NCBI RefSeq assembly: GCF_014698235.1
Contig: NZ_JACJSP010000008.1
Coordinates: 62,001-126,000 of the forward strand
Direction: 5' to 3'
DNA length: 64,000 bases
Source of the DNA: Limnothrix sp. FACHB-406
Lineage (GTDB): Bacteria; Cyanobacteriota; Cyanobacteriia; CACIAM-69d
The notes beneath the pieces are model-generated. The model did no database searches, was not told where the DNA came from, and worked only from the letters and a program-made list of their open reading frames with translations. Shown here piece after piece: positions 1 to 64,000 of this stretch. Within the stretch, counting starts at the first letter, position 1; each line of letters begins with the position of its first letter. Position numbers and translations under genes: made by a program.

Positions 1-128
1 CCCATATCTGTCAAAAGTGGCGGATCTTGATTCAGCCAGGCTCGTAGCTCTGCCTGATCATCCGGGGACAAAGCCACGATCGCTTGTTTTAAGATATCCA
101 GCGATACTTCAAGAGTTAAAAAAGCCAT
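1..128 (-). CDS. Small hypothetical protein, 3' end outside window
   Basis: An ATG on the minus strand at 128 opens a frame that runs off the window edge; 42 residues are visible, starting MAFLTLEVSLDILKQAI and followed by an acidic stretch. A GAGG ribosome-binding site lies about nine bases upstream. The visible part resembles the N-terminus of small cyanobacterial antitoxin-like proteins that begin with a helix and then an acidic 'LSPDDQAELRAWL' type segment, but this is only an impression from composition. The partner gene, if any, is outside the window. Function unknown. Confidence 0.5.
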   Translation of the reverse strand, partial: MAFLTLEVSLDILKQAIVALSPDDQAELRAWLNQDPPLLTDM

Positions 129-153
129 ATTTGCCACCTCTTTGAACTTTCGT

Positions 154-182
154 GGCTAGTGTTGGAGGCTAGTGTTGGAGGC
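154..182. repeat. Two-copy 13-bp tandem repeat
   Basis: Two copies of ggctagtgttgga plus a partial third, lying between murD and the gene at the window edge. It belongs with the other short intergenic tandem repeats of this window. Confidence 0.7.
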
Positions 183-275
183 AGCATAACAACGGTGCAA
201 CCGACTCCGAAAAAGCATTAGATTTCCCAGCGCTGACCTGGAAATTTTCACCTTTCAATTTTGGCTCAGTTTGCC

Positions 276-1646
276 TTAGCTTTGTTGGGCAATCCAATCG
301 AGACAACATTGGCGGAAATGATCGCCCCGAACTTCAAAATTTGGGAACTGGTCAAAGCTGGCACAGGCAGGCGACAACAAGACGATCGGGGCCTCGTGTG
401 CTTTGGCCAACTCGGCGGCCCGAGGCACTGCCCGATCGAGCGTTTCCACAATTTCCGTAGCCCCATAGCCAGCCGCTTGCAGATTGGCTTGGAAGGTTTC
501 GGCCGCGCTGCCAATCAGCAAAACGGCGGCGGCTCGGGACTGAATGGCCGAAATCCAGGCGCGATCGTCCCCTTCTTTGGCCTCGCCGCCCGCAATTAGG
601 ATCGCCGGTTGGGCCACCGCCTTCAGCCCCACTTCCGCCGCATCGTAATTGGTGGCTTTGCTGTCGTTGATGAAGTCGATGCCTTGCCAACTGCCCACCC
701 GCTCCAGACGATGGGGCACGCCGGGAAAATCGCGCACCGCTTGGGCAATGGTTTCCGGGGCAATGCCCGCATAGTGGGCCGCAGCCACGGCCATCAGCAG
801 GTTTTGTTGGTTGTGGCGGCCGGTCATGGCCAGGGCGCTCACGGGCACGATCGCTTGGCCAGCCACCACGGCCCAACCGTCTTCGACCCAAGCCCCCCGA
901 TCGGGGTTGGCGGGCAACTGGTCACGCCCGGCCACACTCGTCCAAATGGCGTTGGGATAGGGGGCGATCGCCTGGGCCCGCAGGGCCGGATCGTCACCAT
1001 TCAAAATTTGCAGGGCCGCTCGATCGATCAGGCTGGCTTTGATGCTGAAGTAGTTGTCTAGGCTGTAGTGGCGAGCCAAGTGATCGGGGGTGAAGGTGGT
1101 CCAAATGCCGATTTTGGGGGCCAGGTTTTGGGAGGACTCAATTTGGTAGCTGCTGACTTCAGCAATCACCCAATCGATCGGGTTGGCTTCCGGCAAGGCC
1201 AAGCCACAGGCGGCGGCTCCAATGTTGCCGCAAGCGGGCGCTTTTCGGCCGGCCGCTTGAAAGATGGCGGCCGTGAGGGCGGTGGTGGTGGTTTTGCCGT
1301 TAGTGCCGGTGATGGCCACCCAAGGGGTCTGTTGCAGGTTGCGCCAAGCCAACTCCATTTCCCCGATCGTGTCGATGCCGAGCGCCCGGGCCCGGGCCAC
1401 CCCGGGGCTATCCCAAGGCACGCCGGGACTGACCACCACTAAATCCGGTTGCGGCTCGATCGGGTCGGGGTTGAAGGTGTCGCCCAATCGGACTTGGATG
1501 CCCAACTGGGTGAGTGTGGCTTCGATCGGGGCCAGGCGATCGCCCGTTCCCCGATCGCTCACGGTCACCCGCCAGCCTTGGGCCGCCAACAGTTGCGCCG
1601 CCGCCACTCCAGATTTACCCAATCCCACAATCCAAGCCGTTTGCAC
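276..1646 (-). CDS. murD: UDP-N-acetylmuramoylalanine--D-glutamate ligase
   Basis: Cytoplasmic ATP-dependent Mur ligase that adds D-glutamate to UDP-MurNAc-L-Ala in peptidoglycan synthesis. The N-terminus has the nucleotide-binding-like segment [10 protein letters not shown], the central domain carries the Mur-ligase P-loop [11 protein letters not shown], and the C-terminal domain has HRLERV and NDSKATN motifs typical of MurD. The frame stays open upstream to 1778, but that extension translates a 14-bp minisatellite. A GTG at 1646 with GGAG eight bases upstream gives 456 residues, the normal MurD length, so I use it; a TTG at 1652 is the alternative. No other dcw-cluster gene is adjacent. Confidence 0.93.
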
Positions 1647-1670
1647 GCTCAAGGCTCCCGTTTTGTCTCT

Positions 1671-1729
1671 GAACTTTTGCTTCTGAACTTTTGCTTCTGA
1701 ACTTTTGCTTCTGAACTTTTGTTTCTGAA
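1671..1729. repeat. 14-bp minisatellite, about four copies
   Basis: The unit gaacttttgcttct recurs at 1671, 1685, 1699 and 1713, with a degenerate end at 1727. Because 14 is not a multiple of three, the repeat reads through all frames and inflates the apparent murD N-terminus. It lies in the short gap between murD and the upstream coiled-coil gene. Confidence 0.9.
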
Positions 1730-1740
1730 TCAGACTCTTT

Positions 1741-2235
1741 TTAGCGCTGCCGTTCCCGTTCCAAGGCATCGATCGCATCGCCCAGGGCCGTGGTCAAATC
1801 CCGTCGAGTGCGATCGTGGGCTTCTCGTTCTGCCTGGAGTTGTCGTACCAGTTGTGCCAGTTGCTCGCGCAGTTGCCGACATTCAATTTGAGCCTCGGCC
1901 AGGGTGGCCGGAGTGCTGGCGGGCAGGGCGGCCCCAACGCTGGCAGCCTCTCCCAGCGGTTCCCACCCGTCCAGCACTGCATCGGGATTGCCCCGCAGCC
2001 GATCGACTTCCCCTTGCAGCCGGGTCTGTTGTTGCTGAAACTGTTCCCGATCGGCTCGGCGTTGTTGGGCTTCCGTGGTGTAACGGGCTTGCCAAGCGTC
2101 GGCGGCCTGGTAGGCCGCATCCCGATCGCGTTTCAGGTCGGTCACCTGTTGTTTGAGGGCTTGAATTTCCCCAATCCATTGGGTGACCTGTTCGTGGGAC
2201 AGGGGCCCTGCCCCATTCAGCCCTTGGTTGCTCAT
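1741..2235 (-). CDS. Coiled-coil protein of unknown function
   Basis: A 164-residue protein that is almost entirely charged, Gln-rich and heptad-like (segments such as [21 protein letters not shown] and [18 protein letters not shown]), predicting long coiled coils broken by an Ala/Pro/Gly linker near residues 90-115. No signal peptide or membrane segment is visible. The start at 2235 (MSNQGLN) is preferred over 2259 because GGAG sits eight bases before it. It is in the same orientation as murD and mltA and could share a transcript. I do not recognise a family; a structural or division-related role would be a guess. Confidence 0.75.
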
Positions 2236-2285
2236 GGCCGATCTCCGAATGGTTGCCAACTGCTTACGGACAATTGCTAATTTTT

Positions 2286-2384
2286 CAGCAACTGATTTTT
2301 CAGCAACTAATTCCTTAGCAACTGATTTTTCAGCAACTAATTTCTCAGCAACTAGTTTCTCAGCAACTAATTTCTCAGCAACAG
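2286..2384. repeat. 15-bp minisatellite, about seven copies
   Basis: Units of the form cagcaactaatttct start every 15 bp at 2286, 2301, 2316, 2331, 2346, 2361 and 2376, alternating between two variants (..gattttt and ..aatttct). The array overlaps the last codons and stop of the mltA-like gene, so the C-terminal LLLRN is written by repeat sequence. Confidence 0.92.
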
Positions 2385-3740
2385 GTAGTAGAGCCGGCCG
2401 CGCGACCCGGTGACCCCGGCTCGATTCCCGGCGATCGGGCCCGTGCCCATGAAGTAGTCGGCTCGGCCGGGGCCAATCATGGCGCTGCCGGTGTCTTGAT
2501 CCAACACAAACCGGCTGACGTTGCGATTCACCACGCGCCCGTCCGCGCTGGCATAGGGCAGCGTTGCGTTGACCAAAGCCAAGGCTCCGGGGGGCATCAG
2601 GGAGCGATCGGTGGCGATCGAGCGATCAGGCGTAACGGGTAAACCCAAGGTTCCTGTGGCCGGCGCGCCAAAGGTTTCCCGGAAGAAGATAAACCGCGTA
2701 TTGCGGGGCAAGTAGTTATCCAATTCCTGGGGATTTTGGCGGAAATAGCGAATCATCACCGGCAGGGTCAACCCTTCAAAGGGCAGCTTGCCATCTTTGG
2801 CCAGCTCGCGGCCCACGCTGGTGTAGCCATAGCCGTTGTGGTTGGCATAGCCGACGGTGATCACGTTGCCATCGGGCAATTGCAGCCGGGCCGAACCTTG
2901 GATATGCACCAAAAAGGCTTCTAGGCGATCGCTCAACCAAGCAATTTCCTGGCCACGCAGGGGGCTGTTGGTGCCTTGGCCGTCTTTTCCTTCCAAGACT
3001 TCGCGGGTGGGCATGGGGGTGCGCCAACTGGCCAAGTCGGCCGGCTCCCGATAAATCGGATAGCGATAGGTGGCGGAGGGGGTGCGGCTGGCGCGATAAA
3101 TCGGTTCGTAATAGCCCGTGAAGAAAACATCACCGTTGCCATCCCGCCCGATCGATTGGTAGAGCGTAAATTCCCGATCGACCAAGGTGGCCAACTCGCG
3201 GGCCGATCGCGCCTGGGTCACCAGTTGCCGAAACCGCCGCACACTCCGCAACACCCGATCGCGCGTGATGCCAGCGACGGGATAGTTTTGGTAAGCCGTG
3301 GCGGCCGCTGGCGATTGCAAATAGCGCAAGCTGTGGTCGATCGATTGCAACAGGTTACGGCGATCGCCTGATTGGCCGAACAGTTGCTCATCTAAACCCA
3401 ACAGACCCGCAATCGATCGCGCCTGTACCGGCCGCAGGGGAATCCGCTGTTCCGCTGGCGAAAGGGGGGTTTCTCCCTGGTGCAGAGGCGGCGGAGTAGA
3501 CCGCTGGGCCAAGGCCGGAGAGCCGCTGAAGGTGGAGCCGCTCAACGCCACAGAACCCAAAAGAGAACTCAGACTAAAAACCGCCCCCCAGTAACTAAAC
3601 TTGGGAGCGGCATGATGGCCAGAACGGCGATTGGTGGCCAGGTGATCGAACTTAGCCCTTAGCTCAGATTGATCGGATTGATCGGAGCGATGGCGGAAGC
3701 GATGGCACAGGAGATCTTTCAGGGAATCTTTCAGACTCAT
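2367..3740 (-). CDS. mltA: MltA-type membrane-bound lytic murein transglycosylase
   Basis: Cleaves the glycan strand of peptidoglycan with formation of a 1,6-anhydro sugar, acting in the periplasm. The sequence shows an N-terminal hydrophobic segment (YWGAVFSLSSLLGSVALSG) followed by ALA, consistent with a signal peptide or anchor; an MltA core with FFTGYYEPIYRASR; and a C-terminal 3D domain containing the three aspartates pattern LDQDTGSAMIGPGRADYFMG. The frame is open to 3944, but the extra 68 residues have no membrane or domain signal, so I choose ATG 3740 (MSLKDSLKDLL), giving 457 residues; no strong ribosome-binding site decides it. The last residues overlap a 15-bp minisatellite. Confidence 0.88.
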   Translation of the reverse strand: MSLKDSLKDLLCHRFRHRSDQSDQSELRAKFDHLATNRRSGHHAAPKFSYWGAVFSLSSLLGSVALSGSTFSGSPALAQRSTPPPLHQGETPLSPAEQRIPLRPVQARSIAGLLGLDEQLFGQSGDRRNLLQSIDHSLRYLQSPAAATAYQNYPVAGITRDRVLRSVRRFRQLVTQARSARELATLVDREFTLYQSIGRDGNGDVFFTGYYEPIYRASRTPSATYRYPIYREPADLASWRTPMPTREVLEGKDGQGTNSPLRGQEIAWLSDRLEAFLVHIQGSARLQLPDGNVITVGYANHNGYGYTSVGRELAKDGKLPFEGLTLPVMIRYFRQNPQELDNYLPRNTRFIFFRETFGAPATGTLGLPVTPDRSIATDRSLMPPGALALVNATLPYASADGRVVNRNVSRFVLDQDTGSAMIGPGRADYFMGTGPIAGNRAGVTGSRGRLYYLLLRN

Positions 3741-4042
3741 GGGGGTGGTTGGGGTGAAGCGGTGAGGAGCAATCGCGATCCCCGATCGGCATGGGGCGAC
3801 AGCGATCGGCTCAGAGGCGATCGGGTTGGGGATCGACGGACTATTGCTATCAGACTGGCGGGTGATCGCGCAAGCCCCGATCGGGGAATTGCTTCCTCGA
3901 TCGCCCCATTGCATCGCCACACCAGTTTTGAGACCAATGGCCAACCACCGTTCAACCCCGATCGCCCCTGAAGCGACTGCTTAAGAACTCCTAGTCGATC
4001 GAAGAGACCCACAAAGGAGCAGCTTTGGCATCCCAGGCATCC

Positions 4043-4297
4043 TTAAAACGATCGATCAATGCTGGAGTTAAACACCGGTTCCACCCGGATACCTAACACC
4101 TGCGATGGCCGCACCACCATATATTCACCCTGGAGATTTTGGATCGGCACACTAATGAAGGCCGAAGAGTCCTGCTTCGGAACCAAGTCCGTGCTGTACC
4201 ACTTTTGGAAGTCTTGAATCGTGCGGAAGCGAACTTCCTCGCGGTGACCGCCCGCCAACAGGATATGCACCGCAAACTCATCAGGTGTTCTCGGCAT
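4043..4297 (-). CDS. Small conserved-looking hypothetical protein
   Basis: 84 residues starting MPRTPDEFAVHILLAGG, with alternating hydrophobic strands and a terminal VRPSQVLGIRVEPVF. The composition suggests a small soluble alpha/beta protein with no membrane segment or metal-binding cysteines. Codon use matches the neighbours. I believe similar short proteins are common in cyanobacteria but cannot name a function. Confidence 0.65.
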   Translation of the reverse strand: MPRTPDEFAVHILLAGGHREEVRFRTIQDFQKWYSTDLVPKQDSSAFISVPIQNLQGEYMVVRPSQVLGIRVEPVFNSSIDRSF

Positions 4298-4928
4298 CGG
4301 CCCGGGATCCTTATAACAACAACAACTGCTGCCGCAGCAAACTACCCATCAACACACTCATCAACATTCGTTCCAAGGCAGCTTGGTTGCCAGCGGCGAT
4401 CGCCCCAAACAACCAGTGACCCTTAATTAGCCACCTTAATCTTGGCCACCTTAATCATGGAGCTTGCCCAGACTTTACCAAAAAAATGGGTTTAAAGCCC
4501 CGCCCTTGTGGAGCGGCTGATCGATCGGGGCGGGCAAAGCATCGGCCGGGATATCCATAAAGCAGCCTGACTCGATCGATTAGTCAACTTGTGAAATCTG
4601 TGAAATCTTAGATTGTGAGAGCTAATCAAGATAATCAAAACTTGTTCTCAACAAAAGAATCATAAAGAGAAGCTTATGAAGACAATTTAGTTTTTGTTAT
4701 TCCCAAGTCGATCAAGTATCTAGACTTTTTATGAAAGAACCTTTAGCATGTCTGAAGTTGCTAAAGCGGGAAGGCGCTTGACAAGCGGGATTCAGCCCCT
4801 ATCATCAAGCTCCGATTTAAATTTTCTTGGCTCTTAGCGATCAGCTTTTTCACAACTCATGACAAATTTAGCGACCCCCCGATCGCCCGGTTTGTCGTGC
4901 TCAACTTTCACTTAAGGTTGCTAGCGCC
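4298..4928. other. Long leader/promoter region of nrtA
   Basis: Roughly 630 bp without a convincing gene. From about 4580 it becomes AT-rich and should contain the nrt promoter. I looked for the NtcA consensus GTA-N8-TAC and found no exact match; the nearest is GTATCTAGACTTTT around 4715, which lacks the second half. AT-rich direct repeats (gtgaaatct twice near 4593) are present. The nrtA start has only a weak upstream AAGG. Confidence 0.5.
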
Positions 4929-6302
4929 ATGTCTGATGAGTTCGGATTTTCGCGTCGTCGCTTTCTATTGACCGCTGGAGCCTCCGCCGCAGGCTCCATT
5001 CTTTTAAAAGGATGTTTGGGAAATCCCCCAGAACCCGGTGGCACTGCCGCTAGTCCCGCCGGAGGATCGCCCGCCAGCACCGGTAGCCCCGCAGCCTTGA
5101 CCCCGGAAACCACCCCGGAAGTCACCAAAGCCAAGCTGAGTTACATCCCGATCGCCGAATCTGTTCCCCTGATCATTGCCAAGGAAAAAGGCTTTTTCGC
5201 CAAGTACGGCATGACCGAAGTGGAGGTGTCCAAGCAAGCCAACTGGGCCGCCGCTCGCGACAACGTGGTGATCGGTTCCCAAGCGGGTGGGGTTGATGGG
5301 GGTCAGTGGCAAATGCCCATGCCCCACTTAATCACCGAGGGCATCATCACCAACGGCAAAAAAGTGCCCATGTATGTGTTGGCTCAACTGGTAACCAACG
5401 CCAATGGCATCGCTGTTTCTGGCAAAAATGCCGGCAAAGGATTGGGCTTAGATCTCAAAGGTGCTCAGGCCTACATCAAGGACTATGCCAAGGCTAATGG
5501 TCGCAAATTCAAAGCAGCCCACACCTTTCCCAACGTAAACCAAGATTTCTGGATCCGCTATTGGTTTGCAGCCGGTGGAATTGACCCCAACAAAGACATC
5601 GACCTGCTGGCTGTTCCCCCGCCAGAAACCGTACAAGGGATGCGGATCGGGACGATGGATGCCTTCAGTACCGGTGACCCCTGGCCCTATCGAATTGTCA
5701 ACGACAAGATTGGGTTTATGTCTTGTTTGGTCACCGAAATGTGGCCCTACCATCCCGAAGAATATTTCGCGATGCGGGCAGATTGGGTGGATGCCAACCC
5801 CAAGGCCACCAAGGCATTGCTGAAGGGAATCATGGAAGCCCAGCAATGGTGCGACAAGCCCGAAAACCGCGCAGAATTGGTGAAAATTGTTTCCGGTCGG
5901 AACTATTTCAACATTCCTGCCAACATTCTGGAGCCGCCTTTCTCAGGCAAATATGCCATGGGAGATGGCAAGCCGGACATCAACGATTTCAACAAGGGCC
6001 CGCTCTATTGGAAAGACCCGATCGGGAGCGTTTCCTATCCCTACAAGAGCCATGATCTTTGGTTCCTCACGGAAACTATTCGTTGGGGCTTCCACAAGGA
6101 TTACGGTTTCACAATCGCCAAGGCTAAGGATTTGGTTGAGCGAGTCAATCGCGACAGCATTTGGCTGGAAGCTGCGAAGGAAGCAGGGATTACCGATGTG
6201 CCCAGCAGCCCTTCCCGTGGGGTAGAAACCTTCTTCGACGGCATCAAGTTTGATCCTGAAAAGCCCGAGGATTACCTCAAGAGCTTGGCCATTAAGGCTT
6301 AG
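4929..6302 (+). CDS. nrtA: Nitrate/nitrite ABC transporter substrate-binding lipoprotein
   Basis: Periplasm-facing, membrane-anchored binding protein that captures nitrate and nitrite for the NrtBCD importer. The N-terminus has a twin-arginine type motif (FSRRRFLL) followed by a hydrophobic stretch and a lipobox ending LLKGC, so it is exported folded and lipidated at Cys about residue 36. A Pro/Gly/Ser linker (about 38-65) leads to the NrtA/SsuA-like fold starting [22 protein letters not shown]. At 457 residues it is of normal NrtA length. It is the first gene of nrtABCD and shares sequence with the C-terminal half of NrtC. Confidence 0.95.
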
Positions 6303-6407
6303 GAATTCGCTCCCAAGGAACCAACTCCTTCAGGACGACTCACACACCCAATTGGTTGAATTCTGCTTCATTCAACTTCTTTCTTCGACTTTCGAGAGAA
6401 CATCACC

Positions 6408-7244
6408 ATGGCACCTTCTGTATCTCGATCGAACGGCATTTCCAAGCCCTCCGCCTTTGACCAATGGCTGAAGAAAAATGGCAGCACGATCCTATTACCT
6501 GCGATCGGGATTTTAGGATTCCTGACCATCTGGCAACTGATTGCTTGGTCGGGTGTGACCCGGTTGCCCGGCCCCCTGAGCGTGTTTACCGACGAGCGCA
6601 CCCGCACCCTGCTGCTCTATCCCTTCTACGATCGCGGCGGGTTGGATAAGGGTCTGTTTTGGCAAACGATGGCGAGCCTGGTGCGCGTGGCCCAGGGTTA
6701 TGCGATCGCCTCGGTCGTGGGCATTTCATTGGGGATTTTAGTGGGTCTTTCACCGGCCATTGATAAGGCACTGGATCCGGTTTTTCAGTTCTTGCGGATG
6801 ATTGCACCGCTGGCGTGGGTACCGATCGCCCTGGTGACGTTCCAACAACCGGAAATTTCGGCAATCTTCGTGATTTTTGTGACCGCTGTTTGGCCGATTT
6901 TGATTAACACCACGGTGGGTGTGAAGCAAATTCCCCAGGACTACATCAACGTCAAACAGGTGTTGCAACTCAAGCAAAAAACCTTCTTCTTCAAGATTCT
7001 GTTCCCCTCGGCCCTGCCCTATATCTTCACGGGTTTGCGGATTGCGATCGGTCTGTCTTGGTTGGCAATTATTGCGGCTGAAATCGTGATTGGTGGCACA
7101 TTGGGTATCGGATTCTTCATCTGGGATGCTTATCAGCAAAACTACGTCAGCGAAATCATTCTGGGCGTGGTTTACATCGGAGCTGTGGGCTTGATTCTCG
7201 ATCGCGCTGTTGCCTACATCCAAACCCTGATCCTGCCGGAATAA
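6408..7244 (+). CDS. nrtB: Nitrate ABC transporter permease
   Basis: Inner-membrane permease of the nitrate/nitrite importer. 278 residues with about six hydrophobic segments (e.g. ILLPAIGILGFLTIWQLIAW near residue 30 and AIGLSWLAIIAAEIVIGG near 220) and the binding-protein-dependent permease family loop around residues 170-210 (KIPFS-like 'KTFFFKILFPSALPYIFTGLRIAIG'), which docks on the ATPases. Located 105 bp after nrtA and followed by nrtC, so expected to be co-transcribed. Confidence 0.94.
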   Translation: MAPSVSRSNGISKPSAFDQWLKKNGSTILLPAIGILGFLTIWQLIAWSGVTRLPGPLSVFTDERTRTLLLYPFYDRGGLDKGLFWQTMASLVRVAQGYAIASVVGISLGILVGLSPAIDKALDPVFQFLRMIAPLAWVPIALVTFQQPEISAIFVIFVTAVWPILINTTVGVKQIPQDYINVKQVLQLKQKTFFFKILFPSALPYIFTGLRIAIGLSWLAIIAAEIVIGGTLGIGFFIWDAYQQNYVSEIILGVVYIGAVGLILDRAVAYIQTLILPE

Positions 7245-7267
7245 ATCGGTAAATCGCCAGTTTCAAA

Positions 7268-7290
7268 GGGCGCAAGCGTTGCGCCCCTAC
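7268..7290. repeat. GGGCGCAA...TTGCGCCC hairpin between nrtB and nrtC
   Basis: Perfect 8-bp stem (GGGCGCAA / TTGCGCCC) with a three-base loop, followed by CTAC rather than a T-run. The same stem type recurs between nrtC and nrtD (9333) and after pmbA (14676). It looks like a dispersed REP-type hairpin inserted in intercistronic DNA, which could stabilise or segment the nrt mRNA. Confidence 0.85.
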
Positions 7291-7324
7291 CTATTCCCTC
7301 CGCTGGTTTTTAGAGGATTGCCCC

Positions 7325-9322
7325 ATGAGTGCATTCGTTGCGATCGAGAATCTCGAAAAAGTCTTTCCCCTCAACCAAGGTGAATACCTCGCCCTCAAGG
7401 GCATTGACCTGACGATTAAAAAGGGTGAATTCGTTTCCCTGATTGGTCACTCCGGCTGTGGCAAATCCACCCTGCTGAACATGATTTCCGGGTTGGACTT
7501 TCCCACCGATGGCCTCGTCACCCTGGAAGGGCAACGGATTAAAAAACCCGGGCCCGATCGAATGGTGGTGTTCCAAAACTATTCGCTGCTGCCCTGGTTG
7601 ACCGCCCGCGAAAACATCGCCCTGGCTGTCGATGAAGTGATGGGTGATTTGCCCAAGGCCGAGCGCGATGCGATGGTGCAAACCCACATTGATATGGTGG
7701 GTTTGAAACAAGCCGCCGAAAAGCGCCCCGGTCAACTGTCCGGCGGGATGAAACAACGGGTGGCGATCGCCCGTGCCTTGGCACTCAAGCCCAAGCTGTT
7801 GCTGTTGGATGAACCCTTTGGTGCGCTTGATGCCTTGACTCGCGGCAATTTGCAAGAAAAGCTGATGCAAATTTGCGAGGAAAACCAAGTCACCGCCGTG
7901 ATGGTGACTCACGATGTGGATGAGGCGGTGTTGTTGAGCGATCGAATCGTGATGCTCACCAACGGCCCCGGCTCCAAGATTGGGCAAATTTTGGAAGTGG
8001 ATATTCCCCGCCCTCGCAAGCGGATGGAAGTGGTGGAACACCCCAGCTACTACAAGCTGCGATCGGAAATGATCTACTTCCTAAACCAACAGAAACGGGT
8101 GAAGAAGATCCGCGCCCGCAAGGTGGAAGTGGTCGCCAAACATGGCTTGGAAAAAGTCAATTTGGAAATCGGCTTTGTGCCCCTCACCGCCTGCGCTCCC
8201 CTGGCTGTGGCCAAAGAAAAGGGCTTCTTTGAAAAATATGGTCTTGATGAAGTCAACCTGGTGCGGGAAACCAGTTGGCGCGGCATCGTAGATGGGATTG
8301 CCGGTGGCTACATCGACGCGGCCCAAATGCCCTCGGGGATGCCAATTTGGTTAACCGTTGGCGGCCATGAGGATCGCCCCTTGCCCACGGTCACTTCCCT
8401 GACCATGAGCCGCAACGGAAACGCCGTCACCCTTTCCAAAAAGCTGTTTGATGCGGGTGTCCAAACCGCCGCCGACTTCAAAAAGCTGCTGCGGGAAACG
8501 CCGGGTAAATCCCACATTTTGGGGATGGTTCACCCCTCTTCCATGCACAATTTGCTGCTGCGTTATTGGCTAGCAGCCAACGAAATTGATCCCGATCATG
8601 ATGTGCATTTGGAAACGATTCCGCCGGCCCAAATGGTGGTGGATTTGAAAGCGGGCAGCATTGACGGCTATTGCGTCGGTTCGCCCTGGAACCTGCGGGC
8701 CGCCATGGAAGGCGTGGGCGTGACGATCGCCACCGACCTGGAAATCTGGCAAGGACACCCCGGCAAAGTCCTGGGCGTGCGCGAGGACTGGGCCAACGCC
8801 TACCCCAACACCCACGTGGCCCTGGTGAAGGCGCTGCTGGATGCCTGCCGCTACTGCTCCGACCCGGCGAACCACTTGGAAGTCCGCAAAATCCTGAGCG
8901 ATCGCGCCTATGTGGGCACCCGCGAGGAATACATCCACCTGGGCGATCCAAAGGAGCTGACCTGCGACCTGGGCAACCCGATCGAATATGCCCACCACTG
9001 GTTCTATGGCGAAGGGGCCAACCGTCCCAGCCGCACGGAACACCTGTGGATGATGGCGCAGATGGCTCGCTGGGGCGATGTGCCCTTCCCGCGCAACTGG
9101 CTGGAAGTGCTGGAGCGGGTGGTGCGCCCAACCACCTACAGCATCGCCGCCCGGGAGCTGGGCTTGCTGGATGAGAAGTTCCGGCGCGGGGCGATCGAAC
9201 TGTTTGATGGCTCGGCCTTCGACGCGGAAGACCCGATCAGCTACCTGAACAGTCTGGCGATTAAGGCCAACATCTCGATCGCCGAAGTTCACCTCGATCC
9301 GCCACGCATCTTGGCTGCCTAA
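7325..9322 (+). CDS. nrtC: Nitrate transporter ATPase fused to a NrtA-like regulatory domain
   Basis: One of the two ATPases of the importer. Residues about 1-255 are an ABC ATPase with Walker A GHSGCGKST, signature LSGGMKQR and Walker B LLLLDEPFGALD. A basic linker near 255-280 leads to a C-terminal NrtA-like domain (from about VNLEIGFVPLTACAPLAVAKEKGFF to the end). In cyanobacteria this C-terminal domain is known to mediate ammonium-dependent inhibition of nitrate uptake. At 665 residues it has full NrtC length. GAGG lies about nine bases before the ATG. Confidence 0.96.
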   Translation: MSAFVAIENLEKVFPLNQGEYLALKGIDLTIKKGEFVSLIGHSGCGKSTLLNMISGLDFPTDGLVTLEGQRIKKPGPDRMVVFQNYSLLPWLTARENIALAVDEVMGDLPKAERDAMVQTHIDMVGLKQAAEKRPGQLSGGMKQRVAIARALALKPKLLLLDEPFGALDALTRGNLQEKLMQICEENQVTAVMVTHDVDEAVLLSDRIVMLTNGPGSKIGQILEVDIPRPRKRMEVVEHPSYYKLRSEMIYFLNQQKRVKKIRARKVEVVAKHGLEKVNLEIGFVPLTACAPLAVAKEKGFFEKYGLDEVNLVRETSWRGIVDGIAGGYIDAAQMPSGMPIWLTVGGHEDRPLPTVTSLTMSRNGNAVTLSKKLFDAGVQTAADFKKLLRETPGKSHILGMVHPSSMHNLLLRYWLAANEIDPDHDVHLETIPPAQMVVDLKAGSIDGYCVGSPWNLRAAMEGVGVTIATDLEIWQGHPGKVLGVREDWANAYPNTHVALVKALLDACRYCSDPANHLEVRKILSDRAYVGTREEYIHLGDPKELTCDLGNPIEYAHHWFYGEGANRPSRTEHLWMMAQMARWGDVPFPRNWLEVLERVVRPTTYSIAARELGLLDEKFRRGAIELFDGSAFDAEDPISYLNSLAIKANISIAEVHLDPPRILAA

Positions 9323-9332
9323 ATTCCGAAGA

Positions 9333-9356
9333 GGGCGCACGGCGGTGCGCCCCTAC
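9333..9356. repeat. GGGCGCAC...GTGCGCCC hairpin between nrtC and nrtD
   Basis: Perfect 8-bp stem with the four-base loop GGCG followed by CTAC. It is the second copy, within the same operon, of the hairpin type seen at 7268. Confidence 0.85.
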
Positions 9357-9414
9357 AGAGAAACATCGCTTCAGTTTGCAATCCGAATTAACCGATTCGT
9401 CGGAGGTTTTTAGG

Positions 9415-10254
9415 ATGTCGATCGCCACCAACAGCGCTCAAAAAGTTGCGCCGCTCCAGTCTTCCGGCACGCCCTTTCTAGAGTTCAAAGGGGTTAACAA
9501 AACCTACCCCACCGGCAAAGGCCCCTACGTCGTTTTGGATGGGGTGAACCTCACCGTTAATGAGGGTGAATTTATCTGCGTAATCGGTCACTCCGGTTGC
9601 GGGAAATCGACCCTGTTGAGCATGGTTTCTGGGTTTGCCCAGCCCACCCACGGCACGGTGCGCCTCAAGGGTCAAGACATCAAAAAGCCCGGGCCCGATC
9701 GAATGGTGGTGTTCCAAAACTACGCCCTATTGCCCTGGTTGACGGTGTTTGAAAACGTCTATCTAGCGATCGATGCGGTGTTTCCCGAAAAACCTGAACG
9801 GGAAAAGCGTGCTATGGCTCGCGACAACCTGGCCATGGTGGGTCTCAGCGAAGCCATGGAAAAGAAGCCACCGCAAATTTCCGGGGGTATGAAGCAGCGG
9901 GTTTCGATCGCCCGCGCCCTTTCTATTCAACCGGAAGTGTTGATTCTCGATGAACCCTTTGGTGCGCTGGATGCGATCACCAAGGAAGAACTCCAAGAGG
10001 AATTGCTGAAAATTTGGAGTGGTCGCCGCTGCACGGTGTTGATGATCACCCACGACATTGATGAGGCGCTCTTCTTGGCCGATAAGTTGGTGATGATGAC
10101 CAACGGCCCTTCCGCAAAAATTGGGGAAGTGATGGAAATTCCGTTCGATCGCCCGCGCGATCGCGATCTGATCATGGAAGATCCGCGCTACTACGATCTG
10201 CGGAACTACGCCCTCGATTACCTATTCAATCGCTACGCCCACGACGACGAATAG
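9415..10254 (+). CDS. nrtD: Nitrate transporter ATPase subunit
   Basis: Second ATPase of the importer, 279 residues, with Walker A GHSGCGKST, signature ISGGMKQR, Walker B LILDEPFGALD and the H-loop THDIDEA. Unlike NrtC it ends after the ATPase domain. A frame extends upstream to 9376, but GGAGG at 9402-9406 points to ATG 9415. It is the last gene of nrtABCD and is followed by a terminator about 45 bp downstream; narB and nirA do not follow. Confidence 0.95.
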   Translation: MSIATNSAQKVAPLQSSGTPFLEFKGVNKTYPTGKGPYVVLDGVNLTVNEGEFICVIGHSGCGKSTLLSMVSGFAQPTHGTVRLKGQDIKKPGPDRMVVFQNYALLPWLTVFENVYLAIDAVFPEKPEREKRAMARDNLAMVGLSEAMEKKPPQISGGMKQRVSIARALSIQPEVLILDEPFGALDAITKEELQEELLKIWSGRRCTVLMITHDIDEALFLADKLVMMTNGPSAKIGEVMEIPFDRPRDRDLIMEDPRYYDLRNYALDYLFNRYAHDDE

Positions 10255-10297
10255 GCGCGACAATTTTTCAGTTTTCTCCTCAGCAACTTTGCTTCTT

Positions 10298-10335
10298 CCC
10301 CGTTTGCCCCATCAGGGCGATCGGGGATTTTTATT
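10298..10335 (+). terminator. Rho-independent terminator after nrtD
   Basis: CCCCG..GCCC pairs with GGGC..CGGGG across a short CATCA loop, with a small internal mismatch, followed by ATTTTTATT. It sits 45 bp after the nrtD stop and probably ends the nrtABCD transcript. Confidence 0.75.
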
Positions 10336-10394
10336 GCCTATAGAGAGTGACCCATATCAATTTAGAAGTCGAAGGAGAATCTAGGAAGACCAGA

Positions 10395-10769
10395 TCAATC
10401 AATAACTGCTTTTAAAACATTTCTCAAGTCAGGATCTGATGGACGTTTAGCAAACTGCTCATGGCTATATAGCCACACCAACCGAATAATTCGTGCTTCA
10501 GCGTCCACAAGATACATTAAGCGAATCTGGCCAGATGCCCCGCGCCCTACTTTCAGCTCCAGTTTGTGAAACGTCCAGTTATCAGGCAACCGGAAGCGAC
10601 TAGGTAATGGTTCTTGGCGAGAACTTGGTGGATGAGGATCATCCATCAACTGTTCTAATATGAAGGTCATCTGACTGACCATCACTTGACCTGTAGCCTT
10701 AACCAACTTTTTAAAAGAGCGCTGAAATTGCTCAGAACTCTCAATCGAGAAGGGAGTTAAGCCAGTCAT
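10395..10769 (-). CDS. RelE/ParE-like toxin candidate paired with Panacea antitoxin
   Basis: 124 residues. The pattern SSEQFQRSFKKLVK at the N-terminus, the central HKLELKVGRGASGQIRLMYLVD strand region and the terminal HEQFAKRPSDPDLRNVLKAVID fit a compact basic RelE/ParE-superfamily toxin (mRNA-cleaving or gyrase-targeting). Its start overlaps the 3' end of the Panacea gene by 29 bp, the coupling expected of a toxin-antitoxin operon. Family assignment is from fold-like patterns, not a clear catalytic signature. A HigB- or YoeB-like activity would be an inference. Confidence 0.65.
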   Translation of the reverse strand: MTGLTPFSIESSEQFQRSFKKLVKATGQVMVSQMTFILEQLMDDPHPPSSRQEPLPSRFRLPDNWTFHKLELKVGRGASGQIRLMYLVDAEARIIRLVWLYSHEQFAKRPSDPDLRNVLKAVID

Positions 10770-11328
10770 TCACTGCTCCTTTCTCAATCGTAGCGGTGGG
10801 TGGATTTGTTAAGGATGTATGGAGCATCTGGGTCATCGCCGCATCATAAACTGGCGATGATCGCTCAATTTGCTCTAATTTTTGATCACCTAATGCTTTG
10901 AGATCATTCAGTGAAATGGGTTGTGTTGAGCTCGCTTCCGCAGGCAGTCCTCGACGAGCCTTCTGCCAAGGAAATTCACCATGACTCATATCACTCAATC
11001 GGTAGGCATGATAGTTACCAAAGTGATCCCAAACCTCATCGAGAACCGATTGGATTTCTTTTGAAAGATGAGATAGCTTTTTTCGCTCAGGAAATGGCAA
11101 TTGCTGGGCTTCAAAGTCACTATAAAATCGATAGGCAGGTGGGCAAACGGGCCCATATCGCCATGCTTGAATCTCTTCAGCAAAGAGCGGTTGATCATAC
11201 AAAGCCAGGTGCAAGCTCTGGGCGTAATAGAGCAGCTTTTGCACCTTCATATTGGTTATATCGACTTCCAAGCCATCTTCATAGGCTCGGGCAATGAAGT
11301 ATTGAGCAGCATCGAGGCAGCTAATCAT
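10741..11328 (-). CDS. Panacea-domain (DUF4065/SocA-like) antitoxin
   Basis: 195 residues. The segment ISCLDAAQYFIARA..ITNMKVQKLLYYAQSLHLAL..PLFAEEIQAWRYGPVCPPAY is the characteristic Panacea (DUF4065) signature: a helix, then KLQKLLYYAQ and the GPV motif. Panacea proteins act as broadly transferable antitoxins for diverse toxins (PanAT systems). The frame is open to 11367, but AGAGGGG about ten bases before ATG 11328 and the family's usual beginning favour 11328. Its 3' end overlaps the downstream toxin candidate. It is transcribed opposite to nrtD and lies behind the guaB3 terminator. Confidence 0.85.
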   Translation of the reverse strand: MISCLDAAQYFIARAYEDGLEVDITNMKVQKLLYYAQSLHLALYDQPLFAEEIQAWRYGPVCPPAYRFYSDFEAQQLPFPERKKLSHLSKEIQSVLDEVWDHFGNYHAYRLSDMSHGEFPWQKARRGLPAEASSTQPISLNDLKALGDQKLEQIERSSPVYDAAMTQMLHTSLTNPPTATIEKGAVNDWLNSLLD

Positions 11329-11462
11329 GGCTTGGGTTCCCCTCTGCTTTGGTCGATCGCTAATCACTTCTCAGTCCATTCTAGAGTTCTCGACTGTTCA
11401 AAATCCAGTTCCAAATGCGGGAAAAACGCGATCGCACATGCTTCAGACGATTCAAAAGCATT

Positions 11463-11492
11463 AAAAAACCGCCCGAAGCTTGTTCGAGCGGG
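11463..11492 (-). terminator. Rho-independent terminator downstream of guaB3
   Basis: Read on the minus strand: CCGCTCGAA, loop CAAG, TTCGGGCGG-type arm, then TTTTTT. The nine-base stem has one G-U pair. It lies about 135 bp after the guaB3 stop and just before the Panacea operon, separating the two minus-strand units. Confidence 0.85.
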
Positions 11493-11628
11493 GTGTGGTG
11501 TGAGGAGTGAACGGAAACATGCGTCTCCGCTATACCTCTATTCTATACGCTGAGTTTGCCTCTCGATAAGGATTGTGGCCGATCGCCCTATAAATTGAGA
11601 CGAATCGACAACCTCAGCAGGCGATCGA

Positions 11629-12792
11629 CTATTTGCCCATGCCCAACTGTTGGGCCTTCTGATACACCTTGCCCTCGGTCAACAGCGACGGCGCAACGGC
11701 CACCTCCACTTGCTGCATTTCCTTCAGGGTGCTGGCTCCCAACGTGCCCATGCTGGTCTTCAGTGCGCCCAACAGGTTGTGGGTTCCGTCGTCCAACTTC
11801 GCGGGGCCGATCAGGATTTCTTCCAGGGTTCCCGTTGTGCCCACCTTGATTCGCGTCCCCCGGGGCAGCACGGGGCTAGGCGTGGCCATGCCCCAGTGGA
11901 AGCCGCGACCCGGCGCACCGGCCGCCCGCGCAAAGGGCGAGCCAATCATCACCGCATCGGCTCCGCAGGCGATGCACTTGCAGATGTCGCCGCCGGTCAC
12001 CAAGCCACCGTCAGCAATAATCGGCACGTATTTACCCGTCTTGGCGTGGAATTCGTCGCGAGCGGCCACGCAGTCGGCCACGGCAGTCGCTTGGGGCACA
12101 CCAATGCCCAACACCCCGCGCGAGGTACAGGCCGCACCGGGGCCAATGCCCACCAACACGGCGGCGGCTCCGGCTTCCAACAGTTGCAGGGTCACTTCAT
12201 AAGTGACGCAGTTGCCCAGGGCCACGGGCATCGGCATTTCTTTGCAGAATTTTGCCAAGTTCAGCGGGGTCACGCCTTCGGGGGAGACGTGGTTGGTGGA
12301 AACAACGGTGGCTTGGATAAAGAGGATATCGGCTCCGGCTTCGGCGATCACGCTGCCGAATTTTTGGGCGGCGATCGGGGTGGCGCTGACGGCTGCGATG
12401 CCGCCGCCGGCCTTCATTTCCTGAATTCGCTTAGCAATCAAGGCTTCTTTGATCGGTTCGGCGTAGAGTTCTTGCATCAAGGGCACGAATTCATCTTTGC
12501 CGACGGAGGCAATCCGATCGAGAATCGGTTCGGGATCCTCGTAGCGGGTTTGGATCCCTTCCAGGTTCAACACGCCCAATGCCCCCAACTGGGCCAGCTT
12601 GATGGCGGTTTGGACATCCACCACGCCGTCCATGGCGCTGGCAATAATCGGGATCGTGCGTTCGATGCCGCCGATCGTCCAGCGGGTATCGGTGACGTTT
12701 GGATCAACGGTGCGGCCCCCCGGCACCAGGGCGATTTCATCAATACCGTAGGCCCGGCGAGCGGTTTTGCCTCGTCCCAATTGAATGTCCAC
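11629..12792 (-). CDS. guaB3: GuaB3-family IMP dehydrogenase-related protein
   Basis: 387 residues of the IMP dehydrogenase/GMP reductase TIM barrel, without the paired CBS domains of canonical GuaB. Visible landmarks: IIASAMDGVVD near the N-terminus, the active-site loop GIGPGAACTSRGVLGIGVPQATA with the catalytic cysteine, and the phosphate-binding IIADGGLVTGGDICKCIACGADAVMIGSPFA. The CBS-less GuaB3 branch is typical of cyanobacteria and actinobacteria and has been reported to oxidise IMP to XMP. The start MDIQLGRGKTARRAYG is the conserved family beginning. Confidence 0.93.
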   Translation of the reverse strand: MDIQLGRGKTARRAYGIDEIALVPGGRTVDPNVTDTRWTIGGIERTIPIIASAMDGVVDVQTAIKLAQLGALGVLNLEGIQTRYEDPEPILDRIASVGKDEFVPLMQELYAEPIKEALIAKRIQEMKAGGGIAAVSATPIAAQKFGSVIAEAGADILFIQATVVSTNHVSPEGVTPLNLAKFCKEMPMPVALGNCVTYEVTLQLLEAGAAAVLVGIGPGAACTSRGVLGIGVPQATAVADCVAARDEFHAKTGKYVPIIADGGLVTGGDICKCIACGADAVMIGSPFARAAGAPGRGFHWGMATPSPVLPRGTRIKVGTTGTLEEILIGPAKLDDGTHNLLGALKTSMGTLGASTLKEMQQVEVAVAPSLLTEGKVYQKAQQLGMGK

Positions 12793-13177
12793 TGCGCTTG
12801 CTTGCTCCTTGGCTCGAATCGAGGTTTGCGATCGCTCATATAGATAACCCTAGAATTCGTTTTGCAGAGCGAATTCGGGGGGTGATTGAGCGGGTTGGCG
12901 AAATGTATTCCAGCTAGGGTATCAAATCTAGCAGACGGCGCGATCGCTTCTAGAATCTTGGGCGATCGATTCGCGATCGCCCCCTTGACTTTCGGAGGAC
13001 TGGGCCGGGAATGGGCGGGTTGCGCGGCCCCCGCAACGGTACAATTTGGGGCAGCGTTGCGGTCTGGCGCGGTTTTGCTGGCGCACGATCGCTGGTGAAA
13101 TGAGGGGTTGCCCGCGTGGCTCCCTTGGTGTTGGCCGGCCCCTGGCCGACCCTGTGCTAATCCCAAAAGCCGCAGTG
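12793..13177. other. Divergent intergenic region guaB3/pmbA
   Basis: About 385 bp between divergent genes with several HIP1-type gcgatcgc sites. A frame upstream of pmbA stays open through it but has no ribosome-binding site. I see no operator or RNA structure that I can support. Confidence 0.5.
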
Positions 13178-14581
13178 ATGTTGTCAATTGCCCCTGTGAA
13201 TTGCCCTATGGGTGCTGCTGAGTGGCCGGAAGTTTCTGCAACCAACGGAATCGCCACAGGTGCGATCGAACCGGAGCAATTACTCGATTTAGCCCAGCGG
13301 GCCGGTGCCGAAGCCGCTGAAGTTTATCAATCCCAGTCCCTATCGCGGCCGGTTTCCTTTGAAGCAAACCGCCTGAAGCAAATTGAAAGCGCCCAGGCCG
13401 CGGGCACGGCCCTGCGGCTTTGGAAAAATGGTCGGCCCGGCCTGGCGGTGGCCTATGGGCCCGTGGATGCCCAGGCCTTGGTGGAACGAGCGATCGCCCT
13501 CAGTGCGCTGAACGACCCGGAAGACATTGAACTGGCTGACAGCGCCGCCGCCGACCACTACCCAGACTTGGGCCAGGCGATCGCCGTGGAACAGTTAATT
13601 GAGTGGGGCAAAAGCGCGATCGCCCATATTCGCGATCGCCATCCCGATGTGCTCTGTTCTGCGGAGTGGGAAGCGGATGTGGAAACCACCCGATTGGTGA
13701 ACTCCCGCGGCCTCGACTGTGGCTACAGCGACACCACCTTGGGCTGTTACCTGTCCGCCGAGTGGGTGCGGGGCGATGACTTTTTATATGTGGCCGATGG
13801 ACAAACCCAGCGCGATCGACTCGACCCGATCGCGATCGCCCAACAGGTGGTGCAGCGGCTCGATTGGTCTCGGCAAAACGCCGCCACCCTCACCGGCCGG
13901 TTGCCCGTCCTGTTCACAGCCAAAGCCGCCGACATGCTTTGGGGAACCGTCCAAGCCGCCCTCAATGGCAAGCAAGCCCTCGAAGGAGCCTCGCCTTGGG
14001 GTGGGCAAACGGGCAAGTTGGAAGGCAGCCGCCTGGGCGATCGGGTCTTGGATGGGGGAGTAACCCTGTCTCAGCAGCCCGAAGCGGGGCCCTACAGTTG
14101 CCCCTTTGATGACGAAGGCACGGCCACCCGGGCCATTGATTTTGTGAAAGACGGGGTGCTGCAAAGTTTCTACGCCGATCGCAAAACCGGCCGCCGCCTG
14201 GGCATTGGCACCACCGGCAACGGTTTCCGGCCCGGCTTGGGCAGCTATCCGGCTCCCGGCCTGTTCAACATGGTAATTACCCCCGGCCAAGATAGTTTGG
14301 AGCAACTGATTGCCAATTTGCCCTCGGGCCTGATCATTGACCAAATGTTGGGTGGCGGCGCAGGCATTTCCGGAGATTTTTCCGTGAATATTGACCTGGG
14401 CTTTTGGGTGGAGCAGGGGCAAATTGTCGGCCGAGTCAAGGACACCATGGTGGCGGGCAATGTTTATGCCGCCTTGAAACAGGTGGTGGCGCTGGGGGGA
14501 GATGCGGAATGGAACGGCTCTTGCTACACACCCTCGATCGTGGTGGATGGCCTGTCGATTACGGGGCGATCGGGCGATTAG
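13178..14581 (+). CDS. pmbA: TldD/PmbA family protein, PmbA (TldE)-type
   Basis: TldE/PmbA forms a heterodimeric metalloprotease with TldD that degrades unfolded peptides and matures some ribosomal peptides. The 467-residue protein shows the N-terminal family region (AQRAGAEAAEVYQS) and the C-terminal PFDDEGTATRAIDFVKDGVL..FYADRKTG and MVAGNVYAALKQVV motifs. The HExxxH zinc motif of TldD is absent, which fits the PmbA subunit. The chosen ATG 13178 gives normal length; the frame is open to 13046. tldD is not in the window. Confidence 0.88.
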   Translation: MLSIAPVNCPMGAAEWPEVSATNGIATGAIEPEQLLDLAQRAGAEAAEVYQSQSLSRPVSFEANRLKQIESAQAAGTALRLWKNGRPGLAVAYGPVDAQALVERAIALSALNDPEDIELADSAAADHYPDLGQAIAVEQLIEWGKSAIAHIRDRHPDVLCSAEWEADVETTRLVNSRGLDCGYSDTTLGCYLSAEWVRGDDFLYVADGQTQRDRLDPIAIAQQVVQRLDWSRQNAATLTGRLPVLFTAKAADMLWGTVQAALNGKQALEGASPWGGQTGKLEGSRLGDRVLDGGVTLSQQPEAGPYSCPFDDEGTATRAIDFVKDGVLQSFYADRKTGRRLGIGTTGNGFRPGLGSYPAPGLFNMVITPGQDSLEQLIANLPSGLIIDQMLGGGAGISGDFSVNIDLGFWVEQGQIVGRVKDTMVAGNVYAALKQVVALGGDAEWNGSCYTPSIVVDGLSITGRSGD

Positions 14582-14675
14582 GCGATCGGCCGCATTCTGG
14601 CCAGGCAACGGACAGGAAAGCTAACGGGCCAGCTCCCAGCAATCACCAGCCATAGGGCGATCGCCCCAAAAGCAA

Positions 14676-14699
14676 GGGCGCACCGAAATGCGCCCCCCC
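14676..14699 (+). terminator. Hairpin after pmbA, GGGCGCA stem
   Basis: GGGCGCA / TGCGCCC with loop CCGAAA followed by CCCCTTT. It is between convergent genes (pmbA and the minus-strand membrane protein) and may terminate both weakly. It shares its stem with the two hairpins inside nrtABCD. Confidence 0.6.
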
Positions 14700-14767
14700 T
14701 TTCAACTATTCAGTTCATGGCATTGGGCTGATGCCGTTTGGCCATGCAGCCCCAGCGATCGGAACGG

Positions 14768-17617
14768 TTAGCCCACGGCCCCAGCGGTCGCCAGGGTCGA
14801 TCGCAGGCTCAAGACCTGTTGCAGACGGCGGCTTTCTAGCTCCAGCACCCGGCGGGACAGCTCGCGATCCTGATCCAGTAGGTCATCAAAGCGATCGACC
14901 GGCATGGCCAAAATTCGCGTCGGCTCCGACAGGGCCACCACCGTGCCCGTTTGCTCCGAATGGGCCAGCACTTCCAGCTCATCAAGCACTTGCCCCGGAT
15001 GGAACGCGGTCGGCTCCGGCTCGCCCGGTCGGGTGATTTGCGCGTCGCCTTCGATCAACACCAGCAGTTCGCGGCAGGTGTCGCCCGCCTCGACGATTTC
15101 AGCGCCGGCCCGGTAGCTGCGGACTTCCGATCGCGCCGCCACCTCCAGCAGCAATTGCCCGTTCAAATCCGCGAAGAAATCGGTATTGGCCAAGGCCGCC
15201 AATTTTTCCAGGGTCGGACAATCCACCAACAGCAGGGGCCGATCGGGGTCGGCATCCACCACCCGTTGGGCCGTGTCCGCCACGATCGGGTCAGGAGCCG
15301 CCAGCCAATCCCGCGCCAAGCTCACGGCCCGGGGCCGATCGACCCGCGCTAAGCCAAACAGGGCCACCGCCTGGGCCGTGGGCGGCATTTCCACCTCGCC
15401 CAGCAAATGGGCCAGGTCATCGGCAATGTCCGAAGCGGGCAGGTCGATCGCACAAGCGCCGCCCCCCGGTGCATTGAGCTGCTGCCAAATCTCGGGAGTC
15501 AGTCGATCGCTCCAGCGATCGTCCGGATCGGCTAGCACATCCGGCAGGGTCACGGCCGCCAAGGTGCTGAGGGTTTGGGCAAACCGCTCGGCCACCGGGT
15601 CGTTGCCCAACCGCTCCAGAATTTCCAGCAGCCCGCGAATCACCAACTCCTGCTGGTGGCGCACGGTCGATCGCAACACCGTGAGCAACGACGACAGGGC
15701 CGGCTGGGCCAGCAGTTGCGGTTGGTGCAAGCGGCGGAACCGATCGACCTCCACGGTCAGCCGCGCGATCAGTCGATCGCCCCGCTGTTCCGCCGCCTGG
15801 ACGCGATCGAGCTGAGCGATCGCCCGTTCTTCGTCACTGGCGCTAATCCCATATTCCAACCGCAGGGCCGCCAACTCCTCGGGGTTGACCGCCAAGGATT
15901 CCAGGGCACTTTGGCGCGGGCCGCCCCGATTTTCTTGCAGGGCGATCGTCCGCTCCAGAGCGCGCCGATAGCCCGTCAAGCGCACCAGATTTTCCAAGCT
16001 GCGTTGGCGGTTCGGATCGAGCAGGGCCGGATCTTCCACGCCCAACTGGGCCAGAATTTCCCGGTGATCATCATCGGAAATATCCAACTCTTGACGCAAT
16101 TGCCGCAATACTTCCAAGCTGCTGGCGGTGTCCGTAAAGCCTTCTTCCAAGGATTCGCGCAGCACGCCTTTGTAGGCTTCCCGCCGTTGATTTTGGGTGA
16201 AGCCGGGCAGCACTTTGGCCAGCACATACAGCTCGTGGGGGTTCAGATCGTCGATCGACCGGCCCTCAAAATATTGCGCCACATCCAACCGCATTTTCAC
16301 CAACTGTTTGCGGAAGCGGTTGGCCAAGTTCTCCAACGAATAAAGCCGGGGGCTGCGGGCCCAGGCCCGTTGCAACCAAAAGGCACTGAGCAGCACGAGA
16401 GACACATCCCACAACCACTGCACTTTATAGGGCAGTTGGGTGATGATCGGCCGGCCGCCAAAGATAAAGAAGAAGTTGAACACCGCAAAGGTGCAGATCG
16501 TGAAAATTCGGTGTTGCAGCACTTCGCGGGGCAACTTGGCGCTGCCGGCCCACAGTTGCCGAATCGCCCGCTCCGCCGCCAGTCCGATCGCCACGCCCAG
16601 CACCGTAAATAGCCCCAAGGTCAAGGGCACGGCCAGCAGTTTGGGAATCGCGATCGCCTGGCCCGCCAGATAAAAACCAGGTTTCAGCCATTGGCCGATC
16701 GCGTCGGCTTGCCGCGCCCAATAGCCGGACATGTAGTAGTTCCAGTTCCCGGCGTAGAGGTAGTAATAGCCAAAGTAGCCGACCACCAAGCCCACATAGC
16801 CGTAGTAGAGCCAGCGGGTGGTGCGATCGGTGATGTCATCCCAATACGATCGCTCGGAGTCAATATCAATGCAGGGATTTTGGCAGGCCACACAGGCGCT
16901 GCGTTCCTTGCCTTCCGGGTCGATCGTCCGGCACATGGACTGGGTAATCGGCGTTTCGCTGGTGTGGGCCTTGCTGGCAAACAGGCCGCCCGGTTCGCCA
17001 TAAACCCGCTGCACCGGAGCCATCGGGCAAAAATATTGACACCAGGACTTGCCGCCGTAGAAATAGCCCACCGCAATGGCGATCGCGATCGTCCCCAACA
17101 GCCACAGGCCCAGGGCCAGGCGATCGGAATTGATCACCAAAATCCGCAAGCACAGGCCCACAAACAGCCAGCCAAATTGCAAATAGGGATAGTTACGCCC
17201 CAGCCAGGAATTGGGTTTCACCTTGGCCAGTTCCGATTTCACCTTGCCGGTTTTCGGGTCGGTTTTGGTGCGTTGTCGCTGCCAACCCAAGGCCCGGGGA
17301 ATTTGCGACAAAAACGACAGGGGGCAAATCCGCCGCCACAGCTCGTGGCCAAACACCAACAAAATCAAAATCCCCGCCGGAACCACAATCCCCCAAAACA
17401 GGGAAGTCCCGATCGGGTAGGGCTGCTCAGGCAAGCAGTTGCCCTGGACGGTGACGCATTGGGTGGGGTCAACCCGAAACGGACTCCAGGTTTGTTCCCA
17501 GCGGGTCAAGGCGGAGGAAAAGGGGTCGTAAAACAGGGAGGCGATCGTGCCTAACCACCCGATCGTCAGCACCCAGCGAACCCGATGAAAGGTGCGTTCA
17601 GAGAAGCGAGCGAACAT
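14768..17617 (-). CDS. Membrane 4Fe-4S protein with C-terminal cyclic-nucleotide-binding domain
   Basis: 949 residues. The N-terminal 430 or so contain about six to eight membrane segments with NapH/CcoG-like cysteine clusters: RICPLSFLSQIPRALGW, WCQYFCPMAPVQRVYG and a CVACQNPCIDID ferredoxin-type motif. A long helical middle region (about 450-790) contains EF/helical bundle-like repeats (LAKVLPGFTQNQRREAYKGVLRE). The C-terminus (about 815-945) reads like a cNMP-binding/Crp-type beta-roll (FFADLNGQLLLEVAARSEVRSYRAGAEIVEAGD..LLVLIEGDAQI..GQVLDELEVL). This suggests a redox membrane protein regulated by a cyclic nucleotide or using the roll structurally. It follows kdpC by 155 bp on the same strand. 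Function unknown. Confidence 0.85.
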   Translation of the reverse strand: MFARFSERTFHRVRWVLTIGWLGTIASLFYDPFSSALTRWEQTWSPFRVDPTQCVTVQGNCLPEQPYPIGTSLFWGIVVPAGILILLVFGHELWRRICPLSFLSQIPRALGWQRQRTKTDPKTGKVKSELAKVKPNSWLGRNYPYLQFGWLFVGLCLRILVINSDRLALGLWLLGTIAIAIAVGYFYGGKSWCQYFCPMAPVQRVYGEPGGLFASKAHTSETPITQSMCRTIDPEGKERSACVACQNPCIDIDSERSYWDDITDRTTRWLYYGYVGLVVGYFGYYYLYAGNWNYYMSGYWARQADAIGQWLKPGFYLAGQAIAIPKLLAVPLTLGLFTVLGVAIGLAAERAIRQLWAGSAKLPREVLQHRIFTICTFAVFNFFFIFGGRPIITQLPYKVQWLWDVSLVLLSAFWLQRAWARSPRLYSLENLANRFRKQLVKMRLDVAQYFEGRSIDDLNPHELYVLAKVLPGFTQNQRREAYKGVLRESLEEGFTDTASSLEVLRQLRQELDISDDDHREILAQLGVEDPALLDPNRQRSLENLVRLTGYRRALERTIALQENRGGPRQSALESLAVNPEELAALRLEYGISASDEERAIAQLDRVQAAEQRGDRLIARLTVEVDRFRRLHQPQLLAQPALSSLLTVLRSTVRHQQELVIRGLLEILERLGNDPVAERFAQTLSTLAAVTLPDVLADPDDRWSDRLTPEIWQQLNAPGGGACAIDLPASDIADDLAHLLGEVEMPPTAQAVALFGLARVDRPRAVSLARDWLAAPDPIVADTAQRVVDADPDRPLLLVDCPTLEKLAALANTDFFADLNGQLLLEVAARSEVRSYRAGAEIVEAGDTCRELLVLIEGDAQITRPGEPEPTAFHPGQVLDELEVLAHSEQTGTVVALSEPTRILAMPVDRFDDLLDQDRELSRRVLELESRRLQQVLSLRSTLATAGAVG

Positions 17618-17772
17618 GAGTTTTTTGAGCGAAATAGGGGAGCAACAAAAACGAAATCAGGTCAATGAATCCTGCTATCAACGCACAGAATGAGGTGCAG
17701 GGCCAGCCCCGCACCTCAATCTTAAAAAATCGCCATTACAAGTTGGGAAGCGGCGGTTCCTCTGCCGGTCTC

Positions 17773-18354
17773 CTAACGATTGAGCCGATCGAGGGCGAGA
17801 TTCAGCTTCAGCACATTCACCCCCGGCTCGCCAAACAGATTCAGGAACGGGCGATCGGTGGCTTGGTCAATCAGGCTCCGCAGTTGGTCGGGAGTGACTT
17901 GCCGGGCGCGGGCTACCCGATCGAGCTGGGCGATCGCGCTGGCGGGGCTGATGTGCGGATCCAAACCAGAGCCGGAACTGTAGAGCAAATCGCCCGTGGG
18001 TTCGATGCCGGCCTGTTGGAGGCGCTGTTTTTCCGTGGCGATCCGTTCCGCGAGGGCCGGGTTGGTGGGGGCCAGGTTGCTTGCGCCAGAGATGCCGGTT
18101 TTGGCCACCTGGGGATCGGTGCTGTAGGCGATCGCGCTGGGGCGGGGCCAAAAGTAGCGATCGCTCGTGAAGGGCTGACCAATCAGGGCTGACCCGATCG
18201 CCTGACCTTGAGCATTCGTTAGCAAGCTGCCATTGGCCTGGAACGGCAGGGCCGCCCCCGCCAGCAACAAAATCACCGGGTAAATCACCGCCGTCAACAA
18301 CCACAGGGCCGCCGACAGTCGCAGCGATCGCCCCATTTCGCGTAGGAAGTCCAT
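17773..18354 (-). CDS. kdpC: Potassium-transporting ATPase subunit C
   Basis: 193-residue periplasm-facing accessory subunit of the Kdp K+ pump, with one N-terminal membrane helix (LSAALWLLTAVIYPVILLLAG). Family landmarks include ANGSLL, GSALIGQPFTSDRYFWPRPSA, and near the C-terminus DPHISPASAIAQLDRVARAR followed by VNVLKLNLALD. It starts three bases after the small upstream subunit gene, consistent with translational coupling. No kdpD-type gene follows, unlike Anabaena-type kdp operons. Confidence 0.95.
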   Translation of the reverse strand: MDFLREMGRSLRLSAALWLLTAVIYPVILLLAGAALPFQANGSLLTNAQGQAIGSALIGQPFTSDRYFWPRPSAIAYSTDPQVAKTGISGASNLAPTNPALAERIATEKQRLQQAGIEPTGDLLYSSGSGLDPHISPASAIAQLDRVARARQVTPDQLRSLIDQATDRPFLNLFGEPGVNVLKLNLALDRLNR

Positions 18355-18357
18355 GAT

Positions 18358-18612
18358 CTAAAACCGCTCCGGTTGAAAAATCGCCACGAACAGATAAATC
18401 GACAGGGCAATGGTGGCCAGGCCCAACAGGGCGATCGCCCCCAGTTGGCCGCTGTTCAGGGGGGCTTGGCCCGTAGCGGCGGCCGTGGCCGGGGCGATCG
18501 CGGCGAGGGCGGCGAGCCAAGCCAGGCCCCAGCGCAGGCTCCAGCGCACCCAAGGCGTGAGGCGGCGATCGGGCGATCGATCCGGTGCTGAATGGTGCAA
18601 CAGGGTTTTCAT
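18358..18612 (-). CDS. kdpF: Small Kdp subunit, KdpF/KdpG-like
   Basis: 84 residues with two membrane segments. The last one, LLGLATIALSIYLFVAIFQPERF, ends in the YLxxAxxxPERF signature of KdpF, the single-helix stabilising subunit of KdpFABC. The extra N-terminal helix and basic leader match the longer small gene (called kdpG in Anabaena) found between kdpB and kdpC in cyanobacteria. Its position here, after kdpB and three bases before kdpC, is the cyanobacterial order. Confidence 0.85.
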   Translation of the reverse strand: MKTLLHHSAPDRSPDRRLTPWVRWSLRWGLAWLAALAAIAPATAAATGQAPLNSGQLGAIALLGLATIALSIYLFVAIFQPERF

Positions 18613-18679
18613 GGAAATTAGGCTCCGGCTGGATAAACGCTCAAATGCTTGCTTGACCTACGGGACGGTTCCTTGGATT

Positions 18680-18770
18680 GCCCTCACCCCAACCCCTCTC
18701 CCAGGTCGGGAGAGGGGCAATCTTTTCTCCCCTTCGCCCTCCTTGGGAGAAGGGGCCGGGGGATGAGGGC
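18680..18770. repeat. Imperfect 90-bp palindrome between kdpB and kdpF
   Basis: Outer arms gccctcacccc and ggggatgagggc, inner arms cccctctccc and gggagaagggg. This CCCTCACCCCAACCCCTCTCCC-type inverted repeat is a common dispersed element in cyanobacterial genomes. There is no clear T-run; it could attenuate or stabilise the kdp transcript between the B and F/C genes. Confidence 0.8.
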
Positions 18771-18783
18771 ATTAATAACGAAC

Positions 18784-20874
<2,091 letters not shown>

Positions 20875-20930
20875 AAACAGACGGTTCCTAACAAAAGCGC
20901 TGAATGGATTAACGGCTCCACCACCCGGGG

Positions 20931-20950
20931 CAAGGGGCTTAAGCCCCTTG
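20931..20950. repeat. Perfect 20-bp palindrome caaggggcttaagccccttg
   Basis: A self-complementary 20-mer just upstream of kdpB. An identical copy is at 51077-51096 and a degenerate one at 57267-57286, so this is the core of a dispersed repeat family. Confidence 0.9.
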
Positions 20951-21058
20951 TCTTCAACGGTTTCGGGATAGTGAAATCAGGGTCTTGGGAAATAGGGAGC
21001 GACCTAACGCAGGGCAAATCCTTCGGCAATCAGCCCCAGGGTCAACACCAGAAAAGCG
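20946..21058 (-). pseudogene. Decayed duplicate of the kdpA 3' end
   Basis: About 113 bp here align with 22111-22224, which spans the 3' end of the intact kdpA plus its downstream flank. On the minus strand this copy still reads [13 protein letters not shown] followed by TAG, the kdpA C-terminus with a few substitutions (intact copy: [13 protein letters not shown]). I count roughly a dozen mismatches and one indel. The upstream kdpA sequence is missing. It therefore marks one border of the FkbM cassette that separates kdpA from kdpB. Confidence 0.88.
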
Positions 21059-21225
21059 GACTTACCGAGAAAGCAGGCTTACTGAGAGCGCGAACTTAAA
21101 GAAAACTTAATTACTAAAACCAAAGTTTTTAGTAGTGCCTTAAGTAATGACAAAGTAGTAAAATTTTGTGACCCAAGTGATTAACTATCAAAAAAATTAT
21201 TATCTCACAAATTTTGTCGAGGTCT

Positions 21226-21951
21226 TCAATTATGAGATGCAATTAAAGTTGGACCAACCTTAGCCTCAACCTTATACCCTTGACCAACCATGTATCTAAA
21301 CACTGGATGCTGAAGGGGCTTAGAGAAATCAAATCCATGAGCTTCTACAAGAAGAATTTTCGGGCAAAATCGTTGAATATCAAATGACCACAAAATTTCC
21401 TCATCTAGACCCTCACAATCGATATCCAGGATATCTATTGATTGTTTAGGGGGAAGATATTGGTCAAGAATTGAGTTGAGTGTTCGCATTTCAATTAATC
21501 TTGATCCCAGGTAGTGAAATCCTGAGTCTTTAAATCCCTGAGCCATAGCATCGGAGAATGTGTTAACTGCACCATCAGAAAACATATGTAATTTTTCAAG
21601 GCCACATGTGTTTCCTACGCCAAAATTCAAATTAATATCTCTTGGTCTTGCAGACTCAAATAAAGCAATGGAGTGGGGGTTAGGATCAATGTTAATTCCC
21701 TTCCAGCCGACATTGTACAAGAAGTTTGTGTTTGAGTAGAGAGATGGGTGAAACGCTCCAACATCTACATAAAAACCAGGACACCTAATATCAATACTTA
21801 ATACTGACAGTAAATGCCTTAGAACAGCATCTTCACCACATTGAGAGTAACTGTTATAGTGCTGCATTGATTTTAATATCCAGAAAAAGTTTTTGATTAG
21901 TAGCAGTGAGCTACAAAAACACTCAAACACTTCTTTTATTTTAGCACTCAT
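21226..21951 (-). CDS. FkbM-family SAM-dependent methyltransferase
   Basis: 241 residues. The core YSQCGEDAVLRHLL, GFYVDVGAFHPSLYSNT, GWKGINIDPNPHSIALF and DILDIDCEGLDEEIL is the FkbM methyltransferase pattern (SAM site at VDVGAFHP, acidic loop at INIDPNP). These enzymes O-methylate sugars or polyketides, often in surface polysaccharide loci. The gene is far more AT-rich than its kdp neighbours and lies between kdpA and kdpB in the same direction, flanked by direct repeats of the kdpA 3' end. It is therefore an insertion; it may be transcribed with the kdp operon. A nonpolar stretch near residues 10-27 (CSSLLLIKNFFWILK) could be a weak membrane contact. Confidence 0.85.
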   Translation of the reverse strand: MSAKIKEVFECFCSSLLLIKNFFWILKSMQHYNSYSQCGEDAVLRHLLSVLSIDIRCPGFYVDVGAFHPSLYSNTNFLYNVGWKGINIDPNPHSIALFESARPRDINLNFGVGNTCGLEKLHMFSDGAVNTFSDAMAQGFKDSGFHYLGSRLIEMRTLNSILDQYLPPKQSIDILDIDCEGLDEEILWSFDIQRFCPKILLVEAHGFDFSKPLQHPVFRYMVGQGYKVEAKVGPTLIASHN

Positions 21952-22110
21952 GATGATCAGGAGTCATGAAATTGAATTGAGAGCAAAATAGGCATTCATG
22001 AGGCAAAAGCAAAATTATTTATTATCACAAAATATACTTTATTGTGACAAATTAGTTTGTGCAAAAAAGTTCTGTTTTAATTGAAGACTTTAAAGCCGTT
22101 AGATAAAATT

Positions 22111-22224
22111 CCTTGTCTTCAACGGTTTCGGGATCGTGGAATCAGGGTCTTGGGAAATTACGAAGCGACCTAACGCAGGGCGAATCCTTCGGCGATCGGC
22201 CCCAGGGCCAACACCGGGAAAAAG
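22111..22224. repeat. Direct repeat B: kdpA 3' end and downstream flank
   Basis: Partner of 20946-21058. It contains the authentic last codons and stop of kdpA plus about 60 bp of downstream DNA. The two copies lie in the same orientation, about 1.05 kb apart, and bracket the AT-rich FkbM segment. Confidence 0.88.
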
Positions 22225-23810
22225 GTCAACAAGCCCAAAATCAAAATCGTTACGCCCGTCACCGTCGTGAACAAAAACGTGTCCGTGCGGAGCGTGCCCG
22301 AGGTGGCCGGAGCCGGTTGCTTTTGGGCCATGCCGTCCGCCAGCAACAGCAACGCCGCGATCGGCAGGTAGCGCCCCGCCAAAATGCTGACCGTTGCCGA
22401 CAGGTTCCACCACAGTGTCCCGTCACCCAAGCCCTCAAAGCCCGAGCCATTGTTGGCCGCTGCCGAGGCGTATTCATAAATCACCTGGGAAACCCCGTGG
22501 AAGCCGGGGTTGGAAATGCCCGCCAATTGCTCCGGAAAGGCCAGGGCGATCGCCCCGGGAATCAACACAAACACCGGGTGAACCAGCAAGATCGCACTGG
22601 CCAAAATGATTTCCCGTTTTTCGATTTTGCGGCCTAGGAATTCCGGCGTGCGACCCACCATCAAGCCGGTTAAAAACACCGTCAAAATCAGGAACACATA
22701 CAGATAAGCCGTGCCAGTGCCTTGGCCGCCCCAAACCATCTGCAAAAACAAACCCAGCAAGGTGGCCAAACCACTCCCCGGCATCAGGGAATCATGCATT
22801 CCATTCACAGCGCCGCACATGGTGGCCGTGGTGGTGACTGCCCAAAGAGCCGTTTGGGCCCAACCAAAGCGCTGTTCTTTGCCTTCCAAGTTGGGGCCAG
22901 GAGCCAGGGTCGGGTTGCCTTGCCACTCTGCGATCGCACTGAGGGCAATTAAGCCCACAAAAATGCTGCCCACCAAGCCAAATAACCACCAAGCTTGTCG
23001 CCGATTTTGGCTGATTTCCCCATAGGTAAAAATCAACCCCACGGGAATTAGCAACATCGCCACAATTTCTAAACTATTGGTGAAATTGTTGGGATTTTCA
23101 AAGGGGTGAGCGGAGTTAATGGCAAAGAATCCGCCGCCGTTTTCCCCCAGTTGTTTAATCGCTTCAAAGTGGGCCACGGGGCCGCGGGCGATCGCCTGGG
23201 TTGTCCCTTCCAAGGTGCTAGCCATTGCTGGCCCAGCTAGGGTTTCCGGCGCACCATTCAGCAACAGCAACAGGGCGATCGGGATCGACAGGGGCAACAA
23301 CACCCGCGTGATCGATCGCGTCAAATCCCGATAGAAATTGCCCAAGGGTTGCCCACTTAGGCCGCGAATAAACGCGATCCCCACGGCCAGCCCCGTGGCC
23401 GCCGAGAAGAACATCAAGTAGCCCAAAATTCCCACTTGGGAACCGTAGCTAATCGCCGTTTCGCCCGAGTAATGTTGCTGGTCGGTGTTGGTTAGAAAGG
23501 AGACGATCGTATGCACCGCCAAGTCCCAACTGGGCGCACCCACACCCGTGGGATTCAGGGGCAAGCGGTCTTGCAGCCAAAACCCGCCAAACCCCACTAG
23601 AGCGATCGCCAAGTTACTGGCCAACACCGCCCGCAGATATTGCCCGCCGGTCATCGGCTCATCGGTGCGGTGGCGAATTTGCCGGTATAGCCAGCGTTCG
23701 GGCAGCCAGTCCGGCCCTTGGAATACCCGCGCCATGTAGCGCCCTAAAAATGGGGCGATCGCCCCCACGATCAACAACGTCAGGGCAATTTGCAACCAGC
23801 CCGATAGCAT
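22170..23810 (-). CDS. kdpA: Potassium-transporting ATPase subunit A
   Basis: K+-translocating subunit of KdpFABC, about 546 residues with ten or so membrane segments and the SKT/Trk-like selectivity loops (e.g. [64 protein letters not shown]). The frame is open to 23936, but [14 protein letters not shown] at 23810 is the normal KdpA beginning. It is the first gene of the kdp operon; the promoter should be in the divergent region with the kinase gene. Its 3' end is duplicated at 20946-21058. Confidence 0.95.
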
Positions 23811-23978
23811 AAAGACCCGATCCACTCGATCGGACGAAAGACCAGACCCCCATCCACCCGATCGCGGGCGCTGGGGAATCCTCTCAATCGTCGGGCGATC
23901 GCCCCGCATCCGCCATCTATCAATCGGTCTAAACATCCGGCCTAGGCGATCGTCGATCTATACCAACCGTTTAGTCCT

Positions 23979-24062
23979 GTAGGTTGGGTTGAGCTGTGCG
24001 AAACCCAACGCGATCAATGCAAGGGTTACAGGCGTTGGGTTTCGTGCCTCAACCCAACCTAC
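23979..24062. repeat. 84-bp near-perfect inverted repeat in kdpA/kinase divergent region
   Basis: Arms gtaggttgggttgag..gaaacccaacgc and gcgttgggtttcg..cctcaacccaacctac form a stem of about 30 bp with a few mismatches around a loop near 24010-24030. This GTAGGTTGGGTT palindrome is a widespread mobile-type repeat in bacteria, cyanobacteria included. Here it occupies the shared promoter region of kdpA and the two-component genes. Confidence 0.9.
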
Positions 24063-24120
24063 GAGATGATCTTTATAAACGCCACCGGATCGCTCCCACT
24101 GCTAACCCCAGGACAATGCC

Positions 24121-25245
24121 ATGACTCGGCGATCGACCCCATCAGTTCCCTTGGCCCGGCAACGGGTTTGGATCGGCAGCGCCACGGTGCTTTGGACGGT
24201 GCTGGCGATCGCCGCTGAATTTTTGACCCCCACCGATTACGTGTTGGGCTATTTATATGTAGTTCCGGTCGGGCTGGTGGGGGCCTATGGCCGGCCCAAA
24301 ACCACCATGGTCGTCACCCTGGGGGCGATCGGGCTGGTGTTGCTCAACCTGTGGGTGCCGGCCGGGGCGATGGGTTCACCGGCCGCCATCACCAATCGGT
24401 TATTGGTTTGTTTGGCCCTGTTGGTCACGGCCCTGTTGAGCGATCGGGCCCGGCGCGATCGCACCCGGCTGGCTCAACAACAGGCCCAACTGGCCGCCCA
24501 AAGCCAGCTCGCCCAACTGCGCGAAGACTTTGCCGCCACCTTGACCCACGACCTGAAAACGCCGCTACTTGGGGCGATCGCCACCCTGGAAGCCTTCCAA
24601 GCCCAACAACTGGGCCCCGCCACCGAACAACAGCAACAGGTGTTGGCAGTGATGTTACGCAGTCATCGCAACAGCTTGCGCCTGCTGGAAAGCGTCCTGG
24701 AAATTTATCGCAACGACGCGGAAGGGGTCTTGCTTGATCGCCAGCCTTGGGAGTTGGGAGAGTTGGCGGAACGGGCGATCGCGCCGTTGCGGGTGTTGGC
24801 GGCGGGGCGGCGCGTCACGATTCGGCTGGAGCGCGGCGATTCGGGCTTTTGGGCCAGCTTTTGGGTGGCAGCCGATGCCTTGCAGTTGGAACGGGCGATC
24901 GATAATTTGCTGCTGAATGCCCTCAACCACGCGCCGCGCGACTCGCAAATTTTGGTGCAGTTGCGATCGCTCGGGTCTTGCCATCGGCTGGAAGTTTCTG
25001 ATTCGGGCCCCGGGATTCCCCCGGCGGCGCTGCCCAAGCTGTTCGATCGGTTCTATCAAGCGGGCAGCGATCGCCAGCTCACCGGCTCGGGGTTGGGTCT
25101 TTATCTCAGCCGCCAAATCATCGAAGCCCACGGCGGTAGAATCTGGGCAGAGAATCGATCGCCCCAAGGCGCAACCTTCCTGGTGGAGCTGGCCGCTTGT
25201 CCTCCGCCAATTACCCCCGCAGTCCATGCAAATTCTGCTGATTGA
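24121..25245 (+). CDS. Membrane sensor histidine kinase, divergent from kdp
   Basis: 374 residues. Four or so N-terminal membrane segments (about residues 15-110), a short coiled coil, then a HisKA domain with the phospho-acceptor histidine in DFAATLTHDLKTPLLG and an HATPase domain (N-box DNLLLNALNHA, G1 DSGPGIPP, G2 GSGLGLYLSRQIIEAHGG). The membrane arrangement resembles the four-helix sensor part of KdpD, but the large N-terminal KdpD/USP domains are missing. It overlaps the response regulator gene by 20 bp. Regulation of kdp is an inference from position. Confidence 0.88.
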   Translation: MTRRSTPSVPLARQRVWIGSATVLWTVLAIAAEFLTPTDYVLGYLYVVPVGLVGAYGRPKTTMVVTLGAIGLVLLNLWVPAGAMGSPAAITNRLLVCLALLVTALLSDRARRDRTRLAQQQAQLAAQSQLAQLREDFAATLTHDLKTPLLGAIATLEAFQAQQLGPATEQQQQVLAVMLRSHRNSLRLLESVLEIYRNDAEGVLLDRQPWELGELAERAIAPLRVLAAGRRVTIRLERGDSGFWASFWVAADALQLERAIDNLLLNALNHAPRDSQILVQLRSLGSCHRLEVSDSGPGIPPAALPKLFDRFYQAGSDRQLTGSGLGLYLSRQIIEAHGGRIWAENRSPQGATFLVELAACPPPITPAVHANSAD

Positions 25246-25915
25246 AGACGACGAGCTATTTCGCCTGGGGCTGACGATCCGGCTCCAGCAGGAAGCCGAT
25301 TGGCAGGTGGCGGCGGCGGCCGATGGCGAACAGGCGATCGAGCTGGCGCGCCAACAATGTTTTGATGTGGCACTGCTGGATATTGGGTTGCCGGGGCTAG
25401 GCGGCGTGGAAACCTGTCGGCAACTGGTGCAGATTCAGCCCGCTTTGCCCGTGTTGGTTCTCACCTCCCGTGCTGAACCCGACGCGATCGCCCGGTTGGT
25501 GGCCGCCGGAGCACGCGGCTATTGTCGCAAGGGGATCAGCGCCGAAACGTTGATTCTGGCGATGCGATCGATCGCCGCCGGGGCCTCCTGGTGGGATGAC
25601 CTGGCCACCAGCCAAATCCAAGCGGCCATGGCTCAATCGGGGGAATCTAGCGTTTCCAAAACCGTCACGAGTCGGGGCGATCGCCTGGCCACGGGGGCGA
25701 TCGAGGAACTCACCCACCGGGAACAGGAAATTTTGCATCTGATTGCTCAAGGCCAAAGCAACCAAGACATTGCCCAAACCTTACACATTGCCCCCGGCAC
25801 GGTGCGGGTGCATGTCCATGCCATCTTGCAAAAACTGGGCGTGCGCGATCGCACTCAAGCCGTAGTTCACCTCTTGCAACACCAAGCGCCGATGGGCGAT
25901 CGCGCCATCTCCTAG
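25226..25915 (+). CDS. NarL/FixJ-family response regulator
   Basis: 229 residues. An N-terminal receiver domain (MQILLIEDDELFRLG with the acidic pocket, phospho-acceptor Asp in VALLDIGLPG, Lys in YCRKGIS) and a C-terminal LuxR-type helix-turn-helix (LTHREQEILHLIAQGQSNQDIAQTLHIAPGTVRVHVHAIL). ATG 25226 lies inside the end of the kinase gene, so the two are translationally coupled. KdpE proteins are OmpR-type, so this is not KdpE even though it neighbours kdp. Confidence 0.92.
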   Translation: MQILLIEDDELFRLGLTIRLQQEADWQVAAAADGEQAIELARQQCFDVALLDIGLPGLGGVETCRQLVQIQPALPVLVLTSRAEPDAIARLVAAGARGYCRKGISAETLILAMRSIAAGASWWDDLATSQIQAAMAQSGESSVSKTVTSRGDRLATGAIEELTHREQEILHLIAQGQSNQDIAQTLHIAPGTVRVHVHAILQKLGVRDRTQAVVHLLQHQAPMGDRAIS

Positions 25916-25975
25916 GTGTCCTTGGGGATTTTTCACCTAATATTTGTGATATTCGTGCAAGAGGTTGATTGCATC

Positions 25976-26269
25976 ATGGCCCATGTGTTGATCATTCATG
26001 AAGTGGAAGATTACGCCACTTGGAAAGCGATTTTTGACGGCGCTGCCAACCTTCGCCAAGAGGCAGGCGAGCGCTCCTATCAGGTATTGCGAGATGAATA
26101 CGATCCTAACAAGATTGTTCACTTCTCCCATTGGACTTCAATTCAAGATGCTAGGACGTTTTTTGAGTCACCGAAGTTGGTAGAAATCCGCAAACAAGCC
26201 GGTGTGAAAGCACCAGAATTTATCTATCTCGATCAGTTGGAAGCGGGAGTTTTGAAACCTGAAGATTGA
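25976..26269 (+). CDS. Small dimeric alpha/beta-barrel (ABM-like) protein
   Basis: 97 residues with the pattern HVLIIHEVEDYATWKAIFD..RSYQVLRDEYDPNKIVHFSHWTSIQDARTFFESPKLVEIRKQAG, typical of the dimeric ferredoxin-like fold used by antibiotic-biosynthesis-monooxygenase-type and related small proteins. AGAGG about ten bases before ATG 25976 decides the start over an upstream one at 25916. No catalytic residues can be assigned. It follows the response regulator in the same direction, with about 60 bp between. Confidence 0.7.
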   Translation: MAHVLIIHEVEDYATWKAIFDGAANLRQEAGERSYQVLRDEYDPNKIVHFSHWTSIQDARTFFESPKLVEIRKQAGVKAPEFIYLDQLEAGVLKPED

Positions 26270-26398
26270 TTACTCCTCGAAGCTAGAATGTCGTTTCTCC
26301 CAGCAATTCATCCATAGGAGCATAAGTCGCCTATCTTGTGCCAGTGGCGGCGGCGCAGAGGGCGATCGAGCACAACTGAGCTGAACAGAGACAGGCGA

Positions 26399-27043
26399 TC
26401 ATGACTCAGCCGATCGAGTGGAATCTGTGGGATTTGGATCGATCGCTTGGCTCAGTTCCACTTCTTCGTAAACCAACGACAGCGGACAAGCAAAATTGAG
26501 ACTCACCAGCTCAAGAATCGGCTGGTTCGGATCGGCTTCATCGTCAGGATATGCGGTTAATTCCCACTTCCCCGCGCTCGTTTTGCGGTAGCAATCAACT
26601 CCCACCTTTTCCGCATCGATTAGCACGTATTCTTCCAAGGTTGGAATGCGGCGATAGTAGCGAAATTTGTCGCCGCGATCGAACCCAGCGGTACTGGGGG
26701 ATAGCACTTCAACAATGCATTTGGGATAACTGATGGCCTCGATCGCCCGTTGATCGCGATCGTCACAACTCACAACTAAATCGGGATAAAAGTATGGCCC
26801 GGCAGCGCTGACCTGCACCTTGGCATCAGCCATCCGCACTTTGCAGCCTGTCCCCCGCAAAAACAACCGCAGGGCGCTGGTTAAGTTCACCGCAATATCG
26901 TTATGGGGCAAGGTTCCGCCAGCCATGGCATACACCTGCCCATGGATATATTCATGCTTAATGGGCTGCTCAGATTCCCAAGCCAAATACTCCGCAGCGG
27001 TCATGAACTGAGACGGAAATGAAGGCTGAATTTGAGCAATCAC
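26399..27043 (-). CDS. Uma2-family (DUF820) restriction-endonuclease-fold protein
   Basis: 214 residues with the Uma2 pattern: MTAAEYLAWE, HEYIHGQVYAMAGGT, the core acidic strand YPDLVVSCD and PKCIVEVLSPSTAGFDRGDKFRYYRRIPTLEEYVLID. The D...EVLS arrangement is the PD-(D/E)XK-like core. This family is heavily expanded in cyanobacteria and its role is unknown, though some copies sit on mobile or defence regions. It is one of five in this window. Confidence 0.88.
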   Translation of the reverse strand: MIAQIQPSFPSQFMTAAEYLAWESEQPIKHEYIHGQVYAMAGGTLPHNDIAVNLTSALRLFLRGTGCKVRMADAKVQVSAAGPYFYPDLVVSCDDRDQRAIEAISYPKCIVEVLSPSTAGFDRGDKFRYYRRIPTLEEYVLIDAEKVGVDCYRKTSAGKWELTAYPDDEADPNQPILELVSLNFACPLSLVYEEVELSQAIDPNPTDSTRSAES

Positions 27044-27135
27044 GATGTAGCTCCACCTTGACCATTTCAGCGTTGCGATCTCAGATCCCTTGATCCAATT
27101 CCCGTTTTCGCTTGAACAGAAAAATAATTGAAAGT

Positions 27136-27447
27136 TTAGGTGACGCGGTGGGGTTCGCTTTCGGGGGTGTAGTCGATCGGCATCACGCCCTCCGTGTTTT
27201 CGTAGGGGTGGGGAATGATGTAGTGGCTCATTACCTGACCGCCATAAACCGCTTTCGCCGCTTTGATCCCTTCTTCCATGGCCCGCTCCACCTCGGAGAC
27301 GGGGCCGCGAATGGTGATGAAAAAGTTGCCCTTTTCGGCCTTGTCAAAGAACACCAGGGTGACGCGCCCGCCTTTCACCATGGCATCGGCGGCGGCCAGG
27401 ATGGAGGGAAAGCCAAGGGTTTCGATCGTTCCAACGGCAATGGGCAT
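27136..27447 (-). CDS. ccmK3: Carboxysome shell protein, CcmK3-like (BMC domain)
   Basis: 103-residue single BMC-domain protein that forms hexamers in the carboxysome shell. The N-terminus MPIAVGTIETLGFPSILAAADAMVKGGRVTLVFFDKAEKGNFFITIRGPVSEV follows CcmK3 more closely than CcmK1/K2/K4, especially KGGRVTLV..D.AE.GNF and SHYIIPHPYEN. CcmK3 is known to need CcmK4 to form mixed hexamers. The frame is open further upstream, but ATG 27447 gives the standard length. No ccmK4 lies beside it here. Confidence 0.88.
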   Translation of the reverse strand: MPIAVGTIETLGFPSILAAADAMVKGGRVTLVFFDKAEKGNFFITIRGPVSEVERAMEEGIKAAKAVYGGQVMSHYIIPHPYENTEGVMPIDYTPESEPHRVT

Positions 27448-28308
27448 GGGACAGCAGGGACGCGAAAATGAAGGGCGCAGGTCGCGGGGCGGCTCAGCCA
27501 ACCCTGGCAAAAGTGTAGCGCGATCGGGTCGAATCGCCGCCAGGGATCTGCACAACGGCAGGATTGGGACTAGGAAACCCATCCGGGTCTCTTCGCTCGC
27601 GGGGAAATGGCAGCAAAGATGAGCAACCCAACGAGCAGTTTAGGCAACTGAGTTAGCAATTCAGATCGAGTCCAATCAACATTCGATCAACATTCGTTGG
27701 CCGATCAGTTGCATAAACGCCAAGGGCCGATCTAGATTAAAGCGCTACAGTTTCTTTAGAATTGGGTTTGCTGACTATCCTGAAGGCTCGAATCATTTTG
27801 GTGCACCCCCTCACTCCCCAGTCATCTGTACGACTCGATGAATGACGATTTGTGCTGGCGGATGTGCGCACCAATCTTCCGATCCGACCAACCCAATCGC
27901 GGTTAACTGGTTCTGCTTCCAGCGGTTTTGGCCCTGGGTCATGGGATTGAAGTCGATCGCCCGCGTGCTAACCCCGTGCTCCCGATGCCGGTTCCGCCAG
28001 CGATTGACACGATCGTTACCGATCAGTGCTAATCAGTAGTTGCCAATACAACCAGTGCAACCGCGTTCACCGGACAATCAGTAAGGCCCTCTGGCTATGT
28101 ATTCCGGTCGTTTTGCCGGGGACTCAAGACCAAGCTCAACAGACGGTCTTTTAACCCAGTCATAACGCAAACTCTGTAGTTTCGATCGCATCCGATCGAC
28201 TCTAACTTGATCGATCTCAGCAGCGGCTACCTGATTGCCGCTGTGGCTCGATCGCCCTCGCTGTCTGTTTTTTTATTCACCCCGATCGCCTAGTCCACCC
28301 GATCCACT
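27448..28308. other. 860-bp divergent intergenic region ccmK3/glsF
   Basis: No gene is supported. The ccmK3 side (27448-27700) is GC-rich; 27650-27790 is AT-rich. The glsF side carries an exact NtcA-type palindrome at 28036-28049. A frame at 27842-28039 has no ribosome-binding site and cannot be supported. Confidence 0.5.
28036..28049. promoter_or_regulatory. Exact NtcA-box match GTA-N8-TAC upstream of glsF
   Basis: GTAGTTGCCAATAC matches the consensus of the cyanobacterial nitrogen regulator NtcA exactly. It lies 260 bp before the glsF start. A canonical NtcA-activated promoter would have a TAN3T box about 22 bp further on; I see none at that spacing (TATGTAT is about 46 bp on). An exact match is expected by chance about every 4 kb, so this is a candidate only. 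Confidence 0.45.
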
Positions 28309-31300
28309 ATGAGTGACCGCACCAGCCAAGCCCCTGTGTTTTCCAGCAATCCGTTGCCGGTAATGCCGGAATCCGGGTTGCGCTACCTGACTGAGGAGCG
28401 CGATGCCTGTGGCGTAGGCTTCATTGCCCAGCGCCAGGCCCAAGCCAGTCACGACTTGGTGGAGAAAGCTCTGATCGCCCTGGGTTGCATGGAGCACCGG
28501 GGCGGTTGCAGTGCCGATCGCGACTCGGGCGACGGCGCAGGGGTGATGACGGCAATTCCCTGGACCCTGATTGAGCAGTGGGCCGCCACCGAAGGCAAGA
28601 CCATCGATCGCGATCGCACGGCGGTGGGGATGTTGTTCCTGCCGTTGGATGCGGACAAGCTGGCCACAACCAAGGCCGCCATTGACACAACGATCGCGGA
28701 GGTCGGTTTGACCCTGCTGGGTTGGCGTGTTGTGCCCACCCGCCCCGAGGTGCTGGGCATCCAAGCCCGCGAGAACCTGCCGACGATCGAGCAGGTGATT
28801 ATTGAATCCACCCTAACCGGCGATGCCCTGGAACGGCAACTCTACCAACTGCGCCGTCGGCTCGGAAATGCGGTGGTGAAGGCCCTCGGTGAGGATGATA
28901 CAAAAGTCACATCCCAGTCCGTAGGATTCTACGCTTGCTCCCTCTCGAACCACACGATTATTTACAAGGGGATGGTGCGATCGGAGGTTTTGGGTCGCTT
29001 CTACCAAGACTTGACCAACCCGGACTACACCAGCGCTTGGGCGGTCTACCACCGACGCTTCAGCACTAACACGATGCCCCGCTGGCCCCTGGCGCAACCG
29101 ATGCGGATGCTGGGCCACAACGGCGAAATCAATACTCTGCTGGGCAACCTGAATTGGATGTTGGCCAAACAGGCGGATTTGGCCCATGAAAATTGGACAA
29201 CCGAGGAGCTGAACGCCCTCAAGCCGATCGTCAGCTACGAAAACAGCGACTCAGCCAACTTGGATAATTCCTTGGAACTGTTGGTGCGATCGGGCCGCAG
29301 CATTCTGGAAGCCGTCACCCTGCTGGTTCCGGAAGCCTACGAAAATCAGCCGGATTTGGCCGACTACCCGGAAATCGTCGATTACTACAACTACTATCGC
29401 GGGGTGCAAGAACCCTGGGATGGCCCGGCACTGCTGGTGTTTGGCGATGGCAAGATCGTCGGCGCAACGCTCGATCGCAACGGTCTGCGCCCCGCCCGCT
29501 ACTGCATCACCCGCGATGACTACATCATCGTTGGCTCGGAAGCCGGTGTGGTGGACATCCCGATCGAGAACATCCTCGAAAAGGGTCGTCTCGGCCCCGG
29601 CCAGGCGATCGCCGTGGATCTGGAAGCCGGTGAAGTCCTGAAAAATTGGGATCTGAAGCTGAAGGTGGCTCGCCAGCATCCCTACGGCGACTGGGTGCGC
29701 GACCATCAACAACAGTTGACCGCCCAACCCTTCGCCACCGATAAAACCCTGGATGAGGGTCGCCTGCTGCAACACCAAACGGCCTTTGGCTACACCGCCG
29801 AGGATATTGATTTGGTGATTGTGGACATGGCGGCCAACGGCAAGGAGCCGACCTACTGCATGGGCGATGACATCCCCTTGGCAGTGCTCTCGACTCGCCC
29901 CCACCTGCTTTATGACTACTTCAAGCAGCGGTTTGCTCAGGTGACGAACCCACCGATCGACCCCCTGCGCGAAAAGCTGGTAATGTCGCTGGAAATGCAC
30001 CTGGGACGGCGCGGCAACCTGCTGAATCCCATTCCGGAAGCGGCCCGCCTGCTGAAGATTAGCTCGCCCGTGCTGAATGAAACGGAACTGGGCAAGCTGT
30101 CCGAGTCCGGAATGCAAGTGGTCACCCTTTCAACGCTCTACAGCACGGCCGATGGCCCGGCGGGTCTGCGGGCAGCGATTACAGCCCTGCAAGAACGGGC
30201 CGTGGCGGCGGTGCAAGGCGGGGCAGAAATCCTGATCCTGAGCGATCGCACCGATGGCCTGTCGCCGGACACCACCTACATTCCGCCGCTGGTGGCGATC
30301 GGCTCGGTGCACCACCACTTGATCCGCCAAGGAATGCGGATGCAGGTGTCGATCGTGGCGGACACGGCCCAATGTTGGAGCACGCATCACTTTGCCTGTG
30401 CGGTGGGCTTCGGGGCCAGCGCCGTTTGCCCCTACCTGGCCCTGGAAAGCATCCGCCATTGGTGGAACAGCGATCGCACCCAAAACCTGATGGGCAGCGG
30501 TAAGTTGCCGGCCTGCTCGATCGAGCAGGCCCAGGCCAACTACCGGGCCGCCGTGGAAGCCGGGTTGCTGAAGATCCTCTCGAAGATGGGGATTTCGCTG
30601 CTGGCTAGCTACCATGGGGCACAAATTTTCGAGGCGATCGGGATTGGCCGCGAGCTGATCGACCTGGCCTTTGTGGGCACGCCGTCCCGCGTTGGTGGCT
30701 TGGGCGTGGCGGAACTGGCCCAGGAGGTGATGACCTTCCATGCGACCGCCTTCCCCGAACTGACGGCCAAGAAGCTGGAAAACATGGGCTTCGTCCAGTA
30801 CCGCAAGGGTGGCGAATACCACATGAATTCGCCGGAAATGGCCAAGGCCCTACACAAGGCCGTGGATGCCTTCAAGGCCCAAACGCCCGAGGGTGAATGG
30901 ATGCCCGGCGCGCAAGCCCTCAGCACCGAAGCCTACGACCACTACAGCGTCTACAAGCGCTATTTGCAGCAGCGCACGCCCACGGCCCTGCGGGACTTGC
31001 TGGACTTCGACACCAGCCGCAGCCCGATTTCCGTGGACGAAGTGGAGTCGATCGAATCGATTCTGAAGCGGTTCTGCACGGGCGGTATGTCTCTCGGGGC
31101 GTTGTCGCCGGAAGCCCACGAGGTGTTGGCGATCGCCATGAACCGGATTGGTGGCAAGTCCAACTCCGGCGAAGGCGGCGAAGATCCGCGCCGCTACACC
31201 ACCCTGAATGATGTGGACGAAAACGGCTTGTCGGCCACCTTCCCGCACCTAAAGGGCCTGCGGAACGGCGACACGGCCAGCTCCGCGATTAAGCAGGTGG

Positions 31301-33024
31301 CTTCGGGGCGCTTTGGCGTGACCCCGGAATACCTGATGAGCGCCGAGCAAATCGAAATCAAGGTGGCCCAAGGGGCGAAACCCGGTGAGGGCGGTCAGCT
31401 CCCCGGGAAGAAGGTCAGCCCTTACATTGCCATGCTGCGGCGATCGAAGCCCGGCGTAACCCTGATTTCGCCGCCGCCCCACCACGACATCTACTCGATC
31501 GAGGATTTGGCCCAACTGATCTTTGATCTGCACCAAATCAACCCGCGCGCCAAGGTGTCCGTGAAGCTGGTGGCCGAAGTGGGCATCGGCACGGTGGCCG
31601 CCGGGGTGGCCAAGGCCAACGCCGACGTGATCCAAATTTCCGGCCACGACGGCGGCACGGGAGCCTCGCCCCTCAGCTCAATCAAGCACGCCGGTAGCCC
31701 CTGGGAATTGGGCTTGGCGGAAGTGCACAAGTCCCTGATGGAAAACGGCCTGCGCGATCGCGTCGTTCTGCGCGTCGATGGCGGCTTCAAGACCGGCTGG
31801 GATGTGTTGATGGCGGCGCTGATGGGTGGTGAAGAATTCGGCTTCGGCACGATCGCGATGATCGCCGAGGGCTGCATCATGGCCCGCGTTTGCCACATGA
31901 ACACCTGCCCCGTGGGCGTGACCAGCCAACAGGAAAACCTGCGCAAGCGGTTCCCCGGCATTCCGGATCATGTGGTCAACTTCTTCTACTTCGTGGCTCA
32001 GGAAGTGCGGCTGTTGCTGGCTCGGTTGGGCTTCCGTCGCCTGGATGAGGTGATTGGGCGCGCTGACCTGCTGAAGCGGCGCGAAGATGCCAGCCTGACC
32101 AAGACCCAGGCGATCGACCTGTCGATCTTGACCAATTTGCCCGACAGCCGGAGCGATCGCGCCTGGCTGAACCACAGCCCCCGCCCCCACAGCAACGATG
32201 TGGTGCTGGACAACGCAATCCTGGGCGATGAGGACATCCAACGGGCGATCCGCCACCAGGGCACGGTGCAAAAGACGATCAAGATCATCAACACCGATCG
32301 CTCCGTGGGCACGCGGGTTTCCGGCAACATCGCCAAGCGCTACGGCGACAAGGGCTTTGAAGGCCATCTGCACCTCACCTTCGTGGGCAGCGCCGGCCAA
32401 AGCTTCGGAGCCTTCAACATCAACGGCATGACCCTGGAGCTGATTGGTGAGTCCAACGACTACGTGGGCAAGGGCATGAACGGCGGTGAAATCATCGTCC
32501 GGCCGCCCGCCGAAGCCACCTTTGCGCCGGAACACAATGCGATCGTCGGCAACACCTGCCTCTACGGTTCCACGGGCGGCGTGCTCTACGCCAGCGGTCG
32601 GGCCGGTGAGCGGTTCGGCGTGCGCAACTCCAAGGGCCAAGCGGTGATCGAGGGCGCAGGCGACCACTGCTGCGAATACATGACCGGCGGCACGATCGTG
32701 GTACTCGGTTCCACGGGTCGCAACGTGGGCGCGGGCATGACCGGTGGTTTGGCCTACTGCTACGACGAGGACGGCAGCTTCCCCGGCAAGGTGAACGGCG
32801 AAATCGTCAAGATCCAGCGGGTTTGCACCCCGGCGGGCGAAGAGCAACTGAAAACGCTGATCGAAGCCCATGCCGAAAAGACCGGCAGCCCGAAGGCGAA
32901 GGCGATCCTGGCCGATTGGGCGAATAGCTTGCCCAAGTTCTGGCAAGTCGTGCCGCCGTCGGAAGCGAACACACCGGAAGCGAATGCCAACCCCGCCGAG
33001 GAAAAGGTAGCCGCAACGGTTTAG
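28309..33024 (+). CDS. glsF: Ferredoxin-dependent glutamate synthase
   Basis: 1571-residue Fd-GOGAT, which with glutamine synthetase assimilates ammonium: glutamine + 2-oxoglutarate + reduced ferredoxin give two glutamates. The catalytic N-terminal Cys is C34 in [11 protein letters not shown], exposed after removal of a 33-residue propeptide. [25 protein letters not shown] is the plant/chloroplast-type version of the amidotransferase domain. The synthase barrel contains [10 protein letters not shown] and [15 protein letters not shown]; the 3Fe-4S cluster cysteines are in [15 protein letters not shown]; the C-terminal beta-helix has [18 protein letters not shown]. No small subunit (gltD) is adjacent, as expected for the ferredoxin type. 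Confidence 0.96.
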
Positions 33025-33157
33025 TTTCAGTTTCCTAGGGCGATCGGGTGGTGATGAGCTGCCCGATGCCTTGACCCCAGTTGGTTGCTCATTCAGGGCG
33101 ATCGGCTGGGGTTATCCTTTAAATAACAGAACTTATCCTTCCCGTAGTTTTGCCAAC

Positions 33158-33361
33158 ATGGTTGATCCATCAACATCCACAGAAGCGGAGGAAATGCCAG
33201 AGTCGCGACATGCCGCCACCGATCCACAAAAATGTCGCAACATGGCAGAGAAATACGATTGGACATTGCTCAGAGTTGAGAAAACTGGCGATCGTATTTT
33301 GAAAGTAAATTGTGTTTTTGCTGGTGAAACTGAGTTTCCCAATTACACCCCTGAAGACTGA
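33158..33361 (+). CDS. Small hypothetical protein
   Basis: 67 residues starting MVDPSTSTEAEEMPESRH with a basic/hydrophobic second half (NMAEKYDWTLLRVEKTGDRILKVNCVFAGETEFPNYTPED). ATG 33158 is chosen over the longer frame from 33071 because the extension carries no recognisable sequence; no strong ribosome-binding site is seen. I recall similar KYGWTL..EKTGDRILKV proteins in other cyanobacteria, without known function. Followed by another small gene eight bases downstream. Confidence 0.6.
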   Translation: MVDPSTSTEAEEMPESRHAATDPQKCRNMAEKYDWTLLRVEKTGDRILKVNCVFAGETEFPNYTPED

Positions 33362-33369
33362 GGCAGACC

Positions 33370-33744
33370 ATGGGACGCTACATCATTTTCAAAACGGAAA
33401 CGGCCGACGCGGAAGGGTGGGACGATCGGCAACTGATGCCCAGCGGTAGCCTGACGGATATTTTGGCTGAGTATTACGATGCGTCTCAGCGCCCTTTGCC
33501 TCAACCGGGCTATCGATTGCGCGATTATGTGCGGGTTGAGTCGGCGATCGATCCGCAATTTCCCGCCGCCAGCACCCACAGCCGCCTCAGCAATTGGCAA
33601 GTCACACGGGTTGAGGTTTATGAACCCCGGGAGATGGGCAGCGCGTTTGAGGCGATCGCCGTTTGCTTCTGTCAGTGGGTTCCGATCGCCGCCCCGATCG
33701 AACCCCTACCCGCGATCGAGTCCCCAGCTCTCTACCCAGCTTGA
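33370..33744 (+). CDS. Hypothetical protein
   Basis: 124 residues, starting MGRYIIFKTETADAEGWDD. The first part is a strand-rich soluble domain; the tail is Pro/Ala-rich (APIEPLPAIESPALYPA). No motif is recognised. Starts eight bases after the preceding gene, with AGGCAG before the ATG, so the two small genes are likely one transcript. Confidence 0.6.
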   Translation: MGRYIIFKTETADAEGWDDRQLMPSGSLTDILAEYYDASQRPLPQPGYRLRDYVRVESAIDPQFPAASTHSRLSNWQVTRVEVYEPREMGSAFEAIAVCFCQWVPIAAPIEPLPAIESPALYPA

Positions 33745-33839
33745 TTAAACCCATTCGGTTGGTTTCGATGATGCATGGTGGTGGTGCGTAGGACAAAAGC
33801 TAACTGTTTCGTGACTCCGAGATCGTACTCCTATGCACC

Positions 33840-34937
33840 CTACCAAGGGATGGCAAAGAGTTCATCAAGATCGCTTGACAAGAATGGATTATCCTCATCC
33901 AGATCCTCAGAAGGTGTTGTCCCGAAGATTTCCATGAGTGCTTTTAAGTGTTCAGGGCCATTGTTTTCGTAGTAGTCGATCGCCACATTCCCTACGTTCT
34001 GAATTGCTTTGTAATCAAACCCAAAGCCAATCATTGCACCAACTACAGGAAGCGCCTGACGCAAGCCTCTATTAATTCCTTTCTCAGCCATCTGCTTGCC
34101 AAATGTCTTCCAAATCATTTCTCGCAACGGATGCATAGTGCCTACTTTCTGCACAAGCTTTGGCATATGTTGAAAAACAATATCCTTACCTAGAGGAGAG
34201 GTCACTGCCGTTTTCAACAATCTTGGCATTGATTGAGTACTAATATTTAGAAGCGCATCTTTAACTAGCGGAAAAGCACCTGCTTTCTGCACAAACTTTG
34301 GCAATAACTGAGTGCTGAAATTCAGAATTGCATCTTTCCCCATGTGAGCCGCTCCTTGAGCAACATACCTGCTGCTGTGTGAAATAGTTGATTTCACAGC
34401 GGTCGCCGTAGCAATCTTTGTCGCTGCTTGTGCAACTGTAGCTTTCAGGTTGTGGCTAGATTGATGATTTTGCTCTTCACGTTCCAATTCTGATTCAAGA
34501 TCTGTGAATGCTTGTTCTATCTGAGCCGCCAGCATTTTCTGGAGTGATCGAGAAATATCATCGAAGGACTTATTAGACAGGATCAGCGAAGCATCAGTCT
34601 TGAAATCTGTTGTTTCAGCAGAGTAGCCATAGGCATAGGCCACACCTTGAATAGTAAAGGCTTGTAATTGTAGTGTCTTGACTAAAGCAACCGGCAAGGT
34701 AGCCACTAGCAAAGGCAGGCCTAATAAGCCTGTTCCCGCTCCCATCAAACCACTCCACAAGGCTTGCTGCCCGATGATGATTTTTGCAATCTCTTTGGGT
34801 GATGCGGCGGGATTATCGATGCGTGCTTTATGGACGGCTTCCCGCACGGTAGAAAAATCAACGCTGGAAATGCTATCTAGGAGGCCCTCAATACTGCGCT
34901 GCAAATCGAATGCTGATTCGGATGTGGATTCAGACAT
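33840..34937 (-). CDS. EcsC-family protein with internal repeats
   Basis: 365 residues. EcsC-like landmarks are the glycine-rich hydrophobic stretch SGLMGAGTGLLGLPLLVATLPVALVKTLQLQAFTIQGVAYAYGY and the C-terminal GINRGLRQALPVVGAMIGFGFDYKAIQNVGNVAIDYY. Between residues about 195 and 285 a roughly 30-residue unit occurs three times (GKDAILNFSTQLLPKFVQKAG, VKDALLNISTQSMPRLLKTA, GKDIVFQHMPKLVQKVG). The DNA is AT-rich relative to neighbours. ATG 34937 (MSESTSES) is preferred to 34982. Function unknown. Confidence 0.7.
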   Translation of the reverse strand: MSESTSESAFDLQRSIEGLLDSISSVDFSTVREAVHKARIDNPAASPKEIAKIIIGQQALWSGLMGAGTGLLGLPLLVATLPVALVKTLQLQAFTIQGVAYAYGYSAETTDFKTDASLILSNKSFDDISRSLQKMLAAQIEQAFTDLESELEREEQNHQSSHNLKATVAQAATKIATATAVKSTISHSSRYVAQGAAHMGKDAILNFSTQLLPKFVQKAGAFPLVKDALLNISTQSMPRLLKTAVTSPLGKDIVFQHMPKLVQKVGTMHPLREMIWKTFGKQMAEKGINRGLRQALPVVGAMIGFGFDYKAIQNVGNVAIDYYENNGPEHLKALMEIFGTTPSEDLDEDNPFLSSDLDELFAIPW

Positions 34938-35397
34938 GAGAATTCTGAGGGGGAAACTAGGAATCAGAACTGTCCATGGCAAACATAAGCGACTTGAGGA
35001 GCTTCACAGTTTCATGGCTGAACGGCTTTATTTTTAATCGCCATGCTCATTCTCCAATGAAATTACAACAATGTTTCCCTAATTTTTAATTAATCACGGC
35101 TTTTTTGTGATTCTGATCACTGATATCGAAATGAATGGATCACAAAAGGCACTTTATAAACTGGATTATTAGTTGATTTCTGCTCTGCATGGTAGACGGT
35201 GTGTGGGAATGCCGATTAGGCGCTTCGTGATGCCGTTTGCAGGCGGGAAAATGCTTTGAACTGGAACGGTCGGGAAGCAGGCTGCCTGACACGCTAGGGA
35301 GATTGCTTTGTCTGGAAGGCGCTTACGATTGGCGATCGCCCGTTGCAGAAGCGCTTGTGTCAAGATCGCAGTAGACGATCGAGTGGAGGATCAAGCA
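34938..35397. other. Intergenic region before PIN module 1
   Basis: The first part (35030-35170) is AT-rich; the second (35170-35395) is GC-rich, with an open minus-strand frame that lacks a ribosome-binding site. I see no promoter or RNA that I can support, and no explanation for the abrupt composition change near 35165. Confidence 0.45.
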
Positions 35398-35808
35398 ATG
35401 AACCCAGGGGAATTGCGATCGGCAGCGCTGCGATTATCAGTGGGCGATCGGTTGCGGCTGATTTGGGATTTGGTGCGATCGCTCCTGAGCTGGGATGGGG
35501 CGATCAAACCCTCCGTACCCGCAGAACCCAGCCTAGAAGGGGCGATCGCCCGAATTGAGCCGCTGATTGACCAGGCGGCAAGTCACCAACCGCACTATCA
35601 ACCACAACTCAAGACCCGTTTGCTGGATAACTTGCGCCACACGTTTGCCCAATCCCCTAGCCATTGGCAAACCCTATTAACCATGTCAGAGGCGGCGTTA
35701 TCAGAAAAAGTAGCGTTGCTGTTAGCCACTGAAGCCCTGCTAGCAGCCAGTGAAAACGAATCTGAGGCGGATCAGGCAGAATTACAGCAACTGATTGAAG
35801 GGCGATAA
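35398..35808 (+). CDS. Putative antitoxin of PIN module 1
   Basis: 136 residues, starting MNPGELRSAALRLSVGDRLRLIWDLVRSLL, all helical, with an acidic Glu-rich C-terminus (ENESEADQAELQQLIEGR). Its position, five bases before a PIN-domain gene and with a strong GGAGG site, is that of an antitoxin, although it is longer than typical VapB proteins and no ribbon-helix-helix or AbrB fold is obvious. The N-terminal 45 residues are almost identical to the antitoxin of module 2; the rest differs. The start at 35398 is fixed by GGAGG eight bases upstream. Confidence 0.7.
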   Translation: MNPGELRSAALRLSVGDRLRLIWDLVRSLLSWDGAIKPSVPAEPSLEGAIARIEPLIDQAASHQPHYQPQLKTRLLDNLRHTFAQSPSHWQTLLTMSEAALSEKVALLLATEALLAASENESEADQAELQQLIEGR

Positions 35809-35813
35809 ACCGA

Positions 35814-36215
35814 ATGGTTTATTTACTAGATACCAATATCGTCAGTGAGTTTTTAAAACGGGATTCTCAACTGCTGTCTCAGCTTCGGTTGTTGTTGGCA
35901 ACTGAGTCCGTAGCCATTAGCGCTATCACCTACTATGAAATTAGGCGGGGTCTATTAGCAAAGGCCGCACCCAAACAATTAGAACTATTTGATCGATTCT
36001 GCCAGCTTGTGAATATCGTACCGGTCACACATCCCGAAATTGTCAATATTGCTAGCGAGATTTATGCAGATCTGCGATCGCGCGGTTGCTTGATTCAAGA
36101 TGCAGATATCTTGATTGCGGCAACGGCGATCACCCAAAATTGGATTTTGATTTCCAATGATTCTGATCTCTCTCGCGTGCAAGGATTACGATTGGAAAAT
36201 TGGCTGATTCGTTGA
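35814..36215 (+). CDS. vapC: PIN-domain toxin (VapC-like), module 1
   Basis: 133-residue PIN-fold endoribonuclease candidate. The conserved acidic residues are visible: D6 in YLLDTN, E42 in YYEIRRG, D98 in QDADILIAATA and D118 in SNDSDLSRV, so the magnesium-binding site looks intact. VapC enzymes cleave tRNA or rRNA when released from the antitoxin. Residues from about 80 to the end are nearly identical to the second PIN toxin of this window. Confidence 0.85.
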   Translation: MVYLLDTNIVSEFLKRDSQLLSQLRLLLATESVAISAITYYEIRRGLLAKAAPKQLELFDRFCQLVNIVPVTHPEIVNIASEIYADLRSRGCLIQDADILIAATAITQNWILISNDSDLSRVQGLRLENWLIR

Positions 36216-36242
36216 ATCTAAAAAACAATGGAGGATCAAGCG

Positions 36243-36653
36243 ATGAATCCAGGGGACTTGCGATCGGCAGCGCTGCGGTTATCAGTGGGCGATCGGTTGC
36301 GGCTGATTTGGGACTTGGTGCGATCGCTCCTGGGCTGGGATGGGGCGATCGAGCCGGCCGCACCCGCAGAACCTAGCCTAGAACGGGCGATCGACCGGAT
36401 TGAACAACTAATTGACCAGGCCTTGGCAGCACATCCCGACTGGGATCCTGGCTTGAAACGGCCGGTACTCGATCGGGTGGCATCTTCCCTTTCGCAATCG
36501 CCCGATCGTTGGCGAGCCATCTTAGCCACACCAGAGGAAACGCTTCTGAAGCGTGTGAGCTTGTGGCTAGTTATGGAAACATTTAGTCAGATTGCAGCCG
36601 AAGAATCTGACGCAGAAAAAGCAGAACTCGTAGCCATCATTGAGGGGAAATAG
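36243..36653 (+). CDS. Putative antitoxin of PIN module 2
   Basis: 136 residues, starting MNPGDLRSAALRLSVGDRLRLIWDLVRSLL. The N-terminal 45 residues almost match module 1 (three or four substitutions); the rest diverges (WDPGLKRPVLDRVASSLSQSPDRW...). ATG 36243 has GGAGG at the proper distance; a frame from 36228 reads through the ribosome-binding site. The stop overlaps the GTG start of the following PIN toxin by one base, so the pair is coupled. Confidence 0.7.
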   Translation: MNPGDLRSAALRLSVGDRLRLIWDLVRSLLGWDGAIEPAAPAEPSLERAIDRIEQLIDQALAAHPDWDPGLKRPVLDRVASSLSQSPDRWRAILATPEETLLKRVSLWLVMETFSQIAAEESDAEKAELVAIIEGK

Positions 36654-37060
36654 TGTTGGTTGGCTATCTGCTGGATACGAATATTGTGAGTGCCATCATT
36701 CAGGGCAATATCTCAGTAAAAGCTAAGTTTCTTGAGGTAATTGTGGTGATGCCAATCGCTATTAGCGCTATTACCTACTTTGAATGTCGGCGTGGGTTGT
36801 TGGCGAACAAGTCGCAAAAGAAAATCCAAGCCTTTACTGATTTTTGCCAATTGGTCGATATCTTACCAGTGACGCATCCGGAAATTGTGGAAATTGCTAG
36901 CGAGATTTATGCAGATCTGCGATCGCGCGGTTGCTTGATTCAAGATGCAGATATTTTGATTGCAGCAACGGCGATCGCCCACAACTGGATTTTGATTTCC
37001 AACGATTCTGATCTCTCTCGCGTGCAAGGATTGCAATTGGAGAATTGGTTAATTCGCTAA
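36653..37060 (+). CDS. vapC: PIN-domain toxin (VapC-like), module 2
   Basis: 135 residues, GTG start overlapping the antitoxin stop (TAGTG). Contains the PIN acidic residues in YLLDTN, YFECRRG, QDADILIAATA and SNDSDLSRV. N-terminal half differs from module 1 (NISVKAKFLEVIVVMPIA vs DSQLLSQLRLLLATESVA), while the C-terminal half is nearly identical, down to the DNA. Confidence 0.85.
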   Translation: MLVGYLLDTNIVSAIIQGNISVKAKFLEVIVVMPIAISAITYFECRRGLLANKSQKKIQAFTDFCQLVDILPVTHPEIVEIASEIYADLRSRGCLIQDADILIAATAIAHNWILISNDSDLSRVQGLQLENWLIR

Positions 37061-37109
37061 ACTGCTAACCCTTGCCCACAACCGACTTTTCAGCCCTTCA
37101 TTTAGATGA

Positions 37110-38528
37110 TTAGGCTTTTTGGGCTTTGTAGAGTTGCTTAAAGCGTTCCTGCTGAATTTTGTGATCAACGATCGGGGCGGGATAACCCAATGATCGACGC
37201 TCGATCGGGGTAATTTTTCCCGTGAGTAATGATCCCGTATCCAACCGGCGCAACTCAGGAACCCACTGGCGAATATAGTCACCCTCCGCATCAAATTTTT
37301 GGGCTTGGCTAGCGGGATTAAAAATGCGTAACGGCTTTGGATCCATGCCACTGGAAGCGCTCCACTGCCAACCGCCATTGTTAGCTGAAAGATCGCCATC
37401 GACCAGATTTTGCATAAAGTATTTTTCGCCCCAACGCCAATCGATGATCAAATCTTTGGTTAGGAAACTGGCCACAATCATGCGACAACGGTTGTGCATC
37501 CAGCCAGTTTCATTCAGTTGACGCATCGCCGCATCAACGATCGGATAACCCGTTTGGCCATTGCACCAAGCTTCAAAGAGAGCTTCATTGTTCTCCCAAG
37601 GAAAAGTTTTGAGGGGCGCACGATAGGCTCCTTCCGCAAGTTCGGGAAAGTGATACATCACATGTTGATAAAACTCGCGCCAGGCTAATTCCTGTTGCCA
37701 GGTGCGAATGCTGTTGATGGCTTCTTCGCTGCGGGCATGGTCGAGGGCGCTGGCGCTGGCCTGCCAAATTTCCCGAATCCCGATCGCCCCAAATTTCAAA
37801 GCGGCGCTCAGGCCCGATGTGCCCTCCAAGGCGGGGAAGTTGCGATCGGGATCGTAGGCTTCAATGGCCCGTTGGCAGAAGGTTTCCAAGCGCGATCGGG
37901 CGGCGGCGGTTCCCGGTTCCAAAATCCAAGGCCCATCCCAGGGATACCCCAATTGGCGAGCGGTGGGCAGCGGGATCGCCTGGGTTTTGGCCCGTTCAGC
38001 TTCGGTGAGGGGCAAGAGGCGATCGGGCGCGGGCGCGGGGGTCGCTTTCGATCGGGACTGCCAATTTTTCCAAAAGGGCCCATAGACCGTGTAGGGCGTG
38101 CCGGAGCCGGTGCGAATTTCGTCCGGCGCATGGAGCAGTTGATCCCACTGGGTTTGAGCAGCAACGCCCCGCTCCTTCAGGGCAGCCAACAGGGCCCGAT
38201 CGCGCTGCAAGGCGTAGGGTTCCACATCCCAATTCCAGGCCACGGCCACAGCTCCGAGGCGATCGGCTAAGTTGGGAATTTCCACCGTGGGATCCCCTTT
38301 GAGGATCAGGAAATCCCCACCCCGTTCTTGATAGGTTTGCTGCAATTCTGCCAAGCAGCCGATCAGATAAGCCACCCGTGCGGGAGCCACATCATCCCGA
38401 TCGAGAATTCCAGGATCAAGACAGAAAACACCGACAACTTTGGGCGATCGAGCAACGGCTTGGGCTAGACCTAAATTATCGGAAATTCGCAGGTCTTTTC
38501 GATGCCAAAACAACAGCAATTCGGACAT
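37110..38528 (-). CDS. phr: Deoxyribodipyrimidine (CPD) photolyase
   Basis: 472-residue flavoprotein that uses blue light to split cyclobutane pyrimidine dimers. N-terminal photolyase alpha/beta domain [19 protein letters not shown]-terminal FAD domain with [91 protein letters not shown] and [12 protein letters not shown]. These are class I CPD photolyase features. The frame opens upstream to 38606, but [14 protein letters not shown] at 38528 is the normal start. Confidence 0.94.
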
Positions 38529-38961
38529 AGGTGACACAAAAGCTCTGCCAAGTTTCCACACAATGCCTATTCGTGATTCGCGATTCTGTGCGATATCCTG
38601 GGGCAAAATGATTTATTACTGATAACCCCATTGTACACAATTCAGAAAAATGTAATGTTTTGTATCTAAATTCCTAATCATCAAAACAGGCAATGCCCAA
38701 TTAGTCATCATCAATCGTTTTTCTATGTATCAAAAGTAACATGCCTTGGCGTTGTGTAGCTCTCAATCAGTATTTTAAGAAATGGAAGAGCTTAAGCCAG
38801 TAGGATGACTTATTCGATTTTGTTTAATCCCAGCATCAAGCAACTGGGCGCGATCGTGAGTAGCCTCCAAGGTGACGATCAAACGAGTTTTATCCTCTAA
38901 TGGCTGATCGGGCTGCCATCCTCGATCAATCCCTAATCAATCCCCAATTCATCAAACAACT
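38529..38961. other. AT-rich divergent intergenic region phr/kinase
   Basis: About 430 bp, AT-rich from 38600 to 38770. It should hold both promoters. No operator or structured RNA could be identified by eye. Confidence 0.45.
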
Positions 38962-40422
38962 ATGTACTCTCAGCCTCATACACCTGACGCTGCGCTCACA
39001 CATTCGTTAGCGCCCGCTGACACGGCCGAACATCGACATTGGGAGTCAGATTTAAAGCTCATTGTTGAAGGAATTGCTTCTCAAATTGGCGAAGAGTTTT
39101 TTCGAGCCTGTGTTCGGTATCTAGCAGAGCTGTTGCAAATTCGCTATGCATTAATTGCTGAATTTATTGATGGTGAACCTCCTAAGGCAAAAACCCTAGC
39201 TTTTTGGGCTGGTGATGATTTTGGCATGGATTTTGATTATGTTTTGGAGGGAACACCCTGTGGAGTTGTGGTTAATAAGGGGCTGCAAATTTATGATTGC
39301 AAAATTCAGCAAAAATTCCCTGAAGACATTGACCTCGTGACCATGGGGGCAGAGAGCTATCTAGGGATCCCAATTTGTAATATGGCAGGAGAAACGATTG
39401 GTCACATTGCTGGTTTACACGTCCAGCCCTTAACCCGCAGTTATGAGGAGCAGGCAGCCATTCTCAAAATTTTTGCGGCTCGTTCAGCAGCAGAAATTGA
39501 ACGACAACTAACCGAACGCGAACTAAAACAAAAAAATCTCCGCTTAGAGACCACGCTGAATCAGCTCAAGCAAACTCAAATGCAATTGATTCATGCGGAA
39601 AAAATGTCAAGCCTAGGAAACATGGTCGCGGGCCTTGCCCATGAAATCAATAATCCGATTAGTTTCATTCATGGAAACCTATCCCATGCTCGTCAATATT
39701 TTGATGAGCTATTGGAGCTGATCCGACTCTACGAACAAGAACATACTCAGCCCAGCCAAGCCATTCAAGATAAGCTGGAAGCGATCGACCTTGATTTTCT
39801 AAGAACAGACATCTATCAACTGTTTCAATCTATGCAGCAAGGTTCCCAGCGAATTGGCGACATTGTGAAGTCCTACCGAACCTTTTCACGCCTGGATGAA
39901 TCGACTTTCAAGTTTGTGGATATTCATGAAAGTCTGGAGTCTGTTTTAGTTATTGTGCAGGGGCGCTTACAAGCCGAGGGACTAACATCAAAGATCACCA
40001 TTAACAAAACCTATGGTAATTTACCCCATATTTATTGCTCTCCTGCACAGCTCAATCAGGTATTTTTAAATCTTCTGAACAATGCCATTGATGCCTTAGA
40101 AGAACTCGATCAACAACAGCAATTTGACCGAAAAAGCGACTCGCTCAATCATTTTTCTCGTCATATCTGGCTTCAAACATTCCTGATTTCAGAGCACCAA
40201 ATTCAAATTTCAATTTCTGATAACGGCTCGGGGATTTCAGAGGAAGTTCAAGCCAAAATTTTTGACCCATTCTTCACAACCAAGCTCATCGGAAAAGGAA
40301 CAGGACTTGGGTTAGCCGTGAGTTACCAAATCATCACAGATATGCATCATGGCGTGATTGAGGTCAACTCCTGCCCTGGTCAAGGCACAACATTTACAAT
40401 TAAGCTACCGATCACGCCTTAG
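38962..40422 (+). CDS. GAF-domain sensor histidine kinase
   Basis: 486 residues. Residues about 30-185 look like a GAF domain (FRACVRYLAELLQIRYALIAEF...GAESYLGIPICNMAGETIGHIAGLHVQPL). A coiled coil (ERELKQKNLRLETTLNQLKQTQ) leads to HisKA with H in NMVAGLAHEINNPISFIHGNL and an HATPase domain (N-box NQVFLNLLNNAIDAL, G1 ISDNGSGIS, F-box DPFFTTK, G2 GTGLGLAVSYQII). No membrane segment, so cytoplasmic. Its response regulator is not adjacent. Visibly AT-rich relative to the photolyase side. Confidence 0.88.
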   Translation: MYSQPHTPDAALTHSLAPADTAEHRHWESDLKLIVEGIASQIGEEFFRACVRYLAELLQIRYALIAEFIDGEPPKAKTLAFWAGDDFGMDFDYVLEGTPCGVVVNKGLQIYDCKIQQKFPEDIDLVTMGAESYLGIPICNMAGETIGHIAGLHVQPLTRSYEEQAAILKIFAARSAAEIERQLTERELKQKNLRLETTLNQLKQTQMQLIHAEKMSSLGNMVAGLAHEINNPISFIHGNLSHARQYFDELLELIRLYEQEHTQPSQAIQDKLEAIDLDFLRTDIYQLFQSMQQGSQRIGDIVKSYRTFSRLDESTFKFVDIHESLESVLVIVQGRLQAEGLTSKITINKTYGNLPHIYCSPAQLNQVFLNLLNNAIDALEELDQQQQFDRKSDSLNHFSRHIWLQTFLISEHQIQISISDNGSGISEEVQAKIFDPFFTTKLIGKGTGLGLAVSYQIITDMHHGVIEVNSCPGQGTTFTIKLPITP

Positions 40423-40525
40423 AAGATACCTGAAAAGCCAGAACTATGCCCCTGTAACTGTAAGCCTGATTGATCGACAAAGATCAGAGGCTTGAGCTTC
40501 TGGCCCCGACGACTATGGGTACTTT
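40422..40525. repeat. Divergent copy of a MITE-like dispersed repeat
   Basis: Shares gaagatacctgaaaagcc, the central gatcgac...ggcttgag and ccccgacgactatgggt with the element at 51020-51151, but with several substitutions and one arm decayed. It overlaps the kinase stop codon. Confidence 0.6.
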
Positions 40526-40577
40526 GCAAGATCTCCAAATGACTGATCAGATAGTCTCTGAGCAAGGAACTGCTGAG

Positions 40578-41132
40578 CTAGAGACTGCTGAAAAAGGGTT
40601 TGGCTAGAAAATAGCTGGTGACGGTTTTGGCATCGACCATCGCCCCCGATCGCACTGTTTCTTCAAACACTTCAGGAGTCATCAACACCACTTCAATATC
40701 TTCATCGTCATCCTGTAGCGGTGGTTTTTCTAGCTTGGTCAAATCTGTGGCCAAGAAGGCATAAATTAGCTCATCGGAATAGCCTGGGGCGATCGGGAAA
40801 TCTCCCAAACAATGCCAAGTGGCGGCCGCATAGCCCGTTTCTTCTTCAATTTCCCGCCGAATGGTTTCCGCCGGATCTTCACCCAATTCCACGGTTCCAG
40901 CCGGAAACTCTAACAAGCGCCCTTGCATGGCGAAGCGATATTGCCGCACCAACACCAGTTGCCCATCGTTCGTGACCGGCACGGCCAAGGCCCCGCCGGG
41001 ATGGCGAATACATTCCCATTCCCCCTCTGCGCCGTTGGGTAACCGCAATTGGGCAACCTCAAAGGCAAACTTACGACCGCGATAGGTGAGGCGATCGCGG
41101 AGTTTGTGGGCGAGTTCGGTTCCAAGGGGCAT
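40578..41132 (-). CDS. Nudix hydrolase, ADP-ribose pyrophosphatase-like
   Basis: 184 residues. The Nudix box GxxxxxExxxxxxxREUxEExGU is complete at about 79-101 (GTVELGEDPAETIRREIEEETGY). The flanking APGYSDELIYAFLATDL segment resembles ADP-ribose/GDP-mannose pyrophosphatases of the NudF type. It hydrolyses nucleoside diphosphate derivatives, likely ADP-ribose. It lies 19 bp from folK on the same strand. Confidence 0.9.
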   Translation of the reverse strand: MPLGTELAHKLRDRLTYRGRKFAFEVAQLRLPNGAEGEWECIRHPGGALAVPVTNDGQLVLVRQYRFAMQGRLLEFPAGTVELGEDPAETIRREIEEETGYAAATWHCLGDFPIAPGYSDELIYAFLATDLTKLEKPPLQDDDEDIEVVLMTPEVFEETVRSGAMVDAKTVTSYFLAKPFFSSL

Positions 41133-41151
41133 AGGACGGATGAATCGTGAG

Positions 41152-41718
41152 TTAGGCTAGGGGAATGACTGCTGAACAGTCTAGCGTTTGGACGATTTGC
41201 GCGATCGCCCGGCCCGTGAGCGGTTCCACCCAGTCGGGGGCAATTTCCGCCAAGGGAACCGCAAAAAATGCCCGATCGCCCAATCCTGGATGGGGCACTT
41301 GTAGCCGAGGCGTTTGCATCACCCGATCGCCATAAAGCAACAAATCCAAGTCCAAGGTGCGCGGCCCCCAATGCACTGTCCGCACTCGCCCCGCCTCGTT
41401 TTCCAGAGCTTGTAGCCGATCGAGCAAGGCCTCTGGGCTAAGGGCGACCTTCAACAGGGCACAACCATTCAGAAAGTCCGGCTGGGGTGGGCCCATCGGC
41501 GGGTTGCGATACCAGCGAGATCGACCCGTGACCTGAATTCCCGGTGTGGCATCCAAAGCCGCCAAGGCCCGCTCAAAGGTGGCGGCCACGTCGCCCAAGT
41601 TGCCCCCCAGGGCGATCGCACAGGGGATCGCACAGGATACTGAATGCTTGGATGTTGAATGCTTGGGTATTGAATACGTGGGTGTTGAATGCGTTGGCTC
41701 CCTCTGTGCCAGATTCAT
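41152..41718 (-). CDS. folK: 6-hydroxymethyl-7,8-dihydropterin pyrophosphokinase
   Basis: Transfers pyrophosphate from ATP to the pterin in folate synthesis. The core IALGGNLGDVAATFERAL, VTGRSRWYRNPPMGPPQPDFLNGCALL, LQALENEAGRVRTVHWGPRTLDLDLLLYGD and VPHPGLGDRAFFAVPLAEIAPDW is intact. The frame stays open to 41997 through a Thr/Pro/Ala low-complexity stretch; ATG 41718 gives 188 residues, close to family length, but a Ser/Thr/His/Lys repeat of 15-bp units remains before the core. Start is therefore uncertain. folP, the next enzyme of the pathway, is elsewhere in the window. Confidence 0.85.
   Translation of the reverse strand: MNLAQREPTHSTPTYSIPKHSTSKHSVSCAIPCAIALGGNLGDVAATFERALAALDATPGIQVTGRSRWYRNPPMGPPQPDFLNGCALLKVALSPEALLDRLQALENEAGRVRTVHWGPRTLDLDLLLYGDRVMQTPRLQVPHPGLGDRAFFAVPLAEIAPDWVEPLTGRAIAQIVQTLDCSAVIPLA
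41641..41700. repeat. In-frame 15-bp tandem repeat, four copies, in folK N-terminus
   Basis: Units tgaatgcttggatgt, tgaatgcttgggtat, tgaatacgtgggtgt, tgaatgcgttggctc. Fifteen is a multiple of three, so the array stays in frame and encodes short His/Ser/Thr/Pro/Lys repeats before the folK core. Confidence 0.85.
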
Positions 41719-42057
41719 AGAATCCGCCAAATTCTGCCCCGAAGTCGAATCGCTGTCCTGGGGGCAAGGCAAAGGTTCCATCTGCGGCGTTATTTTTGCC
41801 GTGACTGGCGCTGTTAGTGGTGTTGTCGTGGGTACTGTTGTGGGTGTTGCTCTTGGTGCTGCCGTCGGTGATGTTGCCGGAGTTGTCCCATCGTCCGCTG
41901 CCCGATCGCCCGTGAATTGCGCCATCGTTTCCGTCATTCGCTGCCTGTTAATTCGCCCTTGATTAGCCCTATGGCCCCGCCCCGGGCCGTTGCCCAACGG
42001 TCACCGCCAAACCGCTCCTTAAAATACCGCCGATTCTGAACTTCTCCTCAACTTCTG

Positions 42058-42525
42058 ATGAATCTTCCCCCCGATCCCTCCTGGTTCCATTTGTTGATTC
42101 GTTTAGGGCTGGCTCTGTTTGTGGGGGGAGCCATTGGGATCGATCGCCAGTTGCGACACAAGCCCGCCGGAATGCGCACTCATATGCTGGTGAGTTTGGG
42201 AGCTGCCCTGTTTGCCATCATTCCGGCGGAAATGGGGGCGAATATTGATGCCATTAGCCGATCGGCCCAAGGTGTGGCCACCGGGGTGGGTTTCTTGGGC
42301 GCGGGGGAAATTTTACGCACCAAACGCAGCGAAGAGAAGGTGAAGGGATTGACCTCAGCAGCAGCCATTTGGGTCTCAGCCGGATTGGGGTTCGCGGCGG
42401 GCTGCGGCTTGTTAGGGGTGGCCACCCTAGGGGCCCTGATGGCTTTCCTAGTCTTGCGCTTGAATGGGGTGGAGCGGCGTTTAACTCGCAATTTTGATAT
42501 GAACGCAATTATGGACGATGACTAA
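42058..42525 (+). CDS. MgtC/SapB-family membrane protein
   Basis: 155 residues with about four membrane helices and the family pattern LIRLGLALFVGGAIGIDRQLRHKPAGMRTHMLVSLGAALF, followed by GVATGVGFLGAGEILR and TSAAAIWVSAGLGFAAGCG. MgtC proteins influence magnesium homeostasis and intracellular survival in pathogens, and in free-living bacteria are linked to low-Mg stress. The stop overlaps the cysteine desulfurase start by eight bases. Confidence 0.88.
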   Translation: MNLPPDPSWFHLLIRLGLALFVGGAIGIDRQLRHKPAGMRTHMLVSLGAALFAIIPAEMGANIDAISRSAQGVATGVGFLGAGEILRTKRSEEKVKGLTSAAAIWVSAGLGFAAGCGLLGVATLGALMAFLVLRLNGVERRLTRNFDMNAIMDDD

Positions 42526-43747
42526 ACTACAGCAGCTCCCACTTGCCAAAGCCGCCTGGCCCAAGATGGCGAATTTGGTTTATTTAGATTGTCATGCCAC
42601 AACCCCGACCGATCCCCGAGTGGCGGAGGCCATGTGGCCTTTTTTAACGGACTATTTTGGCAACGCAGGCAGCAACCATGCCTATGGTTGGGCCGCGGCG
42701 GCCGCGGTCGATCGATCCCGGGCTACTTTGGCTGCGGCGATCAACGCCAGCCCTGAGGAAATTTTGTTCACCAGCGGTGCAACGGAAGCCAACAATCTGG
42801 CCATCAAGGGCGTGGCCGAGGCCTATCTCAACAAAGGGCGGCACTTGATTACGGTGGCCACGGAGCATTCGGCGGTGCTGGATCCCTGTCGCTATTTGCA
42901 GTCCCTGGGGTTTGAGGTGACGGTTTTGCCGGTCGATCGCCTGGGTTTGTTGGATCTGGAGGCCCTGGCCCAGGCCATGCGACCGGAAACGGTGCTGGTG
43001 TCGGTGATGGTGGCGAATAATGAGATCGGTGTTTTGCAGCCGATCGAGCAAATTGGGGCCCTCTGTCGCGATCGGGGCGTGCTGTTTCACACGGATGCGG
43101 CCCAGGCGATCGGGAAAGTACCCCTTGATGTACAAACCCAGTCGATCGATCTCATGTCCCTGACGGCCCACAAGGTTTATGGGCCCAAGGGCATTGGGGC
43201 CCTGTACGTGCGGCGGGGCAACTCCCGCGTGGCCTTGGCTCCCCAATTACACGGCGGCGGCCAGGAACGGGGGCTGCGGGCGGGAACTTTGCCCGTGTCG
43301 CAAATTGTTGGGTTTGGCCGGGCGATCGAGCTGGCAATGGAGCACCTGGCCACTGAAGCAGAACAACTGCAAATGCTGCGCGATCGGCTTTGGGAGCGAT
43401 TGCAAACCTACTTTGCCACCGCGCCGGGTTTGGCCCTGGAACTCAACGGCCACCCCAGCCTCCGCCTGCCGGGTAACTTGAACGTCACGATCGAGGGCTT
43501 GCCCAACGGAGCCGTTTTGAAAGCTATCCAGTTGATCGCCGCTGTCTCTTCCGGCTCCGCTTGCCAATCGGAAACCGGCCGCCAATCCCATGTGCTCAAA
43601 GCGCTCGGGCAGTCAGCCGGCCCCCTGACCACAACGCTGCGGTTTGGATTGGGTCGCTTCCATGACTTCGCCACGATCGATCGAGTTGCGACTCGGTTAA
43701 TTGGGGCGATCGAACAGATTCGCCGCAACGCTGGAACCCTAGCGTGA
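42518..43747 (+). CDS. iscS: Cysteine desulfurase (IscS/NifS family)
   Basis: 409-residue PLP enzyme that removes sulfur from cysteine for Fe-S clusters and other thio-cofactors. Landmarks: VYLDCHATTPTDPRVAEAMWPFL, the PLP-contact ATEHSAVLD, HTDAAQAIGK, PLP lysine in LTAHKVYGPKG, and the mobile catalytic Cys in SSGSACQSETG. The first ATG at 42518 overlaps mgtC; an internal ATG at 42566 (MANLVYLDC) matches the usual family beginning and could be the real start. No iscU or iscA is adjacent. Confidence 0.92.
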   Translation: MTKLQQLPLAKAAWPKMANLVYLDCHATTPTDPRVAEAMWPFLTDYFGNAGSNHAYGWAAAAAVDRSRATLAAAINASPEEILFTSGATEANNLAIKGVAEAYLNKGRHLITVATEHSAVLDPCRYLQSLGFEVTVLPVDRLGLLDLEALAQAMRPETVLVSVMVANNEIGVLQPIEQIGALCRDRGVLFHTDAAQAIGKVPLDVQTQSIDLMSLTAHKVYGPKGIGALYVRRGNSRVALAPQLHGGGQERGLRAGTLPVSQIVGFGRAIELAMEHLATEAEQLQMLRDRLWERLQTYFATAPGLALELNGHPSLRLPGNLNVTIEGLPNGAVLKAIQLIAAVSSGSACQSETGRQSHVLKALGQSAGPLTTTLRFGLGRFHDFATIDRVATRLIGAIEQIRRNAGTLA

Positions 43748-44526
43748 AGGCTATTCCACAGACTCAAACCGCATCCCAGATGGGCCACCCCTCGTTTAAC
43801 GCCCCCGTTAACCATTGACCAAGCCTTTGACCAAGCCTTGACCCGGCATTAACCAGGCGCTGAGTCAAAAATCTAGCCAGTCCATGGCGGTCGGCCACGG
43901 TATTTTGCGCTAGGGACAGAATTTCCCCCTCAATTTCCAAAATTTCTGCTACCTTGCGCTGTATCGTGCCAAGGCCGCAATCATCGCTCACCCCGCCCCC
44001 GGCTATTCCAAACCGCTGTTCAAAGCCGCTGTTCAAAGCCGTTGTTCAAAATCTCCATGAACAATCCGGTTTTCAGCACCGAGCGATCGGGTTATGCAAT
44101 CAAGGTGGCATAACCGGCGCGATCGGGTAAAACTGATGGGGAGTTTGCTGAAAGGCTAAGTAGCATTCCCATGCACCCTAAATATTTGTCTCTAAATAAC
44201 CCATTCAAAATGCTTAGGAGTTGGCTAAATTTCTAATTTCGTCTGAATTTTGCTGTTCTTCATGTCATTTTTCACGTCATTGCAGTTTCATTTTCAAAAG
44301 CTTTTCTTGAACTAAACGGAATTTCGTTCTATTCATCATCCAATTCTATGGATTTAGAACCCTTAATTTTTAGCAACTGATAACCACCGATACCTATTGC
44401 TCACGTCCCCTGACCGCATCAACCCTCAACTTGCCTCGTTCATCGTGAGTCTGTCGGTTAGTTCCGTTGCTCCGCGATGTTTTCTCAACCGCTATTCCTA
44501 CCCTTCCGGCTCTTCCTGTTGCCCCT
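43748..44526. other. 780-bp intergenic region
   Basis: Contains a minus-strand frame at 43764-44036 with no ribosome-binding site or family signal, a 13-bp tandem repeat (ccgctgttcaaag at 44011, 44024 and degenerate at 44037), and an AT-rich segment from 44160 to 44400 that is the likely promoter area of the deacetylase gene. Nothing else is supported. Confidence 0.5.
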
Positions 44527-45639
44527 ATGACTCGGCTGTTTTCTAAACGATCTGGCTCTTCGCGATCCCAAGCCGCCCGTGGCTATCGTTCCAGTAAGGT
44601 GGGGCAAAACTTCAATCAGCGATCGCGGTTTTCTTGGCGATGGTGGCTGTTGGCGTTGGTGACCTGTGCGGCGGTGTTGGGAGGCAGCTATGCCTGGACG
44701 ACCAACAATGCTTCGCTGAAAACCGCCTTGGACAATTCCGCCGTGGCCTCTCAGTCGGCTCCGCCCCTTTCCCTAGGTGAGGCACTCGATCGCAGCATTG
44801 GTAACTTTCGCCAGCAAGTGACCAGCCAAGAGCAGGAAATTTTGATGGCTTTGGGGAATTTGCCCCAAGCTTTTGTGGGCAAACTGGTGCGGGATCAACG
44901 CCTGGCCAGTGGTGAGAAGGTGGTGGCGTTGACCTTTGACGATGGGCCAGCCCCCCGTTACACCGATCAGGTGCTGGACATTTTGAAACAGGAAGACGTG
45001 AAGGCCACGTTCTTTGTGATTGGTCGCATGTTCCAGGCCTTCCCGACGATCGGGCAGCGCGTGGCCCGGGAAGGTCACGTGATTGCGAATCACACCTGGT
45101 CCCATGGTTACCATCGCCATGCTCCGGCGGCGGCGGCCCGTGAAATTGACCAAACCGCCGCCATCATCCAAGCCAAAACCGGCCAGGTGGCTCGCCTCTA
45201 TCGGCCGCCGGGTGGCGTTTTGAACAATGGGATGGATACCTACGCCCAAGGTCATGGATACGCCACGGTTCTGTGGGGCACGGATACGGGCGATTGGCGC
45301 AGACCTCCGGCGGCCACCATTGTCGATCGGGTGATGCGAACCATGCACCCGGGCGATATTGTGCTGATGCATGATGGCGGGGGCGATCGACACAACACGG
45401 TGGCAGCCTTGCCGATCATCATTCGGCAACTGAAAGCCCAGGGTTACCGCTTCGTCACCATGCCGGAACTCTTGCAACTGCGGGCCCAAGCCAGCCGCTC
45501 CGCCAGCACCCGAGCCACGGCCAAGCCCCAACCAACAGCGACCGCAACGCAACCGGCTAACCCTGGGCCCGGGGCGATCGACCCAACGGTCAATGCTCCC
45601 ATGAGTGCCCCCAATTCCACCATGGATCTACCGCTGTAG
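44527..45639 (+). CDS. Membrane-anchored polysaccharide deacetylase
   Basis: 370 residues. One N-terminal membrane segment (WWLLALVTCAAVLGGSYAW, about 38-56) anchors a periplasmic NodB-homology domain: motif 1 LTFDDGPAPRYTDQVL with catalytic and metal Asp, motif 2 NHTWSHGYHRH with metal-binding His pair, motif 3 RLYRPPGGV, motif 4 GDTGDWRRP, motif 5 IVLMHDGGG. It deacetylates N-acetylglucosamine of cell wall or exopolysaccharide. The tail (Thr/Pro/Ala/Gln rich) is disordered. Start ATG 44527 is uncertain; the frame is open to 44467. Confidence 0.88.
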   Translation: MTRLFSKRSGSSRSQAARGYRSSKVGQNFNQRSRFSWRWWLLALVTCAAVLGGSYAWTTNNASLKTALDNSAVASQSAPPLSLGEALDRSIGNFRQQVTSQEQEILMALGNLPQAFVGKLVRDQRLASGEKVVALTFDDGPAPRYTDQVLDILKQEDVKATFFVIGRMFQAFPTIGQRVAREGHVIANHTWSHGYHRHAPAAAAREIDQTAAIIQAKTGQVARLYRPPGGVLNNGMDTYAQGHGYATVLWGTDTGDWRRPPAATIVDRVMRTMHPGDIVLMHDGGGDRHNTVAALPIIIRQLKAQGYRFVTMPELLQLRAQASRSASTRATAKPQPTATATQPANPGPGAIDPTVNAPMSAPNSTMDLPL

Positions 45640-45666
45640 AAACCGCTGAGATCGTTGCTGCCGTGT

Positions 45667-45755
45667 TCCCCGAATCGGCTGATTTGCCTGGGCCAATTGC
45701 CAAATAGAGTCTAGGTTTCCCGAATTTGGTTATTTGCCTGGGCCAATTGCCAAAT
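45667..45755. repeat. Two-copy direct repeat, 50-bp period
   Basis: Copies at 45667-45705 and 45717-45755 share cgaat, then tatttgcctgggccaattgc and caaat, with three or four mismatches in the first half. Located between the deacetylase and the small Cys protein. Confidence 0.85.
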
Positions 45756-45865
45756 TGAATTGGCGCGCTATGGTGTATGGAACTTGTGCCGATCCCCGAC
45801 AATTGCCTTGGGGATCGGTTTACGAGTGCCGCCCTATGCCAGATTTTGGCGCGAGGAGATCCCCT

Positions 45866-46087
45866 ATGGCTAATGTGCAGACTTGCTCGACTTGCGGTGT
45901 GCGGATTGAAATGAATCCGCTGGGTGATCGAGTGCTGTTTTCCTATGGCAGCCCAGGCACGAGGGCGCGTCTCTGGAGCCGAGTTTGTAAATTTGTAGCC
46001 GATCGGGGAGGTTGCATTAACCAAGATCAAGGGGCGATCGGGGCCACTGAGCCAAGTGATGAATATAATCCGATGCCGGAAGGATAA
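45866..46087 (+). CDS. Small cysteine-containing hypothetical protein
   Basis: 73 residues starting MANVQTCSTCGVRIEMNP. Cysteines CxxC near residue 7 and single ones at about 47 and 56 could form a zinc or cluster site, but the spacing is not a known motif. AGGAG seven bases before ATG 45866 decides the start against a longer frame from 45734. The next gene, a glycosyltransferase, starts 162 bp on. Confidence 0.7.
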   Translation: MANVQTCSTCGVRIEMNPLGDRVLFSYGSPGTRARLWSRVCKFVADRGGCINQDQGAIGATEPSDEYNPMPEG

Positions 46088-46248
46088 TCGAGCACGGATA
46101 TAAAACTGAGAACGGAAGTGGCGGGTCAACCAACGACGATCGAACATGGGACAGAGAAAGTCCATCGGGTACTGCGTTGGGCCCGCCGATGGGGGCAGGG
46201 GATCGGCTGATCATCCCCTGCCTTTGGTTTTGGGAGAGCATTTTGAGC

Positions 46249-48948
46249 ATGGGTCAAGATTTGGGCGATCGCGCCGGCCAACTAGGCAGCGGGTTCAAGG
46301 TTCACGGGTTCAGAATTCACAGGTTTCACCACTGGCTCAATCCAGACCATTGGCAAAGCCGGTGGCAGGGTCGGTGGCAGACCGATTGGGCCAAGCTGCT
46401 GGGTCTGTGGCTGTTGGTGTTGCTGGTCGATCGGGCTTGGTTCGCGATCGACCAATCAGCCCCCGCCTGGGATCAAGCGGAATATCTGACGGCGGCCCTG
46501 ACCTATGCCGATGCCCTGCGGGATCCCCAGTGGTTGTCTGGTTCCTGGTGGGTGGATTTTTGGCGACTCTCCCCCAAAGTGCCGCCCCTGGTGGCAATCA
46601 TCACCGTGCCGTTTTTATGGCTGTTTGGCCCCACGGCCGATGCTGCGACGGCGTTAAATTCCGCCTGTTCGCTGCTTTTGCTGGGGTCGGTTTATGCGAT
46701 CGGGCGGCGATTGTTCGATCGCACCACGGGCTGGTGGGCCGCCCTGCTGTGCAGTGTGATGCCCGGCCTGTGGCGCGTGCGGCTGGACTATCTCACCGAA
46801 TTCCCCTTGGTGACCGTGGTAACGGCGGCCTTTGCGGCCCTGGTGTTTTGGGCAACGGGGGGCCGGTTTGGCCCCTGGCGCGGACGTTTGGCCCATTGGC
46901 TGTGGGCGATCGGGCTGGGGCTGTTGTTGGGAGCTGGGCTGCTGACCAAGCAACCGGTGGTTTTCTTCCTGGGGTTGCCCTGGGCGGGATTGCTGGCCGT
47001 TGCCCTCTGGCGATCGCGCTGGGAACGGGTCACCCAAGGCCTGTTGGCCCTGGGGATCGCCTGGATCGTAGCGGCTCCTTGGTATCAAGCGAATTGGCTC
47101 TTTGTGCTCAGTGGCGGCAAGCGGGCCACGGTGGATTCCGCGATCGTGGAGGGTGACCCGGCCCTCAACACCCTTGATGCTTGGATTTATTACCTGAAGC
47201 TTTTTCCGCAACATCTGTCTTGGCCCCTGCTGGGTCTGGCGATCTCGGGGGGCTGTTTGGCCTTTCTGAAATATCAACAACAACTGGCCTGGCCCGATCG
47301 GCCCTGGCCCAGTTCACCAGTCCCCAAGGACGATCGCCGGGGGTGGCTCTGGACGTTGGGCTTTTGGCTCGGAGCCTATCTGTTGTGTTCCTTGCTGGTG
47401 AACAAAGACTGGCGCTACGTTTTGCCCTATTGGCCCGTGGGGGCGATCGTCTTGGCCCGAGGCTGGCTGGTTTGGGGAGCGCGGGTGCGGTGGAGCCTGT
47501 TGGGGCTGACGGTGTTGCTGTCGGTGCTCAGTTGGTTGCCGCCCACGGCCGCCGGGGTGGCTCCCTTGGTTCCCGGGCCAATGCGGGTGGTGCAATGGGG
47601 GCCCGCCTTGCCCCATGCCCAAGTGGTGCAGGCTGTGATCGATCACGCACCCCATCTACAATCCACTGTGGGCGTGTTGCCCTCCACCGCCGAACTAAAT
47701 CAACACAACCTCAACTTCTTTGGAGCCGCCCGCAATTTTCAGGTTTATGGCCGGCAGGTGGGCACTGATCCGCAAGCCGTGGCCCAAGATGCCCGATCGC
47801 TCGATTGGTATTTGCTGAAAACCGGTGACCAGGGATCAATGCGCGGCCGACGACGACGAGAAGCCCAAGCGGCCACCAGCCAAACCCTGCGCCAAAGTTC
47901 CGAGTTGCAGTTGGTGGAACATTGGCCCGTGGCGGCGGATTCCGAATGGCAACTTTGGCAGCGGCGATCTCCATCGGTGACGGTCACCCCCTTGGCCAAT
48001 CCGGCTCCCTTGAAGCTCATGGCCCAACTGCCGGAGCGGCTGCCCCCGGGCCAAGTTGCGCCGGTCACCTACCGTTGGCAGGGCCCGGCGGCCCAACTGC
48101 AAGGGGGCTTGGCCCTGTTGACCTGGCAGCGGGAACCCACGCCCGATCGCCCGGCGGGTCGCACCGGTTGGATTGACGATCGGGCCATTGGTCGCGGCCG
48201 GTTAATGACCCCTCTTCCCCCGTCTGCCGGCCAGGCCTGGGAGGTTTGGGATCGATCGGCCATGGTCTTACCGCCGGACTTGGCCCCCGGTCGGTATCGT
48301 CTTTGGGCGAGTTTGTTGCCCAACGATCCCCAATTGGGCGATCGGGCCCAGCCGATCGCGATTCCCACAGAAGCCACCGTGGTGATTGACCCGGCCGCCT
48401 CGGCCCAACCGGCTCCCGAACTGGACGGCGTGGCCCAACTGCGGCTGCTGGGATTGCAATTGCGATCGGGGCGATCGGGCTTGGAATCCGTGTTCAACAC
48501 CATTGGCCGAATTAACCAATACAATCCCAATCAAACCTACGTGGCCCAAGCGGAACTGACCCTCCGTTATCGCCTCAGTCAACAGCCCGATCGACTCGGT
48601 TGGCGCTATGCCCTCGGCTTGGCCCAAGTGTTGGATCAAAACACCAGCGGCGCGATCGCCACCTTCGAGCAAATCACCCAAGCGGAACCACGCAACCCTT
48701 GGGCCCAGGCCTACTTGGCCGTGGTGCGGCTTTATGAATTTCAAACCGATGCCGCCTGGCCCGCCATCCAACAAGCCTTAGCCTTGGCTCCCCGAGTGCC
48801 CGAATTCCACTACCTAAAAGCCGTGGCCCATGCCCAACGCTGGGAACTGGGCCGGGCGATCGCTGAGTTGCGAATCGGTCAGTCCCTGGAGCCGGCCGCC
48901 ACCCAAAGCCACCACCCCCCGATCGGGTTAATCCCGCCCACCAGTTGA
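46249..48948 (+). CDS. Membrane glycosyltransferase (GT39/ArnT-like) with C-terminal TPRs
   Basis: About 899 residues. Roughly ten membrane segments in residues 40-455, with the acidic loop APAWDQAEYLTAAL near residue 75 that is the usual catalytic DE-type motif of GT39/PMT-like transferases using polyprenyl-phosphate sugars. A soluble middle part follows, then C-terminal tetratricopeptide repeats (RYALGLAQVLDQNTSGAIATFEQITQAEPRNPWAQAYLAVV...). A role in decorating lipids or surface polymers is an inference. ATG 46249 has GGGAGAG about twelve bases upstream; 46177 is the alternative. Confidence 0.85.
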   Translation: MGQDLGDRAGQLGSGFKVHGFRIHRFHHWLNPDHWQSRWQGRWQTDWAKLLGLWLLVLLVDRAWFAIDQSAPAWDQAEYLTAALTYADALRDPQWLSGSWWVDFWRLSPKVPPLVAIITVPFLWLFGPTADAATALNSACSLLLLGSVYAIGRRLFDRTTGWWAALLCSVMPGLWRVRLDYLTEFPLVTVVTAAFAALVFWATGGRFGPWRGRLAHWLWAIGLGLLLGAGLLTKQPVVFFLGLPWAGLLAVALWRSRWERVTQGLLALGIAWIVAAPWYQANWLFVLSGGKRATVDSAIVEGDPALNTLDAWIYYLKLFPQHLSWPLLGLAISGGCLAFLKYQQQLAWPDRPWPSSPVPKDDRRGWLWTLGFWLGAYLLCSLLVNKDWRYVLPYWPVGAIVLARGWLVWGARVRWSLLGLTVLLSVLSWLPPTAAGVAPLVPGPMRVVQWGPALPHAQVVQAVIDHAPHLQSTVGVLPSTAELNQHNLNFFGAARNFQVYGRQVGTDPQAVAQDARSLDWYLLKTGDQGSMRGRRRREAQAATSQTLRQSSELQLVEHWPVAADSEWQLWQRRSPSVTVTPLANPAPLKLMAQLPERLPPGQVAPVTYRWQGPAAQLQGGLALLTWQREPTPDRPAGRTGWIDDRAIGRGRLMTPLPPSAGQAWEVWDRSAMVLPPDLAPGRYRLWASLLPNDPQLGDRAQPIAIPTEATVVIDPAASAQPAPELDGVAQLRLLGLQLRSGRSGLESVFNTIGRINQYNPNQTYVAQAELTLRYRLSQQPDRLGWRYALGLAQVLDQNTSGAIATFEQITQAEPRNPWAQAYLAVVRLYEFQTDAAWPAIQQALALAPRVPEFHYLKAVAHAQRWELGRAIAELRIGQSLEPAATQSHHPPIGLIPPTS

Positions 48949-48972
48949 TTGCAACCTGTTGATCATGACCCG

Positions 48973-49003
48973 TTGATCGCGATCGGTCGCCTTGCCGTAC
49001 AAT
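48973..49003 (+). promoter_or_regulatory. Candidate promoter of rpsN
   Basis: TTGATC at 48973 and TACAAT at 48998, spaced 19 bp, about 135 bp before the rpsN start. Spacing is slightly long, so this is tentative. Confidence 0.4.
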
Positions 49004-49138
49004 AGGATGCTTGCTTATACCCTTTTTTGCCGCCAAGACCCAGCATCTGTTTAGGGCTGTGCAGTCCAGCGGTCTCAAGCATTAGCCCCTGTCGAGTTTC
49101 GACAGTCCAACCCTTAGTCAACAAGCAGAAACACCGCA

Positions 49139-49441
49139 ATGGCTAAAAAGTCCATGGTCGAGCGCGAAAAGAAGCGCGATCGCCTGATTGCTAAATATGC
49201 CGCCAAGCGTGCCGATCTGAAGGCGCAGTTTGAATCCGCCCAGGATCCGATGGAAAAGCTGGCCCTGCATCGCCAAATTCAGCGCCTGCCCCGCAACAGC
49301 GCCCGGAACCGCCACCAAAACCGCTGCTGGTTAACTGGCCGTCCCCGTGGCTACTACCGCGATTTTGGTCTGTGCCGGAATGCTCTGCGCGAAATGGCTC
49401 ACCAAGGCTTGCTGCCCGGTGTGGTCAAGTCGAGCTGGTAA
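49139..49441 (+). CDS. rpsN: Ribosomal protein S14
   Basis: 100-residue S14 of the small subunit, long zinc-free type: [28 protein letters not shown]...[51 protein letters not shown]. The paired CxxC motifs of the short zinc-binding S14 are absent. It stands alone, as in many cyanobacteria, rather than in the S10/spc operon. A terminator follows about 80 bp downstream. Confidence 0.97.
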
Positions 49442-49518
49442 GCCACGAACTGGCCAGCATCAGCAGTACCATTACCGCACCGTTTTGGGGCTTCTTGCCG
49501 AAGTCCATCCCGTTTTCA

Positions 49519-49561
49519 CCAAAGCACGCCGATCCACCCGATCGACGTGCTTTTGGTTTTT
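49519..49561 (+). terminator. Rho-independent terminator after rpsN
   Basis: CCAAAGCACG pairs with CGTGCTTTTGG (one bulge), loop about 17 bases, followed by TTTTTG. It lies about 80 bp after the rpsN stop. Confidence 0.75.
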
Positions 49562-49725
49562 GATCAGTCAGAATCAAAATAGCATCAGCCTCTAATTAAG
49601 ATTGTGATCGCCAATTTCAAATATTTTTTCCTCGGTATAAATCCCCGATCGCCGCTGCCGGCCAAATACTTTCAAGCATCACCCGATCACCCAAGCCGAA
49701 CACCACAACGACTCTACAGGCTGCC

Positions 49726-50277
49726 ATGATCGCCATTCCAAACCACATCGATCCTGACGAATACCTACTGCTTGATCGCAATAGCAATACCCGCCATGAA
49801 TACCGTCGCGGTCTTGTCTATGCCATGGCAGGCGGCAGCGACACTCACGCCCGAATTGCCATTAATCTCCTCAGTTTGATTAACTTTCACCTTCGAGGCA
49901 CAGCCTGCCGTCTCTACAACGGCGATGTCAAAGTCAACTATCGCGACGAATTCTACTACTACCCAGATCTCTTCGTTACCTGTGACCCACGCGATCGCGA
50001 AAATCGCACCATCAAACGCTATCCCAAACTGATTGCTGAGGTTCTTTCAGACAGCACCAAAGACTTTGACCGTAACCTTAAATTTACCGACTACCAGCAG
50101 CTCGAAAGCCTCGAAGAATACGTCCTCATCTCCCAAGACACTCAGCAAGTGGAATGCCGCTGCCGCCAACCCGACAATACCTGGGCAACCACCGTCTACA
50201 AAAATGGCGATCGCGTCACCTTGAACAGCATTGGTCTTGAACTTGATGTGGCCGAACTCTATCTTGATCTCGACTAA
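49726..50277 (+). CDS. Uma2-family (DUF820) protein, tandem copy 1
   Basis: 183 residues with HEYRRGLVYAMAGGSDTHARIA, YYYPDLFVTCDPRDRE and PKLIAEVLSDSTKDFDRNLKFTDYQQLESLEEYVLI, the PD-(D/E)XK-like Uma2 core. Together with its 45-bp upstream sequence it is duplicated about 667 bp downstream. Function unknown. Confidence 0.88.
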   Translation: MIAIPNHIDPDEYLLLDRNSNTRHEYRRGLVYAMAGGSDTHARIAINLLSLINFHLRGTACRLYNGDVKVNYRDEFYYYPDLFVTCDPRDRENRTIKRYPKLIAEVLSDSTKDFDRNLKFTDYQQLESLEEYVLISQDTQQVECRCRQPDNTWATTVYKNGDRVTLNSIGLELDVAELYLDLD

Positions 50278-50392
50278 TCATCACAAGACACTCACACCCC
50301 CATACAAATCCCCGATCGCCACTTTCAACCCAATACTCCCAAACTCCACTCGATCGCCCAAGCCGAACACCACAACGACTTTATAGGCTGCC

Positions 50393-50941
50393 ATGATCGC
50401 CATTCCAAACTACATCAATCCTGATGAATACCTGATCATCGATCGCGATAGTTCCACCCGCCACGAATACCGTCGCGGCCTCGTCTACGCGATGGCAGGC
50501 GGCAGCGATGCCCACTCACAGATTGCAATCAAGCTACTGGGTCTGATTGACCGTCATCTAGAAAATACGCCGTGCCGTGTTTACAACGAGGTCAAGGTCA
50601 ACTACAAAGATGAGTTTTACTATTACCCTGATGCCTTCGTGACCTGCGATCCCCGCGATCGCGCCGACCGCTACATCAAACGCCACCCAAAATTGATTGC
50701 CGAAGTCCTATCCCAAAGCACGCGAGCCTTTGATCTGGGTCAAAAGTTCGAGGATTATCGGCAAATCCCAGACCTAGAGGAATACGTTCTCATCGATCAG
50801 GATCAGCGCTGGGTGGAATGCCACCGCCGCCAACCGGACAATACTTGGACAACGGTGATCTATGGAACAGGGGATCAGATTGCGCTTCAAAGTATTAATT
50901 TAACCTTCCCCCTTGAGCAACTCTATCGAGGCTTGGATTAG
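50393..50941 (+). CDS. Uma2-family (DUF820) protein, tandem copy 2
   Basis: 182 residues, clearly a duplicate of the preceding gene: same MIAIPN.I.PDEYL start, HEYRRGLVYAMAGGSDAHSQIA, YYYPDAFVTCDPRDRA and PKLIAEVLSQSTRAFD. Even the upstream 45 bp (gatcgcccaagccgaacacc) is copied. The two have diverged in the middle and C-terminus. Confidence 0.88.
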   Translation: MIAIPNYINPDEYLIIDRDSSTRHEYRRGLVYAMAGGSDAHSQIAIKLLGLIDRHLENTPCRVYNEVKVNYKDEFYYYPDAFVTCDPRDRADRYIKRHPKLIAEVLSQSTRAFDLGQKFEDYRQIPDLEEYVLIDQDQRWVECHRRQPDNTWTTVIYGTGDQIALQSINLTFPLEQLYRGLD

Positions 50942-51019
50942 TGTTAGTTTGGGTCAGGCCCCAATGACTTTGAATGGGTTGATATTCCCTAAATAAACCT
51001 AAACGAAAAAGAAACCTAA

Positions 51020-51151
51020 AGAGGATGCCTGAAAAGCCAAAATTGCTACTCTGTACGCCCCAGTGATCGACTTAAACAAGGGGCTTAAGCCCCTTGTCCC
51101 CCCGACTATTGGTGCTTGCCCGTGCCAAAGAATACTTGTTAAACATCCTCT
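51020..51151. mobile_element. MITE-like element abutting the Argonaute stop codon
   Basis: About 130 bp bounded by the 8-bp inverted ends AGAGGATG (51020) and CATCCTCT (51144), with a perfect 20-bp palindrome (51077-51096) inside. A divergent copy is at 40422 and related pieces are at 20931 and 57267. There is no coding capacity. Its right end overlaps the pAgo stop codon at 51150-51152. Confidence 0.6.
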
Positions 51152-53429
51152 AAACAAAATAGAGGCGGCGTTCGCAGCGCACATCGGCTGGAAGGCAATC
51201 CTTGAGGGCAACTTCGGCAATTCGATCGGCGTAGTAAGTGGTAATCGGCAGGCGAATCACTTGGGTGCTGCCGATGTGCATTTCGCTGAGCCAATAGATT
51301 TGGGCGGCGATCGTCAGGATGTCCGTTTGGCCGTGGCGGCGACGCACCAAAAGGGGCTGGGGACTGGCGTTGGGGGCAACTTTGGCCTGTTTAGCACCGG
51401 TTGTGAGGACGATCGCCTCATGATCGTTGTGAACCCAAGCCCAACCTCGATCGGGGTTTTGCCACTGTTCTTGGTTGGTGTTGGGGTCGATCGCCCGCAC
51501 CGCCGCCCGCGCCAGCACATCCTTCACCACTTCCACCACCTCCAATTGCTCCAACCCATGGGGTCGCAATTCGGCTTCTAGGGCTTGCAGGGTGGCTAAT
51601 TCGCTGTTTTTGACGGTTCCATCGCGATGAATCACCACGTGGCGTAGGGGTTCACCGCTTTGCTCAGTGAATGCGCCAAATAAGTCGAGCAAAATATTGC
51701 GCAGGCTGGTTTCGCTGAAGGTTTCGCCCCGCTGCATGGAGGCGCTTGACCAGCCGATCGCCTGGCCTTGGCGGTTGACCACAAAGGCAGAGGCCCCGAT
51801 CGTCCGTTCCTCTTTGCGGCCCAAATCTAGCCCCACAAAAGCTTGGGCAGTACCCGGCATTTGGTGCAACTGCCAGGGAGCATAGCCCAGTTTTGCCAGA
51901 ATACCGAACACCACGTTTTGATCGCACCCCTCATGCAGCTTTTGGTTATAGTTCTCCTTGTTAACCACGCGCATGGTTTCGCGCGTCACCATTTGCGAAC
52001 AGTAACTCTGTTGATTGAGGATTCTTTTTAAGGTGAAGTAGGGATTAACTTGGGCGTTGTAAATTGGGTCTGCTCCGTTGGGGACAAAGGCAAAAATTAG
52101 GTCATTAGCATTCACGGGCAAGTTCTGGCAAACCTGACGTAGGGAAAGGGAATTTTGCGGATCGTAGGGACGTAAATCGCCAGCCCTCGTGAGTGTAATT
52201 CCAAATTCTTGGAACCGACTTTTGAGGGCTGACATATACTTTTTCACCTCTGCTTCCCAGGCTTGGGGATACAGCACTTGCGTCCGAATTTCTGCTGGTT
52301 TTTGGTGAAGGGCACGTTGCTTCCAACCACGCCAAGCTTCGTCTACGAGGATTGGTCGATCGGGCTGTTGTGGATCTGCTCCAAAGGATAGGTTTCTGGC
52401 CATGGAGCCAGCGGTCAATTGAGTGAGGTGATCGGGATGCCAAGGGTTAGGATCAAATTCAATTCGATCTCCACAAATAAATTCTCGTTTGTTTAAAAGG
52501 TCGATGGTCTTTTGCATTAATTCCCGACGCTTAGCCAGTGGCAAAATGCAATGGTTCAGCGATTTACTGGGTAGGTCTTCACGGGCATAGATTCGTTTTA
52601 ATAGTTGCGGTAGATGATGAAACGGTTGGTAGCGAGGCGGATAGCCCACTGCAACGGCGGGTTGATTGGGATCCAGTTGTGCGGCCAATTCTGGGGGCAG
52701 ATTTTGCCGATCGCGGTGATAGTCTAATAGGCTTTGGTTGCCTAATTCCGCGAGCGGTTGACCAATGGTGATCGGTGCAACACCCAGAAATTGGCAACTT
52801 TTGCCATCGTAAGTATGAATCAGGCGCTGTTGGGTCGGAAACTGCTGCCAATCGAATTGGTCGATCGTACCAATGGATTGGTATTCATTCCGAAAGTGCA
52901 AGGTTAGGAAGAGAAATCCCGCCGAGTTTTGCCAAAAATCAAAGGTTAAATATCGTCTTGCTTCGGCAATAATTCGACCTTGGGGATCCCGAATTTGCAT
53001 CGGCGGTTCGTTGGAATAAATTCGTTTGCGAGTTTCTTGAACTTTCTTGGCGCTATGGGGATTAATGGTTTTGAAAATGCTGCACAACCGATAATTACAG
53101 AGTTGAAATAGCCAGTTCTGATATCTGGGTTCGCTCAGATCGATCGCCTCGCTCTTGAGGATCTCAATTTCCAAAGGTTCTGAGGAGGTTTCGCAAAACT
53201 GCCGCAAACAGGCTAATAAGTTCGCTTCCTGTCCCCGGTCTTCGGAAATCAGGGCGAGGCTGGACTGATCGTTGGTAACCCACTGATTGAGCCGAAATTT
53301 GCAGAATCTTGCGAGGGAGTAGAGGGTGTCGATCGGGGTGGCACTGCCGACGATTCGCAGTCGATCGCGCCGGGCAGGTACAGCGCCAAGGGGCTTACGC
53401 GATTGAAAGCTGAGTTCTCGAATATCCAC
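51150..53429 (-). CDS. Long prokaryotic Argonaute, catalytically intact PIWI
   Basis: 759 residues. The N-terminal half is diverged (N/L1/PAZ regions expected up to about 320). The MID domain (about 430-525) shows Y464, K468, Q479 and K513 in YFTLKR, YCSQM and LAKLGYAPW, the usual 5'-phosphate pocket. The PIWI domain has the DEDD tetrad: D535 in FVGLDLG, E569 or E573 in RGETFSETSLRN, D603 in VIHRDG and D735 in TYYADRIAEV. It should be an active guide-directed nuclease; relatives in cyanobacteria (SeAgo, LrAgo) use small DNA guides to cut DNA. The start codon is GTG with no strong ribosome-binding site. No partner nuclease, helicase or effector is adjacent. Confidence 0.92.
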   Translation of the reverse strand: MDIRELSFQSRKPLGAVPARRDRLRIVGSATPIDTLYSLARFCKFRLNQWVTNDQSSLALISEDRGQEANLLACLRQFCETSSEPLEIEILKSEAIDLSEPRYQNWLFQLCNYRLCSIFKTINPHSAKKVQETRKRIYSNEPPMQIRDPQGRIIAEARRYLTFDFWQNSAGFLFLTLHFRNEYQSIGTIDQFDWQQFPTQQRLIHTYDGKSCQFLGVAPITIGQPLAELGNQSLLDYHRDRQNLPPELAAQLDPNQPAVAVGYPPRYQPFHHLPQLLKRIYAREDLPSKSLNHCILPLAKRRELMQKTIDLLNKREFICGDRIEFDPNPWHPDHLTQLTAGSMARNLSFGADPQQPDRPILVDEAWRGWKQRALHQKPAEIRTQVLYPQAWEAEVKKYMSALKSRFQEFGITLTRAGDLRPYDPQNSLSLRQVCQNLPVNANDLIFAFVPNGADPIYNAQVNPYFTLKRILNQQSYCSQMVTRETMRVVNKENYNQKLHEGCDQNVVFGILAKLGYAPWQLHQMPGTAQAFVGLDLGRKEERTIGASAFVVNRQGQAIGWSSASMQRGETFSETSLRNILLDLFGAFTEQSGEPLRHVVIHRDGTVKNSELATLQALEAELRPHGLEQLEVVEVVKDVLARAAVRAIDPNTNQEQWQNPDRGWAWVHNDHEAIVLTTGAKQAKVAPNASPQPLLVRRRHGQTDILTIAAQIYWLSEMHIGSTQVIRLPITTYYADRIAEVALKDCLPADVRCERRLYFV

Positions 53430-53457
53430 AATTGAAGCGGCTATAATTAACGCATGA

Positions 53458-53487
53458 ATTATATCACTTAAAGCATTTTATTTTAAA
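53458..53487 (-). promoter_or_regulatory. Candidate promoter of the Argonaute gene
   Basis: On the minus strand TTTAAA (53487-53482) and TATAAT (53463-53458), spaced 18 bp, about 28 bp before the GTG start. The leader would be very short, consistent with the missing ribosome-binding site. Confidence 0.5.
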
Positions 53488-53669
53488 GCACCTTGAAATT
53501 CATTCAAAGGTTATTATGAAACAATGCAACCCCACGAACCCGATCGCCATCAAGTCGCCATTAAGTCATCATCAATAAAATTCAATTAATCCAATTCAAT
53601 CAGCCTAAATATTTATCTAATCTAATCAACAAAAATCAGCCAAAGTCAGTCAAGGTCAATCGATATAAA

Positions 53670-55871
53670 CTAACCAAAATAAATGAGTAAATTCAGCCCC
53701 GGAATAGTTCGAGAAAGCGTCCACAAAAGCAGGCCAATATACATTAAGCCCAAAGTCCATTGATACCAAACCACCAGTGAAATTTCGGCGGGTAAATGCT
53801 CATCTCGCATCCGCACATCGCTAAACCCAATCCGAAAAAGATTGATGGCGCTGAGGTCGTAATAATTCAGCCAGGCCCAACGCCGATTCCAAAGGAGAGG
53901 CATGAATCGTTCCCGAAAGAAGTGATAGCGCGGCATGAGGGGTAAACGGGCGATCGGGAGTTGCACTTGCCGAATTTCACCGTTTTCCACAAAGTAGCTC
54001 ACATCCATCAGGTCATGGAACCGGCCGCGCCAATAGAGCTTGATCAGCAGGGCGAGCGGGACGGGGCCGATCGAGATGGCAATGCTGGCCAGCGTCCACC
54101 AAGGTCGATCGCTGGTTTGGAAAATGGTTGCTAAACCCAGGCTGAACAACAGTCCGGCGCTGCCGCCCATCCAGAGGGTTTCGGGCCAGGTGGGCACGAT
54201 CGGTTGGGGGCGCAACTTGCGAAGCCGATCGACCAGCCAAAACCAAAGGGCAAAAAAGGTCATGGCCACCAACCCCACCCCCAACACGAGGCCGGCGCTA
54301 GTGCCAGCTCGACTCAGCAAAATCAACAGGTTGGTTCCCAGCCATTGCAGGGCGATCGTGCTCCAGGAGAGGGGGGTGCTGGTGCGATCGGCCGTGACCC
54401 GATCGCGCACTTTCACATAGGTTGCCAGGTCAACGCCCTCGATCGACAGCATTTCCGCCACGGTGCGCAGGGGTTGCCGATCGCGGGCTTGGGCGATCGC
54501 CTGGGCTTGGGTGGGCGAAAACCCGATCGACACCAACACCGCTGGCTTGGCCGCGTTCAGGTTCACCCCCGTGAGCCGCTGTTGCAGGGTCTTGAGCCGC
54601 AATTTAAACAGGGTGTAATCCACTTGATTGGCATCAGCAATCTGTTCCACCCGCCGAAAGTTCCGCACCAGGGTTCGTAAAACCGTTTCATTGCCCTGCA
54701 AAACCGGTACTGACAAAATGCGCCCAATTTCCCCGGGGGAGCCAATTAGTTTTGCTTGGTCGCTGTCAAAGTCCAGCCCGGACACGTTGATATAGGCTCC
54801 GGGGGCAAAGCTGGCGCTGGTGAAGTCGGCTTCGTCCAGAATGGTGGCCCCGCGCAGGTTCAGGGGTTTGGCAAACCGCGCATTCCGAAAGGAGCTTTCG
54901 CCGTGGAATAGGCTGTCGATCGCATAGAAGGAACTGGCAAAACTGGCCCCATCAAACCGCACTTCGCCTTGCCAGTCGGCTTGGGTGAGGTCGGCGCTGC
55001 CATTCCAATGGCTTTTGCTGAAGTTGGCGATCGCCTGAAATTGCGATCGATAAAAATTGGCTCCCCGCTCAAAGGTGCTGGACTGAAAGCTAGCATTTCC
55101 GGCAAATTTAGCCCCATCGAACCGCGCTTCGCCCGTGAATAGGCTGTTCCGAAACTGGGCACTTTGGGCCACTAAGCCGGAAAAGCGGGCCCCTTGGCTG
55201 AAGCGGCTGAGGGAACCCACCAAGGCTCCGCCCAGGCTCAGGCCCCTGGCTTCCACCGGTTCCAAAAAATAGGTGTTGGCTAGGCGCAGGGAACCGCTAA
55301 TTTGCAGACCTTCAAGGACGATCGGGCCGCGAAAGACGGAAATTTGCCAATCCAGGGGGCTACCTTCATCGAGCAACAGCGATCGGGACAATCGGCTGAG
55401 GTGCAAGAGTCGCAGTCGATCGCGCCCCAGTTGTTCCTGTTCCGTGGGGGTCAGCAAGGGCGAAAGGGCCTTGCCATAGAGCGGCGCACGCAGGCCCAAC
55501 CGGGCCAAATCCAAATCGCCCTGGATGCTGGATCCGCGCAAGTCGAGGCCCAGGCGTTCCTGTTGCAACTTGCTGGCGACCTGTTGATAAAAGGCTTCCC
55601 GAAAGTTGCCATTGTCGCTGCGCAGGTCGATCGCACTCTGGCTGAGGTCGATCGCAGGCTTGCCATCCAACAGTTGGGGATGTTCCAGGCGATCGCGCAA
55701 AACCTCCAGGGTCAGGGCCGGGCGATCGACCGAAGCCGCCTGCGCAGGACTGGCTGCCCACAGCCACCCACACCCGATCGCCAAAACCCAGCAGATCCCA
55801 ACCCCCCAGATCCGCCAGCGGTTAAACCATTGCTGAAATCCTATCCCTCGCCCAATTGCCACCCACGCCAT
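53670..55871 (-). CDS. Pentapeptide-repeat membrane protein with a ComEA-like HhH segment
   Basis: 733 residues: a signal/anchor segment (GICWVLAIGCGWLWAASPAQA), an Arg-rich region with scattered pentapeptides (A(D/N)LXX-type, e.g. ANFSKSHWNGSADLTQADW, RFDGASF, LNLRGATILDEADFTSASF at about 265-365), a helix-hairpin-helix region (IGFSPTQAQAIAQARDRQPLRTVAEMLSIEGVDLATYVKVRDRVT, about 450-495) and five or so C-terminal membrane segments. The combination suggests an envelope scaffold; no enzyme motif is seen. Its start lies inside the end of folP (31-bp overlap). No strong ribosome-binding site. Confidence 0.8.
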   Translation of the reverse strand: MAWVAIGRGIGFQQWFNRWRIWGVGICWVLAIGCGWLWAASPAQAASVDRPALTLEVLRDRLEHPQLLDGKPAIDLSQSAIDLRSDNGNFREAFYQQVASKLQQERLGLDLRGSSIQGDLDLARLGLRAPLYGKALSPLLTPTEQEQLGRDRLRLLHLSRLSRSLLLDEGSPLDWQISVFRGPIVLEGLQISGSLRLANTYFLEPVEARGLSLGGALVGSLSRFSQGARFSGLVAQSAQFRNSLFTGEARFDGAKFAGNASFQSSTFERGANFYRSQFQAIANFSKSHWNGSADLTQADWQGEVRFDGASFASSFYAIDSLFHGESSFRNARFAKPLNLRGATILDEADFTSASFAPGAYINVSGLDFDSDQAKLIGSPGEIGRILSVPVLQGNETVLRTLVRNFRRVEQIADANQVDYTLFKLRLKTLQQRLTGVNLNAAKPAVLVSIGFSPTQAQAIAQARDRQPLRTVAEMLSIEGVDLATYVKVRDRVTADRTSTPLSWSTIALQWLGTNLLILLSRAGTSAGLVLGVGLVAMTFFALWFWLVDRLRKLRPQPIVPTWPETLWMGGSAGLLFSLGLATIFQTSDRPWWTLASIAISIGPVPLALLIKLYWRGRFHDLMDVSYFVENGEIRQVQLPIARLPLMPRYHFFRERFMPLLWNRRWAWLNYYDLSAINLFRIGFSDVRMRDEHLPAEISLVVWYQWTLGLMYIGLLLWTLSRTIPGLNLLIYFG

Positions 55872-56794
55872 ATCGCGTCTGCCACTCGCACCACGTCGCG
55901 CATTTGCTGAATATCATGCACCCGCACCCAGTCGGCCCCGCCAGCCACACAGGCCGCACAGGCCGCCCCGGTTCCCCAAACCCGCTGTTTCGGATCCGGT
56001 TGCTCCAGAATTTTGCCAATGAAGCTCTTGCGGGAGGGGCCCACCAAAAGGGGGTGACCGAGCGATCGCAAGCTGGGTAAATGCCGCAGGAGGGCAAGGT
56101 TTTGTTCAGCGGTTTTGGCAAAGCCAATGCCCGGATCGATCGCAATTTGGGCCGCCGGAATCCCCGCCTCGATCGCCGCCGCCACCCGTTCCGCCAAGCT
56201 CGATCGCACGGCAATCACCACATCGGGCAAGTGTTGACCAGGCAACTCACCCGACCCACCCTGGCCCGCAAAATCACTGTAATCCGTAAGCTGCTGCATG
56301 GTTTGAGGTGTGCCGCGCAAATGCATCAAAATCACCGGCACACCCAAGGTTGCCACCGTGGGCAGCAGTTCCGGGTCATACAAGCCCCCAGACACATCAT
56401 TCACCACATCGGCTCCCGCCACGATCGCCGCGCGGGCCACGATCGCTTTGGTTGTGTCGATCGAAATGGGCAAATCCAACGGCGCAAAGTCCCGCCACCC
56501 CCGCCGCAGGGCCGCAATTACCGGCACAACCCGATCGATCTCTTCCTGGGCAGAAACCGGCTGGGCATCGGGGCGCGTCGATTCTCCGCCAATGTCTAAC
56601 CAATCGGCCCCGTCAGCCGCCAGTTGGTGGGCCTGGGCGATCGCCGTTTCCAGTTGGTCAAATTGCCCCCCATCGCTAAAACTGTCGGGCGTGACATTCA
56701 GCACCCCCATCAAATAGGTGCGATCGCCCCAAGTCCAAGGGCGATCGCGCAAAATCCAAGGGGTCAAAGCACAGGAAGACAAGGGCACATCCAT
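55841..56794 (-). CDS. folP: Dihydropteroate synthase
   Basis: 317-residue TIM-barrel enzyme that joins p-aminobenzoate to dihydropterin pyrophosphate in folate synthesis; the sulfonamide target. Landmarks: MGVLNVTPDSFSDGG, WLDIGGESTRP, ISIDTTK, DVVNDVSGG, AIDPGIGFAKT and WVRVHDIQQMRDVVRVADAI. ATG 56794 is preferred to the in-frame TTG at 56800. It overlaps the downstream pentapeptide gene by 31 bp, so the two are coupled. folK, the preceding enzyme of the pathway, is 14 kb away. Confidence 0.95.
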   Translation of the reverse strand: MDVPLSSCALTPWILRDRPWTWGDRTYLMGVLNVTPDSFSDGGQFDQLETAIAQAHQLAADGADWLDIGGESTRPDAQPVSAQEEIDRVVPVIAALRRGWRDFAPLDLPISIDTTKAIVARAAIVAGADVVNDVSGGLYDPELLPTVATLGVPVILMHLRGTPQTMQQLTDYSDFAGQGGSGELPGQHLPDVVIAVRSSLAERVAAAIEAGIPAAQIAIDPGIGFAKTAEQNLALLRHLPSLRSLGHPLLVGPSRKSFIGKILEQPDPKQRVWGTGAACAACVAGGADWVRVHDIQQMRDVVRVADAIWRGWQLGEG

Positions 56795-57040
56795 AACCAA
56801 CCGAATGGGTCAAAAAATCATCAAGCCGGAATCCGCCCGGCCCATATCCACTCGGTCAAAACATGCTCAACCTTGACCGCAACCCAACACCAACTGCCCA
56901 ACAAAAAAGGCAGCGAAGATCGCTACCTTTTACCTTGTGGACTGTTAGTCATCTGGGAGTGGAATGGCTCTCAGATCGGGGTTTTCGGACTTTCGCAAAA
57001 CAGTTCATGCTGAAGAGTTTTCATGGAAACTGTTTGCAAA

Positions 57041-57114
57041 TCGGAGCGGCGGGATTCGAACCCACGACCCCCACTACCCCAAAGTGGTGCGCTACCAAGC
57101 TGCGCTACGCCCCG
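57041..57114 (-). tRNA. tRNA-Pro (GGG anticodon)
   Basis: Folds as a complete cloverleaf on the minus strand: acceptor CGGGGCG/CGCTCCG (one G-U) with discriminator A, D-arm AGCGCAGCTTGGTAGCGC, anticodon stem CCACT/AGTGG with loop TTGGGGT (anticodon GGG), and T-arm with GGTTCGAATCC. CCA is not encoded. The 74-base length is normal. Confidence 0.95.
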
Positions 57115-57266
57115 ATAGCCCAGTTACTATAGCATGTTTATTTGATTTGCCAAGGGCCCTGGTTAAATTTCTGTGCCCAAAGTGGCCAAGGCGGTCGATC
57201 GAGCTGCTCAGCCCGGGCCAGCTCGTTCTCAGAAATGATGGATTGCCCAGGACTCAATCGTCGTCA

Positions 57267-57330
57267 CAAGGGGCTTGACCATCTTGTCCCCCCCGATCTG
57301 CCAACGGCGGAATCAGGGTTTCAGGCAATT
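57267..57330. repeat. Degenerate copy of the dispersed palindrome family
   Basis: caaggggcttgaccatcttg is a decayed version of the perfect palindrome at 20931 and 51077, followed by ggaatcagggtttcaggcaat that matches the flank of the copy beside kdpB (aatcagggtcttgggaaat). Confidence 0.6.
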
Positions 57331-57342
57331 GGGCGACAGGCC

Positions 57343-57699
57343 CTAGGACTCTTCGGGCTTGAGGGGCTTGTCCCTTGCATCCGGGCCCGGACGACCATTT
57401 CGGCTACCCAATTGACGGCGCACATCGTCGATCGCGTCATTCAACTGGGCAATTTTGTCCTCCAGTCCTTGGCGCGCCGTTTCCATGCGGGCTTCACTGC
57501 TTTCGCTGGCGGCCAGCCGGGGGCGACGGCGGGGACGCGGCGGCAGCTCGGCCCCTTCCCGATCGCCCTTTTCCGTCAGCTCTTCCAGTCCCTCATCGGA
57601 GTTGCGCGAGGCCAGGGCAGCCCCCACCAGGCCCCCCACAGCCCCCCCCAACAGGGCCCCCCAAAAAAATCCACTACCAAAACCCTCTCGATTTGCCAT
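57343..57699 (-). CDS. Small gly-zipper membrane protein
   Basis: 118 residues with a glycine-rich membrane segment (FFWGALLGGAVGGLVGAALASRN), then a charged Arg/Pro-rich part and a C-terminal coiled coil (RQGLEDKIAQLNDAIDDVRRQL). The layout resembles YtxH-like or stress-related gly-zipper proteins of cyanobacteria. Function unknown. Starts with MANREGFGSGFF. Confidence 0.75.
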   Translation of the reverse strand: MANREGFGSGFFWGALLGGAVGGLVGAALASRNSDEGLEELTEKGDREGAELPPRPRRRPRLAASESSEARMETARQGLEDKIAQLNDAIDDVRRQLGSRNGRPGPDARDKPLKPEES

Positions 57700-57926
57700 A
57701 ACTCGTCCTACGTTGAGAATGTTGCTTGTGCTTAGAATGTGCTTAGAAAATGATGCTCAGAAAGTAATGCTGGGAATGATGATCCGGGGAATGGCCTTCA
57801 TCGCGATCGGCAAGTTGATCAGACCTATCAAACTAATCAAGGCGATCGATGAGACAAGGCAGAGACCGATGCTGAAGCGACGAAAACCCCTGAAAAACCC
57901 CTGAAAAACCCCCTAAGAAAACCGCT

Positions 57927-58580
57927 CTAGAAGGTTCCAAAGGCGCGATCGCCCGCATCGCCCAACCCAGGCACAATCCAGCCGTGATCATTCACGGACT
58001 CATCGATCGCCGCCGTGTAAATCACCAAGCCTGGGAATTGCTGATTCAGACGTTGCAAGGCCGGAGGAGCCGCCACGATCGAAATAATCCGAATTTGCTC
58101 CGGCGTGAGGCCCCGTTGGGTCAATTCCTTCATGGCCGCCTCGATCGACCCACCCGTTGCCAACATCGGCTCTGAGATCAGCACCCGCGCCTCCGCCGGA
58201 AACTGGGCCGGTAACCGATTGAGATAGCAGGATGGCTCCAGGGTTTCTTCATTGCGCACCAAACCCAAGTGATAAACACTGGCCAAGGGCACTACGGGCA
58301 AAATTCCTTCCATCAACGCCAACCCTGCTCGCAAAATTGGCACCACAGCCATCGGAGTGGCGGGCGAAATAAACGTTGCCGGACAAGTTCCCAAAGGCGT
58401 TTCCACCTCTGCCGTTTCCGTGGGCAACCATTCGCGCACCGCTTCATAGGCCAGCCAACGCCCCAACTCCGTCAGCGCACTGCGAAACAAAGTCGGCGGC
58501 GTTTGGGCATCGCGCACCACACCCAGCCAATGCTGAATGAGGGCATGGGGTGGCACGTAAACGCGAAGTTGCAACGGCAT
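57927..58580 (-). CDS. upp: Uracil phosphoribosyltransferase
   Basis: 217 residues; salvages uracil to UMP with PRPP. The PRPP loop is at SEPMLATGGSIEAAM (about 140-155), the N-terminal VYVPPHALIQHWLGVVRD and the C-terminal uracil-binding IYTAAIDESVNDHGWIVPGLGDAGDRAFGT are diagnostic. It precedes the small-RNA region on the opposite strand. Confidence 0.94.
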   Translation of the reverse strand: MPLQLRVYVPPHALIQHWLGVVRDAQTPPTLFRSALTELGRWLAYEAVREWLPTETAEVETPLGTCPATFISPATPMAVVPILRAGLALMEGILPVVPLASVYHLGLVRNEETLEPSCYLNRLPAQFPAEARVLISEPMLATGGSIEAAMKELTQRGLTPEQIRIISIVAAPPALQRLNQQFPGLVIYTAAIDESVNDHGWIVPGLGDAGDRAFGTF

Positions 58581-58844
58581 GGGAAGAGCGAAGGGAAAGG
58601 TTTAAGGAGCCATCAACCTGGCCTGAAGCTGCCGACAACGGCCAAGGGCCGCAATTCGGCGACTGGAAATTTTAGGATGACGGGCAGATTCAGGTTGATT
58701 TTACCCGGTTGTTGGGACGGGCTTGCCGGGTACTGGTTGGATTGCGCGAGATCGATACGAGATCGATACAAGCAACACCCAGCTAAGGATCGGTGGTGGG
58801 GCGATTGCGGGGCGATCGGGGGATGCATGGGGTCAGAAAAGAAT

Positions 58845-58863
58845 TCTAATGAGAATCTATTGC
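58845..58863. promoter_or_regulatory. Fur-box-like 19-mer upstream of the small RNA
   Basis: TCTAATGAGAATCTATTGC matches the classical Fur 19-mer GATAATGATAATCATTATC at 12 of 19 positions by my alignment, including TAATGA and AATC. It ends seven bases before the -35 element of the small RNA promoter, a position from which Fur could block RNA polymerase. Confidence 0.55.
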
Positions 58864-58870
58864 AAGAGAG

Positions 58871-58900
58871 TTGACAAAGATTCCTAGTAGCCGCTATTGT
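58871..58900 (+). promoter_or_regulatory. Promoter of the candidate small RNA
   Basis: Perfect TTGACA at 58871 and TATTGT at 58895, spaced 18 bp. It predicts a start near 58907, about 60 bp before the terminator T-run. Confidence 0.7.
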
Positions 58901-58906
58901 ATTGAG

Positions 58907-58972
58907 CGTGTTCTTCTCTCTAGTAAACGGCGGGTGGGGCTAGTCTGCAATTGCGGATTAGTCCTTTTTTTT
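58907..58972 (+). ncRNA. isaR1: Candidate free-standing small RNA, IsaR1-like
   Basis: A predicted transcript of about 66 nt with no ribosome-binding site. Its 3' half is a hairpin: GGGCTAGTC pairs with GATTAGTCC (two G-U pairs) and the stem continues through TGC/GCG to an AATT loop (58937-58964), followed by eight T residues. Upstream are a perfect promoter and a Fur-like box. IsaR1 is a roughly 68-nt, Fur-controlled, widely conserved cyanobacterial small RNA that lowers photosynthetic Fe-S protein synthesis during iron starvation. Size, architecture and Fur box fit; I cannot compare the sequence itself. Yfr1 is excluded, as its ACUCCUCAC motif is absent. Confidence 0.6.
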
Positions 58973-59406
58973 GGTTATTTTCCGGTTAAGACCGAGACCC
59001 GATCGCCCCCGCCACTTCAGCCCAGCCCGGCGATTCAGGTTCCACCTTGATCGACAAACTCTTGCAATAAATCCTGAAAAACCGTTGGCACACCCCAACC
59101 ACGATCGGCTCCACAATGCCCCAGAGGCAACACCCCGATCGGCCTCCGGTGTTGAATGACCACAATCCTTGAACGCCCAGCAATTCAGCAGAGCCTTCGC
59201 TTTGGGTAATGGATTGGGTGATTAATCACTTTGGGTAATGGATCGCTTTGGGTGATTGCTTTGAACCTATTGCCCGATCGACCCGAGAAAACCAGCAGCA
59301 GCAACATCTCTGGGCGATCGGGTTGGAGCCGCGCAACGAGAACGCTACACTCAAACATGGCCGCGCCCCTGGGCCTTGCCGTTGCTGTTTCGCCCTTTCC
59401 GTCGCC
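58973..59406. other. Intergenic region before crtH
   Basis: About 430 bp. It contains a two-copy direct repeat (ctttgggtaatggat at 59200 and 59229, with a partial third at 59246) and short frames on both strands without ribosome-binding sites. A frame in register with crtH is open from 59248, but the start at 59407 is better supported. Confidence 0.5.
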
Positions 59407-60963
59407 ATGACCGCCGTGGATAAGCCCTCGATCGCCCCGACCACCACCGCCCTGCAAACCGACCCATTGCCCCGTGATTGGGATGCGATCGTCATTGGTT
59501 CCGGTATTGGCGGATTGGTCACGGCCACCCAATTGGCTGCTAAGGGAGCCAAGGTGCTGGTGTTAGAGCGCTACCTCATCCCTGGCGGCAGTGCTGGCTA
59601 TTTTGAGCGCGAGGGCTACCGCTTCGACGTGGGCGCATCGATGATTTTTGGCTTTGGGCAACAGGGCACAACCAACTTGCTAACCCGCGCTCTGGCAGCG
59701 GTGGGCCAAACGATCGAAACCATTCCTGACCCCGTGCAAATTCACTATCACCTTCCCAACCAGTTGGAAGTGAAAGTGCATCGGGACTACGAACAGTTTT
59801 TGCAGGAATTGGGCGATCGATTCCCCCACGAGCGCCAAGGCATTCGCCAGTTTTATGACGAGTGCTGGACGATCTTTAACTGTCTGAATGCGATGGAGCT
59901 GCTGTCGCTCGAAGAACTGCGCTACCTCATGCGGGTCTTTTTCCAAAATCCGTTGGCCTGTTTGGGCTTGGTGAAATATTTACCCCAAAATGTCGGGGCG
60001 ATCGCCCGACGCTACATCAGCGATCCGGAACTACTGAAATTCATTGATATCGAATGCTACTGCTGGTCAGTGGTTCCGGCGGATCTCACCCCAGCCATCA
60101 ACGCAGGCATGGTTTTCAGCGATCGCCACTACGGCGGCATTAACTATCCCAAAGGCGGCGTGGGTCAAATTGCCCAAAAGCTGGTGGATGGGCTGGAGAC
60201 CCACGGCGGCCGAATTCAATACAAAGCACGGGTGACCCAAATCGTGACGGAAGGAGGCCGCGCCGTGGGTGTGAAGCTCGCTTCGGGCGAACTGTTGCGG
60301 GCCAAACGGGTGATTTCCAATGCCACCCGCTGGGATACCTTCGGCCAACTGCTCGATCGGGATCAACCCCTGGACGAAGATCGTTGGCAAGAGCGCTATC
60401 AAAAATCCCCCAGCTTCCTCAGCGTCCACATGGGTGTGCGCGCCGATGCCCTGCCCGCTGGCACAGACTGCCACCACATCCTAGTCAAGGATTGGGAACA
60501 GATGGAAGCCGCCTACGGCACGGTGTTTGTATCAATTCCCACCCTGCTTGATCCAGACTTGGCCCCGCCCAATCACCACATCCTGCATGTGTTTACCCCT
60601 TGCTGGATCAGCGATTGGCTCAATCTCAGCCCCGAAGACTACCAAGCTCAAAAGGAACAAAGAGCACAAGAACTGTGCGATCGCCTCGCCCCGATCGTGC
60701 CCCAGTTAGACGCGGCGATCGACTACATCGAAATTGGCACTCCGCGCACCCACCGCCGCTTCCTGGGCCGAGTGGATGGTTCCTATGGGCCGATCCCCCG
60801 GCGCAAGCTTCCCGGCTTGCTCACCATGCCCTTTAACCGCACCGCCGTTAAAAATCTCTATTGCGTGGGCGACAGCACTTTTCCTGGCCAAGGCCTCAAC
60901 GCGGTGGCTTTCTCCGGGTTCGCCTGTGCTCACCGAGTGGCGGCCGACCTGGGCTTGGTTTAA
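59407..60963 (+). CDS. crtH: Carotenoid isomerase (CRTISO)
   Basis: 518-residue FAD enzyme that converts poly-cis lycopene to the all-trans form before cyclisation. The N-terminus has the dinucleotide-binding AIVIGSGIGGLVTATQLAAKGAKVLVLERYLIPGGSAGYF; the family features YRFDVGASMIFGFG, GGINYPKGGVGQIAQKLVDGLE and the C-terminal LYCVGDSTFPGQGLNAVAFSGFACAHRVA follow. Start ATG 59407 gives family length; no strong ribosome-binding site. Membrane-associated. Confidence 0.95.
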   Translation: MTAVDKPSIAPTTTALQTDPLPRDWDAIVIGSGIGGLVTATQLAAKGAKVLVLERYLIPGGSAGYFEREGYRFDVGASMIFGFGQQGTTNLLTRALAAVGQTIETIPDPVQIHYHLPNQLEVKVHRDYEQFLQELGDRFPHERQGIRQFYDECWTIFNCLNAMELLSLEELRYLMRVFFQNPLACLGLVKYLPQNVGAIARRYISDPELLKFIDIECYCWSVVPADLTPAINAGMVFSDRHYGGINYPKGGVGQIAQKLVDGLETHGGRIQYKARVTQIVTEGGRAVGVKLASGELLRAKRVISNATRWDTFGQLLDRDQPLDEDRWQERYQKSPSFLSVHMGVRADALPAGTDCHHILVKDWEQMEAAYGTVFVSIPTLLDPDLAPPNHHILHVFTPCWISDWLNLSPEDYQAQKEQRAQELCDRLAPIVPQLDAAIDYIEIGTPRTHRRFLGRVDGSYGPIPRRKLPGLLTMPFNRTAVKNLYCVGDSTFPGQGLNAVAFSGFACAHRVAADLGLV

Positions 60964-60990
60964 AGTCCAAACCCAATCCATTCCCTGGCG

Positions 60991-61620
60991 CTAATTTGCC
61001 CTTGGATTCTCAGTTCCCGATCGCACCCAATTCACAAAGGCCTTAATCGCCGCCGGTTGATTTTGGGGCTGAACAAATTGTGCCAACTGCGCAATTTCCA
61101 AAGCGGGAAAAAATGCGCTGCGATCAGCAATTTGGATCTCATCCCCCCGCAGGTTATAGAGCGTGAGTTGCTGATCTTGCCAAATCAAGACCTCTGGCAC
61201 CCCGATCGCCCGATAGATCGCTAATTTGTCTAGCCCACCACTGGTTAAGTTGACCTCCACCGCAAAATCCGGCTGGGTTTTCAGGATCCCAACGCAATAG
61301 CATTCATCGGGTTCTAAGCCCGCCGCCTTCGATGATTGCCGAAACGTTGTGGAACCATAGGCATGAAGGTCAATTTCCACTTCTTCGGCATAGCGTTCCA
61401 GCAATCGGGCGATCGCCTTTTTGATTAATTCATGCTCTGGCGACGGCATAAAAACTTCTAGAATCCCATCCAAATACAACAGCCGCAAGCCCGATTCATC
61501 CCCCAGATGATCGAGCCAATGGCTATAGCGCTGCCAGCTCATTCCCGGCATCAGCAACCGCTGATCCGATCGTCCAGCCTGGGGCAGAGTAGGTAAATTA
61601 CCGGCCACCGAAATAGTCAT
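60991..61620 (-). CDS. Uma2-family (DUF820) protein
   Basis: 209 residues with HELIKKAIARLLERYAEEVEIDLHAYGSTTFR, EPDECYCVG, PDFAVEVNLTSGGLDKLAIYRAIGVPEVLIW: the Uma2 core with the EV..TSG variant instead of EVLSPST. It lies six bases after another Uma2 gene on the same strand and follows crtH tail to tail. Confidence 0.85.
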   Translation of the reverse strand: MTISVAGNLPTLPQAGRSDQRLLMPGMSWQRYSHWLDHLGDESGLRLLYLDGILEVFMPSPEHELIKKAIARLLERYAEEVEIDLHAYGSTTFRQSSKAAGLEPDECYCVGILKTQPDFAVEVNLTSGGLDKLAIYRAIGVPEVLIWQDQQLTLYNLRGDEIQIADRSAFFPALEIAQLAQFVQPQNQPAAIKAFVNWVRSGTENPRAN

Positions 61621-61625
61621 CGGCT

Positions 61626-62219
61626 CTAAAAAGAACGGGACTGAAAAAGCTGAGAAACAGATAACGAAAACCCAGGGATGATTTCTTCGCCGTCTAATTG
61701 ATCAGTCAATTTCAAAAGGCGATCGGGTTCTGTTGCCGATCGATACACCAACACATGATTTTGACGCGGATTAATCACCCAGATCAGCCGAGCACCATTC
61801 TCAAAATATTCAATGAGTTTTTCGTCAATTTCCTCGATCGTATTGGTCGGCGAGAGAATTTCAACCACCAGATCCGGCGCACCCTCCAAGAACCCGATCG
61901 GTAAGTCATCCAATCCCTGAAGCCGCTCCTTGGCAAAGAAAGAAATATCGGGCGATCGCTTGTTGCCATTTTTCATCTTGAAGGCAGTGCTGGAATCAAA
62001 CAACGCACCCAACTTTTGAGCCGCCACTACTGTAAACAAAGCCGCACTCAAAATAATCGCTAAATACCCATGCTTGGCACCAGAATTACCCATATCAATT
62101 AGCTGTCCGTTAACCCATTCATGACGATGGCCATCACGTCCCAACGCCATAAATTCTGCATCAGTGCAAGCGGGATGTTCAAGAGGGCGATCGTGAATGA
62201 ATTGAGTAGCAGGAATCAT
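61626..62219 (-). CDS. Uma2-family (DUF820) protein
   Basis: 197 residues with HEWVNGQLIDMGNSGAKHGYLAIILS, SPDISFFAKERLQGL and APDLVVEILSPTNTIEEIDEKLIEYFENGARLIWVINPRQ, the canonical Uma2 pattern. It is more AT-rich than crtH, adjoins the other Uma2 gene by a 5-bp gap, and starts about 50 bp from the end of the HEPN gene. Confidence 0.88.
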   Translation of the reverse strand: MIPATQFIHDRPLEHPACTDAEFMALGRDGHRHEWVNGQLIDMGNSGAKHGYLAIILSAALFTVVAAQKLGALFDSSTAFKMKNGNKRSPDISFFAKERLQGLDDLPIGFLEGAPDLVVEILSPTNTIEEIDEKLIEYFENGARLIWVINPRQNHVLVYRSATEPDRLLKLTDQLDGEEIIPGFSLSVSQLFQSRSF

Positions 62220-62267
62220 GATGAAAATCCTAAATTAGTTTCAAAACCACTAACCAAAAGCGTTAAT

Positions 62268-62744
62268 TCAGCCCTCAGTAATATCGCATTGTTGTTGAAT
62301 GACTAGCAGAACTTTTATTACTTGCCGATAGTATGCTTCAACTTTTCCCAAGGTGATTCTTTGATCAGCACCATGAGCAATACTATGTCTAGTTTTAACA
62401 ATGCTAGTAACTGCATCTTGAACTTCTTGATCTATGCTTCCTAATTCTGTACTCCACTCTTCACTAAATTCCTTGGCTAATTCTTTTAAGCTATTCATGT
62501 CAGGATTTTGGAAGCGCCTCAATTTATGGCTGACATATTTCGCTACGGTAGGGGCTGCCTTTGACTCTGCATAATCAATATAAAATTCCTGCACAGTTGT
62601 CTCGATCAGTCCTGATATGCGAACACAAATATAACAGGCTAAATCGCTTTGAATTTGTAAGTTTTCAACTGACTTTGCTCGTTGAATTAACGAATCAATT
62701 CGATCTTTTCCTTGATGAAAGTTTCGATAGGATGATGATGGCAT
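62268..62744 (-). CDS. HEPN-domain protein (RiboL-PSP-HEPN/MAE_28990-like)
   Basis: 158 residues, helical. It carries the HEPN RNase motif Rx4H as R119...H124 in VKTRHSIAHG, preceded by a helix with IETTVQEFYIDYAESK and by LACYICVRISGLIETT, typical of the MAE_28990/RiboL-PSP HEPN group. Such proteins are predicted metal-independent RNases in abortive-type defence. It starts five bases after the DUF262 gene, so the two form an operon. AT-rich relative to the host. Confidence 0.82.
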   Translation of the reverse strand: MPSSSYRNFHQGKDRIDSLIQRAKSVENLQIQSDLACYICVRISGLIETTVQEFYIDYAESKAAPTVAKYVSHKLRRFQNPDMNSLKELAKEFSEEWSTELGSIDQEVQDAVTSIVKTRHSIAHGADQRITLGKVEAYYRQVIKVLLVIQQQCDITEG

Positions 62745-62749
62745 GGTGA

Positions 62750-63955
62750 CTAGGGAATATTCTCAAAAGCCAGATTTGCCAGTTCAATTCGCTTACGAAC
62801 ATTTTCAGAACTCGTCGTTTGTTTGGAATCGATACTGACTCGCTGAAACTCTTCACTAGACAACAAATTCTCGTAAGCCTCTCTCAAAGCCGCTAAATTC
62901 TGAATAGGATGTTTATCGAGTTGCTTTGCTAGTGCAACCATAACTGCATCAAATACAGCGGCATGAAGAGCATGTCGAGGGCGAAAGGCTTTTTCTCCAA
63001 TGCTGGAATACACCAAACTTACTGTTCTTGTAAAGATTACCTTCATTTGAAAGTCAGTGTAACCTTTATCGAGAGAACGATGTGTTTCCATAAAAGAGTT
63101 TAGAAAGTCTTTCATGGATTCTTTATAATTTTGTAAATCAAAATATAGTGCCAAGAATCGGAGAATCAATTCTTGATCTTTCATTCTTTTACTTAAGTCT
63201 GGGATAGCTGCTGACTTTTTGCCTTGGAAAATTTTCTGCCACTGCTCATATCCATTTAAATCGGATAGGAGTTCATTAAGCTTTCCTTGATAGGCAGCAG
63301 CTCGAACCTCTTGAGAAGATAGCTGACTCCCCCCTGCATTTAGTCGCTCAAAGATTTGGTAGATACTAGCCTGTTCATTGCTTTCATACATGCTTCCTTC
63401 TTGTCGAACAATGGTGGCAGAAATAATTGAATCATCGAGCTTTCGTCGATCAACTGCACTGAGTGTTTCGTAAGTCTTACTCAAGAAGTGAGGAGAAATT
63501 TTACCCGATAGCATAAAAGGAATATGACGGTCAGAGCCAGGATTTTCAGGAAACTGACCATTGTAAAAGTATTGCAAGCTCTTTAGTCTTTGCTGACCAT
63601 CAATAACAATTAACTTATTAGTTCCGTTCTCTTGAGCCAGAAACACTCCAGGAACAGGAAGTCCAAGTAAAAAGGATTCGATCAATCGAGAAGCTTGATC
63701 GATTTTCCAAATATATGATCGCTGAAATTTTGGAATAATAATGTCGCCTCGATTTAGCCTCTTGACTAATCCATCAATAGGGTAATCTGCGCCATAGCTA
63801 GTTATTGGATAGTAGGTAGGAGGAACTCCATCATCAACATCACCTTCTATGTCAGCTTCTGAGTTTCCATTTGAGCTGGCAGATTTAGCTTCGGAAGTTT
63901 CTTCTAGAACTTGATCATCTGATGCTGTTTCTGAGGGAACAAGATTAGCTTCCAT
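62750..63955 (-). CDS. DUF262-family (ParB/Srx-fold) protein
   Basis: 401 residues. A disordered acidic leader (about 1-50) precedes the DUF262 domain: VKRLNRGDIIIPKFQRSYIWKIDQASRLIESFLLGLPVPGVFLAQ and the motif IDGQQRL at 119-124, which in related proteins belongs to a nucleotide- or DNA-acting site. The C-terminus (about 230-400) is helical with FRPRHALHAAVFDAVMVALAKQL. DUF262 proteins (as in GmrS) are common in phage-defence loci and frequently partner with HEPN or endonuclease genes. Followed five bases later by a HEPN gene. Confidence 0.85.
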   Translation of the reverse strand: MEANLVPSETASDDQVLEETSEAKSASSNGNSEADIEGDVDDGVPPTYYPITSYGADYPIDGLVKRLNRGDIIIPKFQRSYIWKIDQASRLIESFLLGLPVPGVFLAQENGTNKLIVIDGQQRLKSLQYFYNGQFPENPGSDRHIPFMLSGKISPHFLSKTYETLSAVDRRKLDDSIISATIVRQEGSMYESNEQASIYQIFERLNAGGSQLSSQEVRAAAYQGKLNELLSDLNGYEQWQKIFQGKKSAAIPDLSKRMKDQELILRFLALYFDLQNYKESMKDFLNSFMETHRSLDKGYTDFQMKVIFTRTVSLVYSSIGEKAFRPRHALHAAVFDAVMVALAKQLDKHPIQNLAALREAYENLLSSEEFQRVSIDSKQTTSSENVRKRIELANLAFENIP

Positions 63956-64000
63956 AGTTTTTAATGGTTTGAAACCAATCTATGCATCGTGAATTATTAG

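Follow-up and report, generated by a model that had tools for sequence, protein, structure and literature searches.

The window analysed here is a stretch of 64,000 nt from Limnothrix sp. FACHB-406, in which the gene of interest is an open reading frame of the minus strand (17617..14768) that starts with ATG, encodes 949 amino acids and contains no internal stop (Table 1). The plus strand, when read in frame 1 across 14768..17617, contains stop codons. Pfam searches with the window protein matched cNMP_binding (PF00027) at residues 833-917, with 42.4 bits versus a cut-off of 27.5, and Fer4_5 (PF12801, CxxxCP type) at residues 173-207, with 22.8 bits versus a cut-off of 22, which is a margin of 0.8 bits; matches to ENT, zf-RING_12 and TPR_20 fell below the Pfam cut-off. 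Both accepted domains were matched (E<=0.01) in 53/53 aligned sequences including that of the window, and HEAT_2 in eight of the 53. The AlphaFold2 model of the 949-residue protein contained eight transmembrane (TM) helices, a helical part from residue 423 to 828 and a beta-roll at 831-906. In the helical middle, residues ~430-547 are well conserved, and the remainder is variable and weakly HEAT-like. These data bear out the sequence-only reading that one intact chain combines a cysteine-rich polytopic part, a helical middle and a Crp-like roll, the last of which matches a cNMP-binding profile. This combination is not due to chance, because identities of 43-97% were found for the 80 best named loci.

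Table 1. Features of the window that are discussed in the text
Feature	Position in window	Strand	Basis
Gene of the membrane protein with putative Fe-S module and CNB roll	14768..17617	-	ORF, Pfam, 74-sequence full-length alignment
Membrane module, residues 1-419	16361..17617	-	AlphaFold2, Fer4_5, charge count
Long helical middle, residues 420-800	15218..16360	-	alignment, AlphaFold2, HEAT_2 matches
CNB (Crp-like) beta-roll, residues 833-917	14867..15121	-	Pfam; Z ~17 to CNB domains
Cys pair C54/C61, predicted periplasmic loop, residues 54-61	17435..17458	-	invariant 74/74; 31/31 across architectures
C98-P99, degenerate CxxxCP, cytoplasmic end of TM2	17321..17326	-	alignments
C193xxxC197P and C229...C242xxC245xxxC249, putative Fe-S ligands on the predicted cytoplasmic side, residues 193-249	16871..17041	-	74/74; 31/31
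Altered phosphate-binding cassette, residues 878-893, LDELEVLAHSEQTGTV	14939..14986	-	Arg lost, Ala->Glu, Gly->Asp
cmpA, bicarbonate-binding protein (HPEEY, Glu form)	4929..6302	+	708 bits to CmpA 2i48 versus 420 to NrtA 2g29
cmpB, permease	6408..7244	+	families; position after cmpA
cmpC, ATPase with CmpA-like domain	7325..9322	+	families; position
cmpD, ATPase, start codon uncertain	9376..10254	+	families; position

The TM helices of the membrane module were predicted at residues 7-29, 69-97, 138-162, 166-187, 265-289, 326-356, 364-386 and 397-419, and the charge count according to the positive-inside rule predicted a cytoplasmic N terminus. Nine cysteines are invariant in 31/31 modules of every architecture in hand; with this topology seven of them are predicted to be cytoplasmic, and the pair C54/C61 periplasmic. 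In the degenerate motif at C98-P99 the expected position of the first cysteine is occupied by W94. NapH proteins are defined by two CxxxCP and two ferredoxin-type four-cysteine motifs. The window protein does not contain this set, as it has one CxxxCP besides the degenerate C98P, and C229 with C242xxC245xxxC249 alone. It also had no match at E<=1 to the NapH/MauN profile TIGR02163, and a paralogue (L156) matched this profile distantly, with 22.8 bits (E 5.6e-5) versus a curated cut-off of 213. Hence, the earlier term NapH-like is fair as a description of the cysteine clusters, but the motif set differs from that of NapH. No solved structure in the PDB matched the fold of the membrane module (0/61 Foldseek matches at E<=0.001; best Z 3.1), which does not establish a new fold. 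This cyanobacterial membrane protein probably carries electrons on Fe-S clusters.

Relatives were found in 171/388 genomes of the class and in 0/38 other genomes of the phylum. The same module is followed by CNB, FHA+CNB, EF-hand or short tails, where FHA+CNB and the EF-hand pair were identified by Pfam on one protein each, and the further proteins with these tails were assigned by length and reading. The FHA+CNB forms kept the cNMP Arg in 7/8 cases, and a cyclase closely related to that of L142 is encoded in seven of the nine genomes with such forms, in 7/7 by the FHA+CNB gene. Directly 3' of a module gene, and in the same orientation, there is a gene for an FHA-FAD-NAD(P)-[2Fe-2S] reductase, a domain make-up derived from five reductases scanned; this arrangement was found in 51/76 reductase rows, the 51 belonging to 46 genomes, when 76 of at least 92 reductase rows were compared with 54 module rows. 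This gene order in 46 genomes favours a regulated transmembrane electron-transfer protein, and its presence at the paralogues makes redox activity under ligand control the best reading. There is no such reductase in the window genome, and none was seen beside cmp-linked module genes in the gene maps inspected.

The beta-roll was similar in fold to 1u12_A (Z 17.1, rmsd 2.3, 131 aligned residues). Its phosphate-binding cassette was compared among 74 window-branch sequences, which were the window protein and 73 of 81 ORFs from the 80 named loci, full-length only; they include near-copies from the genus of the window and exclude L114, which has a stop in its range. Arg was present at the cassette Arg position (889) in 0/74 sequences, and Gly at the cassette Gly position (879) also in 0/74 (D 66, N 8). 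The cassette Glu, E880, was present in 73/74, position 882, which corresponds to the cassette Ala, was E in 63, Q in 9 and D in 2 sequences, and H886 and E890 were found in 61/74 and 51/74, respectively. Thus, of the two cassette residues that had been named as a check of the cNMP-binding assignment, Glu is kept and Arg is gone, and by these alignments the sensor domain of the window branch no longer has one of the key contacts to a cyclic nucleotide. The earlier proposal of redox activity under cyclic-nucleotide control holds in its redox-type module and Crp-like roll, but not in a cyclic nucleotide as the ligand in this branch. Loss of the Arg is also found in CNB proteins with other ligands. 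Among PDB sequences, the isolated roll matched trypanosome PKA-R (6ftf, 6hyi, 6flo) best, with a small margin and by a rank that sums two stretches, single stretches being about equal to PKG (16.0 versus 16.2-16.7 bits). Residue 882, where Glu prevails in the window branch, corresponds to E311 of PKA-R (PMC10959531).

Three other explanations of this pocket were considered. The loss of the phosphate-binding Arg and Gly could mean that the roll has a structural or docking role without a ligand, in a protein that is a redox scaffold, and the helical, weakly HEAT-like middle would suit protein contacts; we consider this somewhat unlikely, as the pocket is conserved rather than decaying, with D/N879 and E/Q/D882 in 74/74 sequences each, besides E880 and H886. 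An ordinary cAMP- or cGMP-regulated redox protein, in which a cyclic nucleotide on the roll switches the Fe-S module, would agree with the CNB score above the Pfam cut-off, with 20 nucleotide-cyclase domain matches in the window's own genome, and with the cyclase gene that adjoins the Arg-keeping sister FHA+CNB forms. It is improbable, however, given the complete absence of the cassette Arg and Gly from the window branch, the conserved acidic residues in it, and the fact that in the gene maps inspected by eye no cyclase was recognised next to cmp-linked genes. The acidic pocket might instead bind a metal ion, for example Ca2+, and so make this CNB form a counterpart of the EF-hand form, which is consistent with the conserved D/N879, E880 and E/Q/D882, with E890, and with the EF-hand tail on the same module; we know of no precedent for metal binding at the CNB phosphate-cassette site, and regard this possibility as quite improbable.

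The recurrent neighbour of the family gene in the window's branch is cmpABCD, the bicarbonate transporter BCT1. When the neighbours at the 80 named loci were clustered, no single one dominated, the largest groups being sensor-like proteins (12 loci) and ABC proteins (11), and the link to cmp was visible only once the ABC neighbour genes were named. Among the matches listed, where 102 rows taken as window-type were compared with cmpA-like rows, 55 genomes had both genes, and in 15 of these cmpABCD was located within 10 kb of the family gene, nine of the 15 being supplied by one family; a cmpA-like gene also occurs in some genomes that lack a family member. In the tree, which omits L061 and L180 as near-copies, a link to cmp is seen in each of the five clades that make up the window's grade. 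Among its nine rows not chosen for cmp, six are adjacent, the window gene is 4.5 kb from cmpD and two are by a cmpD fragment; a further 11 rows (L166-L176) were fetched because cmp was near, and inflate the 20-row grade. In the sister clade of 66 rows, to which Synechocystis salina belongs, three rows are cmp-linked, and since 33/58 named rows there have at least 5 kb on both sides, this scarcity is not explained by short contigs alone. A nitrate-transporter identity of the window's ABC operon was rejected on the CmpA score and the Glu instead of Lys. The A gene was of the Glu (CmpA) form in 19/20 cmp-linked loci checked, and the remaining record lacked the gene. These data make it very unlikely that the protein is a NapH-like electron donor for nitrate/nitrite assimilation beside an Nrt transporter, to which the distant profile match of L156 and the paralogy of the cmp and nrt operons could point; moreover, no narB or nirA was recognised by eye in the maps inspected.

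The gene directly follows kdpC on the same strand, as had been noted from the window alone, but the proposed role in potassium transport with KdpABC is hardly credible, because among 195 loci kdp genes adjoin it in the window genome and one other, near-identical genome (G001/L061) only. In the sister L062/L180, which is 95% identical, the gene and cmpA are divergently oriented, and kdp was not seen. An inversion bringing the gene to kdp was rejected, as the shared blastn blocks are all in one relative orientation, which makes this a relocation of the gene; in 19.2 kb of G002 beyond guaB, tldD is the sole part shared with the window. Since the gene is found near the bicarbonate transporter in the window's branch, and not near the potassium transporter, the protein may be an unrecognised part of cyanobacterial carbon uptake.

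For the window protein the sequence, the architecture, the cassette change and the synteny are established. The reading that we prefer, with slightly less than even confidence, is that the protein belongs to a family of cyanobacterial proteins for ligand-gated transmembrane electron transfer, that its gene is linked to BCT1 in the window's branch, and that it most likely acts there as a regulatory or activating partner of BCT1 which responds to redox state and a metabolite. The eight-helix module would hold Fe-S clusters at the cytoplasmic face via the seven invariant cysteines, and we infer that electrons enter it from cytoplasmic ferredoxin or an NAD(P)H-flavin reductase and leave it for an acceptor in the membrane or the periplasm. 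The cytoplasmic tail, which is interchangeable, would act as the gate, using cNMP and FHA, or Ca2+ in the EF-hand form. In the window branch, the CNB pocket would be re-made for a phosphate-free ligand, for which a nucleoside is the best guess; to our knowledge, no nucleoside-type cassette was known in a bacterial CNB domain, and it would be new. A bolder claim, which we regard as rather unlikely, is that the family comprises second-messenger-gated transmembrane Fe-S oxidoreductases, a functional counterpart of NOX/RBOH in bacteria whose exchangeable gates respond to cNMP, phospho-peptide, Ca2+ or nucleoside, with the window member as the missing redox/nucleoside-sensing activator of BCT1. If true, the lack of this activator would account for the failure of native BCT1 by itself in E. 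coli; according to a review (PMC13249358), native BCT1 is reported to be inactive in this host, and missing modifications or regulatory changes have been suspected. A neighbour that could link bicarbonate uptake to reducing power and to a metabolite would be a direct candidate for a BCT1 factor, which is relevant to engineering carbon concentration in crops. The family would also join Fe-S redox chemistry with several signal inputs in one modular design.

Synechocystis slr0593 may be an orthologue of the window-type family; a Synechocystis salina member is among the loci (L073), and PCC 6803 is absent from the named loci. The name given to slr0593 in the available text of PMC3516471 is 'cAMP binding membrane protein', that is, a CNB membrane protein. 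If it is orthologous, the cAMP in this name would be unsupported by the cassette of its relatives. A description of the family was not found in the literature searched, where slr0593 is named in PMC3516471 alone, and the available portions of PMC13249358, PMC13421787 and PMC10117731 do not mention the family.

Among known systems, NapH/MauN (TIGR02163; Fer4_5) shares with the window protein the polytopic build, a CxxxCP after a TM helix and cytoplasmic cysteine clusters. The window protein differs in its eight predicted TM helices, degenerate CxxxCP, periplasmic Cys pair and large sensor tail, and in having one CxxCxxxC with a distant Cys instead of the two ferredoxin motifs of NapH. With the CNB domains of PKA-R, PKG, HCN and CRP the fold is common (Z ~17) and the cassette Glu is kept, but the cassette Arg and Gly of these proteins are missing from the window branch. 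The purine-nucleoside-binding CNB domain of trypanosomatid PKA-R has the same Ala->Glu change and Arg loss at the same two cassette positions, as given in the available text of PMC10959531. It keeps the cassette Gly, in contrast to the Asp/Asn of the window branch in 74/74 sequences, so that the nucleoside parallel is partial. The NADPH oxidases NOX5 and RBOH combine a membrane redox core, control by Ca2+ or phosphorylation and an NAD(P)H-flavin donor. The family differs from them in a predicted Fe-S rather than heme core and in a reductase on a separate chain, and the likeness would be one of working principle.

The 949-residue chain proposed in the sequence-only reading proved to be a genuine ORF, the plus-strand reading of this stretch being interrupted by stops, and the claimed cyclic-nucleotide-type (CNB) roll was borne out by a Pfam cNMP_binding match to residues 833-917 (42.4 bits against a cut-off of 27.5). 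Fer4_5 matched residues 173-207 with 22.8 bits (cut-off 22). The closest named locus belongs to a Limnothrix MAG (97%). The AlphaFold2 model, based on 53 sequences (mean pLDDT 83.9, pTM 0.58) and least certain in the cluster loop (about 222-251), placed eight transmembrane helices in residues 1-419, followed by a helical middle, to which HEAT_2 matched weakly in 8/53 members, and then by the CNB roll; a separate model of residues 1-440 (pTM 0.84) was consistent with it. The distribution of Lys and Arg, nine in loop 98-137 versus two in loop 30-68, fits a cytoplasmic N terminus. On the predicted topology C98, C193, C197, C229, C242, C245 and C249 lie on the cytoplasmic side, C54 and C61 on the periplasmic side and C156 within TM3, and all ten are invariant in the 74 full-length window-type sequences, the window protein included. 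The component parts all fall into known families. Tested for NapH membership, the membrane module did not qualify; its lack of a PDB match at E<=0.001 (best Z 3.1) is no proof of a new fold.

Family members were found in 171 of 388 class genomes (E<=1e-40). In the phylum scan, which alone covered genomes beyond the class, 6/59 were positive and 0/38 of those outside the class; within these searches the family is cyanobacterial, as is every title of the 80 named loci (best 80 of 194 confirmed). The C-terminal half is interchangeable between relatives, with four tail kinds, assigned by Pfam for a single FHA+CNB protein and a single EF-hand protein and otherwise by length and reading. Nine cysteines are invariant over 31 modules of all kinds, C156 being the exception (13/31). 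In the module tree (112 rows, quick method, some long branches) a branch with support 89 (not starred) sets the four EF-hand rows apart, and another, with support 100, does so for the eight FHA+CNB rows together with two short rows and one CNB row. Synechocystis slr0593 is presumably the orthologue of the window protein. Under iron deprivation this 'cAMP binding membrane protein' was down by 1.32 log2 units at 3 h and by 1.35 at 12 h, and near zero again at 48 h (PMC3516471). No description of the family was found in the literature searched, mainly freely accessible papers.

The membrane module is probably a redox protein, and it is called an electron-transfer protein mainly because a reductase gene sits directly downstream of module genes. 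A gene whose product combines FHA, FAD-binding, NAD-binding and plant-type [2Fe-2S] domains (five proteins scanned) comes after short-tailed and some CNB-bearing module genes; the best NCBIfam match of one such protein was glycine betaine monooxygenase reductase (338 bits, below the cut-off of 500). The module gene lies directly upstream on the same strand in 51 of 76 reductase rows (46 genomes; rows from the matches listed), at gaps of 4-1904 bp, the remaining 25 including genomes whose module rows were outside those matches. This reductase was not found in the window genome, where ferredoxin and FHA matches occur only as separate ones; by inference, ferredoxin could be the donor there.

A link to potassium transport, suggested earlier from the adjacent kdp genes, did not hold, as among 195 loci kdp occurs only in those of the window's own genome and of a near-identical one (G001/L061). 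The neighbour that recurs is cmpABCD, encoding the bicarbonate transporter BCT1, whose window A protein has Glu where NrtA has Lys; this Glu form recurs in 19/20 cmp-linked loci, the record of the other (L082) starting inside cmpD and holding no A gene. The sister at 95% identity (L062/L180) has its Fe-S gene divergent from cmpA, at a distance of 722 bp, and guaB and tldD past cmpD; in the window the Fe-S gene lies past tldD instead, the common blocks keeping their relative orientation. The Fe-S and cmp genes are <=10 kb apart in 15/55 genomes with both among the matches listed (naive binomial 3e-21, kinship ignored; nine of the 15 are one family). In the tree the window belongs to a 20-row grade made up of five starred clades, grouped after the tree was seen; 11 of these rows (L166-L176) were fetched for having cmp nearby. 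Six of the other nine are cmp-adjacent (L062, L082, L087, L093, L151, L177), the window gene is separated from cmpD by 4.5 kb, and cmpD fragments sit beside the gene at L063 and L074. The 66-row sister clade has only three cmp-linked rows, although 33 of its 58 named rows are flanked by at least 5 kb in each direction. The cmp label requires 6 changes on the tree.

Features of the window and of related loci
Feature	Locus	Position or length	Strand	Remark
Membrane Fe-S/CNB gene	window	17617..14768	minus	ORF, 949 aa
C848 codon (GDTCREL)	window	15074-15076		beta-roll
cmpABCD operon	window	4929-10254		A protein 708 bits vs CmpA, 420 vs NrtA
SocA/Panacea antitoxin gene overlapping 124-aa gene	window	10395-11367	minus	between cmpD and guaB
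FkbM-type methyltransferase gene	window	21226-21951	minus	between kdpA and kdpB
Fe-S gene divergent from cmp	L062/L180, L166-L174
Fe-S gene downstream of cmpD	L082, L086, L087, L093, L127, L151, L175, L176, L177
Fe-S gene upstream of cmp	L181		same
ParA/MinD-type NTPase arrangement	L129; also L132, L133, L136-L139, L185	6817-10877 (L129)
Tail kind 1: CNB				window type
Tail kind 2: FHA + CNB		1,075-1,264 aa		open frames
Tail kind 3: EF-hands		721-834 aa
Tail kind 4: short		about 580-640 aa

The SocA/Panacea gene and its 124-aa partner, which had no Pfam match at E<=0.001, are likely a toxin-antitoxin pair. The cmpA-cmpB interval holds a porin-like gene (by eye; 578-589 aa) at L166, L167, L168 and L172. 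At L166, L167, L169, L170, L172 and L173 the Fe-S gene is succeeded by a DUF362 gene (Pfam on L166 only) and has a ferrochelatase-like gene (by eye) within about 1.5-2 kb; L178 has a similar one at a distance of about 5 kb. NDH-1 CO2-uptake-like genes (cupB-, ndhD/F-like, by eye) past the cmp-linked gene at L086 (12.5-15.5 kb) and L127 (beyond 16 kb) suggest a carbon-uptake cluster. Upstream of the Fe-S/CNB gene, and on its strand, the Crocosphaera/Cyanothece clade carries genes for a ParA/MinD-type NTPase (Pfam on L129; seven loci from neighbour clustering, plus L185) and for a small protein with no match.

In the most likely scheme, the Fe-S module would draw electrons from the cytoplasm, the CNB roll would sense a phosphate-free ligand, and the state would be handed on to BCT1, perhaps via the helical middle. 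A review describes BCT1 as induced at low inorganic carbon, blocked at low nitrate by its own CmpC regulatory domain, and inactive in native form in E. coli (PMC13249358); a putative redox- and metabolite-gated partner would fit this behaviour. A functional tie of the Fe-S/CNB protein to BCT1 in the window branch is slightly favoured, a little less so once the tree rows selected for cmp are discounted, and the whole statement, that it is a ligand-gated transmembrane electron-transfer protein acting as a regulatory or activating partner of BCT1 there, is more tentative, a little short of evenly balanced.

The cassette of cNMP-binding domains reads G-E-x-A-...-R. Of the two residues singled out in the sequence-only reading, the window branch keeps Glu (E880, 73/74) and has lost Arg (0/74 at its position); the Gly position is D/N in 74/74, and the Ala position is Glu, Gln or Asp (63/9/2, n=74). 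C848 is Cys in 71/74 window-type sequences and absent from the aligned FHA+CNB rows; it is possibly a redox switch inside the sensor itself. The FHA+CNB forms, 7/8 of which retain the cassette Arg, are an internal contrast to the window branch. A close relative (66% or more) of the Tll0287-type class III cyclase of L142 was found in 7/9 FHA+CNB genomes, always at the FHA+CNB gene: divergent from it in six (224-651 bp by match edges) and about 5 kb away in G170, where the reductase and two other genes intervene. Two of these cyclases were scanned with Pfam, and CxxCH is present in 5/5 inspected. According to a 2026 preprint, Tll0287 domains are c-heme Cache domains, and one tested signalling member had NO-sensor properties (PMC12889525).

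The isolated roll, compared with the PDB, ranked trypanosome PKA-R first (E 2.2e-6), but this score sums two stretches (13.0 and 16.0 bits), neither better than PKG (16.2-16.7), and therefore the parallel with PKA-R rests on the cassette. One study reports that trypanosomatid PKA-R has Glu at this Ala and a polar residue at this Arg, and that it binds purine nucleosides instead of cAMP (PMC10959531). A nucleoside-like ligand for the window-branch roll would be conceivable but rather improbable. Across the cassette residues compared, the Gly differs between PKA-R and the window branch, which weakens the parallel; the Ala-to-Glu change and the loss of Arg are the same in both.

Follow-up and report, generated by a model that had tools for sequence, protein, structure and literature searches.

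An FkbM-family methyltransferase gene of apparently foreign origin separates kdpA from kdpB in Limnothrix sp. FACHB-406 and is flanked by a duplicated kdpA 3' end

In the 64,000-nucleotide stretch of Limnothrix sp. FACHB-406 DNA analysed here (contig NZ_JACJSP010000008.1, positions 62,001 to 126,000; the window), the kdp genes kdpA and kdpB are separated by a gene of the FkbM methyltransferase family. The gene order on the minus strand is kdpA, FkbM-family gene, kdpB, all in the same orientation, and the following features were assigned in window coordinates:

22170-23936, minus strand: kdpA, complete (PF03814, E = 4.8e-217, model positions 2-548)
22111-22221, minus strand: repeat copy A, on the kdpA side, comprising the final 52 nt of kdpA followed by about 59 bp of 3' flank
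22050-22021, minus strand: promoter-like site TTGTCA-18-GATAAT, a consensus match only, about 70 bp upstream of the FkbM start
21056-22110, no strand assigned: insert, 1,055 bp, 35.3% GC, free of CGATCG sites
21226-21951, minus strand: FkbM-family methyltransferase gene, 241 amino acids (PF05050, E = 1.6e-18, 67.8 bits, model positions 1-172 of 173)
20946-21055, minus strand: repeat copy B, on the kdpB side, consisting of a decayed kdpA end at 21004-21055 (stop at 21004-21006) and flank
20932-20949, no strand assigned: 18-bp palindrome AAGGGGCTTAAGCCCCTT, inside which the homology between copies A and B ends, at 20946
18784-20874, minus strand: kdpB (P-type ATPase domains; 97% amino acid identity to kdpB of the congener G001)
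18358-18612, minus strand: kdpF-like ORF (PF09604, E = 8.9e-10)
17773-18354, minus strand: kdpC (PF02669, E = 8.2e-62)

An earlier note on this DNA had placed kdpA and kdpB about 1.3 kb apart, with the FkbM gene in the direction of the operon, which is in agreement with the 1,307 bp measured from one protein match to the other and with the common minus-strand orientation of the three genes. Its description of the operon as essential-looking, however, is not supported, since kdpA occurs in only 175 of 390 genomes of the class and is missing from a second congener, G002. The likely true start of kdpA is at 23810 (MLSGWLQ...), and close homology to the gene of G001 begins near residue 38-43. Genes for a sensor histidine kinase and a LuxR-type response regulator are located at 24121-25915 on the plus strand, divergent from kdpA. 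By the NCBIfam cut-off the kinase is not KdpD (109 versus 1123 bits), and the pair possibly constitutes a different regulator of kdp.

Alignment of repeat copies A and B with blastn gave 100 identities in 111 columns (90%) with one gap (E = 4e-40). The earlier note had described direct repeats of 113 bp bracketing the gene and had staked its reading on their aligning over more than about 50 bp; the repeats are real at the positions given above and far exceed that length, although they extend over 111 columns and not 113. A faulty assembly that joined unrelated sequence between near-identical ends can practically be dismissed, given that the two copies are about 10% divergent and that the insert, which occurs once in the assembly, is embedded in a 161-kb contig. 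Copy B still reads 13 amino acids of the kdpA end followed by a stop, ahead of kdpB. Where the kdpA parts of the two copies differ, G001 has the copy A base at every site except one, and over the 52 positions of the kdpA end the mismatches to G001 amount to about 5 for copy B and 1 for copy A. Because G001 matches copy A in this way, copy B reads as the free-running copy, an orphan kdpA end that, judging from its substitutions, appears to have decayed without selection since the event. Both the sequence and the G001 comparison thus uphold the earlier distinction between the true kdpA end and its decayed duplicate, which still reads to its stop just before kdpB.

The insert between the repeats differs in composition from its surroundings. 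Its GC content of 35.3% contrasts with 55.4% for the window, it holds no CGATCG site whereas the window has 421, and no other island in a list that runs up to the last, end-of-window interval is as long or as AT-rich. Similarly, the GC3 of the FkbM gene is 0.31, compared to 0.70 for kdpA and 0.79 for kdpB. This AT-rich composition, together with the lack of any relative of the gene in the congeners and family members examined, bears out the earlier proposal that foreign cargo lies between kdpA and kdpB. The only intact ORF of the insert is the FkbM gene at 21226-21951; no integrase or recombinase ORF was found within the 1,055 bp, and the direct neighbours are kdp genes. A transposon or MITE was rejected as the source, because no inverted-repeat pair was found at the insert ends, no short target duplication at the insert (the flanking duplication amounts to about 110 bp) and no second copy of the insert in its own genome. 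A phage origin was also rejected, with no relative confirmed in viral contigs and one distant phage match at 32%, as was a plasmid origin, with only distant relatives (≤36% identity) among the matches listed.

The FkbM protein matches PF05050 over the full-length model with 67.8 bits, well above the cut-off of 22.7, but reaches 33.2 bits with the narrower NCBIfam model TIGR01444, below its cut-off of 37.7, and it is assigned to the Pfam family only. Because it keeps all 34 of the 34 positions that are ≥90% conserved in 37 relatives, the gene looks intact, in a comparison that favours agreement since part of these relatives were gathered with conserved peptide patterns of the protein itself. 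At E ≤ 1e-20, no relatives were found in G001, in the other congener or in three other family members examined, and among the 390 class genomes the nearest relatives are at most about 43% identical. A sequence comparison with solved structures gave no match for the protein at E ≤ 0.01. In Nodosilinea, Dolichospermum and an uncultured cyanobacterium, relatives adjoin genes for polysaccharide export or synthesis, encoding a Wzt-like ABC protein, an epimerase, a flippase, a pyruvyl transferase and a glycosyltransferase. Because of these neighbourhoods, methylation of a surface or exported (extracellular) glycan is the likeliest predicted role. The protein shares with the FkbM methyltransferases of polysaccharide clusters the full-length PF05050 domain and the 34 conserved positions; in contrast to them, however, its gene stands alone in a potassium-pump operon, and no relative in the 390 class genomes exceeds about 43% identity to it. 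With regard to expression, a weak promoter scan returned 7 sites in the region versus 3.4 ± 1.9 in shuffled sequences, an excess of about twofold, and no intrinsic terminator between the genes turned up in a likewise weak scan. Expression of the FkbM gene probably proceeds from its own putative promoter, by transcription together with kdp, or by both.

In order to polarise the arrangement, the junction was compared in relatives, as the earlier note had proposed. G001, the only congener found to have kdp genes, has a single kdpA end, lacks the FkbM gene and has its kdpB ATG about 260 bp past the kdpA stop. Its spacer diverges from that of FACHB-406 directly after the kdpA stop, and it represents an uninterrupted junction, not a base-exact empty site. 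In the cyanobacterial class, the median kdpA-kdpB gap, measured from one protein match to the next, is 115 bp in at least 128 operons (119 genomes) paired from the matches listed, where some weaker ones are missing, and the 1,307 bp of FACHB-406 are the largest value. No convincing remnant of a kdpA end was found in 33 other kdpA-kdpB junctions examined. Because the G001 junction is short, because the gap is the largest of 128 and because congeners and family lack FkbM relatives, we consider it very probable that a foreign FkbM segment was inserted just downstream of kdpA and that the insertion is derived. The possibility raised by the earlier note that all close relatives share the arrangement ancestrally is countered by G001, which differs, and by the other genomes of the family and class examined, none of which shows it. 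It is therefore highly improbable that the arrangement is ancestral and that G001 lost the FkbM gene via recombination between the repeats: the divergence of about 10% between the copies is not small relative to that of the two species, which speaks for such a history, but a deletion of this kind would leave one whole repeat, and G001, which lacks the flank half, is for this reason not simply the deletion product of the FACHB-406 state.

At fourfold sites of kdpA and kdpB, the divergence between FACHB-406 and G001 amounts to 17-18%, whereas repeat copies A and B differ by about 10%. Because the latter value is below the former, the event would date from about the time at which the two species separated or from later, without being very recent, a rough estimate given the short length of the repeats. 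A GC-rich motif, CCACCGGGCAT...TCAGGGATCGTG..., recurs in the kdpA-kdpB spacer of G001 (L076, 5080-5300) and does not resemble the flank in FACHB-406.

With regard to the route of entry, the analysis revealed no integrase, transposase, terminal inverted repeat or short target duplication, which makes homology-assisted illegitimate recombination or a template switch the likeliest. In this lineage, the foreign FkbM segment would have landed immediately downstream of kdpA, and the event would have duplicated about 110 bp (kdpA 3' end plus flank), leaving kdpA whole and an orphan end upstream of kdpB. Homology in the kdpA 3' end or its flank may have anchored one end of the incoming DNA while the other was joined illegitimately; alternatively, a replication fork stalled at the palindrome may have changed template and resumed about 110 bp upstream. 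We favour with moderate confidence the complete statement, i.e., a foreign single-gene insertion with a duplication of about 110 bp that arose by either of these routes. Homology-facilitated illegitimate recombination would join one end by homology and the other without; a duplicated kdpA end was seen, while no donor and no exact empty site were found, G001 being the only congener with kdp genes. Precedents for anchoring one end by homology come from competent bacteria and from a proposal on the orphan 3' ends of Vibrio (PMC5361080, PMC2884548). The event, itself of a known kind, offers a readable case of a foreign gene that entered an operon without breaking it, as the duplicated gene end records both the insertion and its polarity.

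The same geometry, with the gene end restored, the displaced end on the far side and the cargo between direct repeats, would result from Campbell-type or site-specific integration of a circle that carried a kdpA 3' end, by a single crossover there and with later loss of the integrase. Integrases act at the 3' ends of tRNA genes and of some protein genes, and integrative elements at gene 3' ends include e14 at icd. Such elements likewise restore the gene end and leave a diverged duplicate on the far side; the present insert, however, lacks an integrase, is very small (1,055 bp) and carries a single cargo gene. This origin appears unlikely, since the insert has no integrase or recombinase ORF and no second copy in its own genome, and the 33 other junctions examined show no duplication of the kdpA end.

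Orphan-3'-end arrays (T6SS effector/immunity genes of V. cholerae, Rhs; PMC5361080) resemble the present locus in that new cargo lies behind a conserved gene and the displaced old 3' end downstream of it. They differ from it in that the cargo here is an unrelated methyltransferase, the remnant comprises only 52 coding nt and the receiver is a transporter subunit gene. As orphan 3' ends show this known pattern (PMC5361080), incoming DNA with the kdpA end, spacer and FkbM gene of another strain may have recombined in kdpA and been joined illegitimately in the resident end, whereby the functional end would be imported and the remnant native. The kdpA genes of FACHB-406 and G001 differ by 3.0% in the last 300 bp and by 6.5% over 1,650 bp, which could mark a recombined tract. 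However, such a displacement requires a donor with the FkbM gene already behind kdpA, and the 390 class genomes contain no close relative of that gene, so that we consider this alternative, too, rather improbable.

Exact AAGGGGCTTAAGCCCCTT sites occur 109 times in the FACHB-406 genome, 252 times in G001 and 281 times in G002, compared to 0 for the reversed control, and these palindromes form a repeat family dispersed through the three genomes, all of the same genus. The position of one copy at the edge of the duplication may be a coincidence.

Other kdpA-kdpB spacers of the class also hold genes. A 23S rRNA IVP gene lies antisense in the spacer of five genomes (G062, G195, G263, G268 and G375; L125-L129), in G062 and G195 with 8-bp tandem repeat arrays on both sides, and single spacers contain an HNH nuclease (G119, L124), a HicAB toxin-antitoxin pair (G300, L131) or a DUF2283 protein (G323, L130); the Pfam check of these genes covered one IVP representative and the HNH, HicAB and DUF2283 proteins. 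All share with the FACHB-406 locus a gene-bearing interruption of the same junction but are devoid of a duplicated kdpA end, some being flanked by 8-bp tandem arrays instead. The kdpB-kdpC gap, which holds kdpF, is often long as well (up to 2.3 kb; 103 operons), and we rejected kdpA-kdpB as a specific hot spot because it is not clearly special in this respect. Since other spacers hold genes and the kdpB-kdpC gap is often long, interruption of kdp operons reflects a general looseness in the class, not a special property of the kdpA-kdpB junction. It is quite doubtful that the kdpA 3' end and this junction form a recurrent landing site for small single-gene cassettes in cyanobacteria, with palindromic or octameric repeats as breakpoints; if they did, the pump operon would act as a loading dock whose cargo is expressed under potassium stress. 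That the kdp operon of the class accommodates different genes between those for its subunits is relevant to how operons remain functional while genes are gained. A literature search on cyanobacterial kdp operons surfaced no paper that describes insertions in them. In one further genome (G271, L139), kdpB is located upstream of kdpA, the reverse of the usual order.
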